A DNA stretch of 64,000 nt from Larkinella soli (GTDB lineage Bacteria > Bacteroidota > Bacteroidia > Cytophagales > Spirosomataceae), in contig NZ_QTJY01000010.1 in NCBI RefSeq assembly GCF_003703975.1, positions 62,001 through 126,000 on the forward strand, written 5' to 3'. Below are positions 1 to 64,000 of the stretch, piece after piece. How positions within the stretch are numbered: the stretch's first letter is position 1; each line of letters opens with the position of its first letter. The notes under the pieces are model-generated. The model did not search any database, was not told where the DNA came from, and worked only from the letters and a program-made list of their open reading frames with translations. A program made the translations under genes and the position numbers.

Positions 1-478
1 CCTCGCCGAGCAGGGCCGGTATTTTCTGGATTGTCTTCATCTCGACCCGGTTGACGCTCATTTCGATGTTCTTGACGTTGTCGTCCTCACGTTTGGTCGA
101 TACGGTAACCTCTTGGAGATCACGGCCCTCCTGTTGAAGCTCCATGTTCAGGTTCTGGTTCTGGCCGGTCAGATCGACCGTCCGGTTCTGTTTGGCGAAA
201 CCGACGTAGGAGAAAACCAGGTTGTAGGTGCCGGCCGGCAGCGTCAGGGCATAAAAACCGTAGGCATTGGTCGTTACGCCGGAGCCGGTTTCCTTGACGA
301 AAACCGAAACGCCGATGAGTCCCTCGCCGTTGGCGGCATCCTTGATGTAGCCGCTGACCGTATATTGGGCTTTGTTTGGGGGAAGACCGGCCGGCGGGGC
401 GGTGTTCTGACTCGTCTGAGCCGTCACGACCGGGGCGGTCCATGAGGCCAGAAGAAAAATAAGTAGGAACTGTTTCAT
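1..478 (-). CDS. TonB-dependent receptor, N-terminal part (cut by window edge)
   Basis: Only the first 159 residues are in the window; the gene continues off the left edge. It starts with a signal peptide (MKQFLLIFLLASW, ending near TAQ). A carboxypeptidase-regulatory-like domain follows at about residues 38-120, with YTVSGYIKDAANGEGL and the GVTTNAYGFYALTLPAGTY strand pattern. The start of a plug domain then shows the MKTIQKIPALLGE segment that in this family precedes the TonB plug. The product would be an outer-membrane active-transport receptor; the substrate cannot be told. No SusD-like partner is visible on this side. Confidence 0.85.
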   Translation of the reverse strand, partial: MKQFLLIFLLASWTAPVVTAQTSQNTAPPAGLPPNKAQYTVSGYIKDAANGEGLIGVSVFVKETGSGVTTNAYGFYALTLPAGTYNLVFSYVGFAKQNRTVDLTGQNQNLNMELQQEGRDLQEVTVSTKREDDNVKNIEMSVNRVEMKTIQKIPALLGE

Positions 479-731
479 AATCAGGCTGGTGGTACTGGAT
501 GATAACTTTTGGTACGTTCTTTTGTTGTACGACAGCAAAGGTCGGCAATGCCCCTATGCCGTAGGACAAAAAAATGACGAACCGTCGGAAACCAGTCCCG
601 AAAGGCACGGCCTGTAGTATGAAACCTACTTTTCCGGGCAGGATGGTGCAAACCCGAAAACATGTAAATCTTTGCCAATAAGCCGCCTGTTTCGGACGTT
701 AAATACCGTGGGCCCCGTTCCGCATTGCCGT

Positions 732-2216
732 ATGAAGAGTTTGCTGACGACATTCCTGACCCTGCTGGTGATCTTTCCCCTGCGCGCGCAGACCCTGACG
801 CCCGAGCAGGCCCGCGAAGACGTGCAGTTCCTGAAAAAGAAGCTCGACCGGCTGCATCCGGGCGTCGGCTATTACCTGTCTCAACCGGACTTCGACCGGC
901 TGTATGATTCCCTGAGCAACCGGCTGACGCAACCGGTCGACTACCAGACTTTTTTTCGGGAGGTTACTCCCCTGATCGCCGGGCTGAAAGACGGCCATAC
1001 CTCGCTGCACCACCGCCGGAACCGGAACAGTAAAAACAACCGGACGCTGCCGTTCTTTCTCCGGCAGGCCGGTGACCGCTATTACATCTCCCACAACCTG
1101 TCGGACGACTCGACGCTCGTCCGCGGAACCGAACTCCTCCGCATCGACGGACAGACGGTGGTCGACCTGCACCGGCTTCTGCAGGACACCGACCGCAGCG
1201 GCTCCGACGGCGACAACCGCACCGGCCGGCGGTTCCGGAGCCTGGCGAATTTTCCCGGCTACTATACCGACTGGTTCGGCTCGCGGGATTCCGTTCTAAT
1301 CACCTACCGTCTGCCGGCCGACACGAGCCAGCGCACCCGCTGGCTCCACTGCGAAACCGGCAGCGTGCTCGAAGCCAACCTGAAAAAGCGGTATCGGAAA
1401 GAGATCAACAGCAGCCCCAACCTTTCGGTGCGGATGGTCGACAGCCTCGACCGGACGGCGGTTCTCCGCATCTCGACCTTCAGCAGTTCGCCGGTCGATC
1501 TGGCGACGGGTAAATTCAGCCGGAGGCTCAAACGGGCCTTCCGGCAGATTCAGGAAAAGGAGGTCCGGAACCTGGTCGTCGATGTGCGGAGCAACGGGGG
1601 CGGGGTCGTGGTGAATGCGGCCCGGCTGCTGCAATACTGGATGCCCGGGCCCTTCCGGGTCATGGAGCGTGAAACCATGAAACACGACGTCCGGCAGGCG
1701 TTCGTCAAGTGGTACAACCCCTTCTCGTGGGCGGTTTTCCCGATTTTCTACAAACCCGATACGACCGGCGGGTACACCGAACGCTTCACGGCCCGCCCCT
1801 ACCGGCCCCGAAAAAAATACCGGTACGACGGCAAACTGTATTTTCTCGTCAACGGCGCTTCGTATTCGGCCACGGCCACCGTGCTGGTTCATACCCTCAA
1901 TGCCGGTCTGGGAACGTTCGTGGGTGAAGCCTGCGGAGGGGCCTACTGGGGGGATTTTGCCGGACAGTTCAAGACCGTCATCCTGCCCAACTCCGGCCTG
2001 CGCGTCACTATTCCGTTGAAGCGGCTGGCTCACGCCGTCGATCCGAAAAACGCCAACGGTTTTACCGTGGAGCCGGATTTTCCGATAGAGCGGACTTACG
2101 ACGACATCCTGGAAGGCCGGGATTACGCCATGCAGTACACCTTCTGGCTCATCAAGCGGGGTAAAGTCGCTTCCCGGGTAGAGAAGAACCTGGTCGGGAC
2201 GGTGGCGACGCCCTGA
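732..2216 (+). CDS. S41 family C-terminal-processing-like peptidase, exported
   Basis: A 494-residue protein. I chose the ATG at 732 because it begins a clean signal peptide (MKSLLTTFLTLLVIFPLRAQ); the frame is open for 60 bases further upstream without signal-peptide character. The N-terminal helical part carries LKDGHTSLHH (about residue 95), typical of the region before the S41 core. The core shows the DVRSNGGG substrate-binding turn (about residue 285) and LVNGASYSAT (about residue 375), where the first Ser is the expected nucleophile. No PDZ domain is obvious, so it resembles the tail-specific-like, PDZ-less S41 proteins of Bacteroidota rather than classic CtpA. Probably periplasmic or extracellular; substrate unknown. 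Confidence 0.85.
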   Translation: MKSLLTTFLTLLVIFPLRAQTLTPEQAREDVQFLKKKLDRLHPGVGYYLSQPDFDRLYDSLSNRLTQPVDYQTFFREVTPLIAGLKDGHTSLHHRRNRNSKNNRTLPFFLRQAGDRYYISHNLSDDSTLVRGTELLRIDGQTVVDLHRLLQDTDRSGSDGDNRTGRRFRSLANFPGYYTDWFGSRDSVLITYRLPADTSQRTRWLHCETGSVLEANLKKRYRKEINSSPNLSVRMVDSLDRTAVLRISTFSSSPVDLATGKFSRRLKRAFRQIQEKEVRNLVVDVRSNGGGVVVNAARLLQYWMPGPFRVMERETMKHDVRQAFVKWYNPFSWAVFPIFYKPDTTGGYTERFTARPYRPRKKYRYDGKLYFLVNGASYSATATVLVHTLNAGLGTFVGEACGGAYWGDFAGQFKTVILPNSGLRVTIPLKRLAHAVDPKNANGFTVEPDFPIERTYDDILEGRDYAMQYTFWLIKRGKVASRVEKNLVGTVATP

Positions 2217-2278
2217 GCGTATGGCCCAACAGTTCGGCGGGTTTGGTAGTTAACTCTTCGGTACTGAACTCTTTCCAT

Positions 2279-3394
2279 ATGAGTGAACACAAGGAATTAG
2301 GACTGGGGGTGATCGGTTTCGGCGGCTTCGGCCTGTTTGCCACCCAGCACTTCATGCAGGTTCCCCACATGAAACTGATCGGTATCGCCGGTTCGCACCG
2401 CGACGAGGCCACCCGGGCCGCGAATCGCTTCGGAGCCGTTCACTACGACACCATCGACGAACTCCTCGCCCAGCCCGGCCTCGATATCGTTTATATCGCC
2501 ACCCCGCCCTTTCTGCACTACGAACAGTCGATGCAGGCGCTTCGGGCGGGCAAGCACGTCATCTGCGAAAAGCCGCTGGCGATGAACGAGGAGCAGGGCC
2601 GTGAGATGGTCGGCTACGCCGAAAGCCGGGGCCTGCTCATGATCACCAACCTCATGCAGCGCTACAACCCCATGTATGAACGCATCCGGACGCTGGTCGA
2701 CAGGAAGATTCTGGGCGAGTTTCTGCACGGTTATTTCGAAAATTATGCGTCCGACGAGGGGCTGTCTCCGCAGCACTGGTTCTGGGACCGCGGCAGGAGT
2801 GGCGGTATTTTCATCGAACACGGCGTCCACTTCTTTGACCTGTTCGCGGGCTGGCTCGGCGAAGGACGGGTGGAGTCGGCGCAGGTCTGCGTGCGGGAAG
2901 GGTCAGGCGTCGAAGAGCAGGTCAACGCGACGGTCCGGTACGGCGATGCGCTCGTCAATTTTTACCACGGCTTCACGCAGCCGGGGCGTATGGACCGCCA
3001 GGAGATGCGGCTTCTGTTCGAGAAGGGAGACGTGACGCTGCACGAGTGGGTGCCGACGCGGGCGGTGGTCCGGGCGCTGGTCGACGAGACGGCTACGCGG
3101 GAACTGATGGATCTGTTTCCGGGGGCGCGGCTGGACGTCACGGCCAATTACGGCGGCAGCGGGAGGGCGGTGCGCGGGCGGTTCAAGGCGTTCGACGTCT
3201 ACCAGAACATCCGGCTTTCGTACGGTTTCGACGAGGAAAAGATGCACCTTTACGGCGACCTCCTCCGGCTCATGTTCCGCGAACAGACCACGGCGATCCG
3301 ATACCCCGGCACGCACCGCAAAATCACGGAACAAAATGGCCTGACCTCCCTGCTGACGGCCGTCGAAGCCGACCGGCTGGCGCACCGAAAGTGA
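2279..3394 (+). CDS. Gfo/Idh/MocA family NAD(P)-dependent oxidoreductase
   Basis: A 371-residue cytoplasmic protein. The N-terminal Rossmann fold shows LGVIGFGGFG (residues 8-17), and the family's EKPLAMN motif (about residue 98) holds the conserved Lys of the active site. The C-terminal half is the usual open-face beta-sheet domain, with the catalytic His region at IFIEHGVHFFD. The ATG at 2279 is preferred because it sits 12 codons inside a longer frame and directly precedes the Rossmann strand. These enzymes oxidise or reduce sugars, inositols or related carbonyls; the substrate is not decided by sequence alone. It lies 62 bases after the S41 gene on the same strand. Confidence 0.85.
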   Translation: MSEHKELGLGVIGFGGFGLFATQHFMQVPHMKLIGIAGSHRDEATRAANRFGAVHYDTIDELLAQPGLDIVYIATPPFLHYEQSMQALRAGKHVICEKPLAMNEEQGREMVGYAESRGLLMITNLMQRYNPMYERIRTLVDRKILGEFLHGYFENYASDEGLSPQHWFWDRGRSGGIFIEHGVHFFDLFAGWLGEGRVESAQVCVREGSGVEEQVNATVRYGDALVNFYHGFTQPGRMDRQEMRLLFEKGDVTLHEWVPTRAVVRALVDETATRELMDLFPGARLDVTANYGGSGRAVRGRFKAFDVYQNIRLSYGFDEEKMHLYGDLLRLMFREQTTAIRYPGTHRKITEQNGLTSLLTAVEADRLAHRK

Positions 3395-3397
3395 ACC

Positions 3398-3661
3398 TCA
3401 ACCTAAGCGGCTGTTCAATTCTACCAGGTCGGATACACTTTCCAGATAAAGAGTATTTGGCCCCAGATCGATGTCATTGGGCCACCAGACCCCTCCGTTA
3501 CCGGATTTCACCCTATTGAACAAGTTTCCATCCTTCAATTCACTGAAAATACCAAAAGAGAGGTAAGGCTTCACGTTAAAAAAACGCTTCTCCTGATTCG
3601 TGAAATGCAGTTCCAGGCAGTAATCAGGCAAGGGAACGACCGAAACCACTCGTGGATTCAT
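3398..3661 (-). CDS. DUF2442 domain protein, intact
   Basis: An 87-residue protein matching the DUF2442 pattern: PRVVSVVPLPDYCLELHFTN at the start, then FFNVKPYLSFGIFSELKD and GVWWPNDIDLGPNTLY. In many genomes DUF2442 follows a DUF4160 gene, and the pair is suspected to act as a toxin-antitoxin-like module, though that role is not established. Here the DUF4160 remnant at 3669-3815 lies just upstream with a 7-base gap, so this gene appears to be the surviving member of its pair. It converges with the oxidoreductase gene, with 3 bases between the stops. Confidence 0.8.
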   Translation of the reverse strand: MNPRVVSVVPLPDYCLELHFTNQEKRFFNVKPYLSFGIFSELKDGNLFNRVKSGNGGVWWPNDIDLGPNTLYLESVSDLVELNSRLG

Positions 3662-3668
3662 AGTCAGT

Positions 3669-3815
3669 TCATTTTAAAGGGTCAATCGGGAATAATCATC
3701 GCAAAAACCGCTTCGTCATCCCAAAACGCACATGAAAATGAGGTAGTTTGTGCTGCTAATTATCAAAGTAATACATCGTAATAATAAGCCCATAAAACAT
3801 AGAAATTACCGGCAT
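3669..3815 (-). pseudogene. DUF4160 pseudogene (stops plus internal deletion)
   Basis: One frame runs from an ATG at 3815 and translates as MPVISMFYGLIITMYYFDN, stop, QHKLPHFHVRFGMTKRFLR, stop, LFPIDPLK, stop. The start, the PHFHV core and the IDPLK tail are typical of DUF4160, which is normally about 80-90 residues; only about 47 codons remain. It therefore has a TAG at codon 20, an internal TGA, and loss of roughly 40 central codons (the last is inference from the family length). All remaining pieces stay in a single frame. It directly precedes an intact DUF2442 gene. Confidence 0.75.
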
Positions 3816-3827
3816 TCCGAATAGTGC

Positions 3828-4046
3828 TTAGGCTGCTGATTTCGGGAAACTAAGCGACTGAAAATTGCTTTTGATTTCTTCCATCAACAACCCACGCCGG
3901 CTCAAGTCGGCATCTAAAGCCGGCCAATGAATACCGGAGTCCGATAATTCATACTCGGTCAGTTGGTCGTCGGCAGCATTGTTCAGGAGTGCATAACTGG
4001 AGAGCAGACGGCTGATAATCCGGCGATTATTGAGAATGACGATCAT
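3828..4046 (-). CDS. DUF2442 domain protein, possibly start-damaged
   Basis: The 72 residues from the ATG at 4046 include the DUF2442 signature around YELSDSGIHWPALDADLSRRGLL. Homology-like sequence continues upstream in frame to about 4178 (VSSRLATFLETDPSLTVEG ... GLRISRFAYFRDLDL), but this stretch has no ATG, GTG or TTG start. A stop lies at 4179-4181, followed by a GTA where a GTG start could once have been. The gene may therefore have lost its original start and be either shortened or silent. It follows the broken DUF4160 gene at 4171-4407 and precedes the second module by 12 bases. Confidence 0.6.
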   Translation of the reverse strand: MIVILNNRRIISRLLSSYALLNNAADDQLTEYELSDSGIHWPALDADLSRRGLLMEEIKSNFQSLSFPKSAA

Positions 4047-4170
4047 CAGGTCCAGGTCACGGAAATAAGCAAACCGGCTGATTCGCAGGCCCTCTCTGCG
4101 AATCAGCTCATCAATTTCATCTCCCTCAACCGTAAGCGAAGGATCGGTTTCGAGAAAAGTGGCCAGGCGG

Positions 4171-4407
4171 CTACTTACCTAAGGTCGCGATCCAGGCGGA
4201 TAAGAGGGTGTCATAATGCTCGATGATTAAATCCACAATTTCCCTGATTTCGTTTTTCTTAGAGCCTTTGCTGAAGGTCATGTCGATGTGCGGAACCAGT
4301 ACAAACCGGGCTTCGCATTCGGCTTAGGCCACCTGAACATGAATCGGCTCATGTTTATTCATATAAAAGAAAAAACGGTAACCTCTGATAAACAGAACGG
4401 TGGGCAT
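4171..4407 (-). pseudogene. DUF4160 gene with in-frame stop
   Basis: From the ATG at 4407 the frame reads MPTVLFIRGYRFFFYMNKHE then PIHVQVA, then TAA at 4324-4326 (codon 28). It then continues uninterrupted with AECEARFVLVPHIDMTFSKG and IREIVDLIIEHYDTLLSAWI to a natural stop at 4171. The start and the HEPIHV motif are typical of DUF4160, and the total of 78 codons is the expected length, so a single nonsense change seems to have inactivated an otherwise complete gene. It is the first gene of the upstream DUF4160-DUF2442 module. Confidence 0.8.
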
Positions 4408-4437
4408 CCTCAAAATTAGAATTTCCCGGAGGAAATC

Positions 4438-7365
4438 TTACACCTTCCCCTTCAAAAACTCGGCCGTGTAGTTTTCGCCCTCGGGCAGCCGCACCAGTTC
4501 TTCCGGGGTGCCGGTGAAGGTGACGTAGCCGCCGGCGTCCCCGCCCTCGGGGCCCAGGTCGATGATGTAGTCGGCGGATTTGATGACCTCGGTATTGTGT
4601 TCGATGATGATGACCGAATCTCCCTGATCGACCAGCGCATTGATGGCTTTCAGCAGTTTGCGGATGTCGTGGAAGTGCAGACCCGTCGTCGGTTCGTCGA
4701 AGATGAACAGGGTGCTGCCCTTGTTGGCGTTGCCTTTGCCGAGGAACGACGCCAGCTTGACGCGCTGGGCCTCCCCGCCCGACAGCGTGTTCGACGACTG
4801 GCCGAGCGTGATGTACCCCAGGCCCACCTCCTGCAGCGGCAGCAGCTTCTCCACCATCTTCTGCTCGGCTTTTTTGAAGAACCCGATGGACTCGTCGACG
4901 GTCATTTCCAGGATGTCGGAGACGTTTTTGCCTTCGAGGGTCACTTCCAGCACCTCCTGCTTGAAGCGTTTGCCGTTACAGCCTTCGCATTTCAGGAAGA
5001 TGTCGGCCATGAACTGCATCTCGATCTTGACCTCGCCTTCGCCCTGGCACACCTCGCAGCGGCCGCCGTCGACGTTGAACGAGAAGTGCGACGGTTTGTA
5101 CCCCCTCGCCTTCGCCACCGGCTGCTCGGCCATGACCTGACGGAGGTAATCATACGCCTTGATGTAGGTCACGGGGTTGGAGCGCGACGATTTACCGATC
5201 GGGTTCTGGTCGATCATCTCGACGGCCGAAACCCGGTCGAGGCTGCCGCCGAGGCTGTCGTGTTTGCCGGCCTCCTCGGAGCCGTCGCCTTTCAGCCGCA
5301 TCAGGCCGGGATAAAGCACCTTCCGGATCAGGGTCGACTTACCGGAGCCGCTGACACCGGTCACGACGGTGAGCGTGTTCAGCGGGAACCGTACGTCCAC
5401 GTCTTTCAGGTTATTCTCCCGGGCGCCGTTCACCTCGATCCAGTGGGTGGCTTTCCGGCGAAACCGGGGCACCGGCACCTGCTCTTTTCCGGTCAGAAAA
5501 TCGATGGTATAGGAATGCAGCCCCGATTCGAAGCTGTCGGCGTCGCCATTCAGGGAGGGGCGGGCGGACAGGCCGAGCCGGCTGATTTCGTCCCAGGTTC
5601 CCTGAAAAACCAGATGGCCGCCGTTGACGCCGGCATCCGGCCCGATGTCGATCAGTTGGTCGGCCGCGCGCATCACCTCCTCCTCGTGTTCGACGACGAT
5701 GACGGTGTTGCCCAGATCGCGCAGCAGTTCCAGCACGCCGACCAGCCGGCGGGTGTCCCGCGGGTGCAGGCCGATGCTCGGTTCGTCGAGGATGTACATC
5801 GATCCCACGAGGGCGCTGCCGAGCGAGGTCGCCAGCTTAATACGCTGGTATTCACCGCCGGATAGCGAACTGGTCAGTCGGTTGAGTGTCAGGTAGCCCA
5901 GGCCGACTCGCTCCATGTAGTCGAGCCGGTTGCGGATTTCGGTCAGCAGCCGTTTACCGACTTCCTGCTGATGCGGGGCCAGTTCGAGATTCCGGAAAAA
6001 AGCCGCCGATTCGGTGATCGGCATCAGCACGATATCGGTGATGGATTTACCTTTGGTAGGGATGCCGTCGATCAGGACATAGCTGGCATCCCGGCGCAGC
6101 CGCGATCCCCGGCACTCGGGGCAGGTGGTTTTGCCCCGGTAGCGCGAGAGCATCACCCGGTATTGCACCTTGAAGGTCTGGCTCTCGACAAAATCGAAAA
6201 AGCCGTTCAGACCGGTAAAATATTGGTTTCCGGTCCAGAGCGTGTCTTTCTGCTGCTGGGTCAGGTCTTTATAGGGGCGATGAATCGGGAAGTCGAAGCG
6301 GATGCCGTTTTTCAGCAGCGGTTTCAGAAACTCCTCGCTCATTTTTTCACTCCGCCAGGGCGCGATGGCCCCCTCGAACACGGAGAGATTCTTATCCGGG
6401 ATGACCAGATCCGGGTCGATGCCCAGCACCTTGCCGAAGCCGTCGCACCGGCGGCAGGCGCCGTAGGGGTTGTTGAAGGTAAAAAGGTTGACGCTCGGCT
6501 CCTCGAAGACGATGCCGTCCAGTTCGAACTTGTCCGAAAACGTGCGGGACTCCTTCCCGATCACGTCCACGCGGCAGATGCCCTCGCCCTCGTTGAAGGC
6601 GGTCTGCACCGAATCCGAAAACCGGTACTGGTTGTCTTCGTCACCGTGCTGCACGCTGCCCCGGTCAATCAGGATTTCGAGGTCGCCGGTTTCCTGCTGA
6701 ATGGCCGCCGTACGGTCCCGGTCTTCCAGCAGTTCTTCGATGAACAGGACCTGTCCGTCGGCCACGATCCGGGTGTAGCCTTTCTGGAGCAGAATTTTCA
6801 GCTCGTCGGACAGTGTGCGGCCGTCGCGGATATGGAGCGGAGCCATGATCAGCACCCGCTGGCCGTCTTCGTAGGTATACAGAAAATCGACCACATCCGT
6901 CACCGTATCTTTCCGTACCTCCCGGCCCGAAACCGGCGAGTAGGTGACCCCGGTGCGGGCAAAGAGAAGTTTAAGGTAATCGTAAATTTCGGTGGTGGTT
7001 CCAACCGTCGAGCGGGGGTTGCGGGTCGTTACTTTCTGTTCGATGGCAATGGCCGGCGACACGCCCTTGATGTAATCAACTTCGGGTTTTTCCATCCGCC
7101 CCAGAAACTGGCGGGCGTAGCTGCTGAGGCTCTCGACATACATCCGCTGCCCTTCGGCAAACAGCGTATCGAAGGCCAGGGACGACTTGCCCGATCCGGA
7201 AAGACCGGTGATCACCACCAGTTTGTTGCGGGGAATGGCCACGTCGACGCTTTTCAGGTTATGCACCCGGGCGCCTTTGATAATGATATATTCTTTGGGG
7301 TCAAGGCGTTCAACGTCAGGCGACTGAAAAGTACCGTCAACAGGCGGGCTTACGGATAAATTCAT
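4438..7365 (-). CDS. uvrA: Excinuclease ABC subunit UvrA
   Basis: A full-length 975-residue UvrA, the damage-recognition ATPase of nucleotide excision repair, acting with UvrB and UvrC. Visible are Walker A of the first ABC half (GLSGSGKS, residues 54-61) and the UvrB-binding region after [13 protein letters not shown]. There are Cys pairs at CRRCDGFG and CPECRGSR, and a first signature [11 protein letters not shown] with its [11 protein letters not shown] Walker B. The second Walker A is GVSGSGKS (residues 670-677). The zinc module is built from CEVCQGEGE and CEGCNGKR, and the second signature is [11 protein letters not shown] with [11 protein letters not shown]. All key motifs are intact. 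Cytophagales often have two uvrA copies; which one this is cannot be told here. It is divergent from the MgtC-like gene across 80 bases. Confidence 0.97.
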
Positions 7366-7386
7366 TCTGTAAATTTAGCAAAACTC

Positions 7387-7394
7387 TATCTTTG
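7387..7394 (+). promoter_or_regulatory. Candidate -7 box for the MgtC-like gene
   Basis: TATCTTTG matches the Bacteroidota TAnnTTTG -7 consensus and lies 51 bases before the MgtC-like start in the short uvrA/mgtC divergent spacer. No clear -33 element was fixed. The assignment is pattern-based. Confidence 0.4.
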
Positions 7395-7445
7395 GGCTAA
7401 CGGTTTTTTACGTATTATGGTTTCCACCGGCATCCGGAGATTTAC

Positions 7446-8072
7446 ATGGAGTTCGTCGAAAAAGAAGAAGTCATAAAATTATTCCTGGCGATGCTGCTGG
7501 GCGGTCTGGTCGGTGCCGAACGGGAGTATCGCAGCAAATCGGCCGGTCTGCGGACCACCATCCTGATCTGCGTCGGTTCGGCGGCTTTCACGATGGTATC
7601 CGTCCGACTGGGCGATGACCGCATTGCGGCCAACATCGTCAACGGCATCGGTTTTCTCGGGGCGGGAATCATCTACCGGCAGGAAGCCAGCGTCAAGGGC
7701 CTGACCACAGCCGCCACCATCTGGGCGGTGGCGGCCCTCGGCATGGCCATCGGCGGTGGCTATTACGACATTGCCATCATCTGTTTTGCAGCTATCTTCG
7801 CCACTTTATTGCTGCTGACGGGGATCTCCCATCGCATCGGCCGGATCAACCAGACCCGGCAATACCGCATCGTCACGCAGTTTAAAAACAAAACTCTGAA
7901 CCATTACGAAAAGCAGTTTGAAGACTGCGGGCTGGTGGCGCAGCGGGATTCACAGCAGCGGATCGGCACCGACATCATCGGAAAATGGAAGGTTACGGGG
8001 CCGGAAAAAGCCCACGAAAAATGCATCAAACGACTGCTGAACGATTCGGAAGTAAAGGAGGTTGAGTTTTAA
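7446..8072 (+). CDS. MgtC/SapB family membrane protein
   Basis: A 208-residue protein. The N-terminal 120 residues form the MgtC membrane domain: GGLVGAEREYRSKSAGLRT (about residues 19-37), ICVGSAAFTMVS, then NGIGFLGAGIIYRQ and KGLTTAATIWAVAALGMA. Four to five membrane helices are evident. The C-terminal 75 residues look like a soluble ACT-like tail (YRIVTQFKNKTLNHYEKQFEDCG). Family members are linked to Mg2+ limitation, membrane potential and inhibition of ATP synthase in pathogens. In free-living Bacteroidota the role is unclear, and nothing adjacent is Mg-related. Confidence 0.85.
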   Translation: MEFVEKEEVIKLFLAMLLGGLVGAEREYRSKSAGLRTTILICVGSAAFTMVSVRLGDDRIAANIVNGIGFLGAGIIYRQEASVKGLTTAATIWAVAALGMAIGGGYYDIAIICFAAIFATLLLLTGISHRIGRINQTRQYRIVTQFKNKTLNHYEKQFEDCGLVAQRDSQQRIGTDIIGKWKVTGPEKAHEKCIKRLLNDSEVKEVEF

Positions 8073-8147
8073 GCGGCCGGAATACTTCCGGAACGTTCTT
8101 GTTCGTTAACATACTGATTCCTATTTTTCTGTTCATTAATCAACTCT

Positions 8148-8768
8148 ATGAACCTCATACAGAAAGGCTTATTGGCCCTCATGCTGGTAAGCAGCAGTGT
8201 TGCCTTCGGGCAGATTACCGAAGATCCGGAAGAACGCCGGGACCAGGGCAAGGACCCGCTGAAAACCCGGACGCCGGAAGGCCGGCCCCTGCCGTTCGGC
8301 CAGCGGCTGCGGTTCGGGGGCGGCATCAGCGGCATCCGGATCGGCAACCCGTTCAGCATCGGGGTTTCACCGGTGATCGCCTATCAGGCCTCGGAACGCG
8401 CCATCCTGGGCGTGGGTGCCAATTATGTGTATTACCGTCAGAAAGCGCCCTATTACCCAGCGACCTCCAACCAGTTCGGCGGCCGCGCCTTCGGGATGTA
8501 TGAAGTCGTACCGTCGCTGGTTCCGAATTTGTACCTCCACGGGGAAGTGGAAAACACCAGCATTCAGGTGATCGACCAGAACACGGGCAGCCGGTCGGCC
8601 CGGAGCGGGGTCACGGCCCCGCTGGTGGGGTTGACCTATATGCAGCCCATTTCCCGGCGCTTCGGCATCAACCTGACCGCGCTTTACAACCTGAATTACA
8701 ACGCCAACCCGAGCCTGTCGTCCTATGTGTACGGCAGTCCGTGGGTGATTCGAATTTCATTCTTCTAA
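8148..8768 (+). CDS. Predicted outer-membrane beta-barrel protein
   Basis: A 206-residue protein with a signal peptide (MNLIQKGLLALMLVSSSVAFGQ). A charged linker with EDPEERRDQGKDPLKTRTPEG precedes a run of alternating strands rich in Gly, Tyr and Asn (GVGANYVYYRQ, NLTALYNLNYNAN). The chain ends in SFF, the C-terminal aromatic typical of assembled barrels. No known family was recognised. It stands alone between the MgtC-like gene and an inverted repeat. Confidence 0.65.
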   Translation: MNLIQKGLLALMLVSSSVAFGQITEDPEERRDQGKDPLKTRTPEGRPLPFGQRLRFGGGISGIRIGNPFSIGVSPVIAYQASERAILGVGANYVYYRQKAPYYPATSNQFGGRAFGMYEVVPSLVPNLYLHGEVENTSIQVIDQNTGSRSARSGVTAPLVGLTYMQPISRRFGINLTALYNLNYNANPSLSSYVYGSPWVIRISFF

Positions 8769-8881
8769 TGATAGAATTGTTGAGTTGTTGAATGACGGTT
8801 CGCCGTTGCGATTGAATAATGCTCCGCAGTGCTAAGAATGGCAGCGCATCAATCATTCAACAACTCTATCATTCAACAATT
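8768..8881. repeat. Intergenic inverted repeat of the TTGTTGAATGA type
   Basis: The left arm (8768-8796) reads AATGATAGAATTGTTGAGTT then GTTGAATGA. The right arm (8853-8881), reverse-complemented, reads AATTGTTGAATGATAGAGTT then GTTGAATGA. Both arms are built from the same short units GAATGATAGA and TTGTTGA in tandem, separated by 56 bases. The element immediately follows a stop codon. It could be a small non-autonomous repeat or an extended 3' hairpin; no coding potential was seen. Confidence 0.6.
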
Positions 8882-9001
8882 TCTCTCTCCCGTCAGCATT
8901 CGGTTCAAGATGAGCGCCGGTTGCCGTTTTTCCGAGTAACCGGATACCGTTTTTATGGTTTATAACCGTACGGCGAAACAACGCCATCTGAAACGAAAGA
9001 C

Positions 9002-9814
9002 ATGAAAAATATCAACGTGGTTGCCACGGGCCTGCAATTTCCGGAAGGTCCGTCCTTCACTTCCGACGGAACGCTCTGGTGTGTGGAGCAAAACGGCGAG
9101 AGCCTCTTCTGGCTGAAACCCGACGGCAGCACCGGGCGGGTGCCTACCGGCAGCGGAAGCCGCCCCAACGGCCTGTATATCGACGACCTCGACCGCATCT
9201 GGTTCTGTGACTCCGGCCTGCAGGCCATTCGCTGCCTGAACCGAAGTGCCGATCCGGAGGGCCGCCAGGAGCCGGAAATCATCATCGACCGGGTCGACGA
9301 CGAGCCGCTCAACTGGCCGAACGACCTGATCACCGACGCCGACGGCAACCTGATTTTTTCCTGCCCCGGCCCCTCCGACGACGACAGCCACGGCTATGTG
9401 TGTGCCTGTACGCCCGTGGGCGAAGTCCGGAAGATCACCGACCGGCTCGTTTACCCCAACGGCGTGGCCTTTCTGCCGAACGGACATACCCTGCTTATCG
9501 CGGAAACGCACCGCAAGCGCATCTGGGCCGGACGCTGGGACCCGAACAGCCTTCAGTGGATCAACCCGACGGTCTGGGCGGAAACCGGTCCGGACGGCCA
9601 CGGCCCCGACGGTCTCACGCTGGGCCCCGACAACCGGATCTACGCGGCCATTTACGGCGGCAGCCGTCTCCAGGTTTACAAACCCACCGGCGAGCTGGTC
9701 GAGACGATTCCCCTCCCCGGCCAGAATCCGACCAACTGCACCTTCGACCCCACCGGGCGGCTCGGCCTGGTCATTACCGAAGGCGAGAAGGGCGAGCTGC
9801 TGAGTATCGTTTGA
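9002..9814 (+). CDS. SMP-30/gluconolactonase/LRE-like protein
   Basis: A 270-residue six-bladed propeller enzyme of the SMP-30 type. Metal-site signatures are FPEGPSF (about residue 14, family Glu), PNGLYIDDLDRIWF, NWPNDLITDADGNL (Asn/Asp ligands) and YPNGVAFLPNGHTLLIAE. The last holds the catalytic-site Asn before HGPDGLTLG with the conserved Asp. These proteins hydrolyse sugar or aldonic lactones with a divalent cation. There is no signal peptide, so it is cytoplasmic. A weak hairpin (9815-9823 with 9844-9852) follows the stop. Confidence 0.85.
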   Translation: MKNINVVATGLQFPEGPSFTSDGTLWCVEQNGESLFWLKPDGSTGRVPTGSGSRPNGLYIDDLDRIWFCDSGLQAIRCLNRSADPEGRQEPEIIIDRVDDEPLNWPNDLITDADGNLIFSCPGPSDDDSHGYVCACTPVGEVRKITDRLVYPNGVAFLPNGHTLLIAETHRKRIWAGRWDPNSLQWINPTVWAETGPDGHGPDGLTLGPDNRIYAAIYGGSRLQVYKPTGELVETIPLPGQNPTNCTFDPTGRLGLVITEGEKGELLSIV

Positions 9815-9918
9815 ATTCGGTCCGGGCGGCTAATGCCATACCAGGACCGAATGAAGGGTACATTAGGATTTTGTTTCAGAATCGTTTGCTTTGTGGGTGA
9901 CCCAAACAAAACCACACG

Positions 9919-10341
9919 ATGTCAACCGATACCGTCTTTCAGATCGCCAATACGCTGGTGCTGCCGCAGTGGCTTCTGATGCTCGCGGCTCCCCGCTGGA
10001 AACCCACCGAATGGCTGACCAGGACGCTCGCCATCCCGGCCCTGCTGGCGGTGGCCTACATCTTTTATCTTTTTTTCGGAAATAGTGGGCTGGATTTGCA
10101 ATCCTTCAGCACGTTAAAGGGCGTAAAAACGTTGTTCTCCCAGGATAGCGCGGTGCTGGCCGGCTGGATTCATTACCTGGCCTTCGACCTGACGGTGGGC
10201 AGCTGGATGCTTCGCAGCAGCCAGCGACGCAAAATCCCGCATCTGTGGATGGTTCCCTGCCTGATCTTCTGTTTCATGCTGGGGCCGGCCGGGCTGCTGC
10301 TGTACCTGATGATCCGCTCGGCGAAGGGCAAGCGCCCGTAA
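9919..10341 (+). CDS. ABA4-like (DUF4281) integral membrane protein
   Basis: A 140-residue protein with about four membrane helices and the family pattern QIANTLVLPQWLLMLAAPRW, GWIHYLAFDLTVGSWM and GPAGLLLYLMIR. ABA4 of plants is needed for neoxanthin synthesis. Bacterial homologues are widespread in carotenoid producers, but their activity is not established. It lies 28 bases before the TraB/GumN gene and may be co-transcribed with it. Confidence 0.75.
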   Translation: MSTDTVFQIANTLVLPQWLLMLAAPRWKPTEWLTRTLAIPALLAVAYIFYLFFGNSGLDLQSFSTLKGVKTLFSQDSAVLAGWIHYLAFDLTVGSWMLRSSQRRKIPHLWMVPCLIFCFMLGPAGLLLYLMIRSAKGKRP

Positions 10342-10369
10342 GCCGGTTAAACTGCCCAAACCAAACCGT

Positions 10370-11224
10370 ATGAAAAATCTTACTTTTCTTCTGCTCCTGA
10401 TTTCGGCCCCGGCCTTTTCGCAGTCGCTGCTGTGGAAAGTGTCGGGCAACGGCCTCAAACAGCCGTCCTATCTGTTCGGGACTTACCATATCCTGAAAGA
10501 CAGTTACCTCAACCAGAACCCCAAAGTCCGGACGGCCTACGAGGGCGCCCAGGGCGTGGTGGTCGAGACGGAGGTGGACTCGTCGGCCATGCTGTCCATG
10601 ATGATGCGGGCCATGATGCTCAATACGAGCCTCAACAAGCTGCTCCCCGAAGCCGACTACAAACTGGTGGCCGACGAATTCAAAAAAGCGACGGGCTACG
10701 ACCTCGGCCTCTTCAACCAGATGAAGCCCATCGTGACGGCCACCATGCTCAGCCTGGCCACCACCCAGAAGGAGTCGGATACGCTCAGCCGCTTCACCGG
10801 TCTGCCGCTCGACCTGTATTTTGCCAGCGACGGCCGCAAACGCGGAAAGAACATCAACTCGCTGGAAACCATGGAAGAGCAGATGACTTTTCTGTATGAC
10901 CATGATCCGGTCGAGAAACAGGCCCAGCAGCTGGTGCAGATGGTAAAGGAAAAAGACGAGATGAGCAAGGCCGGAAAGTCGCTCACCGAACTCTACCTGA
11001 AGCAGGACCTCCAGGCCATGTGGAAACTGAGCGAAAAATACGGCGACACCTTCGGCGATCTGACCTACCTGGTCGACGAGCGGAACCTGAACTGGATGAA
11101 GCGGCTGCCGGGTATGATGGCGGCCCGCCCTACCTTCATCGCGGTAGGGGCGCTGCACCTGCCGGGTCCGCAGGGGCTGATCGAACTGATGAAGAAGGCC
11201 GGCTATAAGGTGGAGCCGATGTAA
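10370..11224 (+). CDS. TraB/GumN family protein, exported
   Basis: A 284-residue protein. Signal peptide MKNLTFLLLLISAPAFSQ is followed by LLWKVSGNGLKQPSYLFGTYH, the conserved opening of the family, whose GTxH motif is proposed to be catalytic or metal-binding. The second conserved motif, at the C-terminus, is FIAVGALHLPGPQGLIELMKKAGYKV. Family members are related to Tiki-type metalloproteases, but most bacterial members are untested. The last 89 bases overlap the 3' end of the opposite-strand membrane-protein gene (11136-12773). Confidence 0.85.
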   Translation: MKNLTFLLLLISAPAFSQSLLWKVSGNGLKQPSYLFGTYHILKDSYLNQNPKVRTAYEGAQGVVVETEVDSSAMLSMMMRAMMLNTSLNKLLPEADYKLVADEFKKATGYDLGLFNQMKPIVTATMLSLATTQKESDTLSRFTGLPLDLYFASDGRKRGKNINSLETMEEQMTFLYDHDPVEKQAQQLVQMVKEKDEMSKAGKSLTELYLKQDLQAMWKLSEKYGDTFGDLTYLVDERNLNWMKRLPGMMAARPTFIAVGALHLPGPQGLIELMKKAGYKVEPM

Positions 11225-12773
11225 CACCTGCCCCGCGCCCGGTTTGCCGGAGGAAATACCGCTCAAAACCCGAATCTTTCTTCAGGATGTACTGGCGGGC
11301 CGCCGTCGGCCCGCCGTATTGCTTCGCTAAGTAATCGAGGGTGTTGCCGCTGCCCAGCAGGAACGGGTGTTCGATGGTATTGTCGGGGGGAGTGAATGGA
11401 AAAAGCCGGGTAAAAAACCGGAGGGGCGACAGGGCATTGACGGCGAAAAAGACGACAAACAGCCCATACAGCCCGCGCCGGTGGTTTTTAAACTCGATGA
11501 GCTGCCGCACCACCAGCACCGCCACGACACTGACCGCCGGCACACTGCCCCGGGTCAGCAGGTCGTTGTAAACCCCGATCCGGTAGAGCGGCAGCAGAGC
11601 CAGAGACGCCTGCGCCACCCAGAACCAGGGCCGGACCGCACGGTCGGCGCCCAGCACCAGCGGAATCCAGACGGCGAAGTTCGCCCCCACGAAAAACAGG
11701 TAATACAACGGCCAGGACGGCTCCCCGGTTTCCCAGATAAACATATTGGTGGAAGCAATCGACATGGCGTCGGTGCTGACCAGATACGACAAAACCGGCA
11801 GAAAACCGGCCGTCACAACTGCCATCACCAGCAGCTGGAAACCGTCGTGCAGGAGCGAAACCCGGTATTTCCAGAGCAGAAACAGCACGAAGGGCAGGCA
11901 GCCGATCACCGCCAGCGGACTCCACAACACGCAGCTGCCCATCAGCAGGGCAACTTCTACCCCCCACCACCGGGCCCGGTTCAGGTTCAGAAACGTCAGA
12001 TACATCCCGGCGATCAGGGCCGGAATCAGGTGCTGGGGCGCCCAGGCAATCTGGTCGTTGTAGGGCGCGTAGGCAAACAGCCGGAACCCGTGAATGTCGA
12101 TGTAGTTGGGCGGCAGATACGGCCCGGCCAGGTCCGCCATCCGGAGCATTTTGATGAAGATCCAGGAGTCGCTGAAAAGCAGCAGCAGGACCAGAAACAG
12201 CCACGGCTTCCGGCCGGCGAACGGCAGCACCCAGGCGAAAGCCAGCCCGATTCCAAGCCACGACCATCCCAGCGACAGATACCGCCCCCACTCCAGCCCG
12301 ACGAACTTGCAGACCCAGGACACCGGCAGATAATAGGCGATGTAGTAGCAGAGATAGGCCTGATAGTCCCGGTAGAAAACCGGCCACTCCAGTTGCGCCA
12401 GATCGTAGTACTTGTAATTATTGGTATGGAAATCAAGCACCTGCCGCGTAAACTCACCCATCCCGAAGGCCACCGACAGCCCGAGGGTCAGCAGGCCGAC
12501 ACCGGTCAGGTTCCGGGGAGTCAGCGCCGGGTAGGACGCATCCGAAAACCGGGTTCCGTTCCGCAGCAGCAGAATCGCCGACGCCAGAAGCAGGCCAATG
12601 CACACGCTCCCGGCGGCCGGCCGGACCCAGGTGGCCAGAAACAGGAGCGACGGCAGCATCAGATACCCCAGCGAAACCACACGCAGCCCGTTGACGGCCT
12701 GGCGTTTCTTCCCGGAGAACATAGAATGGTTCGGGGTCTTTCGAGCCACCGACGACTGCTTATCTGTGTGCAT
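11136..12773 (-). CDS. Polytopic membrane protein, unassigned
   Basis: A 545-residue protein with about ten or eleven hydrophobic helices and a long luminal-type loop (YYDLAQLEWPVFYRDYQAY, PPNYIDIHGFRLFAYAPYND). Topology and position beside a DPM1/ArnC-like glycosyltransferase suggest a GT-C-like or lipid-linked sugar transfer role, but no diagnostic DxE/DxD motif was secured, so this is inference. The ATG at 12773 is chosen because it lies inside the last codons of the glycosyltransferase gene (14-base overlap), which suggests translational coupling. The C-terminal tail is Arg/Pro/Ala-rich and overlaps the convergent TraB/GumN gene. Confidence 0.7.
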   Translation of the reverse strand: MHTDKQSSVARKTPNHSMFSGKKRQAVNGLRVVSLGYLMLPSLLFLATWVRPAAGSVCIGLLLASAILLLRNGTRFSDASYPALTPRNLTGVGLLTLGLSVAFGMGEFTRQVLDFHTNNYKYYDLAQLEWPVFYRDYQAYLCYYIAYYLPVSWVCKFVGLEWGRYLSLGWSWLGIGLAFAWVLPFAGRKPWLFLVLLLLFSDSWIFIKMLRMADLAGPYLPPNYIDIHGFRLFAYAPYNDQIAWAPQHLIPALIAGMYLTFLNLNRARWWGVEVALLMGSCVLWSPLAVIGCLPFVLFLLWKYRVSLLHDGFQLLVMAVVTAGFLPVLSYLVSTDAMSIASTNMFIWETGEPSWPLYYLFFVGANFAVWIPLVLGADRAVRPWFWVAQASLALLPLYRIGVYNDLLTRGSVPAVSVVAVLVVRQLIEFKNHRRGLYGLFVVFFAVNALSPLRFFTRLFPFTPPDNTIEHPFLLGSGNTLDYLAKQYGGPTAARQYILKKDSGFERYFLRQTGRGAGVTSAPPYSRPSSSVRSAPADPAGAAPLPR

Positions 12774-13740
12774 TTTCTTCTTCTTCCACCGGCGGCTCGA
12801 AATTGGTCTCATGGCCGCTCCGGATGATAAATTCGGGTCGGCCTTTCAGTTCGTCGAACATACTGCTCAGGTATTCGCCGAGGATGCCGATGGTGAGCAG
12901 CTGGATGCCTCCGAAAAATACGACCGCCACCAGCAGTGACGACCACCCGTGGACGAGTTCCTGCGGCCGAAACATCCAGAGGTAGAAAATCCAGAGGATG
13001 AACGCCAGCGAGATACCGACGCTGATCAGCCCGAACGAGGAAGCGATCCGAAGGGGTTTGTGGCTGAAATACAGCAGGCTGGTCCGGGCGAAACGCAGCA
13101 TTTTCCTCAGCGGATATTTGGTCGAACCCGCAAAGCGTTCGGTCCGGTGAAAATAGATCGGCACCTGCCTGAAACCGATCCAGCTGATCAGGCCCCGAAC
13201 GTATTTCCGGCGTTCGGGCAGGGTTCTAAAGGCCCGGATCACCTCCGAATCGATCAGCCGGAAGTCCCCGCTGTCGAGCGGCAGCGGCACATCGGAAAGG
13301 CGGTTGATCAGGCGGTAAAACAGTTTGGCGGTCAGGCTCTTGAACCACGACTCTCCCCTCCGGGCCGTCCGGACCCCGTAAACGACGTTGCATTGTTCGT
13401 GTTTGAGGAGGGCGACCATCTCCGGAATCAATTCAGGCGGGTCCTGCAGGTCGGCGTCCATAATCACCGCCAGCTCGCCCCGGCAATGCTGTATACCGGC
13501 CGAAACCGCCGGCTGATGACCGAAATTACGGGAAAAGGTGATCACCCGGGTACAGTTATCTTCTTTCTGCAGCCGGTTCAGAATCAGTGGGGTGTTGTCC
13601 GAACTGCCGTCATCGATAAACAACAGTTCATACGTCGAAAAGCCCGCCTTCAGCACTTGCGAAAGCCGGCGGTGGGTTTCTGATATTACCTCCTGCTCAT
13701 TGAAACAGGGAATAATGACAGAAATCGATGGGGTAGACAT
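12760..13740 (-). CDS. Family 2 glycosyltransferase, DPM1/ArnC-like
   Basis: A 326-residue protein. The GT-A domain carries SVIIPCFNEQEVI (residues 7-19), LLFIDDGSSDNT, FSRNFGHQPAVSAGI and the IMDADLQDPPEL nucleotide-sugar/metal site. The acceptor-side motif ERFAGSTKYPLRKM follows. Two membrane helices near the C-terminus (SFGLISVGISLAFILWIFYL and SLLVAVVFFGGIQLLTIGIL) anchor it in the inner membrane with the catalytic domain in the cytoplasm. Such enzymes load a sugar onto undecaprenyl phosphate. The downstream membrane protein overlaps by 14 bases and is the likely partner. Confidence 0.9.
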   Translation of the reverse strand: MSTPSISVIIPCFNEQEVISETHRRLSQVLKAGFSTYELLFIDDGSSDNTPLILNRLQKEDNCTRVITFSRNFGHQPAVSAGIQHCRGELAVIMDADLQDPPELIPEMVALLKHEQCNVVYGVRTARRGESWFKSLTAKLFYRLINRLSDVPLPLDSGDFRLIDSEVIRAFRTLPERRKYVRGLISWIGFRQVPIYFHRTERFAGSTKYPLRKMLRFARTSLLYFSHKPLRIASSFGLISVGISLAFILWIFYLWMFRPQELVHGWSSLLVAVVFFGGIQLLTIGILGEYLSSMFDELKGRPEFIIRSGHETNFEPPVEEEENAHR

Positions 13741-13849
13741 AAAGTTAAACTCGGCCGGCGTTCGGTAACACTACCGTAAAAATACGAAGGTCCCTTCATT
13801 TCGCAAAAGTTGGACGGCCGACCGGGTAGTTAAGCGGTCTGAAGTGCCG

Positions 13850-14752
13850 TTATTGCGCTTTGATTACCTGAACGAGGTCTTCGAGCGTCTGCCGCTGGCG
13901 TTTGTTTACTTTCGGGAAGTCCATCTTCAGCGCCTTCAGTTCCTCGACCAGAATTTTGGCGACGATCAGCCGCATATTTTTCTTGTCGTCGGCCGGAATG
14001 ACGAACCAGGGCGTCCGTTCGGTGGCCGTTTCGTTGATCGCATCCTCGTAGGCCTGCATGTATTCCTTCCAGAAGCCCCGCTCCACCACGTCCTGATCGT
14101 CGAATTTCCAGTTCTTCGTCGGGTTTTCGATGCGTTCAATGAGCCGTTCGGCCTGCTCCTTCTTCGATACGTTCAGGAAGAACTTCACGACCGGGAAGCC
14201 GTTGCGGTGCAGGTATTTCTCCAGATTCCGAATGTCGCGGTAACGGTGTTTCCAGAGCTTCTCCGGCTTTTCGAGCAGTTCTTCGGGCAGGCGCTGCGTC
14301 TGGCTCAGCAGGTCGGGATGCACCTTCACGACCAGCACCTCCTCGTAATAGGACCGGTTGAAAATACCGATCATTCCGCGTTGGGGCAGGCTGACCAGAT
14401 TGCGCCACATGAAGTCGTGGTCCAGTTCCTGCTCACTGGGTCGCTTAAAGGAATGTACCCGCAGCCCCAGCGGGTTGACGCCCGAGAAGACGTGCTGGAT
14501 GGTACTATCTTTTCCGGCGGCATCCATCGCCTGAAAGATCACGACCATGCCGTACCGGTTATGCGCAAACATTTTTTCCTGGAGCGCATTCATTTCCTGG
14601 GTCAGTCCCCGCAGCATGCGTTCATACTCCTCCTCGTCCTGGTAGAGGTCGTCGATGCGGGTAGGAGCGTCGGCGATGGCGAACGGTCCGGCATGGCCGT
14701 CGTAGCGGAAGGGGTTCGTTTTCAGGGGCAGAGGTGTCGTTTCAGTATCCAA
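13850..14752 (-). CDS. PPK2-family polyphosphate kinase (class III-like)
   Basis: A 300-residue protein with Walker A AMDAAGKDSTIQHVFSGVNP (about residues 105-124), the lid region FKRPSEQELDHDFMWR and the Walker B-like IGIFNRSYYEEVLVVKVHP. Length and the order of motifs fit the COG2326 group that phosphorylates AMP or ADP (or other nucleotides) from polyphosphate. The assignment to class III is by resemblance. It is cytoplasmic, single-domain and complete. It is divergent from msrA; the 164-base spacer holds an inverted repeat at 14808-14826. Confidence 0.9.
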   Translation of the reverse strand: MDTETTPLPLKTNPFRYDGHAGPFAIADAPTRIDDLYQDEEEYERMLRGLTQEMNALQEKMFAHNRYGMVVIFQAMDAAGKDSTIQHVFSGVNPLGLRVHSFKRPSEQELDHDFMWRNLVSLPQRGMIGIFNRSYYEEVLVVKVHPDLLSQTQRLPEELLEKPEKLWKHRYRDIRNLEKYLHRNGFPVVKFFLNVSKKEQAERLIERIENPTKNWKFDDQDVVERGFWKEYMQAYEDAINETATERTPWFVIPADDKKNMRLIVAKILVEELKALKMDFPKVNKRQRQTLEDLVQVIKAQ

Positions 14753-14807
14753 GGGAAGCTCGGGTAAAGTTCGTAAAAGAGCAATTATGGCGTCGGCGAA
14801 CCGGCGG

Positions 14808-14826
14808 AGTAAACTTTATGTTTACT
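14808..14826. promoter_or_regulatory. Inverted repeat between ppk2-type gene and msrA
   Basis: AGTAAACTTTATGTTTACT is a perfect 7-base inverted repeat with a 5-base spacer, in the shared upstream region of the divergent PPK2 and MsrA genes. It is a plausible operator. No regulator gene is nearby, so the assignment is tentative. Confidence 0.35.
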
Positions 14827-14916
14827 AAAAACCAAAGGTTCGATTTCAGCGTAAATAGGTGCAGTCGTCCATTCTGGACGACTTCTTTTCCGGATAAAAA
14901 CCCTCAGCATCCCGAT

Positions 14917-15630
14917 ATGTTTAATCATCCGACTCTAAAAGCTCTGACGACCTGGATGGTGGCCCTGCTGCCGCTGCTTGCGTCTACGTCCTGTGCCCAG
15001 TCATCCAAACAAACATCAGCCTCACAAGCAAAATCCAAAAGTATGAATACCAACAACACCGCATTGCCCGCAGGTCTTGAAAAAGCTACTTTCGGTACCG
15101 GCTGCTTCTGGTGTACGGAAGCCATGTTCGAATCCCTGGACGGCGTCGTCAGTGCCGTTTCAGGGTATGAGGGCGGTACGAAGGCCAATCCGACGTACAA
15201 GGAAGTCTGCACCGGAAACACCGGCCACGCGGAGTGCGTTGAGGTCACCTATGACCCGAAAAAGGTAACGTATGCCGAATTGCTGGAAGCCTTTTTCCGC
15301 AGCCACGACCCGACCTCGCTCAACCGGCAGGGGGCCGACGTCGGCACGCAATACCGCTCGGTGATTTTCTATCACAACGACGAGCAGAAACAACTGGCCG
15401 AAAAGGCGAAGAAGGAACTGAACGCTTCGGGCGCCTATGACAAACCGATCGTAACGGAGGTCAGCGCAGCCGACACCTTCTACGTGGCCGAAGACTACCA
15501 CCAGGAGTATTATGCCAACAACCCCGACCAGGGTTACTGCGCCTTCGTAATCGCACCGAAACTGGACAAGTTCAAAAAGGTATTCAAAGAGAAACTGAAG
15601 CCGCAGAGTAAAGTAGCATCAAGTCATTAA
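14917..15630 (+). CDS. msrA: Peptide-methionine (S)-S-oxide reductase, lipoprotein form
   Basis: A 237-residue protein. The start at 14917 gives a lipoprotein signal (LLPLLASTSCAQSSKQ, lipobox Cys about residue 28), so the enzyme is probably exported to the envelope. The MsrA core starts at KATFGTGCFWCTEAMFESLD with catalytic Cys63. HDPTSLNRQGADVGTQYRS and EDYHQEYYANNP are typical conserved stretches. It reduces methionine-S-sulfoxide in oxidised proteins. The last 15 codons are duplicated in divergent form at 16963-17007, beyond an AT-rich cassette, so the present 3' end appears to have been supplied by an insertion. Confidence 0.93.
   Translation: MFNHPTLKALTTWMVALLPLLASTSCAQSSKQTSASQAKSKSMNTNNTALPAGLEKATFGTGCFWCTEAMFESLDGVVSAVSGYEGGTKANPTYKEVCTGNTGHAECVEVTYDPKKVTYAELLEAFFRSHDPTSLNRQGADVGTQYRSVIFYHNDEQKQLAEKAKKELNASGAYDKPIVTEVSAADTFYVAEDYHQEYYANNPDQGYCAFVIAPKLDKFKKVFKEKLKPQSKVASSH
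15592..15607 (+). repeat. Left copy of 16-base direct repeat in msrA 3' end
   Basis: AAACTGAAGCCGCAGA occurs here inside msrA and again identically at 16969-16984. It is the longest identical core of the duplicated msrA tail. It is a candidate recombination (attL/attR-like) site bounding the 1.38 kb cassette; no recombinase gene lies inside. Confidence 0.6.
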
Positions 15631-15640
15631 GGCTTCGAAC

Positions 15641-15680
15641 AAAATGAAAAAAGGCCCCGATCGGGGCCTTTTTTCATTTT
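15641..15680 (+). terminator. Terminator after msrA (first copy)
   Basis: A perfect 20-base palindrome, AAAATGAAAAAAGGCCCCGA followed at once by its complement, with a T-rich exit. It lies 10 bases past the msrA stop. A similar but non-identical terminator sits at 17022-17056 after the displaced msrA tail. Confidence 0.85.
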
Positions 15681-16217
15681 GTTACTTCTTGTATGCTGAT
15701 TATGTGGTTAGTTTGAATATCCACTGTTTATGCTTTGCCCTGTCCTATTAAGATCAAAAACAGCCGAGGCACAAATTTGATCTTCAGCGTGGTAAAAATC
15801 ACAAAAACAACACGGCTTGAAAAGCCTGTCTATTAATCACCAGCGCCTATTTATAGACTGACGAGCCTTTTCACTTAAATTCCAATAAATTACCGGTAAA
15901 AAGGAGTCGTTTTAACTCATTTTGATACACTTTAAGTTTTGTGATAATATTTTCATATTAATTAATACATTTTACATAAAGTGACAATAATTAAAGGCGC
16001 CAGCATTAATCTTATCCTGATTACTATTTAGAAGGATAATAACATAGGCACTTTGTAAAGACCTAAAATATTACAATTTCTGAAGAAATCTTCCATACAG
16101 ATAAATACTCAAAAGATTTACTACACCGAACAATAAAAAATTCACCCATTGACAAAAAGTATTTTTAAATTAATAAAACGGTTCACAACGTATTCCTAAT
16201 ATTCTTCTTCATAAAAT
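15681..16217. other. AT-rich non-coding part of the msrA cassette
   Basis: This 537-base stretch is strikingly AT-rich against the GC-rich surroundings. I found no open frame of useful size and no recognisable RNA gene. It leads into the single cassette gene at 16218, so a promoter for it is expected here; ATTGACAAAAAGTATTTTTA near 16148 is one AT-rich candidate, not a firm match. Confidence 0.5.
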
Positions 16218-16835
16218 ATGGATGTATTAAACTCTATCCCAGACTGGTTAGCTAATGCGTTTTTCGCTTTCCTGGGCTTTTTTGGAAAATTACTTTTTGA
16301 CAATTTCAAGGCACAACGGAAAAATCGCAAGGATGTCTTTGATGAAATGTACAAGCTTAAGACTCTACTGAGTGAATCAGAAAGTATATTCCACGATCAA
16401 AACTACAAAGCTAAACAGTTAATGAAGTTATTAACCAGTCGAATCCCTCAAGAAACACCTAACAGTCTTGGTTTTGATGAAACTTTCCATCGGCTTTACG
16501 AAAAGTTTACACCTGAGGAACGAGAACTATTCTCGTTAATCCGAAGCACAACCATGAATTCTTTAAAGAGGGTAAATGAAGAGATGATGGTTTGGCTAAA
16601 GAAAAACGAAATATATAAATTGAATAATCTCTCCGACTCGAAATGGGCCATATTGGAAGCGCAACTAAATCTACTAAGAACTCATCTTAACCAGTGGCAC
16701 GACAAATTTAACGCCTTTATGAATGATGAGAGACGTTGTTTAGTTTATATGGCCGACGAAAAAAGGCAGGGTATTCGTTTCCCCCAGGAACTCGAACCAG
16801 CACTTGACCAAATATTGGCTCATCAAAAGCATTAA
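16218..16835 (+). CDS. Membrane-anchored helical protein of unknown function
   Basis: A 205-residue protein I do not recognise. A hydrophobic segment near the N-terminus (about residues 8-27, WLANAFFAFLGFFGKLLF) is followed by a basic stretch (KAQRKNRKD). This fits one membrane anchor with the remaining helical, charged part in the cytoplasm. Base composition is much more AT-rich than in neighbouring genes, and codons such as ATA and TTA are common, suggesting horizontal acquisition. It is the only gene between the two copies of the msrA tail. A small membrane-tethered effector of a defence or competition cassette is possible, but nothing in the sequence proves it. Confidence 0.7.
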   Translation: MDVLNSIPDWLANAFFAFLGFFGKLLFDNFKAQRKNRKDVFDEMYKLKTLLSESESIFHDQNYKAKQLMKLLTSRIPQETPNSLGFDETFHRLYEKFTPEERELFSLIRSTTMNSLKRVNEEMMVWLKKNEIYKLNNLSDSKWAILEAQLNLLRTHLNQWHDKFNAFMNDERRCLVYMADEKRQGIRFPQELEPALDQILAHQKH

Positions 16836-16962
16836 GCCAACTTGAATGTTAATAATATAGTAATGAGATATGAATCAGTAAAAATCTAAGAGTTATTATT
16901 GTATAATGAACGTACATTAATCTTTTTGTTGTTAAAAACATAGAACATTGTTTTAATCACTT

Positions 16963-17007
16963 AAGGAAAAACTGAAGCCGCAGATCAAGGCGGTTTCCAG
17001 TCACTAA
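16963..17007 (+). pseudogene. Displaced 3' tail of msrA
   Basis: Fifteen codons, KEKLKPQIKAVSSH plus TAA, align to the last fifteen codons of msrA (KEKLKPQSKVASSH). Several changes are synonymous (AAA/AAG, GAG/GAA, CAT/CAC), so the two are divergent homologues rather than a recent copy. This is the pattern left when an element carrying its own version of a gene's 3' end integrates at that end and pushes the old tail downstream. It contains the right copy (16969-16984) of the 16-base identical repeat. Confidence 0.75.
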
Positions 17008-17021
17008 TCTTCCGAAAACCC

Positions 17022-17056
17022 AACGAAAAAGGCCCCGGACCGGGGCCTTTTTCGTT
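17022..17056. terminator. Terminator after the displaced msrA tail
   Basis: Perfect 17-base arms (AACGAAAAAGGCCCCGG, one base, complement) with a T-run. It matches the position and style of the msrA terminator at 15641-15680 relative to its TAA, which supports homology of the whole flank. It can also serve the convergent DinB-fold gene. Confidence 0.85.
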
Positions 17057-17105
17057 TTCCGGGAGCCTCCGAATGACAACGGTGGCAACCCCTGCGGATG
17101 ACCGT

Positions 17106-17729
17106 TTATTTACTGGTAAGTGCCGAAGCCGGGTAGTTCGGATGCTGCTTGATCTTCCGGATCTGGCGCAGGTGCCGGTCCACGTGGCCCCACTGGAAGA
17201 TGTAAACCTGATGCATATTGCGCGGGCTGTCCGTAGCGGTCAGTTCAAAATGCGCCCGCATGTCGGCCTGCGTGGTTTCCACAAAGCTGATCGTCTGGTT
17301 CCGGAGTTTCAGAAAGAAGGCCAGGTTGTTTTTTCCTTCAATAAAGCCGCTTGGCCGTGAGAAATCGGGTGATTTGTGCGGATTGGGTTCCATAATCCAC
17401 TCGGCATAATAGCTGTCGGGCTTACTGGTCTGGTTTAACTCAGGCTGGGGTTTATTGCGGGTGCCCATACTGATTTCCCGCGCCCAGATAATCTCCCAGA
17501 GGGCCAGATGCTCCACCACTTCCCCAATACTCCAGCGGTCGGGTGATTCATGGAAGGCCCATTGCGCCGGTGTGAGGTTTTCGGTCTCGGCCACGAGAGC
17601 GTCGCGGGTGCGTTTGAGCTGATCGACCGTATATTTTCGGTCGGTTTCGGTCCAGAGTTTTTGGGGTGCCTGAGCGAAGGTGGTCAGGCAGGCGGCCAGC
17701 GCCAGGGTGAGTAACGTCAGATTTTTCAT
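17106..17729 (-). CDS. DinB-fold protein with signal peptide
   Basis: A 207-residue protein. Signal peptide MKNLTLLTLALAACLTTFAQ is followed by a DinB_2-like four-helix bundle. TRDALVAETENLTPAQWAFH, WSIGEVVEHLALWE (His of the metal triad) and FQWGHVDRHLRQIRKI (paired His) supply the three expected metal-ligand positions. Most DinB/YfiT proteins are cytoplasmic thiol-transferase-like enzymes, so export is unusual but recurs in Bacteroidota. Substrate unknown. The stop lies 50 bases from the terminator at 17022. Confidence 0.8.
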   Translation of the reverse strand: MKNLTLLTLALAACLTTFAQAPQKLWTETDRKYTVDQLKRTRDALVAETENLTPAQWAFHESPDRWSIGEVVEHLALWEIIWAREISMGTRNKPQPELNQTSKPDSYYAEWIMEPNPHKSPDFSRPSGFIEGKNNLAFFLKLRNQTISFVETTQADMRAHFELTATDSPRNMHQVYIFQWGHVDRHLRQIRKIKQHPNYPASALTSK

Positions 17730-17801
17730 GGTGTGTTAATTAATTTGATCCCACAAACTTACCCGCTTCTCCCCGGCTCTGATTGTATAAATGCGACATT
17801 T

Positions 17802-19256
17802 TTACCGACTCGGTCCCTGGATCTGCCGCCAGCTCTCCTGCATGGCCTCCATCGCCGTGTCCAGATCGGCTTCCGTGGTGCGCCAGTTGACGAAGGCCGC
17901 CCGCAAACAGGCGGCCCCGTTGTAGGACGTCGGCGTCACGAACACCCGGCCGTCGGCATTCAGGGCCTGATGGAAGGCCCGCAGCCATGCCGGGTCGGTT
18001 CGGTGATGCCGCAGAGAAAAACAAACCACGTTCAGGCGGACGGGCGCTTCCAGTTGCAGAAAGCCGCTTTCCTCCACCATCTGCCCAAACCGCTCCGCTA
18101 GGTGGACCGATTGTTCCACAAGTGTCTGAAAACCGCTGCGACCGTAGGCCATCAGCGACAGCCAGACGGGCAGCGCCCGGAGTCTCCGGCTGTTTTCGGG
18201 CCCCATGTTCAAATAATTGAAATTGGCCAGCGGATCGCCCAGATACGGAGCGTTGGTGTTCTGAAAAGTCTCCACCTGCAGGGAAGCGTACTCCCGGCGA
18301 ACCAGCCAGACGGCGTTGTCATACGGCACGTTCATCCACTTGTGGTTGTCGATAGCAATGCTGTCGGCCTGCTCCCACCCGGTCAGACGGGACGCCAGCG
18401 CGGGCGACACGGCCGCAAACCCACCGAAAGCCGCATCTACGTGCAGCCAGAACGGCCGACGCCCTTTCAGCGCAGCCAGCGCCTGCATATCGTCGAAGTC
18501 GACGGTGTTGACCGTTCCTCCGCTGGCGATGACGATGACGGGCCGGCCGGGTTCCTGCTCAAGCAGATCGGCCAGGTGGTCGGGGTCCATCGCTTCGCGG
18601 CCAGGCAGGGTCCGGACCGCTTCCAGCGACGCGCTGCCCAGCCCCAGCAGCGCCAGCGATTTAATGGAGGAGGAATGGGGTGAAGCGGCCAGAACGCGAA
18701 CACTGCCGGGCAGGACGCCCGCGCGGGCGGTATCGTGACCCACCTGCCGCCCTGCCCACTGCCGCCCGACGGCCAGGCCCGTGAAATTAGCCATGGTGGC
18801 TCCCGTTACGAACCCACCCAGAAAGGCGTCGGGCAAGCCGAAAAGCTGACGATACAGGGCGATGGTCTGCGCTTCGATGGTGGCCGACACGTCACCGCCG
18901 GACGGCCCGGTCAGACTCTGCGGATTCTGATCGAAGACGGCCGTAAGCCAGTCACCCGCGATGGCGGCCGGGGTGGTTCCGCCCGTAACGAAGCCCCAGT
19001 AACGTGGTCCGGAGGCCGCCACGAGCACCTCCCGAAACCGTTCATCGAACACCGCCAGGGCGGCTTCCCCGCCCAGTCCCGCTTCAGGCAGTCGGAGGTC
19101 GGGTAAATCGGGAACCTGCCGGGAGGTGGGCAGGTCGGACAGACGGGACAGGTACGCTTCGGCATACTGGCCGACTTTATGCAGCAGGTGCCCCAGCGAT
19201 TCGTCGCCGGGCAGATAAGGCTTCTTCGATGCAGATGGCTTTTCAACGGTTGGCAT
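17802..19256 (-). CDS. PLP-dependent group II decarboxylase/aminotransferase-like enzyme
   Basis: A 484-residue fold-type I PLP enzyme. GGTTPAAIAGDWLTAVFDQN and the glycine-rich FVTGATMANFTGLAVGR bind the cofactor phosphate. WLHVDAAFGGFAAVS contains the Asp that pairs with the pyridine nitrogen. IAIDNHKWMNVPYD holds the Schiff-base Lys306. These features match the aromatic-L-amino-acid/glutamate decarboxylase family. Substrate specificity (aromatic amino acid, aspartate or other) is not readable. It is monocistronic, with 72 bases separating it from the downstream DinB-fold gene on the same strand. Confidence 0.85.
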   Translation of the reverse strand: MPTVEKPSASKKPYLPGDESLGHLLHKVGQYAEAYLSRLSDLPTSRQVPDLPDLRLPEAGLGGEAALAVFDERFREVLVAASGPRYWGFVTGGTTPAAIAGDWLTAVFDQNPQSLTGPSGGDVSATIEAQTIALYRQLFGLPDAFLGGFVTGATMANFTGLAVGRQWAGRQVGHDTARAGVLPGSVRVLAASPHSSSIKSLALLGLGSASLEAVRTLPGREAMDPDHLADLLEQEPGRPVIVIASGGTVNTVDFDDMQALAALKGRRPFWLHVDAAFGGFAAVSPALASRLTGWEQADSIAIDNHKWMNVPYDNAVWLVRREYASLQVETFQNTNAPYLGDPLANFNYLNMGPENSRRLRALPVWLSLMAYGRSGFQTLVEQSVHLAERFGQMVEESGFLQLEAPVRLNVVCFSLRHHRTDPAWLRAFHQALNADGRVFVTPTSYNGAACLRAAFVNWRTTEADLDTAMEAMQESWRQIQGPSR

Positions 19257-19420
19257 GGTCTTTTTCCTTTCCTCACCGACGGTTTGCGCCGGGCTGACAA
19301 AGAAAGGGAAAAGCGCTTCACAGCGGCAGTAAAAAAGGCCGGATTCGCGTTTTTAGTAGCCGAATTGTCGTTTATTATTCCTTACCTGATCCTTTGTTGA
19401 TCCCTGACTGATTAATTTTC

Positions 19421-20341
19421 CTACCGTTTCAATGCGGCTTCCGGCTTCCTATAAGCCACGCTGACCATGGTTCCTGCCTTCGGCTCCACGGTAGTCTGGG
19501 TCATTTTCACGGCCCCGCCTTCCTGTGGTTCAAATAGATACGTACGACTGCGGCCCGGCGCCAGGCCCCCCTGCGAAAAGGTATTGTTGCCGATATAGTC
19601 CAGGTTGATACCGTATACGATCGTCCCGGCTTTTCGCCACAACTGATGATCGCGCCTGAAGAACTCGGTTTTCAGTTTCTCATCCTTCTCATCGACGTAC
19701 GTTCCGGCCAGCCGGTCGAGGACGGCGGGTTCGACCATCAGGTTGTCGGTCATCACCACTTCGAAAACCACCTCCTTCCGACCGTCCGCGGAGGAGCCCA
19801 TATCCAGAATCCGGCGTCTGGCCGTGGGCGAAGCCGCCTGTTCGTCGGTCTTCAGGTGGGGGTCGCCGGTGAAATAGAGCTGCGTGATCAGGCTCTGATA
19901 GCCGGGCGCGGAGACGAGCAGGTGAAAATGAGCCGGCCGCATCTGACCATTCCCCTGATCGTACGGAACGGGCAGAATCGTCAGGAACTGATACCGTCCC
20001 TGTTCGTCGCAATAAACGGTGCCCCGGAACCGGTATTCGTCCGACGTGTTGTCATAGACCCCGTCCGGGCTGCAATGCCAGAGTTCTACCTTCGCGTTTT
20101 TGTACGGGGTGGTGCAGTCTTTGTGCCGAACGGTCCCTCGCAGGAGCACTTCCATGCCCTTGACGCCCCGGACGATCAGGTTGTTGCGCTGCGGAGCATC
20201 GGGACGATAAAAAGGGCCGAGGATGTCGGTCGTGGTTTCGCAGTCGCCGGCGTAGGCGTGTCCGTCAAAATGAACGAAGCCTGTGGTGCTGACGGCCACG
20301 GCGCAGAGAGCGGTGGTCTGGAGAAAATTCCGGCGTTGCAT
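19421..20341 (-). CDS. Intradiol ring-cleavage dioxygenase-like protein, exported
   Basis: A 306-residue protein. The start at 20341 gives MQRRNFLQTTALCAVAVSTT, a signal peptide with a twin-Arg followed by NFLQ, consistent with Tat-type export. The protocatechuate 3,4-dioxygenase-like core has TTDILGPFYRPDAP and KVELWHCSPDGVYDN (first Tyr ligand). It also has GRYQFLTILPVPY (second Tyr) and MRPAHFHLLVSAPGY (two His), i.e. the 2-Tyr/2-His Fe(III) set. The C-terminal 100 residues are extra. The substrate is probably an aromatic diol outside the cytoplasm; no further catechol-pathway gene is adjacent. Confidence 0.82.
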   Translation of the reverse strand: MQRRNFLQTTALCAVAVSTTGFVHFDGHAYAGDCETTTDILGPFYRPDAPQRNNLIVRGVKGMEVLLRGTVRHKDCTTPYKNAKVELWHCSPDGVYDNTSDEYRFRGTVYCDEQGRYQFLTILPVPYDQGNGQMRPAHFHLLVSAPGYQSLITQLYFTGDPHLKTDEQAASPTARRRILDMGSSADGRKEVVFEVVMTDNLMVEPAVLDRLAGTYVDEKDEKLKTEFFRRDHQLWRKAGTIVYGINLDYIGNNTFSQGGLAPGRSRTYLFEPQEGGAVKMTQTTVEPKAGTMVSVAYRKPEAALKR

Positions 20342-20541
20342 GATAGAGAGGTAGTCCTGGTCAGAAAAGAGGAAGTCATTGGTTGACCGGGGCAAGATAA
20401 ACATTTATAAATCAAATGCAACGTGCTGATAATAAGATACATATGTTCCCTGAAAACCGCCATGCCAACCGCTTTTCCGACGCAGGCTCCCGACGGCGGA
20501 ACGGGCCGGTCACTTCGGGTTAAATCTGGGGGTGAGGCCAA

Positions 20542-20573
20542 AGGAAGAAAGCCCCGGCCGGGGCTTTCTTCCT
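20542..20573 (-). terminator. Terminator after the large TonB receptor
   Basis: Perfect 16-base arms (AGGAAGAAAGCCCCGG and complement) with no loop spacer, 16 bases beyond the receptor stop on the minus strand, ending in a short T-rich run. Confidence 0.75.
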
Positions 20574-20588
20574 GAAAATTTGGGCTAT

Positions 20589-23500
20589 TTAGAAGCTGTA
20601 GCGCGCCCCAAGCTGAAGCTGGTAGGGATCACCCGAGGGCGTCACGATACCGGCCGTGTTGACGCGATACACGAACCGCTGGGCGGTCCGGTCGAAACCG
20701 GGCACGGCCGGGGTCGATCCGTTGGCCGGAATGCCGAGTGCGTACAGCCCCTGCGAACCGAGGGACTGGTTGGCGCCCCAGGTCTTGCGCAGCAGGTTGG
20801 CGAAGTTGAACACGTCGGCCGAGATTTCAAGTACGTGGGTTTTGTACAGCCGGAACTTCTTGCTGGCCCGAATATCGAGAACCCCATAGAAGCCGTTGAT
20901 CCCGCCGTTGCGCTCGGCCATCCGGCCGGAGTATTTCAGGATGTAATCTTTGATGCTCTGGCTGGCGTTCGGGTTGTCCAGGATGGCCTGAAGACCGGAT
21001 TTCACGTTGGCCGGCACACTCTCGCTGTTGCGGTCGAAGATGTAGGCCAGGTCGTTGTTACCGGCCACGAAGTCGGCGTTGGTGTTGGCCCCGGACAACA
21101 GTGAATACCGCGTTCCGCCGATCCCCGAATACCGGATGCCCACGGTGACGCCGTAGAAAGAGGGCAGCGTACCGAAGAAGACCACCTTATGCCGGAACTG
21201 GTTGTCGGAATACGTCATCCGGCTCAGGTTGCGCGGATCGTCTTTCACCGGCAGCGAGAGGGTGGCGGTGTTGGCGACGTTCCCGTTGAAGGACGTATTG
21301 TCACGCGTGTCGTTCCAGGTATAGCTCAGCGACAGTTCGCCGTCGCGCAGGTACTGCCAGGTTGCGTCGGCCACGACGGCAAACTGATTCACTTTTCCCT
21401 GGCTGTTCAGTTCCAGTACCCGTCCGAGTTTCTGGCTGATCCGGCCCTGAAGCCAGTCGCCGGCTCCGTTGGCGGGCATCGACGCCAGCGGCACGTACAC
21501 CCCGCGGTTGTCTTCGTTGGCCAGGCGGAAGAACGGCTCGGCCACCATGTTCCGGTCGACGTACATGTAGTTGTTCCGGCCCAGCGTCATGAAACCGGCG
21601 ATGCCGACCTTCAGGCGGTCGCTGAGATAGCGGGTATACGAAAGGTTGGCCTTATACATGACCGGCACCCGGGCATCCGGCCCGTTGGTGTTGATCGTCG
21701 GCAGCTGGAAGGCCGCCAGCGACGGAATGGCGCCGTAGTTGTTGCGGTAGGCGATGAAATCCGGCGCCGGCACGTTGGCTCCCCGGACGTCCACCGTCGC
21801 CAGGTGCTTGCCGTCGAAGGTCAGGTTGTTGATCAGCACATAATTGTTGATGTCCGACGCAAACACCCCGGCCCCGAAGCGGATGAAGTCCGTGCGGTTT
21901 TCGTTGACGTCCCAGGTCAGCTGCAGGCGCGGCTGCACCACGAACGACTTCAGTTTGTGGTCCGTCCGTACGCCCACCTCGTCCAGCACCAGCTGGTTCA
22001 GCGGAGATTTCGGATAATGGGCGTAGTCGAGACGCAGACCGGCAGTCATGTCCAGGCCCCGCGCCAGGCGCGTGCTCATCTGCCCGTAGATGCCGGCGTT
22101 CAGAATCTTGCCGACGACGCTCGGGTCGGCCACCAGCGGCACCTCGCGATAATACCGGTAAGGTTGCAGGGCGTTGAACTTGTCGAGGGCCGTCATGCCG
22201 GCGGCCGCGTCGACCGTGTAGTGAAACCGGCCGTTCACCTCGCTGCCGTAGAGCGAGTGGGCGCGGGTGTACATCAGGTCCAGACCGAAGGTATACTGCA
22301 CCTTATCGGTATTGTAATAGACGTTGTCGACCAGTTGCAGCACGTGGTTGTCGAAGCCCTCCTGCGCGAAGCGGTGTCCGCCCATCTGGATGTTGGTCGA
22401 TCGCGTCGCTCCGCCGATGACCGAGGTCACGTTCTCGACGATCGCCCGTGGGATGTTGGCGTCCGGAAGCTGGTCGCCCGGGCTGCTTTTCTGGTACGTA
22501 AACAGATGCTGCACCTTCAGTTCGTTCGTCAGCCGGGGGTTCAGCGAGGTCCGCAGGGTGGCCAGCAGGCTATTGTCCCAGTTGTAGTCGTTCCCGTAGG
22601 ATTCGTAGATGTTGATGGACGTGTTGTCGGCCAGACCCAGCTTGTTGCGGTCGCTGGTATAGTTGTTCCGGATCGTCAGCAGGTTGCGGTCGTTGATCTG
22701 CCAGTCGATGCGGGCGAAAGCGGCATCCGAGCCCCGGGTTTTGTCGAACGAACCGTACTGGGGCGTGCCGGCGACGCCGTATTTCGTGCGGGCGATCTCC
22801 ACGAACCGGTCGAGGGTGGCCCGGGTGGCGTTGAAGCGGTTCTCGTCGGCCGGTGACTGCACGTCGGCAATGATCAGCGGGCGCGAATCCTGCTGGTGGT
22901 CCCAGACGAGGAAGAAGTGGAGCTTGTCCTTCACGATCGGACCGCCCAGCGAAAAGCCGTACTGGTAGGTCGAAAATTTCGCGTTGCGCTTGTTACCTCG
23001 AATGTCGTAGGGGCTGGCGAGCCAGTTGGCGCGGGTATAGTTGAAGGCGCTGCCGGTCAGTTTATTGGTGCCGGCCTTGGTGACGGCGCTCACCGTACCG
23101 CCCCCGGCCCGCCCGAAGGTGACGTCATACTGGTTGGTCACGACCTTGAACTCCCGGACGGCTTCGATGGAAATCGAGTACGGCGCCCCGCTCCGGCTGG
23201 TGGTCGATCCGGCCGAGGTCGGGTTTTTGGCCGTCATCCCGTCGATGGTGTAGTTGGTCGACGAGCCAAGCTGGCCGGACAGGTTCCCTCCGCGGCTCAG
23301 GGGCGACAGGTCCATGAGGTTGGTAAAATTCCGGCCGTTGACCGGCAGCGAGGCAATGGACCGCGCCGAGATGGCCGTGGCCGCCCCGAGGTTTTCGACC
23401 TTGTTTTTCAGACCGGAACCCACCACCTGCACCACTTCGAGCGTCTGGTCGCTCTCCTGCATGGGCAGGCTGATCCGAACGGCGTCGCCCTGGTTGAGGG

Positions 23501-23792
23501 TGTAACCCGTCCGTTTCTGCTCGCCGTATCCGACATAGGAAACCCGGATGGTATAAGGCCCCCCGAGCGGCAGTTCCTTGAACAGGTACTCGCCCTGGGC
23601 GTTGGTGACCGTCCCGGTCGTAAAGCCGGTCGATTCGTTCCGCACCTGGACGGTGGCGCCGGGAAGCGGGGTCTTCTCTTTTTCGGTTATTACCCCTGAA
23701 ATGGAGGCCTGCGTCGTTTGTGCCAGTGTTTCGCTGAGCGCGAAGCACCCGATAAATAAGATTAAAAAGACAGCAAATAGAACTTTTCTCAT
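20589..23792 (-). CDS. TonB-dependent receptor with carboxypeptidase-regulatory domain (Oar-like)
   Basis: A 1067-residue outer-membrane receptor. The ATG at 23792 starts the signal peptide MRKVLFAVFLILFIGCFALS. A carboxypeptidase-regulatory domain (QASISGVITEKEKTPLPGAT, about residues 27-115) comes first. The plug follows (NLGAATAISARSIASLPVNG, then FTNLMDLSPLSRGGNLSGQ), then a long barrel ending in LGARYSF, the C-terminal aromatic. The overall shape (about 1050-1100 residues, no SusD neighbour) is that of Oar-like receptors. Substrate unknown. It is transcribed alone and has a strong terminator. Confidence 0.9.
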   Translation of the reverse strand: MRKVLFAVFLILFIGCFALSETLAQTTQASISGVITEKEKTPLPGATVQVRNESTGFTTGTVTNAQGEYLFKELPLGGPYTIRVSYVGYGEQKRTGYTLNQGDAVRISLPMQESDQTLEVVQVVGSGLKNKVENLGAATAISARSIASLPVNGRNFTNLMDLSPLSRGGNLSGQLGSSTNYTIDGMTAKNPTSAGSTTSRSGAPYSISIEAVREFKVVTNQYDVTFGRAGGGTVSAVTKAGTNKLTGSAFNYTRANWLASPYDIRGNKRNAKFSTYQYGFSLGGPIVKDKLHFFLVWDHQQDSRPLIIADVQSPADENRFNATRATLDRFVEIARTKYGVAGTPQYGSFDKTRGSDAAFARIDWQINDRNLLTIRNNYTSDRNKLGLADNTSINIYESYGNDYNWDNSLLATLRTSLNPRLTNELKVQHLFTYQKSSPGDQLPDANIPRAIVENVTSVIGGATRSTNIQMGGHRFAQEGFDNHVLQLVDNVYYNTDKVQYTFGLDLMYTRAHSLYGSEVNGRFHYTVDAAAGMTALDKFNALQPYRYYREVPLVADPSVVGKILNAGIYGQMSTRLARGLDMTAGLRLDYAHYPKSPLNQLVLDEVGVRTDHKLKSFVVQPRLQLTWDVNENRTDFIRFGAGVFASDINNYVLINNLTFDGKHLATVDVRGANVPAPDFIAYRNNYGAIPSLAAFQLPTINTNGPDARVPVMYKANLSYTRYLSDRLKVGIAGFMTLGRNNYMYVDRNMVAEPFFRLANEDNRGVYVPLASMPANGAGDWLQGRISQKLGRVLELNSQGKVNQFAVVADATWQYLRDGELSLSYTWNDTRDNTSFNGNVANTATLSLPVKDDPRNLSRMTYSDNQFRHKVVFFGTLPSFYGVTVGIRYSGIGGTRYSLLSGANTNADFVAGNNDLAYIFDRNSESVPANVKSGLQAILDNPNASQSIKDYILKYSGRMAERNGGINGFYGVLDIRASKKFRLYKTHVLEISADVFNFANLLRKTWGANQSLGSQGLYALGIPANGSTPAVPGFDRTAQRFVYRVNTAGIVTPSGDPYQLQLGARYSF

Positions 23793-23912
23793 AGTAATGG
23801 AGATCAGGTTTTCCGAGTGCAAAGAGAGTTCAGCGACGCATATTTGCTGTTAACCGATTGTTACCAAATCATGACCATTCTTTAACATGTATGAATAAAT
23901 GACAAAGAAAGA

Positions 23913-23951
23913 AGCCGCCGGACGAGCGGTTTAAGGCTGCGTCCGGCGGCT
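23913..23951 (-). terminator. Terminator of the lipoprotein operon
   Basis: Arms AGCCGCCGGAC (23913-23923) and GTCCGGCGGCT (23941-23951) are followed, on the minus strand, by the T-rich TTCTTTCTTTGTC. It lies 27 bases after the last lipoprotein stop and closes the four-gene set. Confidence 0.75.
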
Positions 23952-23977
23952 CGGCGAAGGCTTCCCGGAAACCCGTC

Positions 23978-24424
23978 TCAGTTCAGGATCATGAAGGCAT
24001 TGTCGCAATCCCGTGAGAAGATGACACCGGGGTACATCCAGACGTTGTTGACCGAACCGTTCTTATAGCCGACCGCCCGCAGCAGGTGTTTCCCTTCCAG
24101 GTGCGTCACCCGGACAAACCGGCTCTGGGGGTTGGCCGACTCGCAGGTCGGGCCGGCCGCATACGGCCAGACGGCTTTCAGCGTCCCCGCCCGCACCGGG
24201 CTGTCGTCGACAAAGATCAGGATGCTGTCCTGATAATTCATCCAGCGCGTATAGACGTGAACCGATCCGAACTTCAGGTTTATTTTCCGGAAGCCGGCCT
24301 GACCTTCGGCGGTAGCCATTCGGGCCGGCGAGTGAGTTTGGGGTGCGACGGCCTCCGATCCCCGGGGCGATTCGCAGGCGCATACCGCCCCCAGCAGGGC
24401 GACGGCAACGGCAAGTTTTTTCAT
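23978..24424 (-). CDS. Small lipoprotein, tandem family member 4
   Basis: A 148-residue lipoprotein; the start at 24424 gives MKKLAVAVALLGAVCACESP with its lipobox Cys. The mature part shares an order of motifs with the three upstream genes: LKFGSVHVYTRWMNYQDSIL, FVDD, GTLKAVWPYAAGPTCES, VTHLEGKH, GYKNGS and the terminal DCDNAF. Two conserved Cys (after PT and before DN) could form a disulfide. No known family was recognised. The gap to the preceding paralogue is 34 bases, so all four genes look co-transcribed. Confidence 0.75.
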   Translation of the reverse strand: MKKLAVAVALLGAVCACESPRGSEAVAPQTHSPARMATAEGQAGFRKINLKFGSVHVYTRWMNYQDSILIFVDDSPVRAGTLKAVWPYAAGPTCESANPQSRFVRVTHLEGKHLLRAVGYKNGSVNNVWMYPGVIFSRDCDNAFMILN

Positions 24425-24458
24425 GGTGTGGAAAGAATGTTCAGGGGTGATTATTGCT

Positions 24459-24929
24459 TTATGGCTGCACCGGCAGCTGGAACAGCCGGAAGGTGTTGTT
24501 GCAGTCTTTATTGAAATTGATGTCGTAATAAAACCAGGCGGCATTGTGATACCCGTTTTTGTAACCGTAAATCTTCAGGGTATGCCGTCCGGCCAGGTGC
24601 GTGATTTTTGCGGCCTTTTCCGCCAGGTTGGTCTGGCAGGTCGGCTTGACGTGGAACGGCCAGACGGCCTTCAGCGTACCGGACGGTTTCGTGTTGTCGT
24701 CGACGTAAATCACTAGGCTGTCTTCATAGCTCATGTTAAACGTATAGACGACGACCGACCCGAGATTCAGGGGCGGGTGGTCGGTGCTGATCCCGGCGCT
24801 GCCTGCCGGGCCACCGGCGGCCACCCGGGCGGCCTGGCGGCTGCCGGGCGCGACGGTTTCCCTGTCGTTCGGTGATTCGCAGGCGATGAGGGCCCCGAGC
24901 AGGCCCAGGGCAAATAGCATTGTTTTCAT
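24459..24929 (-). CDS. Small lipoprotein, tandem family member 3
   Basis: A 156-residue lipoprotein with signal MKTMLFALGLLGALIACESP. The mature region has LNLGSVVVYTFNMSYEDSLV, YVDDNTKPSGTLKAVWPFHV, PTCQT, ITHLAGRHTLKIYGYKNG, WFYYDINF and KDCNNTF. It is the closest paralogue of the gene at 23978-24424 (shared GTLKAVWP and GYKNG). It is probably a periplasmic or surface beta-sandwich-like domain; function unknown. Spacing to the upstream paralogue is 36 bases. Confidence 0.75.
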   Translation of the reverse strand: MKTMLFALGLLGALIACESPNDRETVAPGSRQAARVAAGGPAGSAGISTDHPPLNLGSVVVYTFNMSYEDSLVIYVDDNTKPSGTLKAVWPFHVKPTCQTNLAEKAAKITHLAGRHTLKIYGYKNGYHNAAWFYYDINFNKDCNNTFRLFQLPVQP

Positions 24930-24965
24930 GGTGTGGAACGTGTTTGGAGATGGATAAGCAGACGA

Positions 24966-25439
24966 TCAGATGACCTTGAGGGACTTGCAGTTGTCGTTGA
25001 ATTCGACGTCATAATAGGCCCACGCGCCCTGCACGACTCCATTATGGTATTTTCTGACGGTCAGGGTGTGCTTACCTTCCAGATGCGTGATTTTGACCGC
25101 GGTATTCGGAATGACGGTTTCGCAGGTAGGATAAAGGGAAGAACCCCAGTCCCATTTCAGCGTAGCCGCGGATTTCTCGCTGCCGTCTATATAGACTTTA
25201 AGGCTGTCTCCGTAATAAATATATTTGGAATAGACGATCACGGACCCCAGGTCGATGTTCAGTTTACGGGCGTTGAGGCTGATGGTTTCCTCCCGGCTTC
25301 CGGAAGGATTGGGAGTCGGGGCCGGGGCAGCCACCCGGGCGGAAGAGTGATGTTCGGGAAGGACATTTTCGGCGTCCCGCCGGCTGTCGCAGGCAAAGGC
25401 CGACCAGAGCAGACCGGCTGCCAGAGCAATCTTTTTCAT
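24966..25439 (-). CDS. Small lipoprotein, tandem family member 2
   Basis: A 157-residue lipoprotein with signal MKKIALAAGLLWSAFACDS. The mature part shows LNIDLGSVIVYSKYIYYGDS, YIDGSEKSAATLKWDWGSSL, YPTCETV, ITHLEGKHTLTVRKYHNG, WAYYDVEF and the terminal DNCKSLKVI. Both conserved Cys positions are retained, although the spacing at the end differs slightly. Function unknown. It is the second gene of the set. Confidence 0.75.
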   Translation of the reverse strand: MKKIALAAGLLWSAFACDSRRDAENVLPEHHSSARVAAPAPTPNPSGSREETISLNARKLNIDLGSVIVYSKYIYYGDSLKVYIDGSEKSAATLKWDWGSSLYPTCETVIPNTAVKITHLEGKHTLTVRKYHNGVVQGAWAYYDVEFNDNCKSLKVI

Positions 25440-25473
25440 GATTCGTATTTGTTGTTGTGAGTGAAAAGCTGGA

Positions 25474-25926
25474 TTATAATTCGAAGCGTTCGCAGCCCTC
25501 TTTGACCACCACGTTGCGGTGCGTGCGCCCGAAACTTCCGTGGGCGTAGGTGGTATAGGCCCATATATCGTATGTGCCGACCGGCAGGGTAACTTTGGCG
25601 ACGGCGTCCGGCGCGTAGGTCATACAGGGGTCGGCCGTCCATTTCCAGGCCCGCGTCAGCATAGCTACCGGGTGCGGGCCGTGGTTGATGTAGACCCGTG
25701 TCGTATCGCCAATGCGAATGTCCTTATCCTGGAAGGCCAGGGTTCCTGTCTTGATCTGGGTCGGCCCCTGCACGATGGTGCCGTTTCCGCCGGAGGTCGG
25801 GGGGATCGCACCGGAGGAGGCCCGGGCCGCCGAGCGATTCAGGGGAGCGACATTTTCGGACTTCTGCGGGGATTCGCAGGCAAATACGACCCCGAGCAGG
25901 CCGAGGGCCAAAGCAATCTTTTTCAT
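25474..25926 (-). CDS. Small lipoprotein, tandem family member 1 (most divergent)
   Basis: A 150-residue lipoprotein. The ATG at 25926 is chosen because it starts the lipoprotein signal MKKIALALGLLGVVFACESP and because a candidate promoter lies at 25968-25975, inside the longer open frame. The mature part keeps the family plan but not its wording: DIRIGDTTRVYINHGP, LTRAWKWTADPCMTY, KVTLPVGTYDIWAY and the terminal KEGCERFEL. The two Cys are again in matching places. It is first in the operon and probably the oldest or functionally distinct copy. Confidence 0.7.
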   Translation of the reverse strand: MKKIALALGLLGVVFACESPQKSENVAPLNRSAARASSGAIPPTSGGNGTIVQGPTQIKTGTLAFQDKDIRIGDTTRVYINHGPHPVAMLTRAWKWTADPCMTYAPDAVAKVTLPVGTYDIWAYTTYAHGSFGRTHRNVVVKEGCERFEL

Positions 25927-26257
25927 AAAGTGTACTGGATTTGGTGTGAAAAAAAGAATGAACGACGCAAAAGTAGTCACTCCCGGAAACCGGGTTCCGT
26001 CGTGCACTTCCGGCCGATAAAAGAGCCTCGGCGCCGGATCAAAGCGGTCAATGAGAAGTTAAATGAGGGATCGGTCAGGCCGGGCAGGTAGTTCTACCTG
26101 ATGCCACAGAAAAAATACGCAGAACTACTATCTTAAAGTAAAGGAAATCTACTGAATTTTTAACCGAAAACGAACAACCGGACATATACCTCTTGTAAGA
26201 CGTTCAGAAACTCCCTTATTTTGGTTCAAGTTTCACATCAAACCTCTTTGTACTTTC
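25927..26257. other. Divergent intergenic region before lipoprotein operon and outer-membrane gene
   Basis: The 331-base spacer contains the candidate -7 box at 25968-25975 on the minus strand. On the plus side it has TATTTTG at 26217-26223, one base short of the TAnnTTTG consensus, 35 bases before the outer-membrane protein start. The middle part has no open frame or repeat that I could see. Confidence 0.45.
25968..25975 (-). promoter_or_regulatory. Candidate -7 box of the lipoprotein operon
   Basis: On the minus strand the sequence reads TACTTTTG, an exact TAnnTTTG match, 42 bases upstream of the first lipoprotein ATG. It supports that start over the longer frame. Confidence 0.5.
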
Positions 26258-26785
26258 ATGAAAAAAATTCTTTCCTCTCTATTTGTCGTCGTGCTGATGC
26301 TGATCGGCACTCAATCTTTCGCACAATATCAGAAAGGCGATAAACTGCTCAACCTCGGTATCGGTCTCGGTGCCTACTACGGCGGTGGTGTCCCGATCGG
26401 TGCTGCCTTTGAAGTAGGGGTTACCGACGAAATCAGCGTCGGCGCTCAGGTCGACTTCTATACCTGGGGCTACAACTTCGGTGGTTACAAATGGCGGTAT
26501 ACCTTCCTTCCCATCGCGGTCCGCGGCTCTTACCACGTCAACGAACTGCTGAACCTGGGCAACGAAAAACTGGACCTGTACGCCGGTCTGGCACTGGGCT
26601 ACTACGTATCCAGCTACAGCGACAATTCAGGTTACAGCGGCTTCTACGACAACGCCTACGGCAATAAAGTGCTGTTCGGTCTGCACCTCGGCGGCCGCTA
26701 CTACTTCAAGCCGAACCTGGCCGGCTTCGCCGAACTGGGCTACGGTGTCGCTCCGCTGAAAGTCGGGGTAACCTTCAAGTTCTGA
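26258..26785 (+). CDS. Outer-membrane beta-barrel protein (small porin-like)
   Basis: A 175-residue protein with signal peptide MKKILSSLFVVVLMLIGTQS to SFAQ. It then has eight or so amphipathic strands rich in Gly, Tyr and Phe (LLNLGIGLGAYYGGGVPIGA, VGAQVDFYTWGYNFGGY, LYAGLALGYYVSSYSDNSGY), ending in VGVTFKF with C-terminal Phe. It resembles the small OmpA/OmpW-type barrels common in Bacteroidota. Codon use is strongly biased to C/T-ending preferred codons, suggesting high expression. It ends 20 bases before a strong terminator. Confidence 0.8.
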   Translation: MKKILSSLFVVVLMLIGTQSFAQYQKGDKLLNLGIGLGAYYGGGVPIGAAFEVGVTDEISVGAQVDFYTWGYNFGGYKWRYTFLPIAVRGSYHVNELLNLGNEKLDLYAGLALGYYVSSYSDNSGYSGFYDNAYGNKVLFGLHLGGRYYFKPNLAGFAELGYGVAPLKVGVTFKF

Positions 26786-26805
26786 TCCACCTACTTTCCG
26801 ATACT

Positions 26806-26834
26806 GAAAAACCCGTCCATAAGACGGGTTTTTC
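26806..26834 (+). terminator. Terminator after the small outer-membrane gene
   Basis: Perfect 12-base arms GAAAAACCCGTC and GACGGGTTTTTC around a 5-base loop, with a U-run on both sides. It can also stop the convergent prolyl oligopeptidase transcript. Confidence 0.85.
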
Positions 26835-26852
26835 GTGTTAGGTCCCTACCGT

Positions 26853-28922
26853 TCACGACACCTCGATGCCCATGTTCCAAAAGAGAAAGGCATAGAGGTC
26901 GGCCGTCAGTTCGATGCTCTTGCGGGTGCTGCTGGCGCCGTGGCCCGAATTGGTGTCGATCCGGATCAGCACCGGGTTCGGCCCCCGGTAGGTGGACTGC
27001 AGCGCGGCCGCATATTTGAACGAGTGAGCCGGCACCACCCGGTCGTCGTGGTCGGCCGTGGTGATGAGCGTCGCCGGATAGTCGACATCTGTCCGGAGGT
27101 TATGAAGGGGCGAGTACGCGTACAAGGCCCTGAATTCTTCCGGATCGTCGCTGCTGCCGTAGTCCGAAATCCAGCCCCAGCCGATCGTGAATTTGTGAAA
27201 CCGCAGCATATCCATTACCCCCACCTGCGGAATCGCCACCCGGAACAGGTCGGGCCGCTGGTTGACGACGGCCCCCACGAGCAGCCCGCCGTTGGAGCCG
27301 CCCCGCACCGCCAGCCGGGCCGGTGAGGTATACCGCTCCGCGATCAGGTACTCGGCGGCCGCGATGCAGTCGTCGAAGACGTTCTGCTTGTTGAGTTTGG
27401 TCCCCTGTTCGTGCCAGGTTTCGCCGTATTCGCTGCCTCCGCGCAGGTTGACGGACGCATGAATGCCGCCCTGCTCCAGAAACGGAATCAGCAGGGAGCT
27501 GAAGGCCGGCGTCAGGCTGACGTTGAAACCGCCGTAGCCGTACAGCATCGTCGGGTGGGTACCGTCCTGCCGGAGTCCTTTCCGGTACGTCAGGAACATG
27601 GGCACGCGCGTACCGTCCTTACTCCTGAAAAACACCTGCGCAGTTTCATAGTCGTCCGGGTTGAAGGTCAGCTCGGGCCGCCGGAACAGCTCGGATTGCC
27701 GGGTTTCGATGTCGTACCGGTAGATGGTCGGCGGCACGGTGAAAGAGGTAAAGGTGTAGAAAACGAACGGGTCGGCTTTTTCTCCGGAAAAACCGCCGAC
27801 CGAACCCAGGCCGGGCAGCGGCACCTCCTGTTCGACCCGGCCGTCGGCGTCGAACACGACGATGCGGGAAGTGACGTCTTTCAGGTAATGGGCAAACACC
27901 CGGCCGCCGGCGGTCGTCACCTGGTCGAGTTTTTCGGGCTGCTCGGGGATGAAGTCGGCCAGGGTGCCGCTTTCCGGATCGACCTTCGACACCTTGTAGT
28001 TCGGTGCGTCGGCGTTATGATGCACCAGGAGGTGATCTCCAGCCGTATCGATCACGGTGTAATTGTACCGGAACCCCCCGAAAAGCAGCCGGAAAGCCGG
28101 GTCGTTCGACTGCGCATCCCGAAACCGGATTTCGGAGCCGTCGGTGCCTTCGGCAATGTTCAGGATCAGGAAGCGTTCGTCTTCGGTGGTCTGCGGAAAA
28201 AAATACCGCAGCGGGTGTTTCCGGTCTTCATAGACCAGTTCGTCCTCCGCCTGATCGGTGCCGAGCCGGTGATAATACACCTTCATAAACTCGTTTTTCG
28301 ACGACAGTTCCTGCCCGGGTTCCGGCCGGTCGTAGCGGCTGTAAAAGAACCCGCTGCCCTGCCAGGCGGCCCCGGAAAACTTTACCCATTCGAGCCGGTC
28401 GGGCAGGGGCCGGAGCGTCTCCATCTCCATCACGAGAATGTCCTGCCAGTCGGAACCGGCCCGCGAGAGGGCGTAGGCCGCATACCGGCCGTCTTTCGAG
28501 AGGTCGAACCGCATCAGACGCGTGGTGCCCTCGACCGACAGCGTATTCGGGTCCAGCACCACTTCAGGCACCCCGTCCAGTTCCTTCTGCCGGTACAGCA
28601 CCGACTGGTTCTGCAGGCCGTCGTTCTTAAAAAAATAATACCACCCGCCCTTTCGGCCCGGCGCCGAATACCGGGGGTAATCGAATACCTCCTCCAGTCG
28701 TTTCCGCAGCGTTTCCCGGTACGGGATCTGTTCCAGATAATGAAAGGTCAGCCGGTTCTGCGCGTCGACCCACTCGCCGGTCTCCTCCGACCGGTCATCT
28801 TCCAGCCATCGATAGGGGTCGGCGACGAGGGTACCGTGATAATCGTCGGTATGGTCCACCCGGCGGGCTGGCGGGTAGGGTAAGAGGCCGGATCGGGCCG
28901 GAATGGCGGAAGAACTCAGCAT
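26853..28922 (-). CDS. Prolyl oligopeptidase (S9A)
   Basis: A 689-residue serine peptidase cleaving after proline in short peptides. The N-terminal part (PPARRVDHTDDYHGTLVADP, YRWLEDD) and the seven-bladed propeller precede the alpha/beta-hydrolase domain. In that domain GGSNGG carries Ser543. The Asp region is at TTADHDDRVVP and the His at SGHGASST. The family's LYGYGGFNVSLTPAFS loop is present. No signal peptide is seen after the chosen start, so it is probably cytoplasmic or weakly exported. Length matches the family. It is monocistronic. Confidence 0.93.
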   Translation of the reverse strand: MLSSSAIPARSGLLPYPPARRVDHTDDYHGTLVADPYRWLEDDRSEETGEWVDAQNRLTFHYLEQIPYRETLRKRLEEVFDYPRYSAPGRKGGWYYFFKNDGLQNQSVLYRQKELDGVPEVVLDPNTLSVEGTTRLMRFDLSKDGRYAAYALSRAGSDWQDILVMEMETLRPLPDRLEWVKFSGAAWQGSGFFYSRYDRPEPGQELSSKNEFMKVYYHRLGTDQAEDELVYEDRKHPLRYFFPQTTEDERFLILNIAEGTDGSEIRFRDAQSNDPAFRLLFGGFRYNYTVIDTAGDHLLVHHNADAPNYKVSKVDPESGTLADFIPEQPEKLDQVTTAGGRVFAHYLKDVTSRIVVFDADGRVEQEVPLPGLGSVGGFSGEKADPFVFYTFTSFTVPPTIYRYDIETRQSELFRRPELTFNPDDYETAQVFFRSKDGTRVPMFLTYRKGLRQDGTHPTMLYGYGGFNVSLTPAFSSLLIPFLEQGGIHASVNLRGGSEYGETWHEQGTKLNKQNVFDDCIAAAEYLIAERYTSPARLAVRGGSNGGLLVGAVVNQRPDLFRVAIPQVGVMDMLRFHKFTIGWGWISDYGSSDDPEEFRALYAYSPLHNLRTDVDYPATLITTADHDDRVVPAHSFKYAAALQSTYRGPNPVLIRIDTNSGHGASSTRKSIELTADLYAFLFWNMGIEVS

Positions 28923-29007
28923 GAGAAGCGGACTGATTAAATGGTTGAAATTTGCAGGTTACCAAACAATCGAGTAATTTACCAAACTGTTTCCGTTACG
29001 GCAACAC

Positions 29008-32000
29008 ATGAAACTAACCCAAACCTTGTTTCTGACCGGCTGGCTGATCGCCTTAGGCTTGCTATGCCCTGTACGGAACGCGTGCGCCCAGCCGGGCAGG
29101 GGCAGTTCATCCGTTACGGCGGCTATTTTTTCGAATAAAAAAGCGCGTTTGTCGGAGCAAGCCCCGGCCGATACCCAGACCACGCTGGTACACCCGCTCC
29201 GGATCGACCACATCGGGGTGAGTGAGGGCCTGACGCAGGGGTCCGTTTACCATATGTTCAGCGACAGCCGGGGGTTTCTCTGGCTCGGTACGCAGGACGG
29301 CCTCAACCGCTACGACGGCACGAATTTCCGGCACTACCGCCCTAACCCCCAGGACCCGTCAGCCATTGTCGGCATCAACATCTCCGGCATTGCGGAAGAC
29401 GGCGACGGCAATTTATGGATCGGCACCGAATACGGTCTGAACCGCTATGACCGCGCCGGCGACCGTTTCTCCTGTATCTACGCGCTCGACGGATCGTCCC
29501 GGCCCCGAAAGAGCAAAACCATTCCCTTTTATGCCGACCACCAGCAGGTGATGTACTACAGCGAGGCTGAAGGGCTGGTTTCGATGGACGTAAAAACCAA
29601 CCGGAAAACCGTGCTGCAGGCCGACCTGAAGCCGACGCACGAATACGACCAGCTCAACTCCACGGCCCGGACCGCTTCGGGCGACGTCTGGCTGCACGCG
29701 CCGACCGGGCTGATCCGTCATAATCTCCACGACCGCACGACCCATTATTACTTCAGTACCCATCCGAAGAACGAAGCCGGGCCGCCGATGGGCGTATTTT
29801 CGTTTTACCCCGACCGCTCGGGCGCCATCTGGCTGGGAACCGCCAACGGCCTCATCCGGTTCGAACCCTCCACCGGCCGGTACCGGACGTTTCTGCCGCC
29901 GAACGGGCAGCCGCTGACCTCGGTCTATACCATCGCCGAAGACCGGAGCGGCCGTCTGTGGCTCGGCACCCAGCGCAGCGGCATCTGGCTGTTTGAAAAA
30001 GCCGGGGAACGATTCAGCCATCTCTCCCGATTTACGGACAGTCCCAGGCAACTGTCGGATTACGAAATCTGCAAGATTTACATCGACCGCCAGGGCATCA
30101 TCTGGGCTAATGCCGACCCCGATGGGCTGGCCCGGATCGTGCCGGGCAGCACGCTGTTCGGCGGGATGGTGGCCCGGAAGGAAGCGACCGAAAATTACAA
30201 CCCCTCCACGCTGAGCAACTTCGTGGTCCGGGGCTTCCTGGAAACCTCGGAAAACGAGGTCTGGATCGCCACCGAGCGCAGCCTCGACGTGCTGGACCGG
30301 GCCGAAAACCGCATCATCCGGCGGTATCTGAGCCAGGCCAAACACAGCCCCCTGCCCTCCCGCACACTGATCAAGTGCCTCTACCGCGACCCGTCCGGGC
30401 GGATCTGGGTCGGCACGAACGGGGGCGTATTTACCTTCGATAAGGCCACCCAGAGCTTCTCGAAAATTGCGCTGCCCGGCTCTCCCCACAGCCAGGTGGT
30501 GGAGAACTTTATCCGCCGGCTGCTGGCGATCGACGAAAACCGCATCCTGGCGGCCAGTGAAGACGGTCTCTTCCTGCTCGACCTGAAACGGAAAGCGTTC
30601 ATTCCCCTGCCGACGCTCGCCAACCAGAACATTTTCAGCCTGTCGCGGGACCGGGCCGGGCGCATCTGGGTCGGCACGTTTTCTTCCGGATTTTACTGCT
30701 TCGAGGAGCCGCCCATCGGCCCGAAAATGACCGGCCGGCGCATCATCCGGGGACTGAACGGCTATACGGTTCTGCACTTCTACGAGGACCCCGTCCGGCC
30801 CATCATCTGGATCGCTACCGACAAGGGTCTGGCGGCTCTTCATACGAAAACCGGCCGGATCCGCATGTTCGACCAGCAGCACGGCCTGCCGAACCCCTTC
30901 GTGTACGGCATCCTTCCCGACAAACTCAACCGCCTGTGGATGAGCACCAACCGGGGCATTTCCTGCTTCGACCCGGAGTCGAAGGCTTTCAAGAACTTTG
31001 ACCTGTCGGACGGCCTTCAGGGTTACGAATACAACGGAAACGCCTATTACCGGACGCATGACGGCGAGCTTTTCTTCGGGGGCGTCAACGGTTTCAACCG
31101 TTTTTACCCGGAGCAGTTCCGGACCAGCTCCTACATGCCGGCGGTGCATATTTACAACTTCCTGGTCAACGACGAGACGTACGGAACCGGGCGTTATATC
31201 GGCGAGATGACCCGGCTCGAACTGCCGTACGACCGCAACAAGGTGGCTTTTGAATTCAATGCGCTGGATTACTACAGCAACGGCCGGAACCAGTACCAGT
31301 ACCAGCTCGTCGGCTACGACGACAAATGGGTGTCCGCCGGCAACGACACGTACGTGCGGTATGCCAACCTGCCGCCCGGCACCTACACTTTCCGGGTCAG
31401 GGCGGCCAACAAAGACGGGCAGTGGAGCCCGAAAATCCGGCGGCTGACGCTGGTGATCCTGCCGCCCTTTTGGCAGCGGGCGTGGTTTATCATGCTGCTC
31501 CTGCTGGTGCTGGGTTCCGTCGGCTACGTCTGGCTGCGCAAACGGGAGAACCGCATTCACCGGCAGCACCAGCGCAATACCCGCCTGGCCGTCGAACTTC
31601 AGGAGCAGATCAAGAAGAACCTCGCGCGAGACCTGCACGATGAGATCGGCACCCAGCTGGCGACGCTGAAGCTGTATGTCGGCCGGCTGACGGACCTCAA
31701 CACGAACGCCCATGCCGGTTCGCTCGGCAATCACGCCCGCCAGCTGATCAGCGACATCATCGTCAACATCCGGAGCCTGCTGCGGGAACTGAGTCCGCGT
31801 ACGCTCGAACAATACGGCTATGCGGCCGCCGTGGAGGAATTACTGTCGCGCATCGAGGAGACCACCATCGAAACCCATTTCTGGGCCGACCAGCTGCCGG
31901 CCCGTCTGGACCCGGAAGCCGAACTGATGCTCTACCGCATCACCCAGGAACTGCTCAACAACACGCTCAAACACGCCAACGCGGGCCAGGTGAGCATCCG

Positions 32001-32259
32001 GCTGGTTTATGAAGACCCGCTGCTGAGGCTGTATTACAACGACGACGGCCAGGGGTTCGACTATGAAAGCGCCCGGCGCGGCCTCGGCATCGGCAACATC
32101 GAGTCGCGGGTGGCGCTGCTGAACGGCCATATCGAATGGAATACCGCCCCCGGCCAGGGAACGCGGGCTATCGTCGAACTGCCGTTCCGGATGTCGGGGC
32201 GTTTCCTGTTCCGGCGGATCGAGCGCTCAATCCGGAAAGTGACGGCCTTCCTGGCCTGA
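29008..32259 (+). CDS. Propeller-type sensor histidine kinase (HisKA_3)
   Basis: A 1083-residue membrane sensor. A signal peptide (MKLTQTLFLTGWLIALGLLC) is followed by a long periplasmic two-propeller region of regulator-propeller repeats (e.g. GFLWLGTQDGLNRYDG, NLWIGTEYGLNRYDR, RLWLGTQRSGIWLFE). A Y_Y_Y domain follows (about residues 735-820, LPPGTYTFRVRAANKDG), then one membrane helix (WFIMLLLLVLGSVGYVWL). The kinase core has ARDLHDEIGTQLATLKLYVG with phosphorylatable His877, and a HATPase with NNTLKHANA and GLGIGNIESRV. This is a NarX/DesK-type dimerisation domain and normally signals to a LuxR-type regulator, but none is adjacent. The periplasmic ligand is often a polysaccharide product in this family. 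Confidence 0.9.
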   Translation: MKLTQTLFLTGWLIALGLLCPVRNACAQPGRGSSSVTAAIFSNKKARLSEQAPADTQTTLVHPLRIDHIGVSEGLTQGSVYHMFSDSRGFLWLGTQDGLNRYDGTNFRHYRPNPQDPSAIVGINISGIAEDGDGNLWIGTEYGLNRYDRAGDRFSCIYALDGSSRPRKSKTIPFYADHQQVMYYSEAEGLVSMDVKTNRKTVLQADLKPTHEYDQLNSTARTASGDVWLHAPTGLIRHNLHDRTTHYYFSTHPKNEAGPPMGVFSFYPDRSGAIWLGTANGLIRFEPSTGRYRTFLPPNGQPLTSVYTIAEDRSGRLWLGTQRSGIWLFEKAGERFSHLSRFTDSPRQLSDYEICKIYIDRQGIIWANADPDGLARIVPGSTLFGGMVARKEATENYNPSTLSNFVVRGFLETSENEVWIATERSLDVLDRAENRIIRRYLSQAKHSPLPSRTLIKCLYRDPSGRIWVGTNGGVFTFDKATQSFSKIALPGSPHSQVVENFIRRLLAIDENRILAASEDGLFLLDLKRKAFIPLPTLANQNIFSLSRDRAGRIWVGTFSSGFYCFEEPPIGPKMTGRRIIRGLNGYTVLHFYEDPVRPIIWIATDKGLAALHTKTGRIRMFDQQHGLPNPFVYGILPDKLNRLWMSTNRGISCFDPESKAFKNFDLSDGLQGYEYNGNAYYRTHDGELFFGGVNGFNRFYPEQFRTSSYMPAVHIYNFLVNDETYGTGRYIGEMTRLELPYDRNKVAFEFNALDYYSNGRNQYQYQLVGYDDKWVSAGNDTYVRYANLPPGTYTFRVRAANKDGQWSPKIRRLTLVILPPFWQRAWFIMLLLLVLGSVGYVWLRKRENRIHRQHQRNTRLAVELQEQIKKNLARDLHDEIGTQLATLKLYVGRLTDLNTNAHAGSLGNHARQLISDIIVNIRSLLRELSPRTLEQYGYAAAVEELLSRIEETTIETHFWADQLPARLDPEAELMLYRITQELLNNTLKHANAGQVSIRLVYEDPLLRLYYNDDGQGFDYESARRGLGIGNIESRVALLNGHIEWNTAPGQGTRAIVELPFRMSGRFLFRRIERSIRKVTAFLA

Positions 32260-32267
32260 ATCCGGCT

Positions 32268-33173
32268 CTACTGAACCGATAAAATCTGAACATCATACCG
32301 CAGCGGAGTGTAGGGCGGTATCTGGTAGAACTGGGTATTCCCGTCGCGGGTGCCCTGCGTCCCGTAGGCCAGCGCCGACGGGATCAGCAGGGTTGCCTTT
32401 TCGTTCACCCGCAGGCCCGCCAGGCCCTGGTCAAAGCCGGGCAGGTAATCATTCCGGCCGATCCGAATGGAAAGCGTATCGGTAACGAAAGGCCGGAGGC
32501 CCGTAAAGAGACGGCCCGTAAAGCCGACCCGCACCGTCTGTCCGCCCGCGATGACCGCCCCGGCCCCCGGAGCCGGGCGAACCCGTCGGATGCCGCCGGA
32601 TGCCGTATCGGAGACGGCCAGCTTCTGGGCGGTTATATACTCCTGAATCTGCTGGTTTTCGGAACGGGAGCGGATCAATTGCACGTCGATCCGGACCGGC
32701 TCGTATTCGGGTACGCCCAGATCGGTATTGCCCCGGTCATAGGCCAGGGAAGCCGGCAGCAGCAGAATGGCTCTGCGGCCTTCGGCCATGAGGCCCAGCC
32801 CTTCCTCCAGGCCCGTCAGCATGAGCCGGGAACCAAAGGGCAGCCGGGTCGTGGCCGTGTCCAGAACCTGATCGTTCAGCAGCGACAGACGGTATTTGAA
32901 TTCGACCTGATCCCCCACCTGCGGGGTGCGGGCGGTATCGGCCGGATCGGGGGTCAGCAGGACATAATATAAGCCGGAGGTGGTTTTGACGGCCGCCGTC
33001 TGCAATTTATTAGCGATGAGGTACTGCTGAATCTGCCGGTCGTTCTCCCCGGCTTTCCCCGCGCTGGGGTCCGTAAAGTTTCGGTCACAGGCCGTAATAG
33101 CCGCTCCCATCCCGACCAGCGTCAGGCTGAAGGCCCACCGGCGCCAACCGCTGAAATGCTGCTGCAAACGCAT
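32268..33173 (-). CDS. FKBP-type peptidyl-prolyl isomerase lipoprotein, two domains
   Basis: A 301-residue protein. The start at 33173 gives MRLQQHFSGWRRWAFSLTLV and a lipobox before AAITACDR; an ATG seven codons earlier is also possible. Two FKBP domains follow. Domain 1 has VGDQVEFKYRLSLLNDQVLD, GLEEGLGLMAEGRRAILLLP and LAYDRGNTDLGVPEYEPVRI. Domain 2 has GQTVRVGFTGRLFTG, LPGFDQGLAGLRVNEKATLL, IPSALAYGTQGTRDG and YTPLRYDVQI. It is likely a periplasm-facing folding helper. The tandem arrangement recurs in Bacteroidota. It converges with the propeller kinase, 8 bases apart. Confidence 0.88.
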   Translation of the reverse strand: MRLQQHFSGWRRWAFSLTLVGMGAAITACDRNFTDPSAGKAGENDRQIQQYLIANKLQTAAVKTTSGLYYVLLTPDPADTARTPQVGDQVEFKYRLSLLNDQVLDTATTRLPFGSRLMLTGLEEGLGLMAEGRRAILLLPASLAYDRGNTDLGVPEYEPVRIDVQLIRSRSENQQIQEYITAQKLAVSDTASGGIRRVRPAPGAGAVIAGGQTVRVGFTGRLFTGLRPFVTDTLSIRIGRNDYLPGFDQGLAGLRVNEKATLLIPSALAYGTQGTRDGNTQFYQIPPYTPLRYDVQILSVQ

Positions 33174-33261
33174 TATCGTAAAGACTATATTCATTAAAGG
33201 TAACGAAGACGGGGGCTAAATCATACGGCCCTGCCCGGCCGTCTTCCATTTTTAACACTAT

Positions 33262-34311
33262 TTATACTTCCAGAACCACGTTTTCAGCCTGCGGATAACC
33301 CGTGCAGGTCAGTACCCAGCCCTCGGCCACGTCCTGCTCCGTCAGCACGTCGTTGATCGTCATGTACACCGAACCCGACACGCACCGGGCCGTGCAGCTC
33401 GAACAGCGGCCGCCCCGGCAGCTGTATGGCAGCCGCACGCCATGGTCCAGAGCCGCCTGCAGAACGGACTTGTAGGCCGGCACGTCGATGTCGTACTCCT
33501 TTCCGCGAAACCGGAGCAGGATCCGGTGGTTGCGGGCCAGTTCGGGCGGGGGAGTGGCCGTGACCGGCTCGATCACGAAGTTTTCCTTCCGGATGGCTTC
33601 CCTCCGAATCCCGGCATACACCAGCGTGATCTGAACCGTTCGCATGAAGGTGAAGGGCCCGCAGAGGTACCAGCGGGCGGCCGCCCGGTCGAAGCGGGTC
33701 AGTTCGGGCAGCATCTTTTCCAGCAGCCAGTTGTTCAGTCGCCCCCGCCGGCCGGTCCACTCGTCCGACGGGCGGCTGAGCAGGTGAATCAGGGTAAACC
33801 GGTCGGGATGCTGCCGCTGCAGGGCGTCGAGTTGCTTCCGGAAAATGATGTTCCGCTCGCCGGTGTTGCAATCGAGCAGCGTGACGTGGCTCTGCGGCTC
33901 CTCGCTCAGCACCTGCTTCAGAAGGGCGAACAGTGGCGTAATGCCGCTGCCGGCCCCGATCAGCACGATGTCGCGCCGGTAGTCCGGATCCGAATCGAAG
34001 GTAAACCGGCCGGCGGGCGGCAGGCTGTCGAGTTCATCGCCGACGCGGAGGTGGTCGAGCAGGTAGCGGGAAATCTCGCCATTCTCGACCCGTTTAATGG
34101 TCAGCGTCAGATAAGGGTCCAGGCCGGGCGTCGAACTCATCGAATACGAGCGTCGGACCTCATGCCCGCCGTGCTGAAAAAGCAGCGTCAGGAACTGGCC
34201 GGCCCGGTATGAAACCGCCCGGCCGTCCGCCGGTTCCAGCACGATGGTTTTCGTATCCGGTGTTTCCGCGATCAGGTCGACGACCCGCAGCTTCAATAAT
34301 TCCTCATTCAT
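33262..34311 (-). CDS. FAD/2Fe-2S oxidoreductase (PaaE/HmpA-like reductase)
   Basis: A 349-residue protein. The ATG at 34311 starts MNEELLKLRVVDLIAETPDT, the usual opening of the ferredoxin-reductase beta-barrel. FAD is bound at VRRSYSMSSTPG and NAD(P) at IVLIGAGSGITPLFALLKQV, with WYLCGPFTFMRTV near the end of that domain. The C-terminal plant-type ferredoxin domain carries PYSCRGGRCSSCTARCVSGS and a last Cys in WVLTCTGYP, giving the four 2Fe-2S ligands. It resembles the reductase of phenylacetyl-CoA epoxidase and related monooxygenases. No oxygenase component is adjacent, so the partner is unknown. Confidence 0.88.
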   Translation of the reverse strand: MNEELLKLRVVDLIAETPDTKTIVLEPADGRAVSYRAGQFLTLLFQHGGHEVRRSYSMSSTPGLDPYLTLTIKRVENGEISRYLLDHLRVGDELDSLPPAGRFTFDSDPDYRRDIVLIGAGSGITPLFALLKQVLSEEPQSHVTLLDCNTGERNIIFRKQLDALQRQHPDRFTLIHLLSRPSDEWTGRRGRLNNWLLEKMLPELTRFDRAAARWYLCGPFTFMRTVQITLVYAGIRREAIRKENFVIEPVTATPPPELARNHRILLRFRGKEYDIDVPAYKSVLQAALDHGVRLPYSCRGGRCSSCTARCVSGSVYMTINDVLTEQDVAEGWVLTCTGYPQAENVVLEV

Positions 34312-34395
34312 GCAGGCTTGGTAGCGTTCCGGTCTCCCGGCGGCCGAAATTACGCAAAGATCACGGAGTTTGCCTGCCAACTCGGTCCGGCTTGT

Positions 34396-34403
34396 TAACT
34401 TTG
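34396..34403 (+). promoter_or_regulatory. Candidate promoter before the modular secreted protein
   Basis: TAACTTTG matches TAnnTTTG, with a TTTG about 24 bases upstream near 34368-34371 as a possible -33 element. It is 115 bases before the start at 34518 and also lies upstream of the divergent reductase gene. Confidence 0.4.
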
Positions 34404-34517
34404 CGCAAAACCTTCGGGGAATCTTTATGTAAATTGCCTTCGGCTTTGCGTTAGAGAAGCAGCTCCATGGGGTGATGACGCAGCCGCCGAAGGATATTTA
34501 TCTGAACCAGCCATTTC

Positions 34518-36446
34518 ATGAATAAGTTTACGATTGTTAGTTTCCTCTTCTGCCTCATTGGTCTGATAACCGCCGGCGCCCGGGGAACCGGAAGCCGCCT
34601 GAACGGGCCCGTCGCTGCGGCCGATACGCTGATTGAAATCCGCAAGGACACACTGATCGAAAACTACCTGAGAGACAGCACCTACAAAGCCGTTTTCAAA
34701 CGGGACACCACCATGCGCGTGGACAGTGCCGCCCTGCGCGCGCAGGCCGACAGCCATAAGGTAGCGCTGCCCGAAGTGCTGACGGGCGACCTCAACGGGC
34801 TGGCCGTCTGTGCCGGATCGCCGGTCTCGGTTCCGTTTTCGACGGCGGGCGGCCGGTTTGCGCCCGACAACCAGTTTGTGCTTCAGCTGGTCGATGCATC
34901 GGGAAAGGCTACCAACCTGAGCGAGCCCGCCAAAGCCGGCCCCTTCGGCACCGGGACCCTGACGGGCGCCGTCCCCCTCAACATCCCCCCCGGCAGCCGC
35001 TACAGCCTGCGAGTGAGCGCCACCAACCCGGCCATCAGCGGAACCCCGCAGCCGCTGCGTATCCTCCCGGCTCCGACGGCCCGCATCGAACTGCCCGACG
35101 GCGGCACCGCGCTGACCGTCCTGCCGGGCCAGCCGGCCACGATCCGGGTCGCCCTGACCGGGCATGGCCCCTGGTCTTTTGCTCTGTCGGACGGCACGAA
35201 GGTGCAGAACGTCCTGACGACGCCCTATGAACTGACCGTAACACCCGCTCAGCCCACCGTATATAAGGTTGTCAGCGTCAGCGGCCCCTGCGGCAGCGGC
35301 ACGGTTTCGGGCGAGGTGATCGTCAACGTGAACGAAAATCCGAACCCGGAGATCGCCCTCAAGGCACCCGCCGGCGGCTACCGGATCTGCACGGGAACCC
35401 CCTTTCAGGTAGCCTTCACGGCAACCGGAAAATACAATGCCGGCAACGGCTTCGTAGTTCAGATGGCCGACAGTACCGGCAACTGGACCACCATCTCCGG
35501 CTCCGGGGTCGCCAGCCCGCTGACGGCCCGCCTGCCCTACGGTATTTCTCCGAAAGGGGCCTACCAGATTCGGGTGGTTTCGACGCTCCCGTCGGTGCTG
35601 AGCCCGCCCGCGAAGCTGGCGGTGGCCTCCCAGGCCGTGGCGGTGCTGCGGAACGACACCGTCCGGATCGACGAGGGAAAAACCGCCGAGCTGACGGTGG
35701 ATTTCGGCGGGGGCGGCCCCTGGTTCGTGCTGCTTTCCGACGGCACCTACGAGAACAACATCACCCGGTCGCCCCATACCCTGAAGGTCAGCCCGGCCAA
35801 CCCGACGCCGTATTCGATTACGTCGGCCGGGGGTGCCTGCGGGGTGGGTGAATACAGCGGACGGGCCTATGTGGCCGTGAAGATTCCGCCCTCTACCATC
35901 GCCACCGGCAACCTGTCGGGCCGGACGATCTGCCACGGCTCCGAAATTACCGTTCCGTTCACGACGCAGGGCCGGTTTTACGCCAACAACAAGTTTATCG
36001 TGCAGGTGGCCGATACCAGCGGGCGGTTCGTCAACCTCGCCACGACCTACAGGGACGGGGTGCTGAAGGGGGTCATCAACCCGGCGTATCTGAAAGACAC
36101 CCTGAATACCGTCCGGCTGCGGGTCGTCTCGACCAGTCCGGCGGTCAACGGGTCCGAAACCACCCTCCGGGTCATTGCGCCGAATGTGAGCCAGGCCATC
36201 GTCACGGGCGAGGGCACTATCCGACCCGGCCAGACGTCCCGGGTTCGGGTGGCGTTCAAAAACGGGCTGCCGCCCTGGTCGTTCATGCTCTCCGACGGAA
36301 CCCAGGTCAACGGCACGTTCCTGAACCCGTATGTGCTGACCGTCGCTCCCACCACCACGACCGAGTATACGCTGACCTCTTTGAGCAGCTCCTGCGGAGC
36401 CGGAATCGCCCTGGGCAAGGCGATGGTCACCGTCGAACGGAACTGA
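34518..36446 (+). CDS. Secreted modular protein with three alternating Ig-like A/B module pairs
   Basis: A 642-residue exported protein: signal MNKFTIVSFLFCLIGLITAG, a 70-residue linker, then six beta-rich modules in strict A-B-A-B-A-B order. A modules (near residues 95-180, 275-370, 465-560) share VCAGSPVSVPFSTAG/ICTGTPFQVAFTATG/ICHGSEITVPFTTQG, then NxFVVQxADxxG and a late RVVST-P-V strand. B modules share ELTVxFGGxGPWxFxLSDGT, TxPYxLTVxPxxPTxYxxxS and a Cys-Gly pair near the end (GPCGSG, GACGVG, SSCGAG). No catalytic motif was seen. It could be an adhesin or a T9SS/gliding-surface protein, but a C-terminal sorting domain is not evident. Function unknown. Confidence 0.8.
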   Translation: MNKFTIVSFLFCLIGLITAGARGTGSRLNGPVAAADTLIEIRKDTLIENYLRDSTYKAVFKRDTTMRVDSAALRAQADSHKVALPEVLTGDLNGLAVCAGSPVSVPFSTAGGRFAPDNQFVLQLVDASGKATNLSEPAKAGPFGTGTLTGAVPLNIPPGSRYSLRVSATNPAISGTPQPLRILPAPTARIELPDGGTALTVLPGQPATIRVALTGHGPWSFALSDGTKVQNVLTTPYELTVTPAQPTVYKVVSVSGPCGSGTVSGEVIVNVNENPNPEIALKAPAGGYRICTGTPFQVAFTATGKYNAGNGFVVQMADSTGNWTTISGSGVASPLTARLPYGISPKGAYQIRVVSTLPSVLSPPAKLAVASQAVAVLRNDTVRIDEGKTAELTVDFGGGGPWFVLLSDGTYENNITRSPHTLKVSPANPTPYSITSAGGACGVGEYSGRAYVAVKIPPSTIATGNLSGRTICHGSEITVPFTTQGRFYANNKFIVQVADTSGRFVNLATTYRDGVLKGVINPAYLKDTLNTVRLRVVSTSPAVNGSETTLRVIAPNVSQAIVTGEGTIRPGQTSRVRVAFKNGLPPWSFMLSDGTQVNGTFLNPYVLTVAPTTTTEYTLTSLSSSCGAGIALGKAMVTVERN

Positions 36447-36454
36447 ATCCGGCT

Positions 36455-36595
36455 ATGGAATGTAAGTTCGTAACCTATCGCTTCCATGCGATCCAGCAAA
36501 TGTTTACCAGAGAGATCAGTAGGCTGGAAGTAGAGCAGGTTCTGGCAAATGGAGAAATAATTGAAGCTGATTTTAAAACCAGGAAAAAGTCATGA
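36455..36595 (+). pseudogene. DUF4258 (RelE/MqsR-like) gene with internal deletion
   Basis: The 46 codons read CKFVTYRFHAIQQMFTREIS, LEVEQVLANGEIIEADFKTR, KKS, TGA. The first part is the N-terminal half of DUF4258 (helical His-containing start, then VLANGEII). The ending DFKTRKK is the usual last segment of that family when it precedes a YgiT-type antitoxin. The central strands (about 35-40 residues) are missing. The reading frame and the ATGA overlap with the next gene are intact, so an in-frame internal deletion is the simplest explanation. This interpretation rests on my recall of family layout. Confidence 0.65.
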
Positions 36596-36825
36596 TCTGC
36601 TTAACCTGCAAAGTGGGCACACCACGTCCTGCGACTACCACCGTGTTACTTGAGAAAAATGGCTCATTGGTGATTCTCAAAGATGTCCCGGCCAGAATCT
36701 GTGATAATTGCGGTGAAAAATATTTTGACTCGGAGGTAACCGAACAAATCCTCGAAGAAGCCGAATCCGTCTACCGAAAAGGGGCTGAACTTGAGATCAT
36801 AAAGATCTTCAAGTCAGCCGCTTAA
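36592..36825 (+). CDS. YgiT-type zinc-finger antitoxin-like protein
   Basis: A 77-residue protein with two Cys pairs (MICLTCKVG at residues 3/6 and ARICDNCGEKYFD at about residues 37/40) forming the MqsA/YgiT N-terminal zinc finger. A helical tail follows (VTEQILEEAESVYRKGAELE). The C-terminal HTH of MqsA is not present, as in other short YgiT proteins that pair with DUF4258. It overlaps the broken DUF4258 gene by four bases. The expected role is antitoxin for the upstream partner, which appears inactive. Confidence 0.8.
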   Translation: MICLTCKVGTPRPATTTVLLEKNGSLVILKDVPARICDNCGEKYFDSEVTEQILEEAESVYRKGAELEIIKIFKSAA

Positions 36826-36838
36826 AACGCTCACTTAC

Positions 36839-37567
36839 CTACCTCAACTCCCCGGCGGCTTCGCGGTCGATCCAGACCAGGCCGTTGGGATGCCGCTGCA
36901 GGATGCTGGCGGGGAACTGCTCCGTGACCGGCCCCCGCAGGGCGGTCCGGATCACCGGGGCTTTCCGGGCTCCGCTGGCGATCAGCAGCGCTTCACCGGC
37001 CTCCATCAGATGCTTCAGGCCGATGGTAATTCCCTTGCTGAGCGGGGTCGCCTTCGAGAAATACTTCTGCCCGACCACCTTCGTGGTTTCTTCCAGGTCG
37101 GAGACGTGCGCGTACAGGTCGAAAGAGGTGCCGGGTTCGTTGAGGGCGATATGGCCGTTCATCCCGACGCCGACCAGAATCAGATCCAGCCCGCCGTGGG
37201 CCGCTATGACGGCATCCATCTGAAGGCATTCCGCCGGCAGATCGACCGACTGGCCGTTGAAGCAATGGACCTGATCGCGACGGAGACCGAGCGGGTTGAA
37301 CAGCTCCCGATAAAGGGAATTCCCGCAGCTGCCTTCGTCGTCGGCATTCATCCCGACCCACTCGTCCAGCCCCACGAACATGCACTGGTTGACGCGGGCG
37401 GCCTTCTCCTCCACGATCAGCCGCACCAGGTGCCGGTAGGTCCCGATGGGCGTATCTCCGGATGCGACGCAGATCAGGGCGTCGGGTTTCCGGTTCAGCA
37501 GATCGACCAGATGCAGGGCGGTGTGGTGAGAAAGGGTTTCGTAATTCTCAAAAACCTGATGATTCAT
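36839..37567 (-). CDS. nagB: Glucosamine-6-phosphate deaminase-like isomerase
   Basis: A 242-residue NagB/RpiA-fold enzyme. The sugar-phosphate loop is at VASGDTPIGTYRHLV, and the active-site region has MFVGLDEWVGM with the catalytic Asp. Also present is LILVGVGMNGHIALNEPG, with the His-Glu pair typical of NagB rather than 6-phosphogluconolactonase. It converts glucosamine-6-phosphate to fructose-6-phosphate plus ammonia in the cytoplasm. With the GH20 hexosaminidase at 59 kb it fits amino-sugar use, although the genes are not linked. It is divergent from the multi-PAS kinase. Confidence 0.85.
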   Translation of the reverse strand: MNHQVFENYETLSHHTALHLVDLLNRKPDALICVASGDTPIGTYRHLVRLIVEEKAARVNQCMFVGLDEWVGMNADDEGSCGNSLYRELFNPLGLRRDQVHCFNGQSVDLPAECLQMDAVIAAHGGLDLILVGVGMNGHIALNEPGTSFDLYAHVSDLEETTKVVGQKYFSKATPLSKGITIGLKHLMEAGEALLIASGARKAPVIRTALRGPVTEQFPASILQRHPNGLVWIDREAAGELR

Positions 37568-37731
37568 ACCGGAGTGGGGTTTAGGGCGGCAAGTTACGAT
37601 ACCGCCGGTATGTTTGGCGGACCTTCCGATAAAACGAAACGATTTTCAGAGGCAGCGGCCTTCCGCCGGGCAGGTCAAAATATTCCGGGCCGGAAAGCCA
37701 ATCGTGGCAGCGAATTTGTATAGATTCTGTT

Positions 37732-40700
37732 GTGCATAAACCATTTACCTCGATTCCCGGCTCACCGCCTGCCCTTTCCGAAGACTCCTCCCCTTTTCCG
37801 GTGGAAGAACTGGCCCTGGCGGTATTTGAAAATTCGCCCGACGGCATCGCCCTGATGACCCCCACCCGGGATGAACAAGACCGGATTGCGGGTTTCCGCT
37901 ATCTTTCGGTGAACACCGCCTTCGCCCGGCTCCTGGGCCGTTCCGCCGAAACGATCATCGGCCGGCCGCTGGCGGAACTGCCGGCGGCTTTCGTCGGGGA
38001 TGGCCTGCCGGACCGGATGATCCGGGTACTCGAAACCGGCCGGACTCAGAAGTTCCGGTATGCCTACGGAACCTCTCAGGAACCCGGCTGGATGGATTGC
38101 CGCCTGGCCCGGGTCGGTCAGGGCGTGCTGGTTAACCTTCAGGATTGTACCGAACAGAAAAAGACCGAAGCGGGGCTGCTGCGCCGGCTGGAGATGGAAT
38201 CGGTCGTGGCCACCCTGTCGGGCCGGCTGATCAATATTGCCGCTGCCGACCTGGACGACAGCCTCGTCGATGCCCTCCGGCAGGTCAGCGGATGCGTCGG
38301 GGCCGACCGGGCCACGGTTTTTCTGTTCAATACCGATCAGACCACCGGCAGCTGCAGGCACGAATGGTGCGCCGACGGCATTTCTTCGGTGAAAAAGGAA
38401 GTGCAGGCGGTTGCGCTGAATCAGTTTCCGTGGTGGTTCCGGATGATCCGCGAAGGAAGGGTGATTTCGCTGCCTACACTGGCGGAGATGCCGCCGGAAG
38501 CCGAGGAGGAGAAAAACACGTTGAATAAACGGGGCGTTTGCTCGCTGCTCTGCGTTCCCCTGGCTTCGGAAGGCCGCATCCTCGGCTTTCTCGGATTCTA
38601 TGCCCTCCGCAAGGCACAGGCATGGGACGAAGCGGACATTGCCCTGCTGCGGACCCTCAGCGCCATGATCGTCAACGCCGAAAAACGGCGGCAGGACGAA
38701 GCCGACCTGATCCGGGCCAACCGGCGTCTCCAGGGCCTGAGAACCATCGACCGCACCCTGCTGAACAGCAGTTTCTCGGACGAATCTCCCCTGCTGGCCG
38801 CGCTGACCCATATTCATGAGCTGGTTCCCTGCGAGCGGCTGATCGTCTTCCGGATCGACCGGGAAAAACGGCTGGCCATCGCCGAATGCCGCCTGGCCGA
38901 CGGTCAGGTGGAAGCCCGCCCCGGGATTGTCATTCCGGCGGAGTATTTTTTTCAGATGCCGCTGACCGTCGGTGAACCGATCCTGATTCAGGAACTGAAC
39001 ACCGGAGCGTTCGGCCTTCCGCCTGAACTGAACCTGTACGGGCGGGGCTACCGCTCGTTGAAGGTGATCCCGCTGATCGGCCGGGGGCAGTATGTCGGTG
39101 CCTTCGTGCTGGTGGCCCGGCAGCCCGGCTTCTTTACGGATGAATACCGCGAGATCGCCCAGGAAGTTGCCCGCCAGCTGACGGTGGTGCTTTACCAGCA
39201 GCAGCTCAACGAGCAGCTGAAGAATCATACCGAAGACCTGGAGCGAAGGGTGGAGGAACGCACGCTCGAAATCCGGGAACTGTCCGCCCTGCAGAACGCC
39301 ATTCTGGAGCATGCGGCCCAGTCCATTATTTCAACCGACGTTCACGGCATCGTCCGGACGGCCAATCCCGCCACGGAGGCCCTGCTGGGCATCCCGCGCG
39401 AGGACCTGATCGGGCGCAGGGTCCGGGTCGATACCACCGACGCCGGGCATCCGCTCCCGGTCGTTTCCTACCGGCATGAGTCCCCGGAATCTCCCGGAAT
39501 GCAGGTTTTTCAGGACCCGCTGGATACCTGGGGGTATTACCATACCGAAGCTCTGATGGTCGGAAGTGAGAATCAGCACATTCCGGTTTTACTGGCGACC
39601 AGCGCCCTGCAGGACGAAGTCGGGAAAGTGACGGGCTACATGGGGATTGCAACGGACATTTCAGCCCTGAAAGCCGCCGAAGCCGCCCTGCAGAAAAAGA
39701 GCCTCGAATTAAAAATCTTTTTCGAAAGGGCGCTGGACCTGCACTGCATCACCAGTCCGGACGGCCACTTCGTGAAAGTCAATCAATCCTGGAAGCCGAC
39801 CCTCGGGTATGAAGTGCAGGAGCTGGAAGGGAACAGTTTTCTCGACCTGATTCATCCGGACGACCGCCCGGCCACCGTGGACATCCTCCGCCAGCCGGTG
39901 ATCGACGGCTACATCAACCGGTACCGGCATAAAGACGGCACCTACCGGATCATCCAGTGGCGGGCGCAGCGGTACGGCGACCTGATTTATGCCTCGGCCC
40001 GCGACATCACCAAACAGCAGTCGACCGAAAAGCTGCTCCGGAGGGCCAACCAGCGCCTTCAGCTGGCGACCCGGGCCGCCCGCCAGGGAACCTGGGAGTA
40101 CAACTATGTGCTGGATCGGCTCATCTGGGACAAACGAATGTTCGAGATTCACGGCGTCGATCCCGGCACTTCCCCCTGGACGTTCCTGCATTTTTTAGAA
40201 CTGGTACATCCCGAAGACCGGGCCGTCCTCCGGGAGAAGGAAACGATCACGGGGGAAAACCACACGTTTGATCACATCCTGCGGATCATTCGTCCCGACG
40301 GTACGGTCCGGTACACCGAAACCCACGGTCTGCTGGTCTTCGATTCCCAGGGGCGGCCGGTTCGTCGGGTCGGGGTCGTGTGGGACGTTACCGAACGAAA
40401 ACAGGCCGAACTGGCCCTCAGCCAGAGCGAAGAACGGTACCGGTCACTCGTGAACCACCTGAAGGAAGCGGTTTTTCAGACCGATCTGGAAGGGCGTTTT
40501 CAGTTTCTGAATGCCTCCTGGACCCGAATTTCGGGCTTCACGGTGGAGGAATCGCTGGGCCGGCCCTACACCGACTTCCTGCATCCGGACGATATGTCGA
40601 AGCGGCTGTTTCCGCTGCTCATCGAAGGAACCATCCCCGAGGTGCGAAACATCAAGCGGTTCCGGCACAAAGACGGAGGCCATCGTATGCTGGAGATTTT

Positions 40701-41895
40701 TGCCGACCTGACTCATGACGACCGGGGCAACCCCATCGGCACCACCGGCACCCTGACCGACATTACCGAACGGCAGAAAGCACAGCAGGCTCTGGAGGAA
40801 AGCGAACAGCGATTCCGGGAGATTGCCGAAAACGTCGATGAGGTTTTCTGGATTCACTCGGCCCGGCCTTTCCGGCTTCTGTATATCAACCCGGTATACA
40901 AACGGATTCTGGGCCGTTCACGGTCCGGCCTGTTTACGGATCCGCTGGCCTTTCTGACCTCGGTACTGAAGGAAGACCAGGCCGCCACGAAAGCCGCTTT
41001 TCAGAAATACCGGGAGGGAGAAAACGTCGTCGTGCAGTTTCGCATCCGGAACGCCGAGGGCCGGGTCCGCTGGATGAACATGCGCAACTTCGTCATGAAA
41101 GATGAAAAGGGCGAGCCGGCCCGCTACATCGGCATTGCCACCGACATCACGAGCCAGAAAGAAAAGGAACTCGTGCTTCAGCAGTCGCTGGAACGGGAAC
41201 AGGAACTCAACCGGCTCAAATCGCAGTTCGTCTCGACGGCCTCCCACGAGTTCCGGACGCCCCTGGTGACCATTCAGACCAGCGTGGACCTCATCAGCCT
41301 GTACCTCGACCGGCCGGAAGCTACCGCCCGGACGGCCATACAGCGCCACCTGAGCATCATCGGCAACGAAATCAAGGCCTTCAGCGGCCTGCTGTCCGAC
41401 ATCCTGACGATCGGCAAAATCGAAGCGGGCAAGGTCGCCACCAACCGCCGGAAGGTGAATGTGCCCGACCTGTGCCGGGAAATCATCGCCATTCATTTCA
41501 GCCGGCGGGCCGACGGACGCACCGTCCGGACTTCCGTCGAGGGCGAGCCGGTGCCGGTGGCGATGGATGAGCGGCTCATCGGACACGCCCTGATCAACCT
41601 GCTTTCCAATGCCTTCAAGTTTTCGAAGGACGATCCGGAGCTGCACCTCCGTTTCACCGGGCAGGAACTGACCTTCCGGGTGACCGACCACGGCATCGGC
41701 ATTCCGACGGCGGACCTGCCCAACCTGTTCCAGACCTTCTTCCGGGCCAGCAACACCAACTCGATCCAGGGCACCGGGCTGGGGCTGGCCATCAGCCGCC
41801 AGTTCGTCGAACTGCACGGCGGAACGATCAAGGTGCAAAGCGAGGAAAACCGGGGCAGCCAGTTTACCATCACCCTGCCCTTTACGGCCTCCTGA
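37732..41895 (+). CDS. Multi-PAS/GAF sensor histidine kinase, cytoplasmic
   Basis: A 1387-residue kinase starting at GTG (37732); no ATG is well placed nearby. An N-terminal PAS (about 20-140) is followed by two GAF domains (about 155-320 and 335-490) and a coiled coil (LEERRVEERTLEIR-like). At least five PAS/PAC units lie between about 520 and 1140 (DITKQQ, VTERKQAE, DITERQKAQ and DITSQKEKE ends). The HisKA is FVSTASHEFRTPLVTIQTS with His1172, and a HATPase follows (NLLSNAFKFS, DHGIGIP, GTGLGLAISRQFV). No membrane helix and no receiver domain were seen, so it senses intracellular signals. No response regulator lies nearby. Confidence 0.88.
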   Translation: MHKPFTSIPGSPPALSEDSSPFPVEELALAVFENSPDGIALMTPTRDEQDRIAGFRYLSVNTAFARLLGRSAETIIGRPLAELPAAFVGDGLPDRMIRVLETGRTQKFRYAYGTSQEPGWMDCRLARVGQGVLVNLQDCTEQKKTEAGLLRRLEMESVVATLSGRLINIAAADLDDSLVDALRQVSGCVGADRATVFLFNTDQTTGSCRHEWCADGISSVKKEVQAVALNQFPWWFRMIREGRVISLPTLAEMPPEAEEEKNTLNKRGVCSLLCVPLASEGRILGFLGFYALRKAQAWDEADIALLRTLSAMIVNAEKRRQDEADLIRANRRLQGLRTIDRTLLNSSFSDESPLLAALTHIHELVPCERLIVFRIDREKRLAIAECRLADGQVEARPGIVIPAEYFFQMPLTVGEPILIQELNTGAFGLPPELNLYGRGYRSLKVIPLIGRGQYVGAFVLVARQPGFFTDEYREIAQEVARQLTVVLYQQQLNEQLKNHTEDLERRVEERTLEIRELSALQNAILEHAAQSIISTDVHGIVRTANPATEALLGIPREDLIGRRVRVDTTDAGHPLPVVSYRHESPESPGMQVFQDPLDTWGYYHTEALMVGSENQHIPVLLATSALQDEVGKVTGYMGIATDISALKAAEAALQKKSLELKIFFERALDLHCITSPDGHFVKVNQSWKPTLGYEVQELEGNSFLDLIHPDDRPATVDILRQPVIDGYINRYRHKDGTYRIIQWRAQRYGDLIYASARDITKQQSTEKLLRRANQRLQLATRAARQGTWEYNYVLDRLIWDKRMFEIHGVDPGTSPWTFLHFLELVHPEDRAVLREKETITGENHTFDHILRIIRPDGTVRYTETHGLLVFDSQGRPVRRVGVVWDVTERKQAELALSQSEERYRSLVNHLKEAVFQTDLEGRFQFLNASWTRISGFTVEESLGRPYTDFLHPDDMSKRLFPLLIEGTIPEVRNIKRFRHKDGGHRMLEIFADLTHDDRGNPIGTTGTLTDITERQKAQQALEESEQRFREIAENVDEVFWIHSARPFRLLYINPVYKRILGRSRSGLFTDPLAFLTSVLKEDQAATKAAFQKYREGENVVVQFRIRNAEGRVRWMNMRNFVMKDEKGEPARYIGIATDITSQKEKELVLQQSLEREQELNRLKSQFVSTASHEFRTPLVTIQTSVDLISLYLDRPEATARTAIQRHLSIIGNEIKAFSGLLSDILTIGKIEAGKVATNRRKVNVPDLCREIIAIHFSRRADGRTVRTSVEGEPVPVAMDERLIGHALINLLSNAFKFSKDDPELHLRFTGQELTFRVTDHGIGIPTADLPNLFQTFFRASNTNSIQGTGLGLAISRQFVELHGGTIKVQSEENRGSQFTITLPFTAS

Positions 41896-42004
41896 AGCCG
41901 GCCGGCGGGGAACGTTCGTTAATTCCGGATGACCACTAAGTAAAGGAGCGGGCGGGGTATTGACAAAATGGTATTAAATTGCTCAGGTTCAGTGATCGGA
42001 ACTC

Positions 42005-42823
42005 ATGCATTACCAAAAATTTTACCCGGCTTCTCATCTGAAACCGTTTGTGGAGTGCTATTTTGTCTGGGAAAGCGGGGCGTCGCTGATTCAGCCGGTA
42101 TCGGTCGAGTCTCCGCCGACCGGCTACGGCTCGATGGTTTTCAACTACGGCGACCGCTACCGGCTCAGGACCCAGAAGCACGAAGACCTGATCGCTCCGG
42201 CGGTTTTCCTCAGCGGACAGGCCACCAGTAATTATCAGCTTCACCTTCAGGGCCATATCGGCATGATCGGCATCGTGTTCCGCGCGGCCGGTCTGAGCAG
42301 TCTGTTCGGTCTGCCGATGTATGAATTTACCGACGAACGCATCGATCTCACGGCCGTTCTGGGCAGCGAGGTCCGCACGCTGCACGAACGCCTTTCGGAA
42401 CCCAACGAGCCGACCGGGCGCGTCCGTCTGCTGGAAGAATACCTGAGCCGCCGGCTCAGCCGCACCCAGGCCGTCATCGACCGCACGGATTACGTGGCCG
42501 ACCTGATCGTCGAACACCGCGGCAACGTCAACATCAATGCGCTGATGGACGAACTTTACGTCTGCCGGCGGCAGTTCGAGCGCAAATTTCTGCACAAGGT
42601 GGGCGTCAGCCCGAAATACTACGCCCGCATCCGGCGGGTCGGGTTCGTGTGCGCCCAGCTGGCCGGCAACCGCTGGAACGTCAAAGACTGGCACGAGTTC
42701 ATCTACCGGGCCGGTTATTACGATCAATCGCATTTTATCCGGGAATTTTCCGCCTTTACCGGCCGCAGCCCGTCCCAATACGTCCGCAACAACGCTGAAC
42801 TGGCGCATTTCCTCAAATCGTAA
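42005..42823 (+). CDS. AraC family transcriptional regulator
   Basis: A 272-residue regulator. The N-terminal domain opens with MHYQKFYPASHLKPFVECYF, the DUF6597-like pattern. The C-terminal double HTH has INALMDELYVCRRQFERKFL, HKVGVSPKYYARIRRVGF and AGYYDQSHFIREFSAFTGRS, PSQY, the AraC signature. The ligand is unknown. The next gene (NTF2-fold protein, 83 bases downstream) has its own candidate promoter and is a likely target or functional neighbour. Confidence 0.87.
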   Translation: MHYQKFYPASHLKPFVECYFVWESGASLIQPVSVESPPTGYGSMVFNYGDRYRLRTQKHEDLIAPAVFLSGQATSNYQLHLQGHIGMIGIVFRAAGLSSLFGLPMYEFTDERIDLTAVLGSEVRTLHERLSEPNEPTGRVRLLEEYLSRRLSRTQAVIDRTDYVADLIVEHRGNVNINALMDELYVCRRQFERKFLHKVGVSPKYYARIRRVGFVCAQLAGNRWNVKDWHEFIYRAGYYDQSHFIREFSAFTGRSPSQYVRNNAELAHFLKS

Positions 42824-42873
42824 GCGGTGGCAGGAATGTCGCAATTTTACAATCAATGCCCCGCGGGGTCCGG

Positions 42874-42881
42874 TACCTTTG
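42874..42881 (+). promoter_or_regulatory. Candidate -7 box of the NTF2-fold gene
   Basis: TACCTTTG is an exact TAnnTTTG match, 25 bases before the ATG at 42907, consistent with a short leader. Confidence 0.5.
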
Positions 42882-42906
42882 TTTCATCATTTAAATCGAA
42901 ACCGTC

Positions 42907-43347
42907 ATGAAAACAACACAACAGGAATCGCTGACCGATCTGACCCGCAAAGGCACCAGCATTGAATTTTTCTCGGCTTATCAGGAAAAGGAGATCGACC
43001 GGATGATGGCCCTCTTCGATCCGAACGGCGACTTCTGGCTGATGCCGCTCGGCCCCGAACCCCAGGGCACCATCGGCGAACTCGGCAAAAACTTCTGGGT
43101 CGGGGTAATGGACGCCTTCCCGGACATCGACAACACGGTCGACAAGATGACGACCGAGGGCGACCGGGTCATCTGCAACGTGGTGCTGTTCGGCACGCAG
43201 AAAAAGGACTTTGCCGGGATCACGAGCAAAGGGCTGAAATTCAACAGCGACCACATTTTCATCTTCCGGTTCAACGAGGAAGACAGGATCACGTCGGTAG
43301 CCATCGACTGGGATCATGAGCATTTCCAGAAGCAGCTGGGCGTCTGA
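42907..43347 (+). CDS. SnoaL/NTF2-fold protein
   Basis: A 146-residue single-domain protein of the ester-cyclase/SnoaL-like type. The pattern is FFSAYQEKEIDRMMALFDPN, GDFWLMPLGP, MDAFPDIDNTVDKMTTEGDR and SDHIFIFRFNEEDRITSVAI. It has no signal peptide. These folds may be isomerases, hydratases, cyclases or simple binding proteins; activity cannot be inferred. It follows the AraC gene on the same strand. Confidence 0.75.
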   Translation: MKTTQQESLTDLTRKGTSIEFFSAYQEKEIDRMMALFDPNGDFWLMPLGPEPQGTIGELGKNFWVGVMDAFPDIDNTVDKMTTEGDRVICNVVLFGTQKKDFAGITSKGLKFNSDHIFIFRFNEEDRITSVAIDWDHEHFQKQLGV

Positions 43348-43389
43348 ACGCACCGGCTCCGCATTCCAAAGTCAAGAACCTCCGCACTC

Positions 43390-43467
43390 ATGAAACTGAC
43401 GGCCTTAAAAACCCGCCTTCGAACCGGCTGGCGCCGTTTCTGGTCTTACGGCCTCTTCGACCTGTAA
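43390..43467 (+). CDS. Possible 25-residue small protein
   Basis: The short frame MKLTALKTRLRTGWRRFWSY, GLFDL lies 42 bases after the NTF2-fold gene and ends 8 bases before the stop of the opposite-strand gene. It is basic and amphipathic (TRLRTGWRRFW). A real small peptide is possible, but chance cannot be excluded. Confidence 0.25.
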   Translation: MKLTALKTRLRTGWRRFWSYGLFDL

Positions 43468-43474
43468 GGTCCCT

Positions 43475-43861
43475 TCATGCGGCTTCCAGAAGAACGTTCT
43501 CTCCGGCCCGGTGCCGGCGCTCGGACGGCCGGCTGACCCTCAGCCGGTCGGGCGTTGGTTGATTCAGTTGGTCCAGCTGGAGTTTCAACCGGTCGATGAG
43601 TTCGTTTTTCTGGTGAAGACGCGCCGTACAGACGGCCATCTCGGCGCTTTTCAGCTCAAGCAGTTCACGCAGTTCCTTCTCCTTCTGCCGCGCCCGGGCC
43701 AGATCGGCCTCCATGGTTTCGGCCCGCATCCGGCGATGCGTTTCCTCCTCATAATTTCCTAACTTACCGGTACGGTAGGTATAGCGACCGATCACTTCCG
43801 GCAAAAAAATACAGATCAGAATAACCGCCAGGGCAATGTACAGTTGAACTTCCGGCATCAT
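43475..43861 (-). CDS. Membrane-anchored coiled-coil protein of unknown function
   Basis: A 128-residue protein: one N-terminal membrane helix (VQLYIALAVILICIFLPEVI), a short basic stretch, then a coiled coil with heptad-like spacing (MEADLARARQKEKELRELLE, LHQKNELIDRLKLQLDQL). A polar tail rich in Arg follows (DRLRVSRPSERRHRAGE). No family was recognised. Its upstream region shares a near-perfect inverted copy of the element found before the TPR lipoprotein gene, so the two divergent genes may be co-regulated. Confidence 0.6.
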   Translation of the reverse strand: MMPEVQLYIALAVILICIFLPEVIGRYTYRTGKLGNYEEETHRRMRAETMEADLARARQKEKELRELLELKSAEMAVCTARLHQKNELIDRLKLQLDQLNQPTPDRLRVSRPSERRHRAGENVLLEAA

Positions 43862-43886
43862 AACGGGGGGTGGTTGGTTGGAAAAA

Positions 43887-44049
43887 ATATACGTACGTAC
43901 ACATTTATTTCAGGCCAGCAAAAATAGAAATTCAGGCTCTCCCCTGTTTAAGTAATTGTGCGAACGGTTCATTTACAATACGTTCAATAAAAACACGGCG
44001 ATTTTGAAGGGCAGACGCAACCTAATAAACGTGTACGTACATATTTTTG
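43887..44049. promoter_or_regulatory. Divergent promoter region with paired 22-base inverted repeats
   Basis: Arm 43887-43908, reverse-complemented, reads ATAAATGTGTACGTACGTAT then AT. Arm 44025-44046 reads ATAAACGTGTACGTACATAT then TT, so 18 of 22 positions or better agree. Each arm lies just before one of the divergent genes (43861 start, minus; 44077 start, plus). The right arm runs into TATTTTTG (44042-44049), an exact TAnnTTTG box 27 bases before the TPR gene. The GTGTACGTAC core upstream of each box could be an activator or repressor site. Confidence 0.55.
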
Positions 44050-44076
44050 CGAACGATTTACGTGATCAATCACCGT

Positions 44077-45807
44077 ATGAAACCGCACCACCTCCTTCTC
44101 CTTTTTTCTCTGTTCATCTTTGGCGGCTGCCAGCCGGCTCAGAAGGCCACCACGACCCAGGCCGACACCGACAGCCTGCGGCTCAGCCACCTCATCTGCC
44201 GAACCGAGCCGACCGATCGGGCCTGGTATACGTCGGGTCGGAAGGCGCCCCTGTTTGATAACCTCGGCGGGCTGCATTTCCCCATCACGACCCGCAGCGA
44301 CGAAGCCCAGCGGTATTTCGACCAGGGGCTGATGCTGTCCTACGGGTTCAACCACGCCGAAGCCGCCCGCTCCTTCTATGAAGCCACCCGGATCGACTCC
44401 ACCTGCGCCATGGCCTACTGGGGCTTCGCCTATGTGCTCGGCCCGAACTACAACGCCGGTATGGAAAAGGATAATTATGAACGGGCGTATACGGCCATCC
44501 GGAAGGCCATTGCCCTCTCGGAAACCTGTACTCCGAAAGAAAAGGCAATGATCGATGCCCTGGCGAAACGCTATCCGGCCCGACCCGTCGACGACCGCCG
44601 GCCGTTCGACATGGCCTACTCGGCGGCCATGAAAGCGGTTAACCGGCAGTTCCCGGACGATGTGGACCTTGCGGCTCTCTATGCCGAATCGCTGATGGAC
44701 CTCCACCCCTGGGATCTGTGGGAGAAAGACGGCCGCCCGAAGCCCTGGACGCCCGAAATCGTTTCGATTCTGGAGGAACTGATGCAACGAAACCCCAGGC
44801 ACACCGGCCCGCATCACTTCTATATCCACGCCGTCGAAGCCTCCAAAACGCCGGAACGCGGGCTGGCCAGTGCCGACGTGCTGGGCAAACTGGCCCCCAA
44901 CGCCGGTCACCTGGTGCATATGCCGTCGCACATCTACATCCGCACCGGTCATTACCACGAAGGCTCGGTGGCCAACCAGAGGGCCGTCGGGGTAGACAGT
45001 TCCTACCTGACCGCCTGCTATGCCCAGGGCTCTTATCCGCTCATGCTGGTCCCGCACAACTACCATTTTCTGTCGGCCACCGCCACACTGGAAGGCAATA
45101 GCCGCCAGGCGCTGGCCTCGGCGCGGAAAGTGGCCGAAACCACGAAGGTAAAACTGATGACGCAGCCAGAGTGGACCACCCTTCAGCACTACTACACCAT
45201 TCCGTACAACGTGGCGATCAAATTTGAGAAGTGGGATGAGATCCTGCGCATGAGTGCCTCCGATACGGTGAAACTGAAGTACCCTACTGCCGTCCGGCAC
45301 TATGCGCGCGGCATGGCCTATGCCGGAAAAGGCCGGATCGAAGCCGCCCGGGCCGAACTGGCCCAACTCGAAAAGGGGGCCGCCGACCCCGAAGTGCGGG
45401 CCATGCTGATCTGGGGGATCAATTCGATGGGGTCGATCCTGGACATTGCCCGCCGGATCCTGAAGGCCGAAATTCTTCAGCAGGAAGGCCAGGCTCCGGC
45501 CGGGATGACGCTTCTGCGCGAAGCCGTCGCCATCGAGGATCAGCTGAACTACAACGAACCGCCCGACTGGTTTTTCTCCGTCCGCCATCACCTCGGCGCC
45601 CACCTGCTGAAAGCGAAGCAATACGCCGAAGCCGAAAAGGTGTATAACGAAGACCTCCGGGAATTTCCCCGCAACATCTGGGCGCTGACGGGTCTGTATC
45701 AGGCCCAGACCGCACTCGGAGCCACGGAAAAAGCCCGACACACCAAATCCCTGCTGGACGCGGCCTCGAAATGGGCCGACAAGGGCATTTCAGAGCTGGC
45801 TCTCTGA
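44077..45807 (+). CDS. TPR-containing lipoprotein
   Basis: A 576-residue lipoprotein. The ATG at 44077 starts MKPHHLLLLFSLFIFGGCQP with lipobox Cys; a TTG ten codons earlier is less likely. The mature protein has helical repeats: ITTRSDEAQRYFDQGLMLSY, FNHAEAARSFYEATRIDSTC, AMAYWGFAYVLGPNYNAGME, and later HLLKAKQYAEAEKVYNEDLR. Family members are annotated only as TPR-repeat proteins. It is probably a periplasmic or outer-membrane-linked scaffold. Promoter features are described at 43887-44049. Confidence 0.82.
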   Translation: MKPHHLLLLFSLFIFGGCQPAQKATTTQADTDSLRLSHLICRTEPTDRAWYTSGRKAPLFDNLGGLHFPITTRSDEAQRYFDQGLMLSYGFNHAEAARSFYEATRIDSTCAMAYWGFAYVLGPNYNAGMEKDNYERAYTAIRKAIALSETCTPKEKAMIDALAKRYPARPVDDRRPFDMAYSAAMKAVNRQFPDDVDLAALYAESLMDLHPWDLWEKDGRPKPWTPEIVSILEELMQRNPRHTGPHHFYIHAVEASKTPERGLASADVLGKLAPNAGHLVHMPSHIYIRTGHYHEGSVANQRAVGVDSSYLTACYAQGSYPLMLVPHNYHFLSATATLEGNSRQALASARKVAETTKVKLMTQPEWTTLQHYYTIPYNVAIKFEKWDEILRMSASDTVKLKYPTAVRHYARGMAYAGKGRIEAARAELAQLEKGAADPEVRAMLIWGINSMGSILDIARRILKAEILQQEGQAPAGMTLLREAVAIEDQLNYNEPPDWFFSVRHHLGAHLLKAKQYAEAEKVYNEDLREFPRNIWALTGLYQAQTALGATEKARHTKSLLDAASKWADKGISELAL

Positions 45808-45827
45808 ACGCCGGGGGGTGGTCATTC

Positions 45828-48800
45828 CTAAACCACCAGCGGCAGGCGGATGAGCACGGTGGTGCCGGCGGGGGCGCCCCCGGCGTCGACCTTGTCGATG
45901 ATCGTGACGCCGGCGTCTTTGCCGCTGCGCTGCCGGATGAGCTGCACCCGCTCCTCCGTAACGACCATGCCGACACTCTGGTGGGACGAGGACGACGGCC
46001 CTTTGAGCTGCCGCGCCCGCTGGCGGCCCACCCCGTCGTCGTCGACCGAACATTCCATGTGGTCGTCGGCGGCCCGGATGCCGACGCGGATCATGCCGCG
46101 TTCTTTCTTGTGGGAGATACCGTGCAGGATGGCGTTTTCGATGTACGGCTGGATGATCATCGGCGGAATGGAAGTGGCGTCCTGCCGGAGGGCCGGATCG
46201 ACCTCGATGGCGAAGTCGAATTTGTGACTGAACCGCAGCTGCTCCAGTTCGAGGTATAGCTGCAACTGCTCGATCTCGTTGGCCAGCGGCACCCACTCCT
46301 GGCGGGAGTTTCCGAGGATGAGCCGCATCAGGCGGGCAAACTTCACCAGGTACTTATCGGCATTGTCGCTGTCGTTCTGAAGGACGAACAGACGAATGGC
46401 GTTCAATGAGTTATAAAGAAAATGCGGATTCATCTGCGAACGCAGCGCCTTCATCTCCGAAGCGGCAATACGTTCGCGGAGCTCGCTCTTTTCCTGCTGC
46501 TCGCGGGCCTGCCGGCGCGCCCGCCACTGGGCGATGAATACCGTCGAGACGATGAGCAGGACGAAAGCCGGGATCCGAAACCACCACGTCTGCCAGAACG
46601 GCGCCCGGATCGTCAGCGGCAGCCGGTAACCCACCCGGTTCCAGACCCCGTCGTTATTGGCCGCGATCACATGCAGCACATAATTTCCGGGCGGCACGTT
46701 GGTATAGGTGCCGAAGGGCTGGCTGCCGACCTGGTTCCAGCGGTCTTCGAAGTTTTCCAGCCGGTAGGCATACCGGTTGGCCGACGGGTTGTCGTAGCTC
46801 AGAGCCGCCATGTCGAACGCGAACTGGTTCTGCGTGTAGTCGAACGTGAAGCCCGACGGGTCGGCCCGCGGCTCCGGCAGCTGCTCCCGATTGTTGACGC
46901 GAAACGAAGTGAGGTACACCGGCGGCACGAACCGGTTCGGCTTCAGGTTGCCCGGCTGAAGGTAGATCAGACCGCGCATGGCCCCGAAATAAAGCCGTCC
47001 GCCCGCATCCCGGATGCGGGCTCCGGACTCGAACTCCGCCGTCGGTAAGCCGTCGGCCTCATCGAAAACCGTGAATTGAATCCGGCGGATGCTGGTGGAT
47101 GCCAGCCCGTTGCTCGTACTGACCCACAGCGTATCTCCGGTCAGGGCAATGGCGGAAATATCGCTGTGCGGCAGGCCGTGCTTTTTGGTAAAGACCATGA
47201 AACGACCCGTCTTCTGGTCCAGGCAGGCCAGTCCGTTGTCCGTACTCATCCACATCCGCCCGAAACGGTCTTCCTCGAAATCCGTCACCCCCTCGTCCGG
47301 TACGCCAGACGGGTCGTCTTCCCGGTGAACATACTGAGCCAGCAGCCGCAGATCGGCACTGATTTTGAACACCGGCCCCAGACCGCCGACCCAAAGATTG
47401 TTTTGCCGGTCGAAATGAAGCGTATTATAATTTTTACCCGGTAAGCTCCGGATGCGCTCGTCGTTGAACTGGTGGAGGAAGGTACGGGTGCGCGGGTCGT
47501 ACACGGTCAGTTTCTCGTTGGTTCCGATGTAGATCCGGCCGTCCGGTCCCTCGACGACGTCGAACACCTGGTTTCCGGCCACAAAATCCCGGCGGGCCGG
47601 ATCGAAGGGCGGGTAGTCCGTGGGGTGGTCGGGGGCGGGCAGGCAACGGAGGTGGTCGAAATGCCCGGTGGCCGGGTCGAGCCGGTCCAGACCGGTCGGA
47701 TGCCCGGCCCAGACCTGGCCCGAACGATCGGCCAGGGTCGTATAGAGCAGGTTGTTGCTCAGGCTGCGCGGGTCTTCCGGGTGATGCCGATACAGCCGGT
47801 AAGTCTGCGCCGACAGATCGAATCGGGCCAGACCGTCGCGGGTGGCGACCCAGAGGCCGTTCCGCCGGTCGAGCGACAGACCGGCGGCATCGAATCCGAG
47901 AGAACTGACCGGCCGATAGCCGACGTCGTCGAACAGCGAATGCATTTTTTCGACGGTCGGGTTGAACCAGCTTACCCCGGCGTCATCCGTCCCGACCCAG
48001 ACCACACCGGCCCGGTCTTCAAACAGGTATTTGACGGAATTGGACCCCAGCGTTCGCGGGTTGTTTTCGTCGTTTTTGTAGCTCAGGAACCGGTCGCGGA
48101 CCGGATCGTACCGAAACAGGCCCTCCCCGCCCACACCCACCCACAACGTCCCGGCCCGCGTGAAGAGCAGGGAGGAAATCGTCTGGGCGACGGCCAGGGG
48201 CATGAGTCGGCACTGTCCGGTTTTCCGGTTCATCCGGGCCAGACGGCCCGAGCGGGTGCCGACCAGCAATTCGCCGGTATGCGGGTCGAGCGCCAGGGTG
48301 GAAACGTAATCGTCGGGCAGGGAGGTCGGGACGGCCGGGTCATGACGATAGGTCTGGATGCGGCCCGTACTGCGGTCATAGGCGAAAAGGCCGCCCTGCG
48401 TCGCGATCCAGTGGACGGAACCGACCGGCAGTACAAAACGGATGGCGTTGGCGCTCGCCGAAGAGGCCGTGTCGGCCGGGAGGGTTATGCCCCGGGACAG
48501 GCCGGTGGCTGGATTGAAGAGGACCAATCCGCCGTTGGTGCCCAGCCAAAGCTGACCGTCGGGCGTTTCGGTAATGGTCCGGATGAAATTACAGCCCGGG
48601 CCGAGGGCGCTGAAGGCAAAGCGGTCGAATCCCTGATCACGCGGATCGAAGCGATTCAGGCCCTGCTGGGTTCCGATCCAGACGGCGCCGTTCTTCGCCC
48701 TGAACACCGTCCGGACCAGCCGATGGGAGAGGGAACGCGCATTGCCGGGCTGCCGAATGAAAGTCGCGCAACGCAGACCGTCGAAGCGGTTCAGGCCGTT

Positions 48801-48989
48801 GACGGTGCCGATCCAGATGAAGCCCAGGTCATCCTGGACGATGGAAGTGGAATAATTGGAAGCCAGCCCCCGGCGCAGGGTAAGGTGCTGAAACGACAGC
48901 GTTGGGGCCTGAGCATAAGCCTGCGTGAGCAGCAGGCCAAGAAGAGAGACGACCGCCCCGAGCCGGTTCCGTACCGTCCTGGTGTTCAT
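45828..48989 (-). CDS. Propeller-type sensor histidine kinase (LytS/His_kinase type)
   Basis: A 1053-residue membrane sensor. The ATG at 48989 gives signal MNTRTVRNRLGAVVSLLGLL. Two propellers of regulator repeats follow (GFIWIGTVNGLNRFDGL, GAVWIGTQQGLNRFDPR, GTLWVGVGGEGLFRYDP), then Y_Y_Y (PPGNYVLHVIAANNDGVWN) and one membrane helix (WWFRIPAFVLLIVSTVFIAQ). The kinase core is of the LytS family: MKALRSQMNPHFLYNSLNAI with His856, and a HATPase with IIQPYIENAILHGI and DDGVG. This type normally pairs with a LytTR response regulator, none of which lies nearby. It converges with the TPR gene, 20 bases apart. Confidence 0.9.
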   Translation of the reverse strand: MNTRTVRNRLGAVVSLLGLLLTQAYAQAPTLSFQHLTLRRGLASNYSTSIVQDDLGFIWIGTVNGLNRFDGLRCATFIRQPGNARSLSHRLVRTVFRAKNGAVWIGTQQGLNRFDPRDQGFDRFAFSALGPGCNFIRTITETPDGQLWLGTNGGLVLFNPATGLSRGITLPADTASSASANAIRFVLPVGSVHWIATQGGLFAYDRSTGRIQTYRHDPAVPTSLPDDYVSTLALDPHTGELLVGTRSGRLARMNRKTGQCRLMPLAVAQTISSLLFTRAGTLWVGVGGEGLFRYDPVRDRFLSYKNDENNPRTLGSNSVKYLFEDRAGVVWVGTDDAGVSWFNPTVEKMHSLFDDVGYRPVSSLGFDAAGLSLDRRNGLWVATRDGLARFDLSAQTYRLYRHHPEDPRSLSNNLLYTTLADRSGQVWAGHPTGLDRLDPATGHFDHLRCLPAPDHPTDYPPFDPARRDFVAGNQVFDVVEGPDGRIYIGTNEKLTVYDPRTRTFLHQFNDERIRSLPGKNYNTLHFDRQNNLWVGGLGPVFKISADLRLLAQYVHREDDPSGVPDEGVTDFEEDRFGRMWMSTDNGLACLDQKTGRFMVFTKKHGLPHSDISAIALTGDTLWVSTSNGLASTSIRRIQFTVFDEADGLPTAEFESGARIRDAGGRLYFGAMRGLIYLQPGNLKPNRFVPPVYLTSFRVNNREQLPEPRADPSGFTFDYTQNQFAFDMAALSYDNPSANRYAYRLENFEDRWNQVGSQPFGTYTNVPPGNYVLHVIAANNDGVWNRVGYRLPLTIRAPFWQTWWFRIPAFVLLIVSTVFIAQWRARRQAREQQEKSELRERIAASEMKALRSQMNPHFLYNSLNAIRLFVLQNDSDNADKYLVKFARLMRLILGNSRQEWVPLANEIEQLQLYLELEQLRFSHKFDFAIEVDPALRQDATSIPPMIIQPYIENAILHGISHKKERGMIRVGIRAADDHMECSVDDDGVGRQRARQLKGPSSSSHQSVGMVVTEERVQLIRQRSGKDAGVTIIDKVDAGGAPAGTTVLIRLPLVV

Positions 48990-49129
48990 TGTTAAGGTCC
49001 CGGAAACCAACCTTTGTTTCCGATCCCCGAATAAAGTGAAAATAAAAGTAACTTGAGTGCATTTCGGGTGACAATCATTATCCGGAATTGTTGTAATTTG
49101 AAAATTAACCCGGTTTGAAGATTACTTCC

Positions 49130-52000
49130 ATGAGAATACTTGTGAACGCTCTCCTGATGGTCGGCCTGTCCCTGACCATTGCCGTTGCCCAGACGAAACC
49201 GCCAAAACCAGCCCCTTCTAAAGTTACCGTTCAGAAGGCAGTGGTTGCCGCCGGGATTCCTGCCGAACTGAAGCAGCCCATTCCGCTGGACCCGGATGTC
49301 AAAGTCGGCAAGCTGCCCAACGGCCTGACGTATTTTATCCGGAAGAACGCCGAACCGAAAAACCGGGCCGAGCTGCGGCTGGTGGTCCGGGCCGGGGCGA
49401 TTCTGGAAACCGACGACCAGCAGGGGCTCGCTCACTTCATGGAACACATGGCGTTCAACGGCACGAAGAACTTTCCGAAAAACGAGCTGATCAACTTTCT
49501 GCAGAGTTCGGGCGTCCGCTTCGGCGCGGATCTGAACGCCTACACGGGTTTCGATGAAACCGTCTACCAGCTGCCCGTTCCGACCGACTCCGCCCGGCTG
49601 TTCGAGCGGGCGTTCCAGATTCTGGAAGACTGGGCGCACAACGTTACCCTCGACCCCGCCGAAATCGACAAGGAACGGGGCGTGGTGCTGGAGGAAGCGC
49701 GGCTGGGGCGCGGGGCCGGCCAGCGGATGCGCGAGAAGTACTTCCCGCTGATTCTCAACAACTCCCGCTACGCCGACCGGCTGCCGATCGGAAAAGAAGA
49801 GGTTATCCGCACCTTTAAACCGGAGGTGCTCCAGCGGTTTTACAAGGACTGGTACCGGCCGGACCTGATGGCCGTCGTGGCGGTGGGCGACTTCGATATG
49901 GCCCGGGTGGAGAAGATGATCCGGGATAAATTCGGGCGCATTCCGGCGGTGAAGTCCCCGAAGCCCCGGGTGGAATATCCCGTCCCCCCGCACAAGGACA
50001 CCAAAATAGCCATCGTCACCGACCCCGAACAGCCGAACACGATGGTGCAGATCATCTATAAACGGCCCGAAATCAAGGAAAAGACGCTCTATGACGTGCG
50101 CGAAGCCATCAAACGCTCGCTGTTCAACTCCATGCTCGGCAACCGGATCTCCGAGCTGACGCAGCAGTCCGACCCGCCGTTTCTGGTCGGGTTCAGTAAC
50201 TACGGCAGCTTCCTGGGCGATCAGGATGCCTATACCTCTTATGTGGTGGCCAAAGACGGCAACGTGGAGCGGGCGGTGACGGCGATTCTGAACGAAAACG
50301 CCCGCGTCGACCGCTTCGGCTTCACGGAAACCGAGCTGGACCGCGCCAAAAAACAGTATCAGAAATCCATCGAACGCGCCTACCGGGAACGTGATAAAAC
50401 CCGCTCGGCCAATTACGTGAACGAATACGTCGACTATTTCCTGCACGGCGACATACCGGTCGGGATTTCGTTCTATAATGACTTTCTGAAAAAGTACCTC
50501 GACAACATCACCGTCGGTGATCTCAACACGCTCGGCAAACAGTTCATCACGACCGAGAACCGGGCGGTGGTGATCATGGCTCCCGAGAAGGACAAGGACA
50601 AACTGCCGTCGGAGCAGCAGGTGCTGGGGCTCATCAACAATTCGGCGAAGGACCTTTCGGCCTATGTCGATAAAACCCTCGACCAGCCGCTGCTGCCGAC
50701 GCTGCCGGTGGGCAGCCCGGTGGTCAGCGAGAAGGAAATCCGCGACATCGACGTGACCGAGTGGACGCTCCGCAACGGCATCCGGGTGGTGCTGAAGCCG
50801 ACCAGTTTCAAGAATGACCAGATCATTTTCTCGGCCACCAGCCCGGGCGGGACATCCCTGTATGAAGACAAGGATTTCGAGTCGGCACGGTTTGCCTCCA
50901 CGCTGGTGCAGCTCGGTGGAGTGGGCGAATACAGCCAGATTCAGCTCGGCAAATACCTGACCGGCAAAACCGTCAGCGTATCGCCCTACATCAGTGAAAC
51001 CACCGAAGGCATCAGCGGCAGCACCACGCCCGACGACCTCGAAACGGCCCTGCAACTGGTGTATGCCTTTTTCACGTCCCCCCGCCGGGACCCGGAGGTC
51101 ATCAAGGGCTTTTTCTCGAATCAGAAAAGCTTCCTTCAGAACCAGCTGGCGACGCCGACGCCCCAGAAAATCTTTCAGGATACGGTGCAGTCGGTGCTGG
51201 GTGCCTACAATTACCGGCGGCTGCCGCTGACACCCGAGCGGCTGGACAAGGTGGACGTCGACCGGGCGTTTGCCATCTACCGGGACCGCTTCGCCGACGC
51301 GGGCGACTTCACGTTCTTTTTTGTCGGAAATTTCAGGGAAAAAGACCTTAAACCGCTGATCGAGAAGTACCTCGGCGGCCTCCCGACCAAAAACCGGAAG
51401 GAAGATTACCGCGACCTCGGCATCCGGACGCCCGCCGGAAAAATTACCAGGGCCGTCTACAAAGGCATCGAACCCAAGAGCACGGTTCAACTGGTATTCA
51501 GCGGTGATTTTGTCTGGACTCCGGAAAACGCCACCCAGGTCGACGCGCTGACGGAGGTGCTGGAGATCAAACTGACCGAAACCCTGCGCGAAGAGGAAAG
51601 CGGAGTGTACGGCGTGGGCGTCAACGGAGCGTATGCCAAAATTCCGGCGCAGCGCTACACCATCCGGATCGGTTTCAGCTGTGCGCCGGAGAACGTCGAG
51701 AAGCTGGTTGCCCGGACGCTGGCCGAAATCGAAAAGATCAAAACCACCGGCCCCGACCCGAAAGACATCGACAAGTTCAAGGCCGAAACCCGGCGCGAAA
51801 CGGAACTCCGGCTGAAGGAGAACGGCTTCTGGCTCAGCTACCTCTCCAACCAGTATTTCAACAACGACGATCCGAAGGAAATCCTGCGGGAAGAGGAGTT
51901 TCTGAAGCAGGTGACGCCCGAAAGTACCAAACAGGCCGCCGACCGGTATTTCGGCAAAAACTACATCCGGCTGGTGCTGCTGCCCGAGCGGAAGCAGTAA
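49130..52000 (+). CDS. M16 family metallopeptidase, exported
   Basis: A 956-residue protein with signal MRILVNALLMVGLSLTIAVA. The active N-terminal M16 domain has the inverted zinc motif in GLAHFMEHMAFNGTKNFPKN (His102, Glu105, His106), with the distal Glu in ERGVVLEEARLG. A second, inactive-type half begins near WTLRNGIRVVLKP (about residue 545), giving the usual clamshell. Typical substrates are short peptides in the periplasm. Length and layout fit Bacteroidota M16 pairs fused into one chain. It lies upstream of a repeat-rich spacer. Confidence 0.92.
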   Translation: MRILVNALLMVGLSLTIAVAQTKPPKPAPSKVTVQKAVVAAGIPAELKQPIPLDPDVKVGKLPNGLTYFIRKNAEPKNRAELRLVVRAGAILETDDQQGLAHFMEHMAFNGTKNFPKNELINFLQSSGVRFGADLNAYTGFDETVYQLPVPTDSARLFERAFQILEDWAHNVTLDPAEIDKERGVVLEEARLGRGAGQRMREKYFPLILNNSRYADRLPIGKEEVIRTFKPEVLQRFYKDWYRPDLMAVVAVGDFDMARVEKMIRDKFGRIPAVKSPKPRVEYPVPPHKDTKIAIVTDPEQPNTMVQIIYKRPEIKEKTLYDVREAIKRSLFNSMLGNRISELTQQSDPPFLVGFSNYGSFLGDQDAYTSYVVAKDGNVERAVTAILNENARVDRFGFTETELDRAKKQYQKSIERAYRERDKTRSANYVNEYVDYFLHGDIPVGISFYNDFLKKYLDNITVGDLNTLGKQFITTENRAVVIMAPEKDKDKLPSEQQVLGLINNSAKDLSAYVDKTLDQPLLPTLPVGSPVVSEKEIRDIDVTEWTLRNGIRVVLKPTSFKNDQIIFSATSPGGTSLYEDKDFESARFASTLVQLGGVGEYSQIQLGKYLTGKTVSVSPYISETTEGISGSTTPDDLETALQLVYAFFTSPRRDPEVIKGFFSNQKSFLQNQLATPTPQKIFQDTVQSVLGAYNYRRLPLTPERLDKVDVDRAFAIYRDRFADAGDFTFFFVGNFREKDLKPLIEKYLGGLPTKNRKEDYRDLGIRTPAGKITRAVYKGIEPKSTVQLVFSGDFVWTPENATQVDALTEVLEIKLTETLREEESGVYGVGVNGAYAKIPAQRYTIRIGFSCAPENVEKLVARTLAEIEKIKTTGPDPKDIDKFKAETRRETELRLKENGFWLSYLSNQYFNNDDPKEILREEEFLKQVTPESTKQAADRYFGKNYIRLVLLPERKQ

Positions 52001-52250
52001 ATGCCCCACAAACCCCCTGAAGGGGTCTTTTCTCCGCAATTTCAAGATGGCAGCGCAGAGCCCCCTGAGAGGTGGTTTGGGGAAGGGGTTTGTCATCCCG
52101 ACGCAGGAGGGATCTCGGGGCTCGACGCTCCGGATGGCGGGTCATTCAGCCACCAGATCCCTCGTTCCTCGGAATGACAAGCCGCCCGGAAAGGCAAAAA
52201 CCCTTTCCCAAACAACCTCTAAAGGGGGCCGGGGGTGGTTTTCAGCCCGG
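52001..52250. repeat. Nested inverted-repeat intergenic element
   Basis: Outer arms: GCCCCCTGAGAGGTGGTTTG near 52061-52080 pairs with the complement of CCCAAACAACCTCTAAAGGG (52207-52226). Inner arms: GTCATCCCGACGCAGGAGGG near 52092 pairs with the complement of CCCTCGTTCCTCGGAATGAC near 52162-52181. A third partial unit, AAACCCCCTGAAGGGG, sits near 52009-52024. No coding potential is convincing. A copy of the outer unit recurs at 62353-62375. It looks like a composite of dispersed REP/MITE-like elements. Confidence 0.6.
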
Positions 52251-52260
52251 CCAAATAGAA

Positions 52261-52287
52261 CCGCCCGGCTGAAGATCAGCCGGGCGG
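52261..52287. terminator. Hairpin between M16 and PKD-lipoprotein genes
   Basis: Arms CCGCCCGGCTGA and TCAGCCGGGCGG around AGA form a strong GC-rich hairpin between two convergent genes. It lacks a good T-run, so its efficiency is uncertain. Confidence 0.5.
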
Positions 52288-52324
52288 AACCCCTCAAACC
52301 TAAGTATAAAAACCCTTTAGCTGC

Positions 52325-53833
52325 TTATTTTTCGCGGTAAACGCTATCCAGAGCGTTGGCTTCGAACGTGTTCACGGTGGTAACGTCGGCGTTCAGGGAT
52401 GACCCGTAACCGGCGTAGATGCCGTACCCGCCACTGCCGCTGAACTTCGTGTTTTTGATGGCTACCGTGGCGCTGTTGCCGTAGAGTGCCAGGTTGGCTT
52501 TCTTGCCGGAGACGATCACCAGGCTGCCTCCGTTGTTGATTTCGGCGTTCTCGATGGCGTTCCGTGAGTTGTTCGAGTACAGGATCATCCCTTTCCAGAA
52601 GGCCGTCGACTTGGAAGCGCCCGTGAAGATCACCTTGTCGGTCGCGGTGCCTTTGGCGATCAGGTAACCTTTGCTGTTGATCATGATGGCGGCATCGCGG
52701 GCCACTTCCACCGTGACGCCCGGGCTCAGCACCCAGCCGCCTTCCACCGCGAAGTCACCCAGCAGACGGTACGGCGTTTTATCCTTGAAACCGCCCCAGA
52801 CGGCTTCGTCCACTTCCCGCAGGTAATAGCCTTTTACTTCCACGACGTTCCGTCCGTTTTCGCCGGTGAAGACCGATGCGGCATCCAGTTTCACGACGTT
52901 GACCGGGTCCAGAATGATACCGGCTTCGCCGTTCTTCGTAAAGGTATTTTTCTCCCATTCGCGCAGGATGGCTCCTTCCTGAACCAGCAGGCCGTAGCCT
53001 TCATTTTCTGAGAACAGGCTGTATTTCAGAGCGATCTGGGCTTTGCCGCCACCGAAAAGGGCCATACCGGCTTTGGTGTTGCTGATCAGCGCCCGGCTGC
53101 CCGTGTGCAGTACTTCGACGTTCTCGAACGCATTGGCGTTGCTGCCGGAGTAGATCATGATACCGGCCCAGAAGCCTTTGGTCTTCTGTACGCCGATGAA
53201 GCGGATTTTCTTTTCCGGCGTTCCTTTGGCGATCACCAGACCACCGTCGGAGTTGATATCCAGGCGGGCATCCCGTTCGAAAGCGATCACTACACCCGGT
53301 TCGATGGTCAGTTCGTGAGTGACGGCGATGCCCTTCGTCACGATATAATCGGGCAGTTCGGGATTAGCGATCCGGTCGACGAGCGTGGTCTTGACGGTGA
53401 TACTCTGCGTAATGGCGAGCGGTTCGGCGACGGCGGCCGTGATCTGTACTTTATCGCTGCTTTTTCCGTTGGCGTTGGAGACGGTCAGTTCGACCTCATA
53501 ATCACCCACTTCATCCGGTACGAAAGTCGGCTTGGGTGTCGTGGCACCGGTTAGGGCTACCGTACTTTTGGCGGGTTTCTTCGTGATGGCCCACTGGTAG
53601 GTGAAGGTTTTTCCTTCGGCGTCCGTGGAGGCACTTCCGTCCAGTTTGACGGTCTGACCGACCTGAACATTCTGGTCGGGGCCGGCAACGGCGGTCAGCG
53701 TGTTGGAAGGCTCAGGCTCAACTTCTTCGTCTTTTTTACAGCCCGTCACCAGCAGGGTGGTCGACAGGAGCAGAACGAACAAACGTTTCGTGGTCACCAC
53801 CCATGCAGGCTGGTGTGTAAACTGATGTTTCAT
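52325..53833 (-). CDS. PKD-domain lipoprotein with beta-helix-like region
   Basis: A 502-residue lipoprotein; the ATG at 53833 gives MKHQFTHQPAWVVTTKRLFV and lipobox LLVTGCKKDE. A PKD/REJ domain (about residues 40-125) has AVAGPDQNVQVGQTVKLDGS, TYQWAITKKP and ANGKSSDKVQITA. The rest contains repeating strand units with FxNVEVLHTGSRALISN, AGMALFGGGKAQIALKYSLF, and later IENAEINNGGSLVIVSGKKA, NLALYGNSATVAIKNTKF. These suggest a right-handed beta-helix of the pectate-lyase superfamily. It is probably a surface carbohydrate-binding or structural protein; no catalytic residues were identified. Confidence 0.78.
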   Translation of the reverse strand: MKHQFTHQPAWVVTTKRLFVLLLSTTLLVTGCKKDEEVEPEPSNTLTAVAGPDQNVQVGQTVKLDGSASTDAEGKTFTYQWAITKKPAKSTVALTGATTPKPTFVPDEVGDYEVELTVSNANGKSSDKVQITAAVAEPLAITQSITVKTTLVDRIANPELPDYIVTKGIAVTHELTIEPGVVIAFERDARLDINSDGGLVIAKGTPEKKIRFIGVQKTKGFWAGIMIYSGSNANAFENVEVLHTGSRALISNTKAGMALFGGGKAQIALKYSLFSENEGYGLLVQEGAILREWEKNTFTKNGEAGIILDPVNVVKLDAASVFTGENGRNVVEVKGYYLREVDEAVWGGFKDKTPYRLLGDFAVEGGWVLSPGVTVEVARDAAIMINSKGYLIAKGTATDKVIFTGASKSTAFWKGMILYSNNSRNAIENAEINNGGSLVIVSGKKANLALYGNSATVAIKNTKFSGSGGYGIYAGYGSSLNADVTTVNTFEANALDSVYREK

Positions 53834-54174
53834 GTGTGTAGTGTTGTTTACCGTTTTTTGGTTTATGTAGCGTTCAACTACAGCTGCAAAGTTGCAGCAT
53901 TTAAGCGGGGCCGGGTGTAGTATTTCACGACTAAAAAGAAGCAAAATGCGACACTATATGACCATTTGCTCAAGGGTACATTCGTAGCCGCCGAAAGGCC
54001 GGTTTCAGTGGGTCAGATAAACGTGCTTTTCCGCTTCTCTATTCCTTCCGATTATTCCATATTCTCATTTATCATACCCTTTATCGACTAATTCTGAGCC
54101 ACTTGCTTCTACCTTTGCAGCACACCCGATACGACGGTATGTCTATCGAAATAATAGTTTAGATAATCAGGAAT
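53834..54174. other. Divergent spacer before PKD lipoprotein and ferredoxin reductase
   Basis: The 341-base spacer holds a 7-base inverted repeat, GCTGCAAAGTTGCAGC (53883-53898), about 50 bases upstream of the PKD lipoprotein, and a TAnnTTTG box at 54110-54117 for the reductase. Nothing else recognisable. Confidence 0.45.
54110..54117 (+). promoter_or_regulatory. Candidate -7 box of the reductase-ferredoxin operon
   Basis: TACCTTTG matches TAnnTTTG, 57 bases before the reductase ATG at 54175. Confidence 0.45.
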
Positions 54175-55179
54175 ATGACCACCACAGACATCTGCATCAT
54201 CGGCGCGGGCCCCGTCGGCCTGTTCGCCGTCTTTGAAGCCGGCTTATTGAAAATGCGTTGCCATCTGATCGACGCCCTGCCCCAGGTCGGCGGCCAGCTT
54301 TCCGAAATATATCCGCACAAACCCATATACGACATTCCCGGCTTTCCGGAAGTGAAAGCGCAGGAACTGGTCGATAATCTCATGGAGCAGATTGCTCCCT
54401 TTCACCCTTCCTTCACGCTGGGCGAGCGCGTCGAGTCGCTGGAAAAACGCGAAGACGGTTCATTCATCGTGACGACCAACGAAGGCACGGCGGTGCATTG
54501 CAAGGTGGTGGTGATCGCCGGCGGGCTGGGCTGCTTCGAACCCCGCAAGCCGGAGATTCAGGGGCTGGAGGAGTATGAAGGAAAGGGCGTTGCCTACATG
54601 GTGAAGAACCCCGAACTGCTCCGCGACCGGCGCGTCGTGCTGGCCGGCGGGGGTGATTCCGCGCTCGACTGGACGGTTTTTCTGGCCGACGTCGCCCGGG
54701 AGGTAACGCTGGTGCACCGGGGCGATAGTTTCCGGGGCGCTCCCGATTCGGCCGAAAAGGTGTACGATCTGGCGCGGGAGGGACGCATCAACCTCATTCT
54801 CCAATCGAACATCACGTCCATCCACGGCAACGGCCACCTGCAGGAGGTGACGCTCGTCGGCAAGGACAAAACCGTCACCCGCCTGCCGACCGACCACCTT
54901 ATTCCGCTCTTCGGCCTGACGCCCAAACTCGGCCCGATTGCCGAATGGGGCCTCCAGATCGACCGATCGGCCATCGTCGTCGACACGACCGACTATTCGA
55001 CCAACGTCGAACGTATCTACGCCATCGGCGATATCAACACCTATCCGGGCAAGCTGAAGCTGATCCTATGCGGTTTCCACGAAGCCGCCCTGATGTGCCA
55101 GAGCGCCTTCAAATACGTGTACCCCAACCAGAAGTTAAGTTTCAAATACACCACCGTCAACGGAATCCCCACCTTTTAG
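54175..55179 (+). CDS. Ferredoxin-NADP+ reductase, thioredoxin-reductase-like type
   Basis: A 334-residue two-dinucleotide-domain flavoprotein. FAD motif DICIIGAGPVGLFAVFEAGL is at the N-terminus and the NADPH motif RVVLAGGGDSALDWTVFLAD near residue 165. The C-terminal FAD motif is RIYAIGDINTYPGKLKLILC. The redox CxxC of thioredoxin reductases is absent, which together with the next gene (a ferredoxin starting 2 bases after this stop) identifies an FNR of the YumC type. It supplies electrons from NADPH to ferredoxin in the cytoplasm. Confidence 0.92.
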   Translation: MTTTDICIIGAGPVGLFAVFEAGLLKMRCHLIDALPQVGGQLSEIYPHKPIYDIPGFPEVKAQELVDNLMEQIAPFHPSFTLGERVESLEKREDGSFIVTTNEGTAVHCKVVVIAGGLGCFEPRKPEIQGLEEYEGKGVAYMVKNPELLRDRRVVLAGGGDSALDWTVFLADVAREVTLVHRGDSFRGAPDSAEKVYDLAREGRINLILQSNITSIHGNGHLQEVTLVGKDKTVTRLPTDHLIPLFGLTPKLGPIAEWGLQIDRSAIVVDTTDYSTNVERIYAIGDINTYPGKLKLILCGFHEAALMCQSAFKYVYPNQKLSFKYTTVNGIPTF

Positions 55180-55181
55180 CC

Positions 55182-55499
55182 ATGATTCAGTTCACTGTAG
55201 AAGACTTCAACGGCGAGCGACAGACCCTCGAAATCCCGGAAGGCATCAGCCTCAGCCTGATGGAGGTTCTGAAAGGCTCCGACTATAACATCCTGGCTAC
55301 GTGCGGGGGCATGGCCCTCTGCGCCACCTGCCATGTGCAGGTGCTGGAAGGCGGAGACGCGCTGCCCGACCTCAACGACGCGGAAGGCGCCATGCTCGAC
55401 ACCCTCCCCGACGCCGGATCGGACAGCCGCCTGGCCTGTCAGCTCCGGGTCGACGAAACCCTCCAGGGGGCGGTTTTCCGGCTGCGCGGAGCGGAGTAA
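55182..55499 (+). CDS. 2Fe-2S ferredoxin
   Basis: A 105-residue ferredoxin starting at the ATG at 55182. The cluster loop LATCGGMALCATCHVQVLEG gives three Cys ligands and LACQLRV the fourth, the adrenodoxin-like spacing. DLNDAEGAMLDTLPDAGSDS is the acidic interaction region typical of ferredoxins working with a reductase. It is translationally adjacent to the FNR gene, so the two form an electron-transfer pair. The final acceptor is not in the window. Confidence 0.92.
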   Translation: MIQFTVEDFNGERQTLEIPEGISLSLMEVLKGSDYNILATCGGMALCATCHVQVLEGGDALPDLNDAEGAMLDTLPDAGSDSRLACQLRVDETLQGAVFRLRGAE

Positions 55500-55888
55500 A
55501 TCAACCATAGAAACGCACTACTCATGCGGATTGCACCGATCATTGGTCAGCTGGAAATGATGGTGGTAACCCGCACGATTTTCTTTCAATAAATGATACC
55601 AAAATGAGGTAGTCATAAACTTGTGATTACACTTTAAAGCAGATCGTTTACTTATTATTCAAAATTCGTACTCTAAAATAATTTTCGAGTTTTTTACTTG
55701 GAGTTAATTTTTTGTACAACTAAATTTAATCGTTTTCTTTTTCATTGCACTTAATCTAATAGATTAAAAGTTTCTCCTAAACCTCGATTAAATAGTCGCC
55801 TGCTAGGAAACAGAAAATAAATACCAACAGTTTTGCGGCCGAAACTGAAGAAAAATTAGTTCATGTTTCACTTTTTTTTCAAACGGTT
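55500..55888. other. AT-rich spacer after ferredoxin
   Basis: This 389-base AT-rich stretch follows the ferredoxin gene and begins the AT-rich block that extends to 57.58 kb. A 22-codon frame (MRIAPIIGQLEMMVVTRTIF, FQ) near 55524 is too short to call. No RNA gene or clear promoter was identified. Confidence 0.4.
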
Positions 55889-56749
55889 ATGGAGAATCTA
55901 AGCACAAAAGTGTTGCCGGTATTTTTTTGTCTTATTTTATTTGGTTGTTCATACAATAAAAATGATCCTGAGCCGATCAGTAAACCAGGTCGAGCCAGAG
56001 AAGCATGGGAAAGCAGAGATTTCAGCATGTACGTAGAGGGTGGTGACGGGACAGCCAATAACCCGTTCATATTATCCGAACTCCAGGTAATTTATTCGGG
56101 AAGCGGATTTAATTATACGGTAAGTCCTCAGGTTCTTTTTTACTCCGGCGGATACTTTAATAATACTTTTTTCCCGGAAGGGTATTACAGGCGGAGAATA
56201 ACTACTGGAGGTTCTGCCGTTGGTATGGAAGCTTATTTCAACGTTTTAAGCGGTCCAGGAGAAGAACCTTTAGCTTTTTTTCAGGACCCATGTCAATTTA
56301 AAGAAGATATTTGGCGAAGGAGTACGAGTAAGATACCAAGTGAATATTTCGGCGCAATTATAACTGATGGCACATATAGTACCCTTTCGAGAGTAGGTGT
56401 TTCCAGAGGTAAGGTGGAGGGGTTAATTGAGCACAATGGAACAAAACAGGTATACTTTTATTACCCAGCTAAAAATAAGAAGACGCCACCTTGTCAGCAT
56501 CTAAAGATAAGTTTGAGGTCAATCGAATATTATGCGATTCCCCTTAAGGCAACGGTGCATACGCATACACCCTGTCTCAAGGATGGTACCGATGGAGTCT
56601 CCCATGAGGTAGGAGATGAAGACCTCAGATTTGCAACTCTGTATCCAAATATGCAGCATTGGGTGATCGGCTGTGATGATGTAGTAGCCCAATTCAATAG
56701 CTCAAATCCTGAGTTTTTCAACAAAACAACTTGCTCATCGATGAAATAA
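55889..56749 (+). CDS. Lipoprotein of unknown function, JAB-like C-terminus possible
   Basis: A 286-residue lipoprotein with signal MENLSTKVLPVFFCLILFGC. I do not recognise a family over most of the length. Near the C-terminus ATVHTHTPCLKDGTDGVSHE, VGDEDLRFATLYPNMQHWVI, GCDDVV resembles the HxH...S...D and late G-D strand of JAMM/JAB-like metallo folds found in some secreted toxin and DUF4329-type proteins. The spacing is looser than the canonical motif, so this is tentative. Base composition is more AT-rich than in the flanking genes, suggesting acquisition. Confidence 0.65.
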   Translation: MENLSTKVLPVFFCLILFGCSYNKNDPEPISKPGRAREAWESRDFSMYVEGGDGTANNPFILSELQVIYSGSGFNYTVSPQVLFYSGGYFNNTFFPEGYYRRRITTGGSAVGMEAYFNVLSGPGEEPLAFFQDPCQFKEDIWRRSTSKIPSEYFGAIITDGTYSTLSRVGVSRGKVEGLIEHNGTKQVYFYYPAKNKKTPPCQHLKISLRSIEYYAIPLKATVHTHTPCLKDGTDGVSHEVGDEDLRFATLYPNMQHWVIGCDDVVAQFNSSNPEFFNKTTCSSMK

Positions 56750-56790
56750 AACCAACTGAGCTCTCGGGAAAACTGCTACACCTGAAGTAC

Positions 56791-56837
56791 CTGGCGGTAT
56801 TAATCATTCAAACCACTTGAATGATTAATACCGCCAG
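56791..56837. terminator. Perfect 21-base inverted repeat (hairpin)
   Basis: Arms at 56791-56811 (CTGGCGGTATTAATCATTCA plus A) and 56817-56837 are exact complements around ACCAC. It follows the lipoprotein gene by 41 bases. The hairpin is followed by A-rich rather than T-rich sequence on the plus strand, so it may act as a terminator on the opposite strand, a transcript-end stabiliser or a recombination site. Confidence 0.6.
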
Positions 56838-56877
56838 AAAAATAGCAAAGGCTCACACCTATTAACCACTTACTATA

Positions 56878-57582
56878 ATGAGACTACTAACTTATTTAAT
56901 CATTCTTTCCGGTCTACTTGCCATGCAAAGCGTACCGGTCGAACGATATCAATTCCTTGGCAATTCCGAATGCAACTCCGATTCTTCGGATGGCATAGCT
57001 GATATTAAATACATAGGCATCAAGAACACTATCCTGAAGCAGGAAATCCAGAAGTACATCAGGGAACTGGATTCCAGCTATTCTGTTTTTAAAAAAGGCT
57101 TTGGGTATATCGTAGTCCAAGATATCGAATTTAATTCCTCCACAACTTATATTGGCCGGACGTGGGAGGAAAGTAAAAAAGATACGATTGCAAAGTTTAC
57201 CCTGATTCCTGGAAGCTATTTGCTGAAACTAAAACCTGTTTTTTTCGATAGTTTCTGTGCTAACTGCTTCCCTCCCTTTTACTCCTTTATCGATGGGCGG
57301 CTGGTGTTAATCGAAGACCCGGATCTCAACTGGATCAACGATCGGAAATACACGCGCAGGAGTAAGGAAAACCTTGTAAAATTAGTAAGAAGCACCCTGA
57401 CGCTGGCCCTTCAGGAAGATTTTGAATTTTACGACGTCTTCGATAAAAAGTATTATAAACTTTCTAAAGAAAAGAGGAAAACCATGACGGAAGACCAGAT
57501 TCTGGAAGAAGCCGCTTTCGCCATCAATGAAGGAAAAACGGTCATCCTGCACGAAGACGGCTCCATCTCCTATAAACGATAA
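56878..57582 (+). CDS. Secreted protein of unknown function
   Basis: A 234-residue protein with signal MRLLTYLIILSGLLAMQSV. No family was recognised. The middle contains FIVVQDIEF-like strands and a CANC pair (SFCANCFPPFYSFIDGRLVL), and the C-terminal part is charged and helical (KLSKEKRKTMTEDQILEEAA). AT-rich like the preceding gene and separated from it by a strong hairpin. Its TAA lies inside a terminator stem (57575-57610). Confidence 0.65.
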   Translation: MRLLTYLIILSGLLAMQSVPVERYQFLGNSECNSDSSDGIADIKYIGIKNTILKQEIQKYIRELDSSYSVFKKGFGYIVVQDIEFNSSTTYIGRTWEESKKDTIAKFTLIPGSYLLKLKPVFFDSFCANCFPPFYSFIDGRLVLIEDPDLNWINDRKYTRRSKENLVKLVRSTLTLALQEDFEFYDVFDKKYYKLSKEKRKTMTEDQILEEAAFAINEGKTVILHEDGSISYKR

Positions 57583-57610
57583 GGCTCCCTTGATTGGGAG
57601 CCTTATCGTT
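57575..57610. terminator. Bidirectional terminator at the end of the unknown secreted gene
   Basis: Arms AACGATAAGGCTCCC and GGGAGCCTTATCGTT are perfect complements around a 6-base loop. The first arm includes the stop codon of the 56878 gene; the reverse direction serves the minus-strand gene at 57627. Confidence 0.75.
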
Positions 57611-57626
57611 CCGTTCTGCTTATTTG

Positions 57627-57998
57627 TCAATCCAGAATCTGCACCACCATCGGCTGTCGCTCGGCGGGGGTCGTTTCGATTTTAATCTGCTGATGAAAAC
57701 TGCCTTCCGGCGACCGGACCTCCAGGTCGTAGGCTCCGTCGGGCAGTTGGTCGAGGTCGAATTTACCGAGGTAGGCTTTTTCCTTCTTCGGCAGCAGGCG
57801 CCGGAAAATGACCTGCTTCCGTTCGTTCCGAAGGAGCACCCAGACGCGGCTTTCTTCCGTTTTTTTAACCGTTACCCAGACGCGGTTCTGGGCGGTAACG
57901 TAGGCATGGGTTTCAACCGAGCCGGATTTCAGGGCGGGCGTATCGGCCGCGGGGCTTAACAGCGCTGCACATAACAGCGCATTCAGTAACTGGAACAT
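57627..57998 (-). CDS. Small secreted Ig-like protein
   Basis: A 123-residue protein with a signal peptide (MFQLLNALLCAALLSPAADT). A single beta-sandwich-like domain follows: RVWVTVKKTEESRVWVLLRN, YLGKFDLDQLPDGAYDLEVR and SFHQQIKIETT. The pattern is close to that of secreted Bacteroidota Ig-like or T9SS C-terminal-like domains but shorter. Function unknown. Its upstream region has two tandem TGTTCG-type palindromes (58108-58143), suggesting dedicated regulation. Confidence 0.65.
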   Translation of the reverse strand: MFQLLNALLCAALLSPAADTPALKSGSVETHAYVTAQNRVWVTVKKTEESRVWVLLRNERKQVIFRRLLPKKEKAYLGKFDLDQLPDGAYDLEVRSPEGSFHQQIKIETTPAERQPMVVQILD

Positions 57999-58107
57999 GA
58001 TGATCAGAAGTAGTTGTTGTTTACCTGCTTCTATTGATTACAATCTACGTGCCAGCCGATATTACGCTCATTATTAATTGCTTACGAATTATCTTTAAAA
58101 TAGAAAG

Positions 58108-58143
58108 TGTTCGAAATCGAACAGAACCGTCCGAAACCGAACA
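58108..58143 (-). promoter_or_regulatory. Two tandem palindromic operator-like sites
   Basis: TGTTCGAAATCGAACA (58108-58123) is a perfect 6-base inverted repeat with 4-base spacer. CGTCCGAAACCGAACA (58128-58143) is an imperfect second copy exactly 20 bases on, i.e. about two helical turns. They lie 110-145 bases upstream of the minus-strand gene at 57627-57998. The regulator is unknown. Confidence 0.5.
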
Positions 58144-58225
58144 CCATGACCTGATTTTATCCTGCAAAATCTTTTCGCCGAACCGGAGCGAAGGCACCTG
58201 GCCGGCCGGGGCCTTTCCAATGAAA

Positions 58226-58876
58226 TTATATTCCCGGATGCTGCTTTCCGAGCGTCTGCCAGAAATAGGCCCAGAAGCCGCACGGCCCCTCGAAAGGGAA
58301 ATACCGGGGGTCGGTCCGGGAGCCGTCGGCGGTGACCTGCCGGTGGGTGATGATATCGGAAGGCTGAAGGCCGAGAGTTGTTGCCAGCCAGGCACACAGC
58401 CAGGCCACCTTCCGGACCTGGGCCGTCGGATAGGTGGGCGTGAGCGCCAGGTCGACATGCTGCACAATTTCGATCCCGACCGTGGCCTGGTCGACGGCAA
58501 AATTGCGCAGGCCCCGGAAAGCGGTATTTTGTCCGGCATGGAGCGAGCAGTATCCCGTCAGATCGGGGTTCAGATTCCAGATGCGACCGTCCCGCTCCAC
58601 CGTAAAATCGGCGCTGACCGCCCGCCCGTCGTCCGGCCGGGCCAGATGCAGCGTATCGTCATGAGTACCGCTGCCGGCCGTATCGTGCAGCACGATCCCC
58701 AGGATCGGGCGGCTGCGGGTCCGCAGATACAGAGCCGGAAGCACCGTCCACATCGGCTGAGGAATTCCCTGGCGACGGCGTGCCCCCGGCGAAAGCGCTT
58801 CCAATCGGTCGTTGAGCAGAGGTGCGGGGTTCAGGCCGTCGGCTTGCGGTCGGAACCGCCGATTTCGCTTTTCCAT
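58226..58876 (-). CDS. N-acetylmuramoyl-L-alanine amidase (Amidase_2/PGRP-like)
   Basis: A 216-residue amidase. Zinc ligands are expected at His in GIVLHDTAGSGTH, His in IITHRQVTADGSRTDPRYFP and the following Asp (usual Cys/Asp position). VSADFTVERDGRIWNLNP and VGIEIVQHVDLALTPTYPTA are typical of the fold. No signal peptide was seen, so it may be cytosolic (cell-wall recycling, AmpD-like) or released by another route. It does not sit in a prophage context here. Confidence 0.82.
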   Translation of the reverse strand: MEKRNRRFRPQADGLNPAPLLNDRLEALSPGARRRQGIPQPMWTVLPALYLRTRSRPILGIVLHDTAGSGTHDDTLHLARPDDGRAVSADFTVERDGRIWNLNPDLTGYCSLHAGQNTAFRGLRNFAVDQATVGIEIVQHVDLALTPTYPTAQVRKVAWLCAWLATTLGLQPSDIITHRQVTADGSRTDPRYFPFEGPCGFWAYFWQTLGKQHPGI

Positions 58877-59006
58877 ACTATAATTCCGGACAGAAGGTGA
58901 AGATTAACGGACAAAACCGGATGTCTCCGACAAAGATTTGCTTCTTCCCGTTGGTCCTCAAGGGGATTTTTCCCGTTTATATTTCCGTATTTTTCACCCT
59001 CCTGGC

Positions 59007-59014
59007 TACCTTTG
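59007..59014 (+). promoter_or_regulatory. Candidate -7 box of the hexosaminidase gene
   Basis: TACCTTTG matches TAnnTTTG, 39 bases before the ATG at 59053. It lies inside the longer open frame, which supports the internal start. Confidence 0.5.
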
Positions 59015-59052
59015 TTTTTCACATACGCTTCTTGTCCCGTTACCCGGCTTCG

Positions 59053-61368
59053 ATGAAACAGCTTATTGCCTTTCTGCTTCTGTTTGGAATTGCCTTCCCG
59101 CTCTTTGCTCAAACCGACAACAGCTACCACCTGCTCCCCTTTCCGGCCCGGTTTACGGGGAAGGACGGCAAATTTACCGTCACGGCGGCCACCCGGGTGG
59201 TGATCTCCCCGAAAGACGCCGGGCAGCGGGCGGCTGCGCTGGAGCTGATCAACCGGCTGAAGCCGGCAAGCGGCCTTCCGGTGGCGGTGGCTCCGGTTTC
59301 GCCCGCGACGTCGAAAGGAAAGCATATTGTCTTTCAGGCACATAAAGGCGGTCAGTGCGGACCGGAAGGCTACGTTCTGAACGTATCGCCGGAGCGGGTC
59401 GTAGTGGAAGCCGAAACGCCGAAAGGCTACTTCTACGCCGTCCAGACGCTGCTGCAACTGCTCCCGGTGCAGGTGTTCAGCCCCTCGAAGGCCGACAATG
59501 TGACCTGGACGATGCCCGCCTGCCAGATTCTCGACCGGCCACGCTACGGCTACCGGGGCCTGATGCTCGACGCCGGACGGCATTTTCAGCCGGTTGCGTT
59601 CGTCAAGCGGTTCATCGACCTGATGGCGCTGCATAAGTTCAACACCTTCCACTGGCACCTGACCGACGACCAGGGCTGGCGCATCGAAATCAAAAAATAC
59701 CTGAAACTGACGCAGATCGGCTCGAAGCGGAAAGAAACCGTAGTGGGTCACAACGCCGAGAATTATCCCTTCCGCTACGACGGGAAGGAATACGGCGGCT
59801 TTTATACGCAGGAACAGATTAAGGATGTGGTGCGCTATGCGGCCGCCCGACATATCACCATCATTCCCGAAATCGAGATGCCCGGCCACGCGCTGGCGGC
59901 CCTGGCCTCCTACCCCGAACTGTCGTGCGATGCGTCGAAGAAATACGAAGTGGCGACCCGCTGGGGCATCTTTAGCGACGTCTACTGCCCGTCCGAACCA
60001 ACGTTTAAGTTTCTGGAAGACGTACTGACGGAGGTGTTCGCCCTGTTTCCCTCCAAATACGTACACATCGGCGGAGACGAGTGCCCGAAAGATGCCTGGA
60101 AGCAGAGCAAATTCTGCCAGGACCTGATCAAAAAGCTGAACCTAAAAGACGAACACGAGCTTCAGAGTTATTTCATCCGGCGGATGGAAAAGTTCGCCAA
60201 CTCGAAAGGAAGGGCCATCATCGGCTGGGATGAGATTCTGGAAGGCGGGCTGGCTCCGAACGCCACCGTCATGAGCTGGCGCGGAACGGAAGGCGGTATC
60301 GAAGCGGCCCGCCAGAAGCACAACGTGGTCATGACGCCGGGCGCATATTGTTACCTCGATCAATATCAGGCCAATCCGGCGCAGGAGCCGCTGGCCGGCG
60401 GGGGGTATGTGCCCCTCGAAAAAGTCTACAGCTACGAACCGACGCCCGACGAACTGACGCCCGAGCAGCGCAAATACATCCTCGGCGTCCAGGGCAACGT
60501 CTGGACCGAATATATGCCGACCACCCGGCAGGTCGAATACATGGTGTGGCCCCGGGCGACGGCTTTGGCCGAAATCGGCTGGATTCCGCAGGGACCGCGT
60601 AACTTCGAGGATTTTGCCGTCCGTCTGAAGGAACACCTCAAGCGGCTGGACTACCTGAAGGTCAACTACTCCAAACGGCTTTTCGACGTACGGGCCACCA
60701 CCCAGTTCACCGCCGAGGACCAGTTGCAGGTGCGGCTGGATAAACTCGACTCCGACAGTAAGATCTACTTCACGACCAACGGCCGGGAGCCTTCCACCTC
60801 CTCGACGGAATACATTACGCCCATCGCCCTGAAAAAAACCACCACCATCAAAGCCGTCACGACGGCCGGGGCCCGATTCGAGGAGACGTTCTACATTCAC
60901 CGGGCCAAGGGAAAGAGCTACACCTATGGCGCCGTCGCCCCGGAAACCTCCGACTCCGAACGCAAAAAACTGACCGACGGGCAGGTGGCCCAAAGCCCCC
61001 GCAACAAATCGGAATGGGTGAGCATCAGCGGCCAGGATCTGGAGGTGACCATCGACCTCGGCGAGGTGCGGCCCGTGACGAAGGTCTCGACTCACTTCCT
61101 GCGACGCATTTCCTATAACGATTTTCCGCCCTCGTCCGTGGAAATCTCCCTCTCGCAGGACGGCAGCAGCTTCAAGGACGCGATCAGCCAGCCGGTGACC
61201 TATGCCCTCGAAGGTTCCTGGGGCATGATGCCGGTCGTGGCGGACTTCAAAACCGCCCGGGCGCGGTATGTGCGGCTGCGGGCCAAAAACGCCGGTCCCG
61301 CTCCGGCCGGCCACCCCCGCGCCGGCCTGCCCACGGCGGTATCGATGGACGAGATCGTCGTGGAGTAG
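59053..61368 (+). CDS. Beta-N-acetylhexosaminidase (GH20)
   Basis: A 771-residue exported glycosidase. The start at 59053 gives signal MKQLIAFLLLFGIAFPLFAQ; the upstream frame is open but without signal character. Domains: GH20b-like N-terminal domain (about 25-150), then the catalytic barrel (about 155-500) with LMLDAGRHF, FHWHLTDDQGWRIEI and VHIGGDECPKDAWK carrying the Asp342-Glu343 pair. A chitobiase C-terminal-like domain follows (about 540-620), then an F5/8-type discoidin-like domain (VTIDLGEVRPVTKVSTHFLR) at the end. It releases terminal GlcNAc/GalNAc from chitin fragments or glycans in the periplasm or outside. Confidence 0.95.
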   Translation: MKQLIAFLLLFGIAFPLFAQTDNSYHLLPFPARFTGKDGKFTVTAATRVVISPKDAGQRAAALELINRLKPASGLPVAVAPVSPATSKGKHIVFQAHKGGQCGPEGYVLNVSPERVVVEAETPKGYFYAVQTLLQLLPVQVFSPSKADNVTWTMPACQILDRPRYGYRGLMLDAGRHFQPVAFVKRFIDLMALHKFNTFHWHLTDDQGWRIEIKKYLKLTQIGSKRKETVVGHNAENYPFRYDGKEYGGFYTQEQIKDVVRYAAARHITIIPEIEMPGHALAALASYPELSCDASKKYEVATRWGIFSDVYCPSEPTFKFLEDVLTEVFALFPSKYVHIGGDECPKDAWKQSKFCQDLIKKLNLKDEHELQSYFIRRMEKFANSKGRAIIGWDEILEGGLAPNATVMSWRGTEGGIEAARQKHNVVMTPGAYCYLDQYQANPAQEPLAGGGYVPLEKVYSYEPTPDELTPEQRKYILGVQGNVWTEYMPTTRQVEYMVWPRATALAEIGWIPQGPRNFEDFAVRLKEHLKRLDYLKVNYSKRLFDVRATTQFTAEDQLQVRLDKLDSDSKIYFTTNGREPSTSSTEYITPIALKKTTTIKAVTTAGARFEETFYIHRAKGKSYTYGAVAPETSDSERKKLTDGQVAQSPRNKSEWVSISGQDLEVTIDLGEVRPVTKVSTHFLRRISYNDFPPSSVEISLSQDGSSFKDAISQPVTYALEGSWGMMPVVADFKTARARYVRLRAKNAGPAPAGHPRAGLPTAVSMDEIVVE

Positions 61369-61430
61369 CCGGCGGAAAAACCGTCGGTCGGGGAAAACGG
61401 TTACTTTTACGAAATGAAACCGTTGAACCT

Positions 61431-62345
61431 ATGCCTGCTTCATCCGAACGACTGAAAACCCTGGACGGCGTCATGGACGGCCTCATGAGCCGGTACCGGG
61501 AACGAGTGCCCGACGTATCGGGAATCATCGACGCCCTGATCGACGAAGGCGTCATTGCCTCGGCGGACGAGATCGAGAACGACCACATTGCCTTCCGGAC
61601 CCTGGGCGTACCGAGCCTCGGCATCCAGTCGTTTGAAAAGATTTTTCTGCACTACGGCTACGAGAAACGCGAGCCGTACGACTTTAAGGAGAAGAAGCTG
61701 AACGCGTACTGGTACAGCCCGCCGGAACCGAAATATCCGCGCATTTTCGTCAGCGAACTGCGGGTGCGCGAATTGTCGGACGAGGCCCAGCACCGGATTT
61801 ACCGGTATTCGGATACCGTCATTTTCGACCCGGTCGACAGCCTGGACCTCGACGATGCCGAAGCCGTCGACCGGTTTCTGCACCAGCCGCTCTGGGATAC
61901 GCCCACGCTCGACGACTACCTGGCGCTGCTGAAGGAAAGCGAGTACGCGGCCTGGGTCATCTACAACCGGTATTACCTCAACCACTTCACGATCAGCGTC
62001 CATAACCTGAAACCGGGGTACAACACCATTCAGGATTTCGTGGCGTTTCTGGAACGCCGGGGCTTCCGGCTGAACAATGCGGGCGGCACGATCAAGACCA
62101 GCCCGGACGAGGGACTGTTGCAGGCGTCGACGGTGGCCCAGATGCTGGAGGCCGAGTTTGCGGAGGGCAAAAAACACCGCATTGCCGGCTCCTACGTCGA
62201 GTTTGCCGAACGGCGCGTCCTGCCCGAATACCGGCATCTCCCCGCCGACCAGATCCGGCGCGAACACCGGCGCGACGGTTTCGAGGCCGGCAATGCCGAC
62301 AAAATTTTCGAAAGCACCTTTACGTCACAGACGGGGAAATCATGA
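61431..62345 (+). CDS. DUF1338 family protein (2-oxoadipate dioxygenase/decarboxylase-like)
   Basis: A 304-residue VOC-fold protein. The conserved DHIAFRTLGVPSLGIQSFEK (metal His) is followed by YNRYYLNHFTISVHNLKPGY (second His) and GSYVEFAERRVLPE (Glu ligand), the HHE iron set of the family. Members related to HglS convert 2-oxoadipate to D-2-hydroxyglutarate in lysine breakdown. Whether this shorter form (about 300 residues) has that activity is not certain. It is cytoplasmic and follows the hexosaminidase gene by 62 bases. Confidence 0.85.
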   Translation: MPASSERLKTLDGVMDGLMSRYRERVPDVSGIIDALIDEGVIASADEIENDHIAFRTLGVPSLGIQSFEKIFLHYGYEKREPYDFKEKKLNAYWYSPPEPKYPRIFVSELRVRELSDEAQHRIYRYSDTVIFDPVDSLDLDDAEAVDRFLHQPLWDTPTLDDYLALLKESEYAAWVIYNRYYLNHFTISVHNLKPGYNTIQDFVAFLERRGFRLNNAGGTIKTSPDEGLLQASTVAQMLEAEFAEGKKHRIAGSYVEFAERRVLPEYRHLPADQIRREHRRDGFEAGNADKIFESTFTSQTGKS

Positions 62346-62352
62346 TTTTACT

Positions 62353-62375
62353 CCCAAACAACCTCTCAAGGGGCC
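62353..62375. repeat. Dispersed repeat unit, copy of the 52 kb element
   Basis: CCCAAACAACCTCTCAAGGG then GCC matches CCCAAACAACCTCTAAAGGG then GGCC at 52207-52230 with one substitution and one base gap. It lies in the spacer between convergent genes and continues into a GC-rich partial hairpin. Confidence 0.6.
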
Positions 62376-62401
62376 GTCGGTGCGGTCGGGGGTAAAAAGC
62401 T

Positions 62402-62983
62402 TCAGACCCGCAGCGAGCCCCGGAACCCACGGGCGGCATAGTAGGAATCGGCCCCGTTGTGATACACAAAAACATGGCCGTAGCGGTAGTCGCAGAAGAG
62501 GGCTCCGCCGGCTTTTCGGATGTCGGCAGGGGTTTCGATCCAGCTCGACGTTTTCAGGTCGAATTTTCCGAGCTTCTGCAACTCCCGGTATTGGTCTTCG
62601 GTCAGGAGCGCGATGCCCATATCGGCGGCCATGGCAACGGCGCTGTGGGCCGGTTTGTTTTCTTTCCTGGCGTTCAGCGCTTCCTGGTCGTAACAGACGC
62701 TTCGGCGGCCTTTGGGGCTTTCGGCGGAACAATCATAAAAAACATATTCGCCCGTTGCCGGGTCCTGTCCGACCACATCCGGCTCCCCGCCGGTTCGTTC
62801 CATTTCGAGGAGCGACCACAGCTTTTCGGAGTTCGCTTCCAGTTTCGCCTGAACCGAATTCCATTCCAGACCGGGATGGCGGCTCATGTTTTGCTCAAAA
62901 CGGGCCTTCAGCGTTTTGAAAAGTTCTTCCTGCGGTTCGGCGAACAAGCCGGTCTTCGGGCTGATGTTAATTTCTGCTGACAT
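62402..62983 (-). CDS. DUF4256 protein
   Basis: A 193-residue protein matching DUF4256: LFKTLKARFEQNMSRHPGLE, WNSVQAKLEANSEKLWSLLE, TGGEPDVVG, YVFYDCSAESPKGRRSVCYD and the C-terminal ALFCDYRYGHVFVYHNGADS, YYAARGFRG. The family is common in Bacteroidota and Firmicutes and has no assigned activity. It is cytoplasmic. It lies 6 bases after the SRPBCC gene on the same strand, so it is likely the third gene of the ArsR-led operon. Confidence 0.88.
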   Translation of the reverse strand: MSAEINISPKTGLFAEPQEELFKTLKARFEQNMSRHPGLEWNSVQAKLEANSEKLWSLLEMERTGGEPDVVGQDPATGEYVFYDCSAESPKGRRSVCYDQEALNARKENKPAHSAVAMAADMGIALLTEDQYRELQKLGKFDLKTSSWIETPADIRKAGGALFCDYRYGHVFVYHNGADSYYAARGFRGSLRV

Positions 62984-62989
62984 TGTTGG

Positions 62990-63454
62990 TTATTTTAAGT
63001 TGTTTACGATTTCCTGTAGTCGGTTATGAGCCATATTGATGCCCTGGGAAAAGGGCATCCGCAGCATCTGATCCCGGTCTTCCACCGATTTATAGACGAT
63101 ATGCATCTTCAGTTTGCTGGTATGGTTGGAGAGTGGTTCAAACTCCAGAAACTCCAGCTGAACGGGAAACGGCGTGTTCTCCATTTCAAACGTCCGGGTG
63201 ATCTTCCGGTTCTCCCCGAACTCATGAATGACCCCATTGAAACGGTGTGTATTTCCCCGCGGATCGGTGGTTTCAAACTGATAACTGCCGTGCTTTCTGT
63301 TCTCAAGTTTCAGCACCTTTGTTCCCATCCATTGCTCCACGATGTCGGGTTCGATATAGGCTTTAAAGAGCAGTTCCAGCGGCAGGTCGAATTCCCGGAT
63401 CACCACTAAATCCTGTTTTCCTGCCTCGGCATGCACCTGGGTTTTCTGTTGCAT
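62990..63454 (-). CDS. SRPBCC (AHSA1-like) domain protein
   Basis: A 154-residue START-like domain protein: LVVIREFDLPLELLFKAYIE, PDIVEQWMG, then YQFETTDPRGNTHRFNGVIH, FELENTPF-type strand and the C-terminal helix MLRMPFSQGINMAHNRLQEI. The family binds hydrophobic ligands or acts as an Hsp90 co-chaperone-like domain. In Bacteroidota such genes commonly follow an ArsR gene, as here (6-base spacing). Substrate unknown. Confidence 0.87.
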   Translation of the reverse strand: MQQKTQVHAEAGKQDLVVIREFDLPLELLFKAYIEPDIVEQWMGTKVLKLENRKHGSYQFETTDPRGNTHRFNGVIHEFGENRKITRTFEMENTPFPVQLEFLEFEPLSNHTSKLKMHIVYKSVEDRDQMLRMPFSQGINMAHNRLQEIVNNLK

Positions 63455-63460
63455 CTCGTT

Positions 63461-63784
63461 CTATTCTTTCGGCTTATACTGCTTCATCACCGCTTCCAGC
63501 GTGTTGAACCGGTCATCCCACAACTGGCGGAACGGCTCGATGAAGTCGGCTAACTCTTTGATTTTCCGAGGATTCAAACGGTAGTAGATTTCCCGGCCGT
63601 TTTGCTCCTGCTGAAGCAGTTCACACTCGGTAAGGATTTGCAGATGTCTGGAAACGGTCGGGCGGGCGGTGTCGAAGTTGGCGGCAATGGCGCCCGCGGT
63701 CATGGATTGGGAGGCCACCAGCACCAGGATCGCCCGGCGTGTCGGGTCGGCGATGGCCTGGAATACGTCTCGTCTTAACTGCAT
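63461..63784 (-). CDS. ArsR-family transcriptional regulator
   Basis: A 107-residue winged-helix repressor: [40 protein letters not shown] (recognition helix), [25 protein letters not shown]. No metal-binding Cys pair was seen, so it belongs to the non-metal group that controls SRPBCC genes. It is the first gene of a likely three-gene operon with SRPBCC and DUF4256. It probably represses its own promoter through the repeats at 63786-63836. Confidence 0.9.
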
Positions 63785-63785
63785 C

Positions 63786-63836
63786 GCGTAGCTATTTGAC
63801 TACAAATATACGCGTAGCTATGTAACTACGCAAATC
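63786..63836 (-). promoter_or_regulatory. Promoter and operator repeats of the ArsR-SRPBCC operon
   Basis: GCGTAGCTATTTGACTAC (63786-63803) is repeated as GCGTAGCTATGTAACTAC (63812-63829), 26 bases apart. The second is itself part of a palindrome (GCGTAG, CTATGTAA, CTACGC). On the minus strand the spacer between them reads TATATTTG (63803-63810), an exact TAnnTTTG box, with TTTG at 63833-63836 as the -33 element about 22 bases upstream. The ATG at 63784 is 19 bases on. Repressor binding at the repeats would block RNA polymerase. Confidence 0.65.
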
Positions 63837-63886
63837 CTGACAGTTTTATTTCAGGCATTTTGAACGAACGACCGCCGGGGAAAGAA

Positions 63887-64000
63887 TTACGTCTGAATCA
63901 CACCGACGTTGAAAGGCCGGGTGATCGGTGCGTGGTCGGCGGCTGCAAGGCCGGCCGAAATCCAGCTGCGGGTTTCGAGCGGGTCGATGACCGCATCGAC
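63887..64000 (-). CDS. Acyl-CoA carboxylase beta-type subunit, C-terminal end (cut by window edge)
   Basis: The last 37 codons read VDAVIDPLETRSWISAGLAA, ADHAPITRPFNVGVIQT, stop. The IDPLETR segment and the following helix match the C-terminal end of carboxyltransferase beta subunits (propionyl-/methylcrotonyl-CoA carboxylase type). The rest lies beyond the right edge, so the exact substrate class is open. Confidence 0.65.
   Translation of the reverse strand, partial: VDAVIDPLETRSWISAGLAAADHAPITRPFNVGVIQT

Follow-up and report, generated by a model that had tools for sequence, protein, structure and literature searches.

Behind the 3' end of msrA, Larkinella soli carries a small AT-rich insertion whose far side holds a second copy of the last codons of the gene. 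With a probability of about 0.58, we read this arrangement as the relic of an element that integrated at the msrA 3' end and kept a single gene, a candidate for phage exclusion or defence. This reading is built on comparison of sequences, first of the two gene tails and then of the cargo with its relatives. The features of the insertion, hereafter the cassette, are collected in Table 1, where positions refer to the window, that is, the whole stretch of 64,000 nucleotides that was analysed.

Table 1. Features of the msrA locus and of the cassette behind it.
Feature	Position	Strand	Basis
msrA (peptide methionine sulfoxide reductase A), target gene, present form	14917..15630	+	PF01625, E 3.1e-69; orthologs 79-82% identical in 8/8 other genus genomes
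In-gene msrA tail, last 15 codons (left att-like copy)	15586..15630	+	repeat search; GC3 0/7 after core
16-base core, left copy	15592..15607	+	exact repeat
Left terminator, 23-nt perfect arms	15638..15683	+	inverted repeat, folding
AT-rich spacer, 30% GC	15684..16217		no open frame of more than 42 aa wholly inside
Cargo gene P0001, 205 aa, predicted N-terminal membrane anchor and C-terminal domain, 37.7% GC	16218..16835	+	open reading frame, hydropathy, homologs
Predicted membrane segment of P0001, about residues 9-28	16242..16301	+	hydropathy 1.31 over 19 residues, best elsewhere 0.18
Shared C-terminal domain, fused to TIR in four other genomes	16341..16832	+	homolog searches, alignment
Short AT-rich right spacer	16836..16962		sequence, GC profile
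Probable displaced msrA tail (right att-like copy)	16963..17007	+	repeat search; host-like GC3 5/7 after core
16-base core, right copy	16969..16984	+	exact repeat
Right terminator, 17-nt perfect arms	17022..17056	+	inverted repeat, folding

The initial annotation had described the last 15 codons of msrA as occurring twice, with a 16-base core in common and a strong terminator after each copy, and both repeat search and folding bear this out. The in-gene tail, KEKLKPQSKVASSH, and the downstream tail, KEKLKPQIKAVSSH, which stands 1.38 kb further on, both end in TAA. Their core, AAACTGAAGCCGCAGA, is identical in the two copies and has no third site on the + strand anywhere in the window; the exact 13-mers common to the 1.5-kb flanks of the AT-rich segment are those of the core only. 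Homology starts within 6 nt of this exact core, at the extreme 3' end of the gene. The direct repeat covers 54 nt with 72% identity (15586-15639 and 16963-17016) and runs on over 36 nt with 81% identity (15638-15673 and 17017-17052). Nothing of msrA is duplicated beyond its final 45 nt and the terminator. Folded with some flank, the left terminator reaches -33.2 kcal/mol (z -9.2) and the right one -28.0 kcal/mol (z -4.1), and an Rfam scan gave matches below the gathering score only, all of them on the terminators. The start of msrA was taken as the first position given in Table 1, in a frame that is open from 14734.

To place this repeat in its genomic context, the tails of open reading frames were each compared with the next 6 kb in a scan that covered 446 kb of the 6.92-Mb genome and 1146 tails, from frames of over 120 aa, spurious ones included. 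The msrA score, 23, is the third highest. Of the two higher-scoring tails, one appears from letters and place to be a self-complementary repeat and the other a frame antisense to tandem paralogous lipoprotein-like genes, and we judge msrA to be the sole genuine gene-tail duplication among the tails scanned. The antisense frame has the second-best score; the three small lipoprotein-like genes beneath it, tandem and apparently paralogous, lie on the minus strand at 23978-25439 of the window.

The DNA between the tails is of another composition. The segment 15684-16962 (1279 bases) has 33.2% GC against 57.8% in the window, and the drop is limited to the DNA between the two repeats. Its content is as first described, an AT-rich spacer and one gene for a 205-residue protein. 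Across 500 shuffles of the segment the longest stop-to-stop frame was 148, against the 205 aa observed, and between 15631 and 17010 no stop-to-stop frame other than that of the cargo gene exceeds 66 aa. Comparison of the spacer upstream of this gene with the regions upstream of four homologous genes returned chance-length matches only. The neighbours of the cassette are PPK2, msrA, a DinB-family gene and a pyridoxal-dependent decarboxylase. Elsewhere in the window, another AT-rich stretch (55889-57582; GC 0.41 over about 55400-57650) contains two open reading frames of 286 and 234 aa, the first of which begins lipoprotein-like.

The way in which the two tails differ informs on their history. 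Their 11 differences are distributed 0/3/8 over codon positions 1/2/3 (P=0.009 against one third each). The copies had been said to differ at synonymous positions, and third positions do dominate. This codon-position bias indicates that both copies diverged while in use as the coding tails of a working msrA, which counts against a duplication in place with one copy drifting. A partial duplication of the msrA tail and terminator in situ, followed by drift and unrelated to the AT-rich gene, would admittedly be the simplest single mutation, and the two copies are clearly of common ancestry. A useless copy should nevertheless drift alike at all codon positions, contrary to the pattern observed, and DNA of foreign composition exactly between the copies would be left unexplained. 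We regard such an origin as very unlikely.

Composition further suggests which of the tails is the newcomer. After the core, GC3 is 0/7 in the in-gene tail and 5/7 in the downstream tail, compared with 131/181 in the msrA body. On the likeliest reading, the AT-rich DNA probably brought the in-gene tail and its terminator along, displacing those of the host. As mild counter-evidence, the in-gene tail comes nearer than the downstream copy to some genus relatives in its residues K-V-x-S-S-H, and the same holds for the CCCCGATCGGGG stem of its terminator, which is shared with G002 and G007. Owing to these native-like traits, the polarity of the tails is probable, not proven. Taken together, codon-position bias and GC3 asymmetry provide a simple means to separate tails supplied by an element from drifted duplicates.

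The locus was next compared with that of related genomes. The gene was found in 194 other genomes of the family, and msrA ends were read in 43 relatives (29 with up to 1.5 kb downstream; 39 of 40 with about 8 kb, 14 of those new), L163 being left out as it has no readable tail. The initial annotation had pointed to relatives carrying both tails without the cassette as evidence to the contrary; no recognisable second msrA tail was detected downstream in any of the 43. The tail-repeat score of 23 in this genome compares with a shuffled maximum of 13. Among the candidates rejected, L159 (17 v 14) and L160 (14 v 12) scored above their shuffles and on inspection were not tails, and L008 stood 1 point above its shuffle (12 v 11), a longer stretch of the same genome giving 12 v 12. 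The same comparison had been proposed as a source of empty sites and of different cargo between the same repeats; neither was found in the relatives compared, nor was a second cassette. When 222 family genomes were searched for copies of the cassette, all that matched were palindromes resembling terminators, msrA itself and short chance stretches.

Behind msrA, each of the 8 genus relatives has a terminator, recognised by eye; the genes beyond it vary from one part of the genus to another. As the downstream gene order is not conserved in the relatives, an exact empty site is not available. The DinB-family gene on the far side of the cassette adjoins another gene, not msrA, in 6/6 relatives with a close ortholog, so that the locus has also been rearranged, and this rearrangement could share the blame. 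A response-regulator gene lies within 1.5 kb behind msrA in 7/8 genus relatives (L005-L012); it directly follows msrA in G004, and the other relatives have one of several different genes between.

These comparisons bear on two further origins of the repeat. The cassette could be what remains of a tandem msrA duplication, if foreign DNA entered between the copies and a later deletion spared only the last 15 codons and the terminator of the second msrA. The coding-type divergence of the tails and the presence of both terminators would be accounted for, and 8 genus relatives do carry additional msrA-like genes elsewhere, 47-53% identical. However, these genes have drifted much further apart than the two tails, the genome of the window has a single msrA match, and 0/43 relatives have the second tail downstream. 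With three events required and a deletion that must end by chance near the exact core, we find this course of events unlikely. Alternatively, homology-facilitated illegitimate recombination could have brought in the msrA of a relative together with the AT-rich gene, with entry by homologous exchange and, on the right, a join at a break that happened to fall in the resident msrA tail. A foreign in-gene tail and terminator and a native downstream tail would be predicted here too, and the genes found behind msrA do vary across the genus. Nothing would fix the position of the right join, though, and yet the homology begins next to the exact core at the gene end; moreover, none of the other 221 family genomes gave a match to P0001. 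This second route also appears improbable to us.

Site-specific integration is the origin that we favour. The attachment site of the element would have been a variant of the msrA 3' end, and recombination with the host msrA would have taken place inside the 16-base core. The msrA body would thereby have been kept, with the tail and terminator of the element gained and those of the host pushed to the far side; taken as one, these two steps seem likely to us. The element may since have lost its integrase and other genes, as a CIME-like or a prophage or satellite relic, or it may have been moved in trans. Integration at a gene's 3' end, as initially proposed, agrees with the tail duplication, with divergence of the coding type and with a shift in composition that goes the way expected; against it, neither an empty site nor an integrase tied to the site was found among the relatives and tyrosine recombinases examined. 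No recombinase was found in the cassette, with its one gene, where the initial annotation had likewise seen no integrase, and the genome's 7 PF00589 tyrosine recombinase genes are all on other contigs, none in or beside it. Since no recombinase was found inside and no empty site was seen, mobility of the element is inferred.

Searches for the attachment site outside the locus were also undertaken. In the 16-20 kb around five tyrosine recombinase genes read as not Xer-like, the core has no match with 0-1 mismatch, and the best one, with 2 mismatches, is near the C6 gene. In viral contigs, the core was found in 19 stretches, none of which reads as an msrA tail, and no MsrA was found in these contigs. 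In the literature, msrA is named as an integration site in no title or abstract opening among the matches listed, which is weak evidence of absence. On another aspect, G000 has two pairs of very similar tyrosine recombinase genes, C16 (L192) with C34 (L191) and C19 (L193) with C28 (L194). The former pair also has a similar downstream gene in common, and these are apparently two copies of one integrative element.

Going further, one may imagine a minimal mobile cassette, composed of a replacement tail, a terminator and one immunity gene, that moves between msrA 3' ends by means of a recombinase acting in trans. Its cargo would be the founder of a family of single-gene phage defences. A common sensing domain would be combined interchangeably with an anchor that damages the membrane or with a TIR NADase, and phages would themselves carry such proteins to keep rivals out. 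We hold this extended version to be quite unlikely. The minimal mobile elements of Neisseria, which are without a duplicated gene tail, were for that reason set aside as a model.

The cargo protein P0001 is predicted to be anchored in the membrane by a segment that aligns with the matching region of two phage proteins. It has no match above cut-off in Pfam (best E 0.04), which detects no TIR domain in it, or in NCBIfam (0.082), and its best matches in PHROGs (E 0.015 over 41 residues) and among PDB sequences (E 0.33) are weak. A profile of the domain likewise gave weak matches only (PDB 0.83, PHROGs 0.068), and 0 PADLOC families match P0001 or P0004. Above the Pfam cut-off, nothing was found in P0001, P0004, P0006 and P0007, and only TIR in P0005. 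To judge by these searches, the cargo family is undescribed in any library used.

At the order level (390 genomes), two convincing relatives were found besides the genome's own protein, in G719 (36% identity, E 8.7e-22) and in G817 (34% identity, E 1.6e-8); G906 and G698 (about 7e-4) were discounted. The N terminus of the G719 protein is membrane-type by eye. The G817 protein starts with a TIR domain (TIR_2, PF13676, E 2.2e-27), followed by the P0001-type C-terminal domain. Within the genus of G817, the domain occurs in 4/65 genomes, always behind TIR, the three further fused proteins having Pfam TIR_2 matches of E 1.2e-23 to 2.8e-26. In that of G719 it was convincing in 1/68 genomes, G719 itself, and G935 and G917 (about 8e-4) were discounted. 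A profile search at the class level gave 1/395 genomes, the window's own only. The class-level matches to P0001 (31 genomes besides its own, E <=0.1, best 1.7e-4) were treated as noise, nine having been judged by eye; the three best, G427, G503 and G335, were set aside solely as short stretches in frames of 727-2914 aa. Two GTDB matches to P0001 were discounted as well.

Plasmid and phage records yielded nothing for P0001, P0004, P0006 or the G817 domain, apart from 64 discounted Synechococcus phage records (32% match over 39%, E about 3). For the TIR protein P0005, 17 plasmid records matched with at most 61% covered and none past residue 184, thus on the TIR side only, and its PADLOC matches are confined to the TIR region (best E 3.6e-5). 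In viral contigs, the single P0001 sequence found no match and a profile was needed: built from P0001 and the G719 and G817 proteins, it matches 4 contigs. Three of these encode the homolog at full length, two of the proteins being identical, and its N terminus is similar; in the fourth, the end of the contig truncates it. Of 10 proteins sampled around it from three contigs, 7 match PHROGs families, among them an ATP-dependent DNA ligase, an HNH or endonuclease VII and a DNA methyltransferase, with a weak virion structural match; the contigs were on this ground taken as phage. A search of the 205-residue protein had been suggested at the outset; it uncovered bacterial and phage relatives and no library family.

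Across five aligned sequences, residues L51, L68, R109, T112, N114, N120, L150, L153, H156, L157, W160, K163, Y177, G185, F188 and P189 are invariant. Comparison of the homologs showed that this predicted C-terminal domain carries either a membrane anchor, in P0001, one other bacterium and phages, or a TIR domain. In a domain tree of 9 rows, one branch with a support of 100/100 splits the membrane-anchored from the TIR-fused rows, and G719 forms a long branch. As all TIR rows come from one genus, the TIR fusion may be a single event. No gene-tail repeat was found around the G719 and G817 homologs and one phage homolog, the phage flanks sharing one simple-sequence 13-mer. In 3/4 genomes a DnaJ-domain gene is the divergent neighbour of the TIR-fused homolog (L203 10946-11476, L220 2527-3060, L221 278-724); the one scanned, in L220, has DnaJ and KTSC domains.

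Some anti-phage effectors likewise combine a common domain with either a membrane anchor or a TIR domain, hence the reading of the cargo in terms of defence or phage exclusion. P0001 would then be an anti-phage or superinfection-exclusion effector whose C-terminal domain senses infection and whose N-terminal part acts, by membrane damage or, in the TIR version, by NAD+ depletion; by analogy, we give this proposal roughly even odds. The benefit of defence would be the reason why the cargo gene was retained while other genes of the element went. The initial hunch of a defence or competition factor gains some support from the phage and TIR-fused relatives. P0001 might instead be a phage protein for host takeover, or a helper, with no role in defence and captured by chance, which we consider somewhat unlikely. 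The family is encoded on 4 phage contigs, P0001 and P0004 have no match in the defence library, and by eye no known defence genes were recognised beside the G719 and G817 homologs. The TIR fusion of the same domain in 4 bacterial genomes nevertheless fits an immune effector better, and the genes immediately beside the phage homolog point opposite to it, with a same-direction frame one gene further in two contigs. Phage accessory genes are commonly oriented opposite to their neighbours.

If read correctly, the insertion shows how little may remain of an element that rebuilds the end of a housekeeping gene. On the side of the cargo, one undescribed domain is the common link between a membrane-anchored protein of phages, a relic on the chromosome and bacterial proteins fused to TIR. 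The cargo is a concrete and easily tested candidate for a new single-gene family of phage exclusion or defence.

Among known systems, the cassette resembles a CIME or a prophage relic. For IMEs, the consulted portion of PMC5704250 gives the 3' ends of housekeeping genes as standard targets, one repeat restoring the gene; msrA is absent from that portion of its target table. The same source describes CIMEs and decayed IMEs or ICEs as bounded, like the cassette, by a pair of att-like repeats and as having no integration or transfer genes; the target gene has its 3' end rebuilt by one of the repeats. The cassette has direct repeats of putative att function at the end of its target gene and no integration or transfer genes either. 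It differs in its length of about 1.3 kb, its one gene and the absence of any trace of a parent element. As to an origin in an ICE or IME, the cassette has no residual element genes, and the relatives of its cargo occur in phages. Grounded or cryptic prophages, in the part of PMC6379469 consulted, are att-bounded remnants that have lost phage genes and possibly kept an immunity gene. The cassette is alike, with a cargo family found in phages, but has no phage structural or replication gene.

The cargo family itself recalls Pycsar, where a receptor is joined to a membrane or TIR effector part in PycTM and PycTIR (PMC11224242, consulted in part). Unlike these, the cargo has no cyclic-nucleotide-binding domain and no cyclase gene beside it, and the shared domain is C-terminal, with no Pfam family above cut-off. 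It also recalls SpbK of ICEBs1, a single TIR gene on a mobile element that combines TIR with a small helical sensing domain (PMC12847820, likewise consulted in part). The domain order of SpbK is, however, reversed with respect to the TIR homologs, a sequence link was not seen, and P0001 has a membrane anchor and no TIR. As an integration pattern, the cassette belongs to a known kind, of which it is a small and stripped-down case; what makes it unusual is its size, its use of msrA and the family of its cargo.
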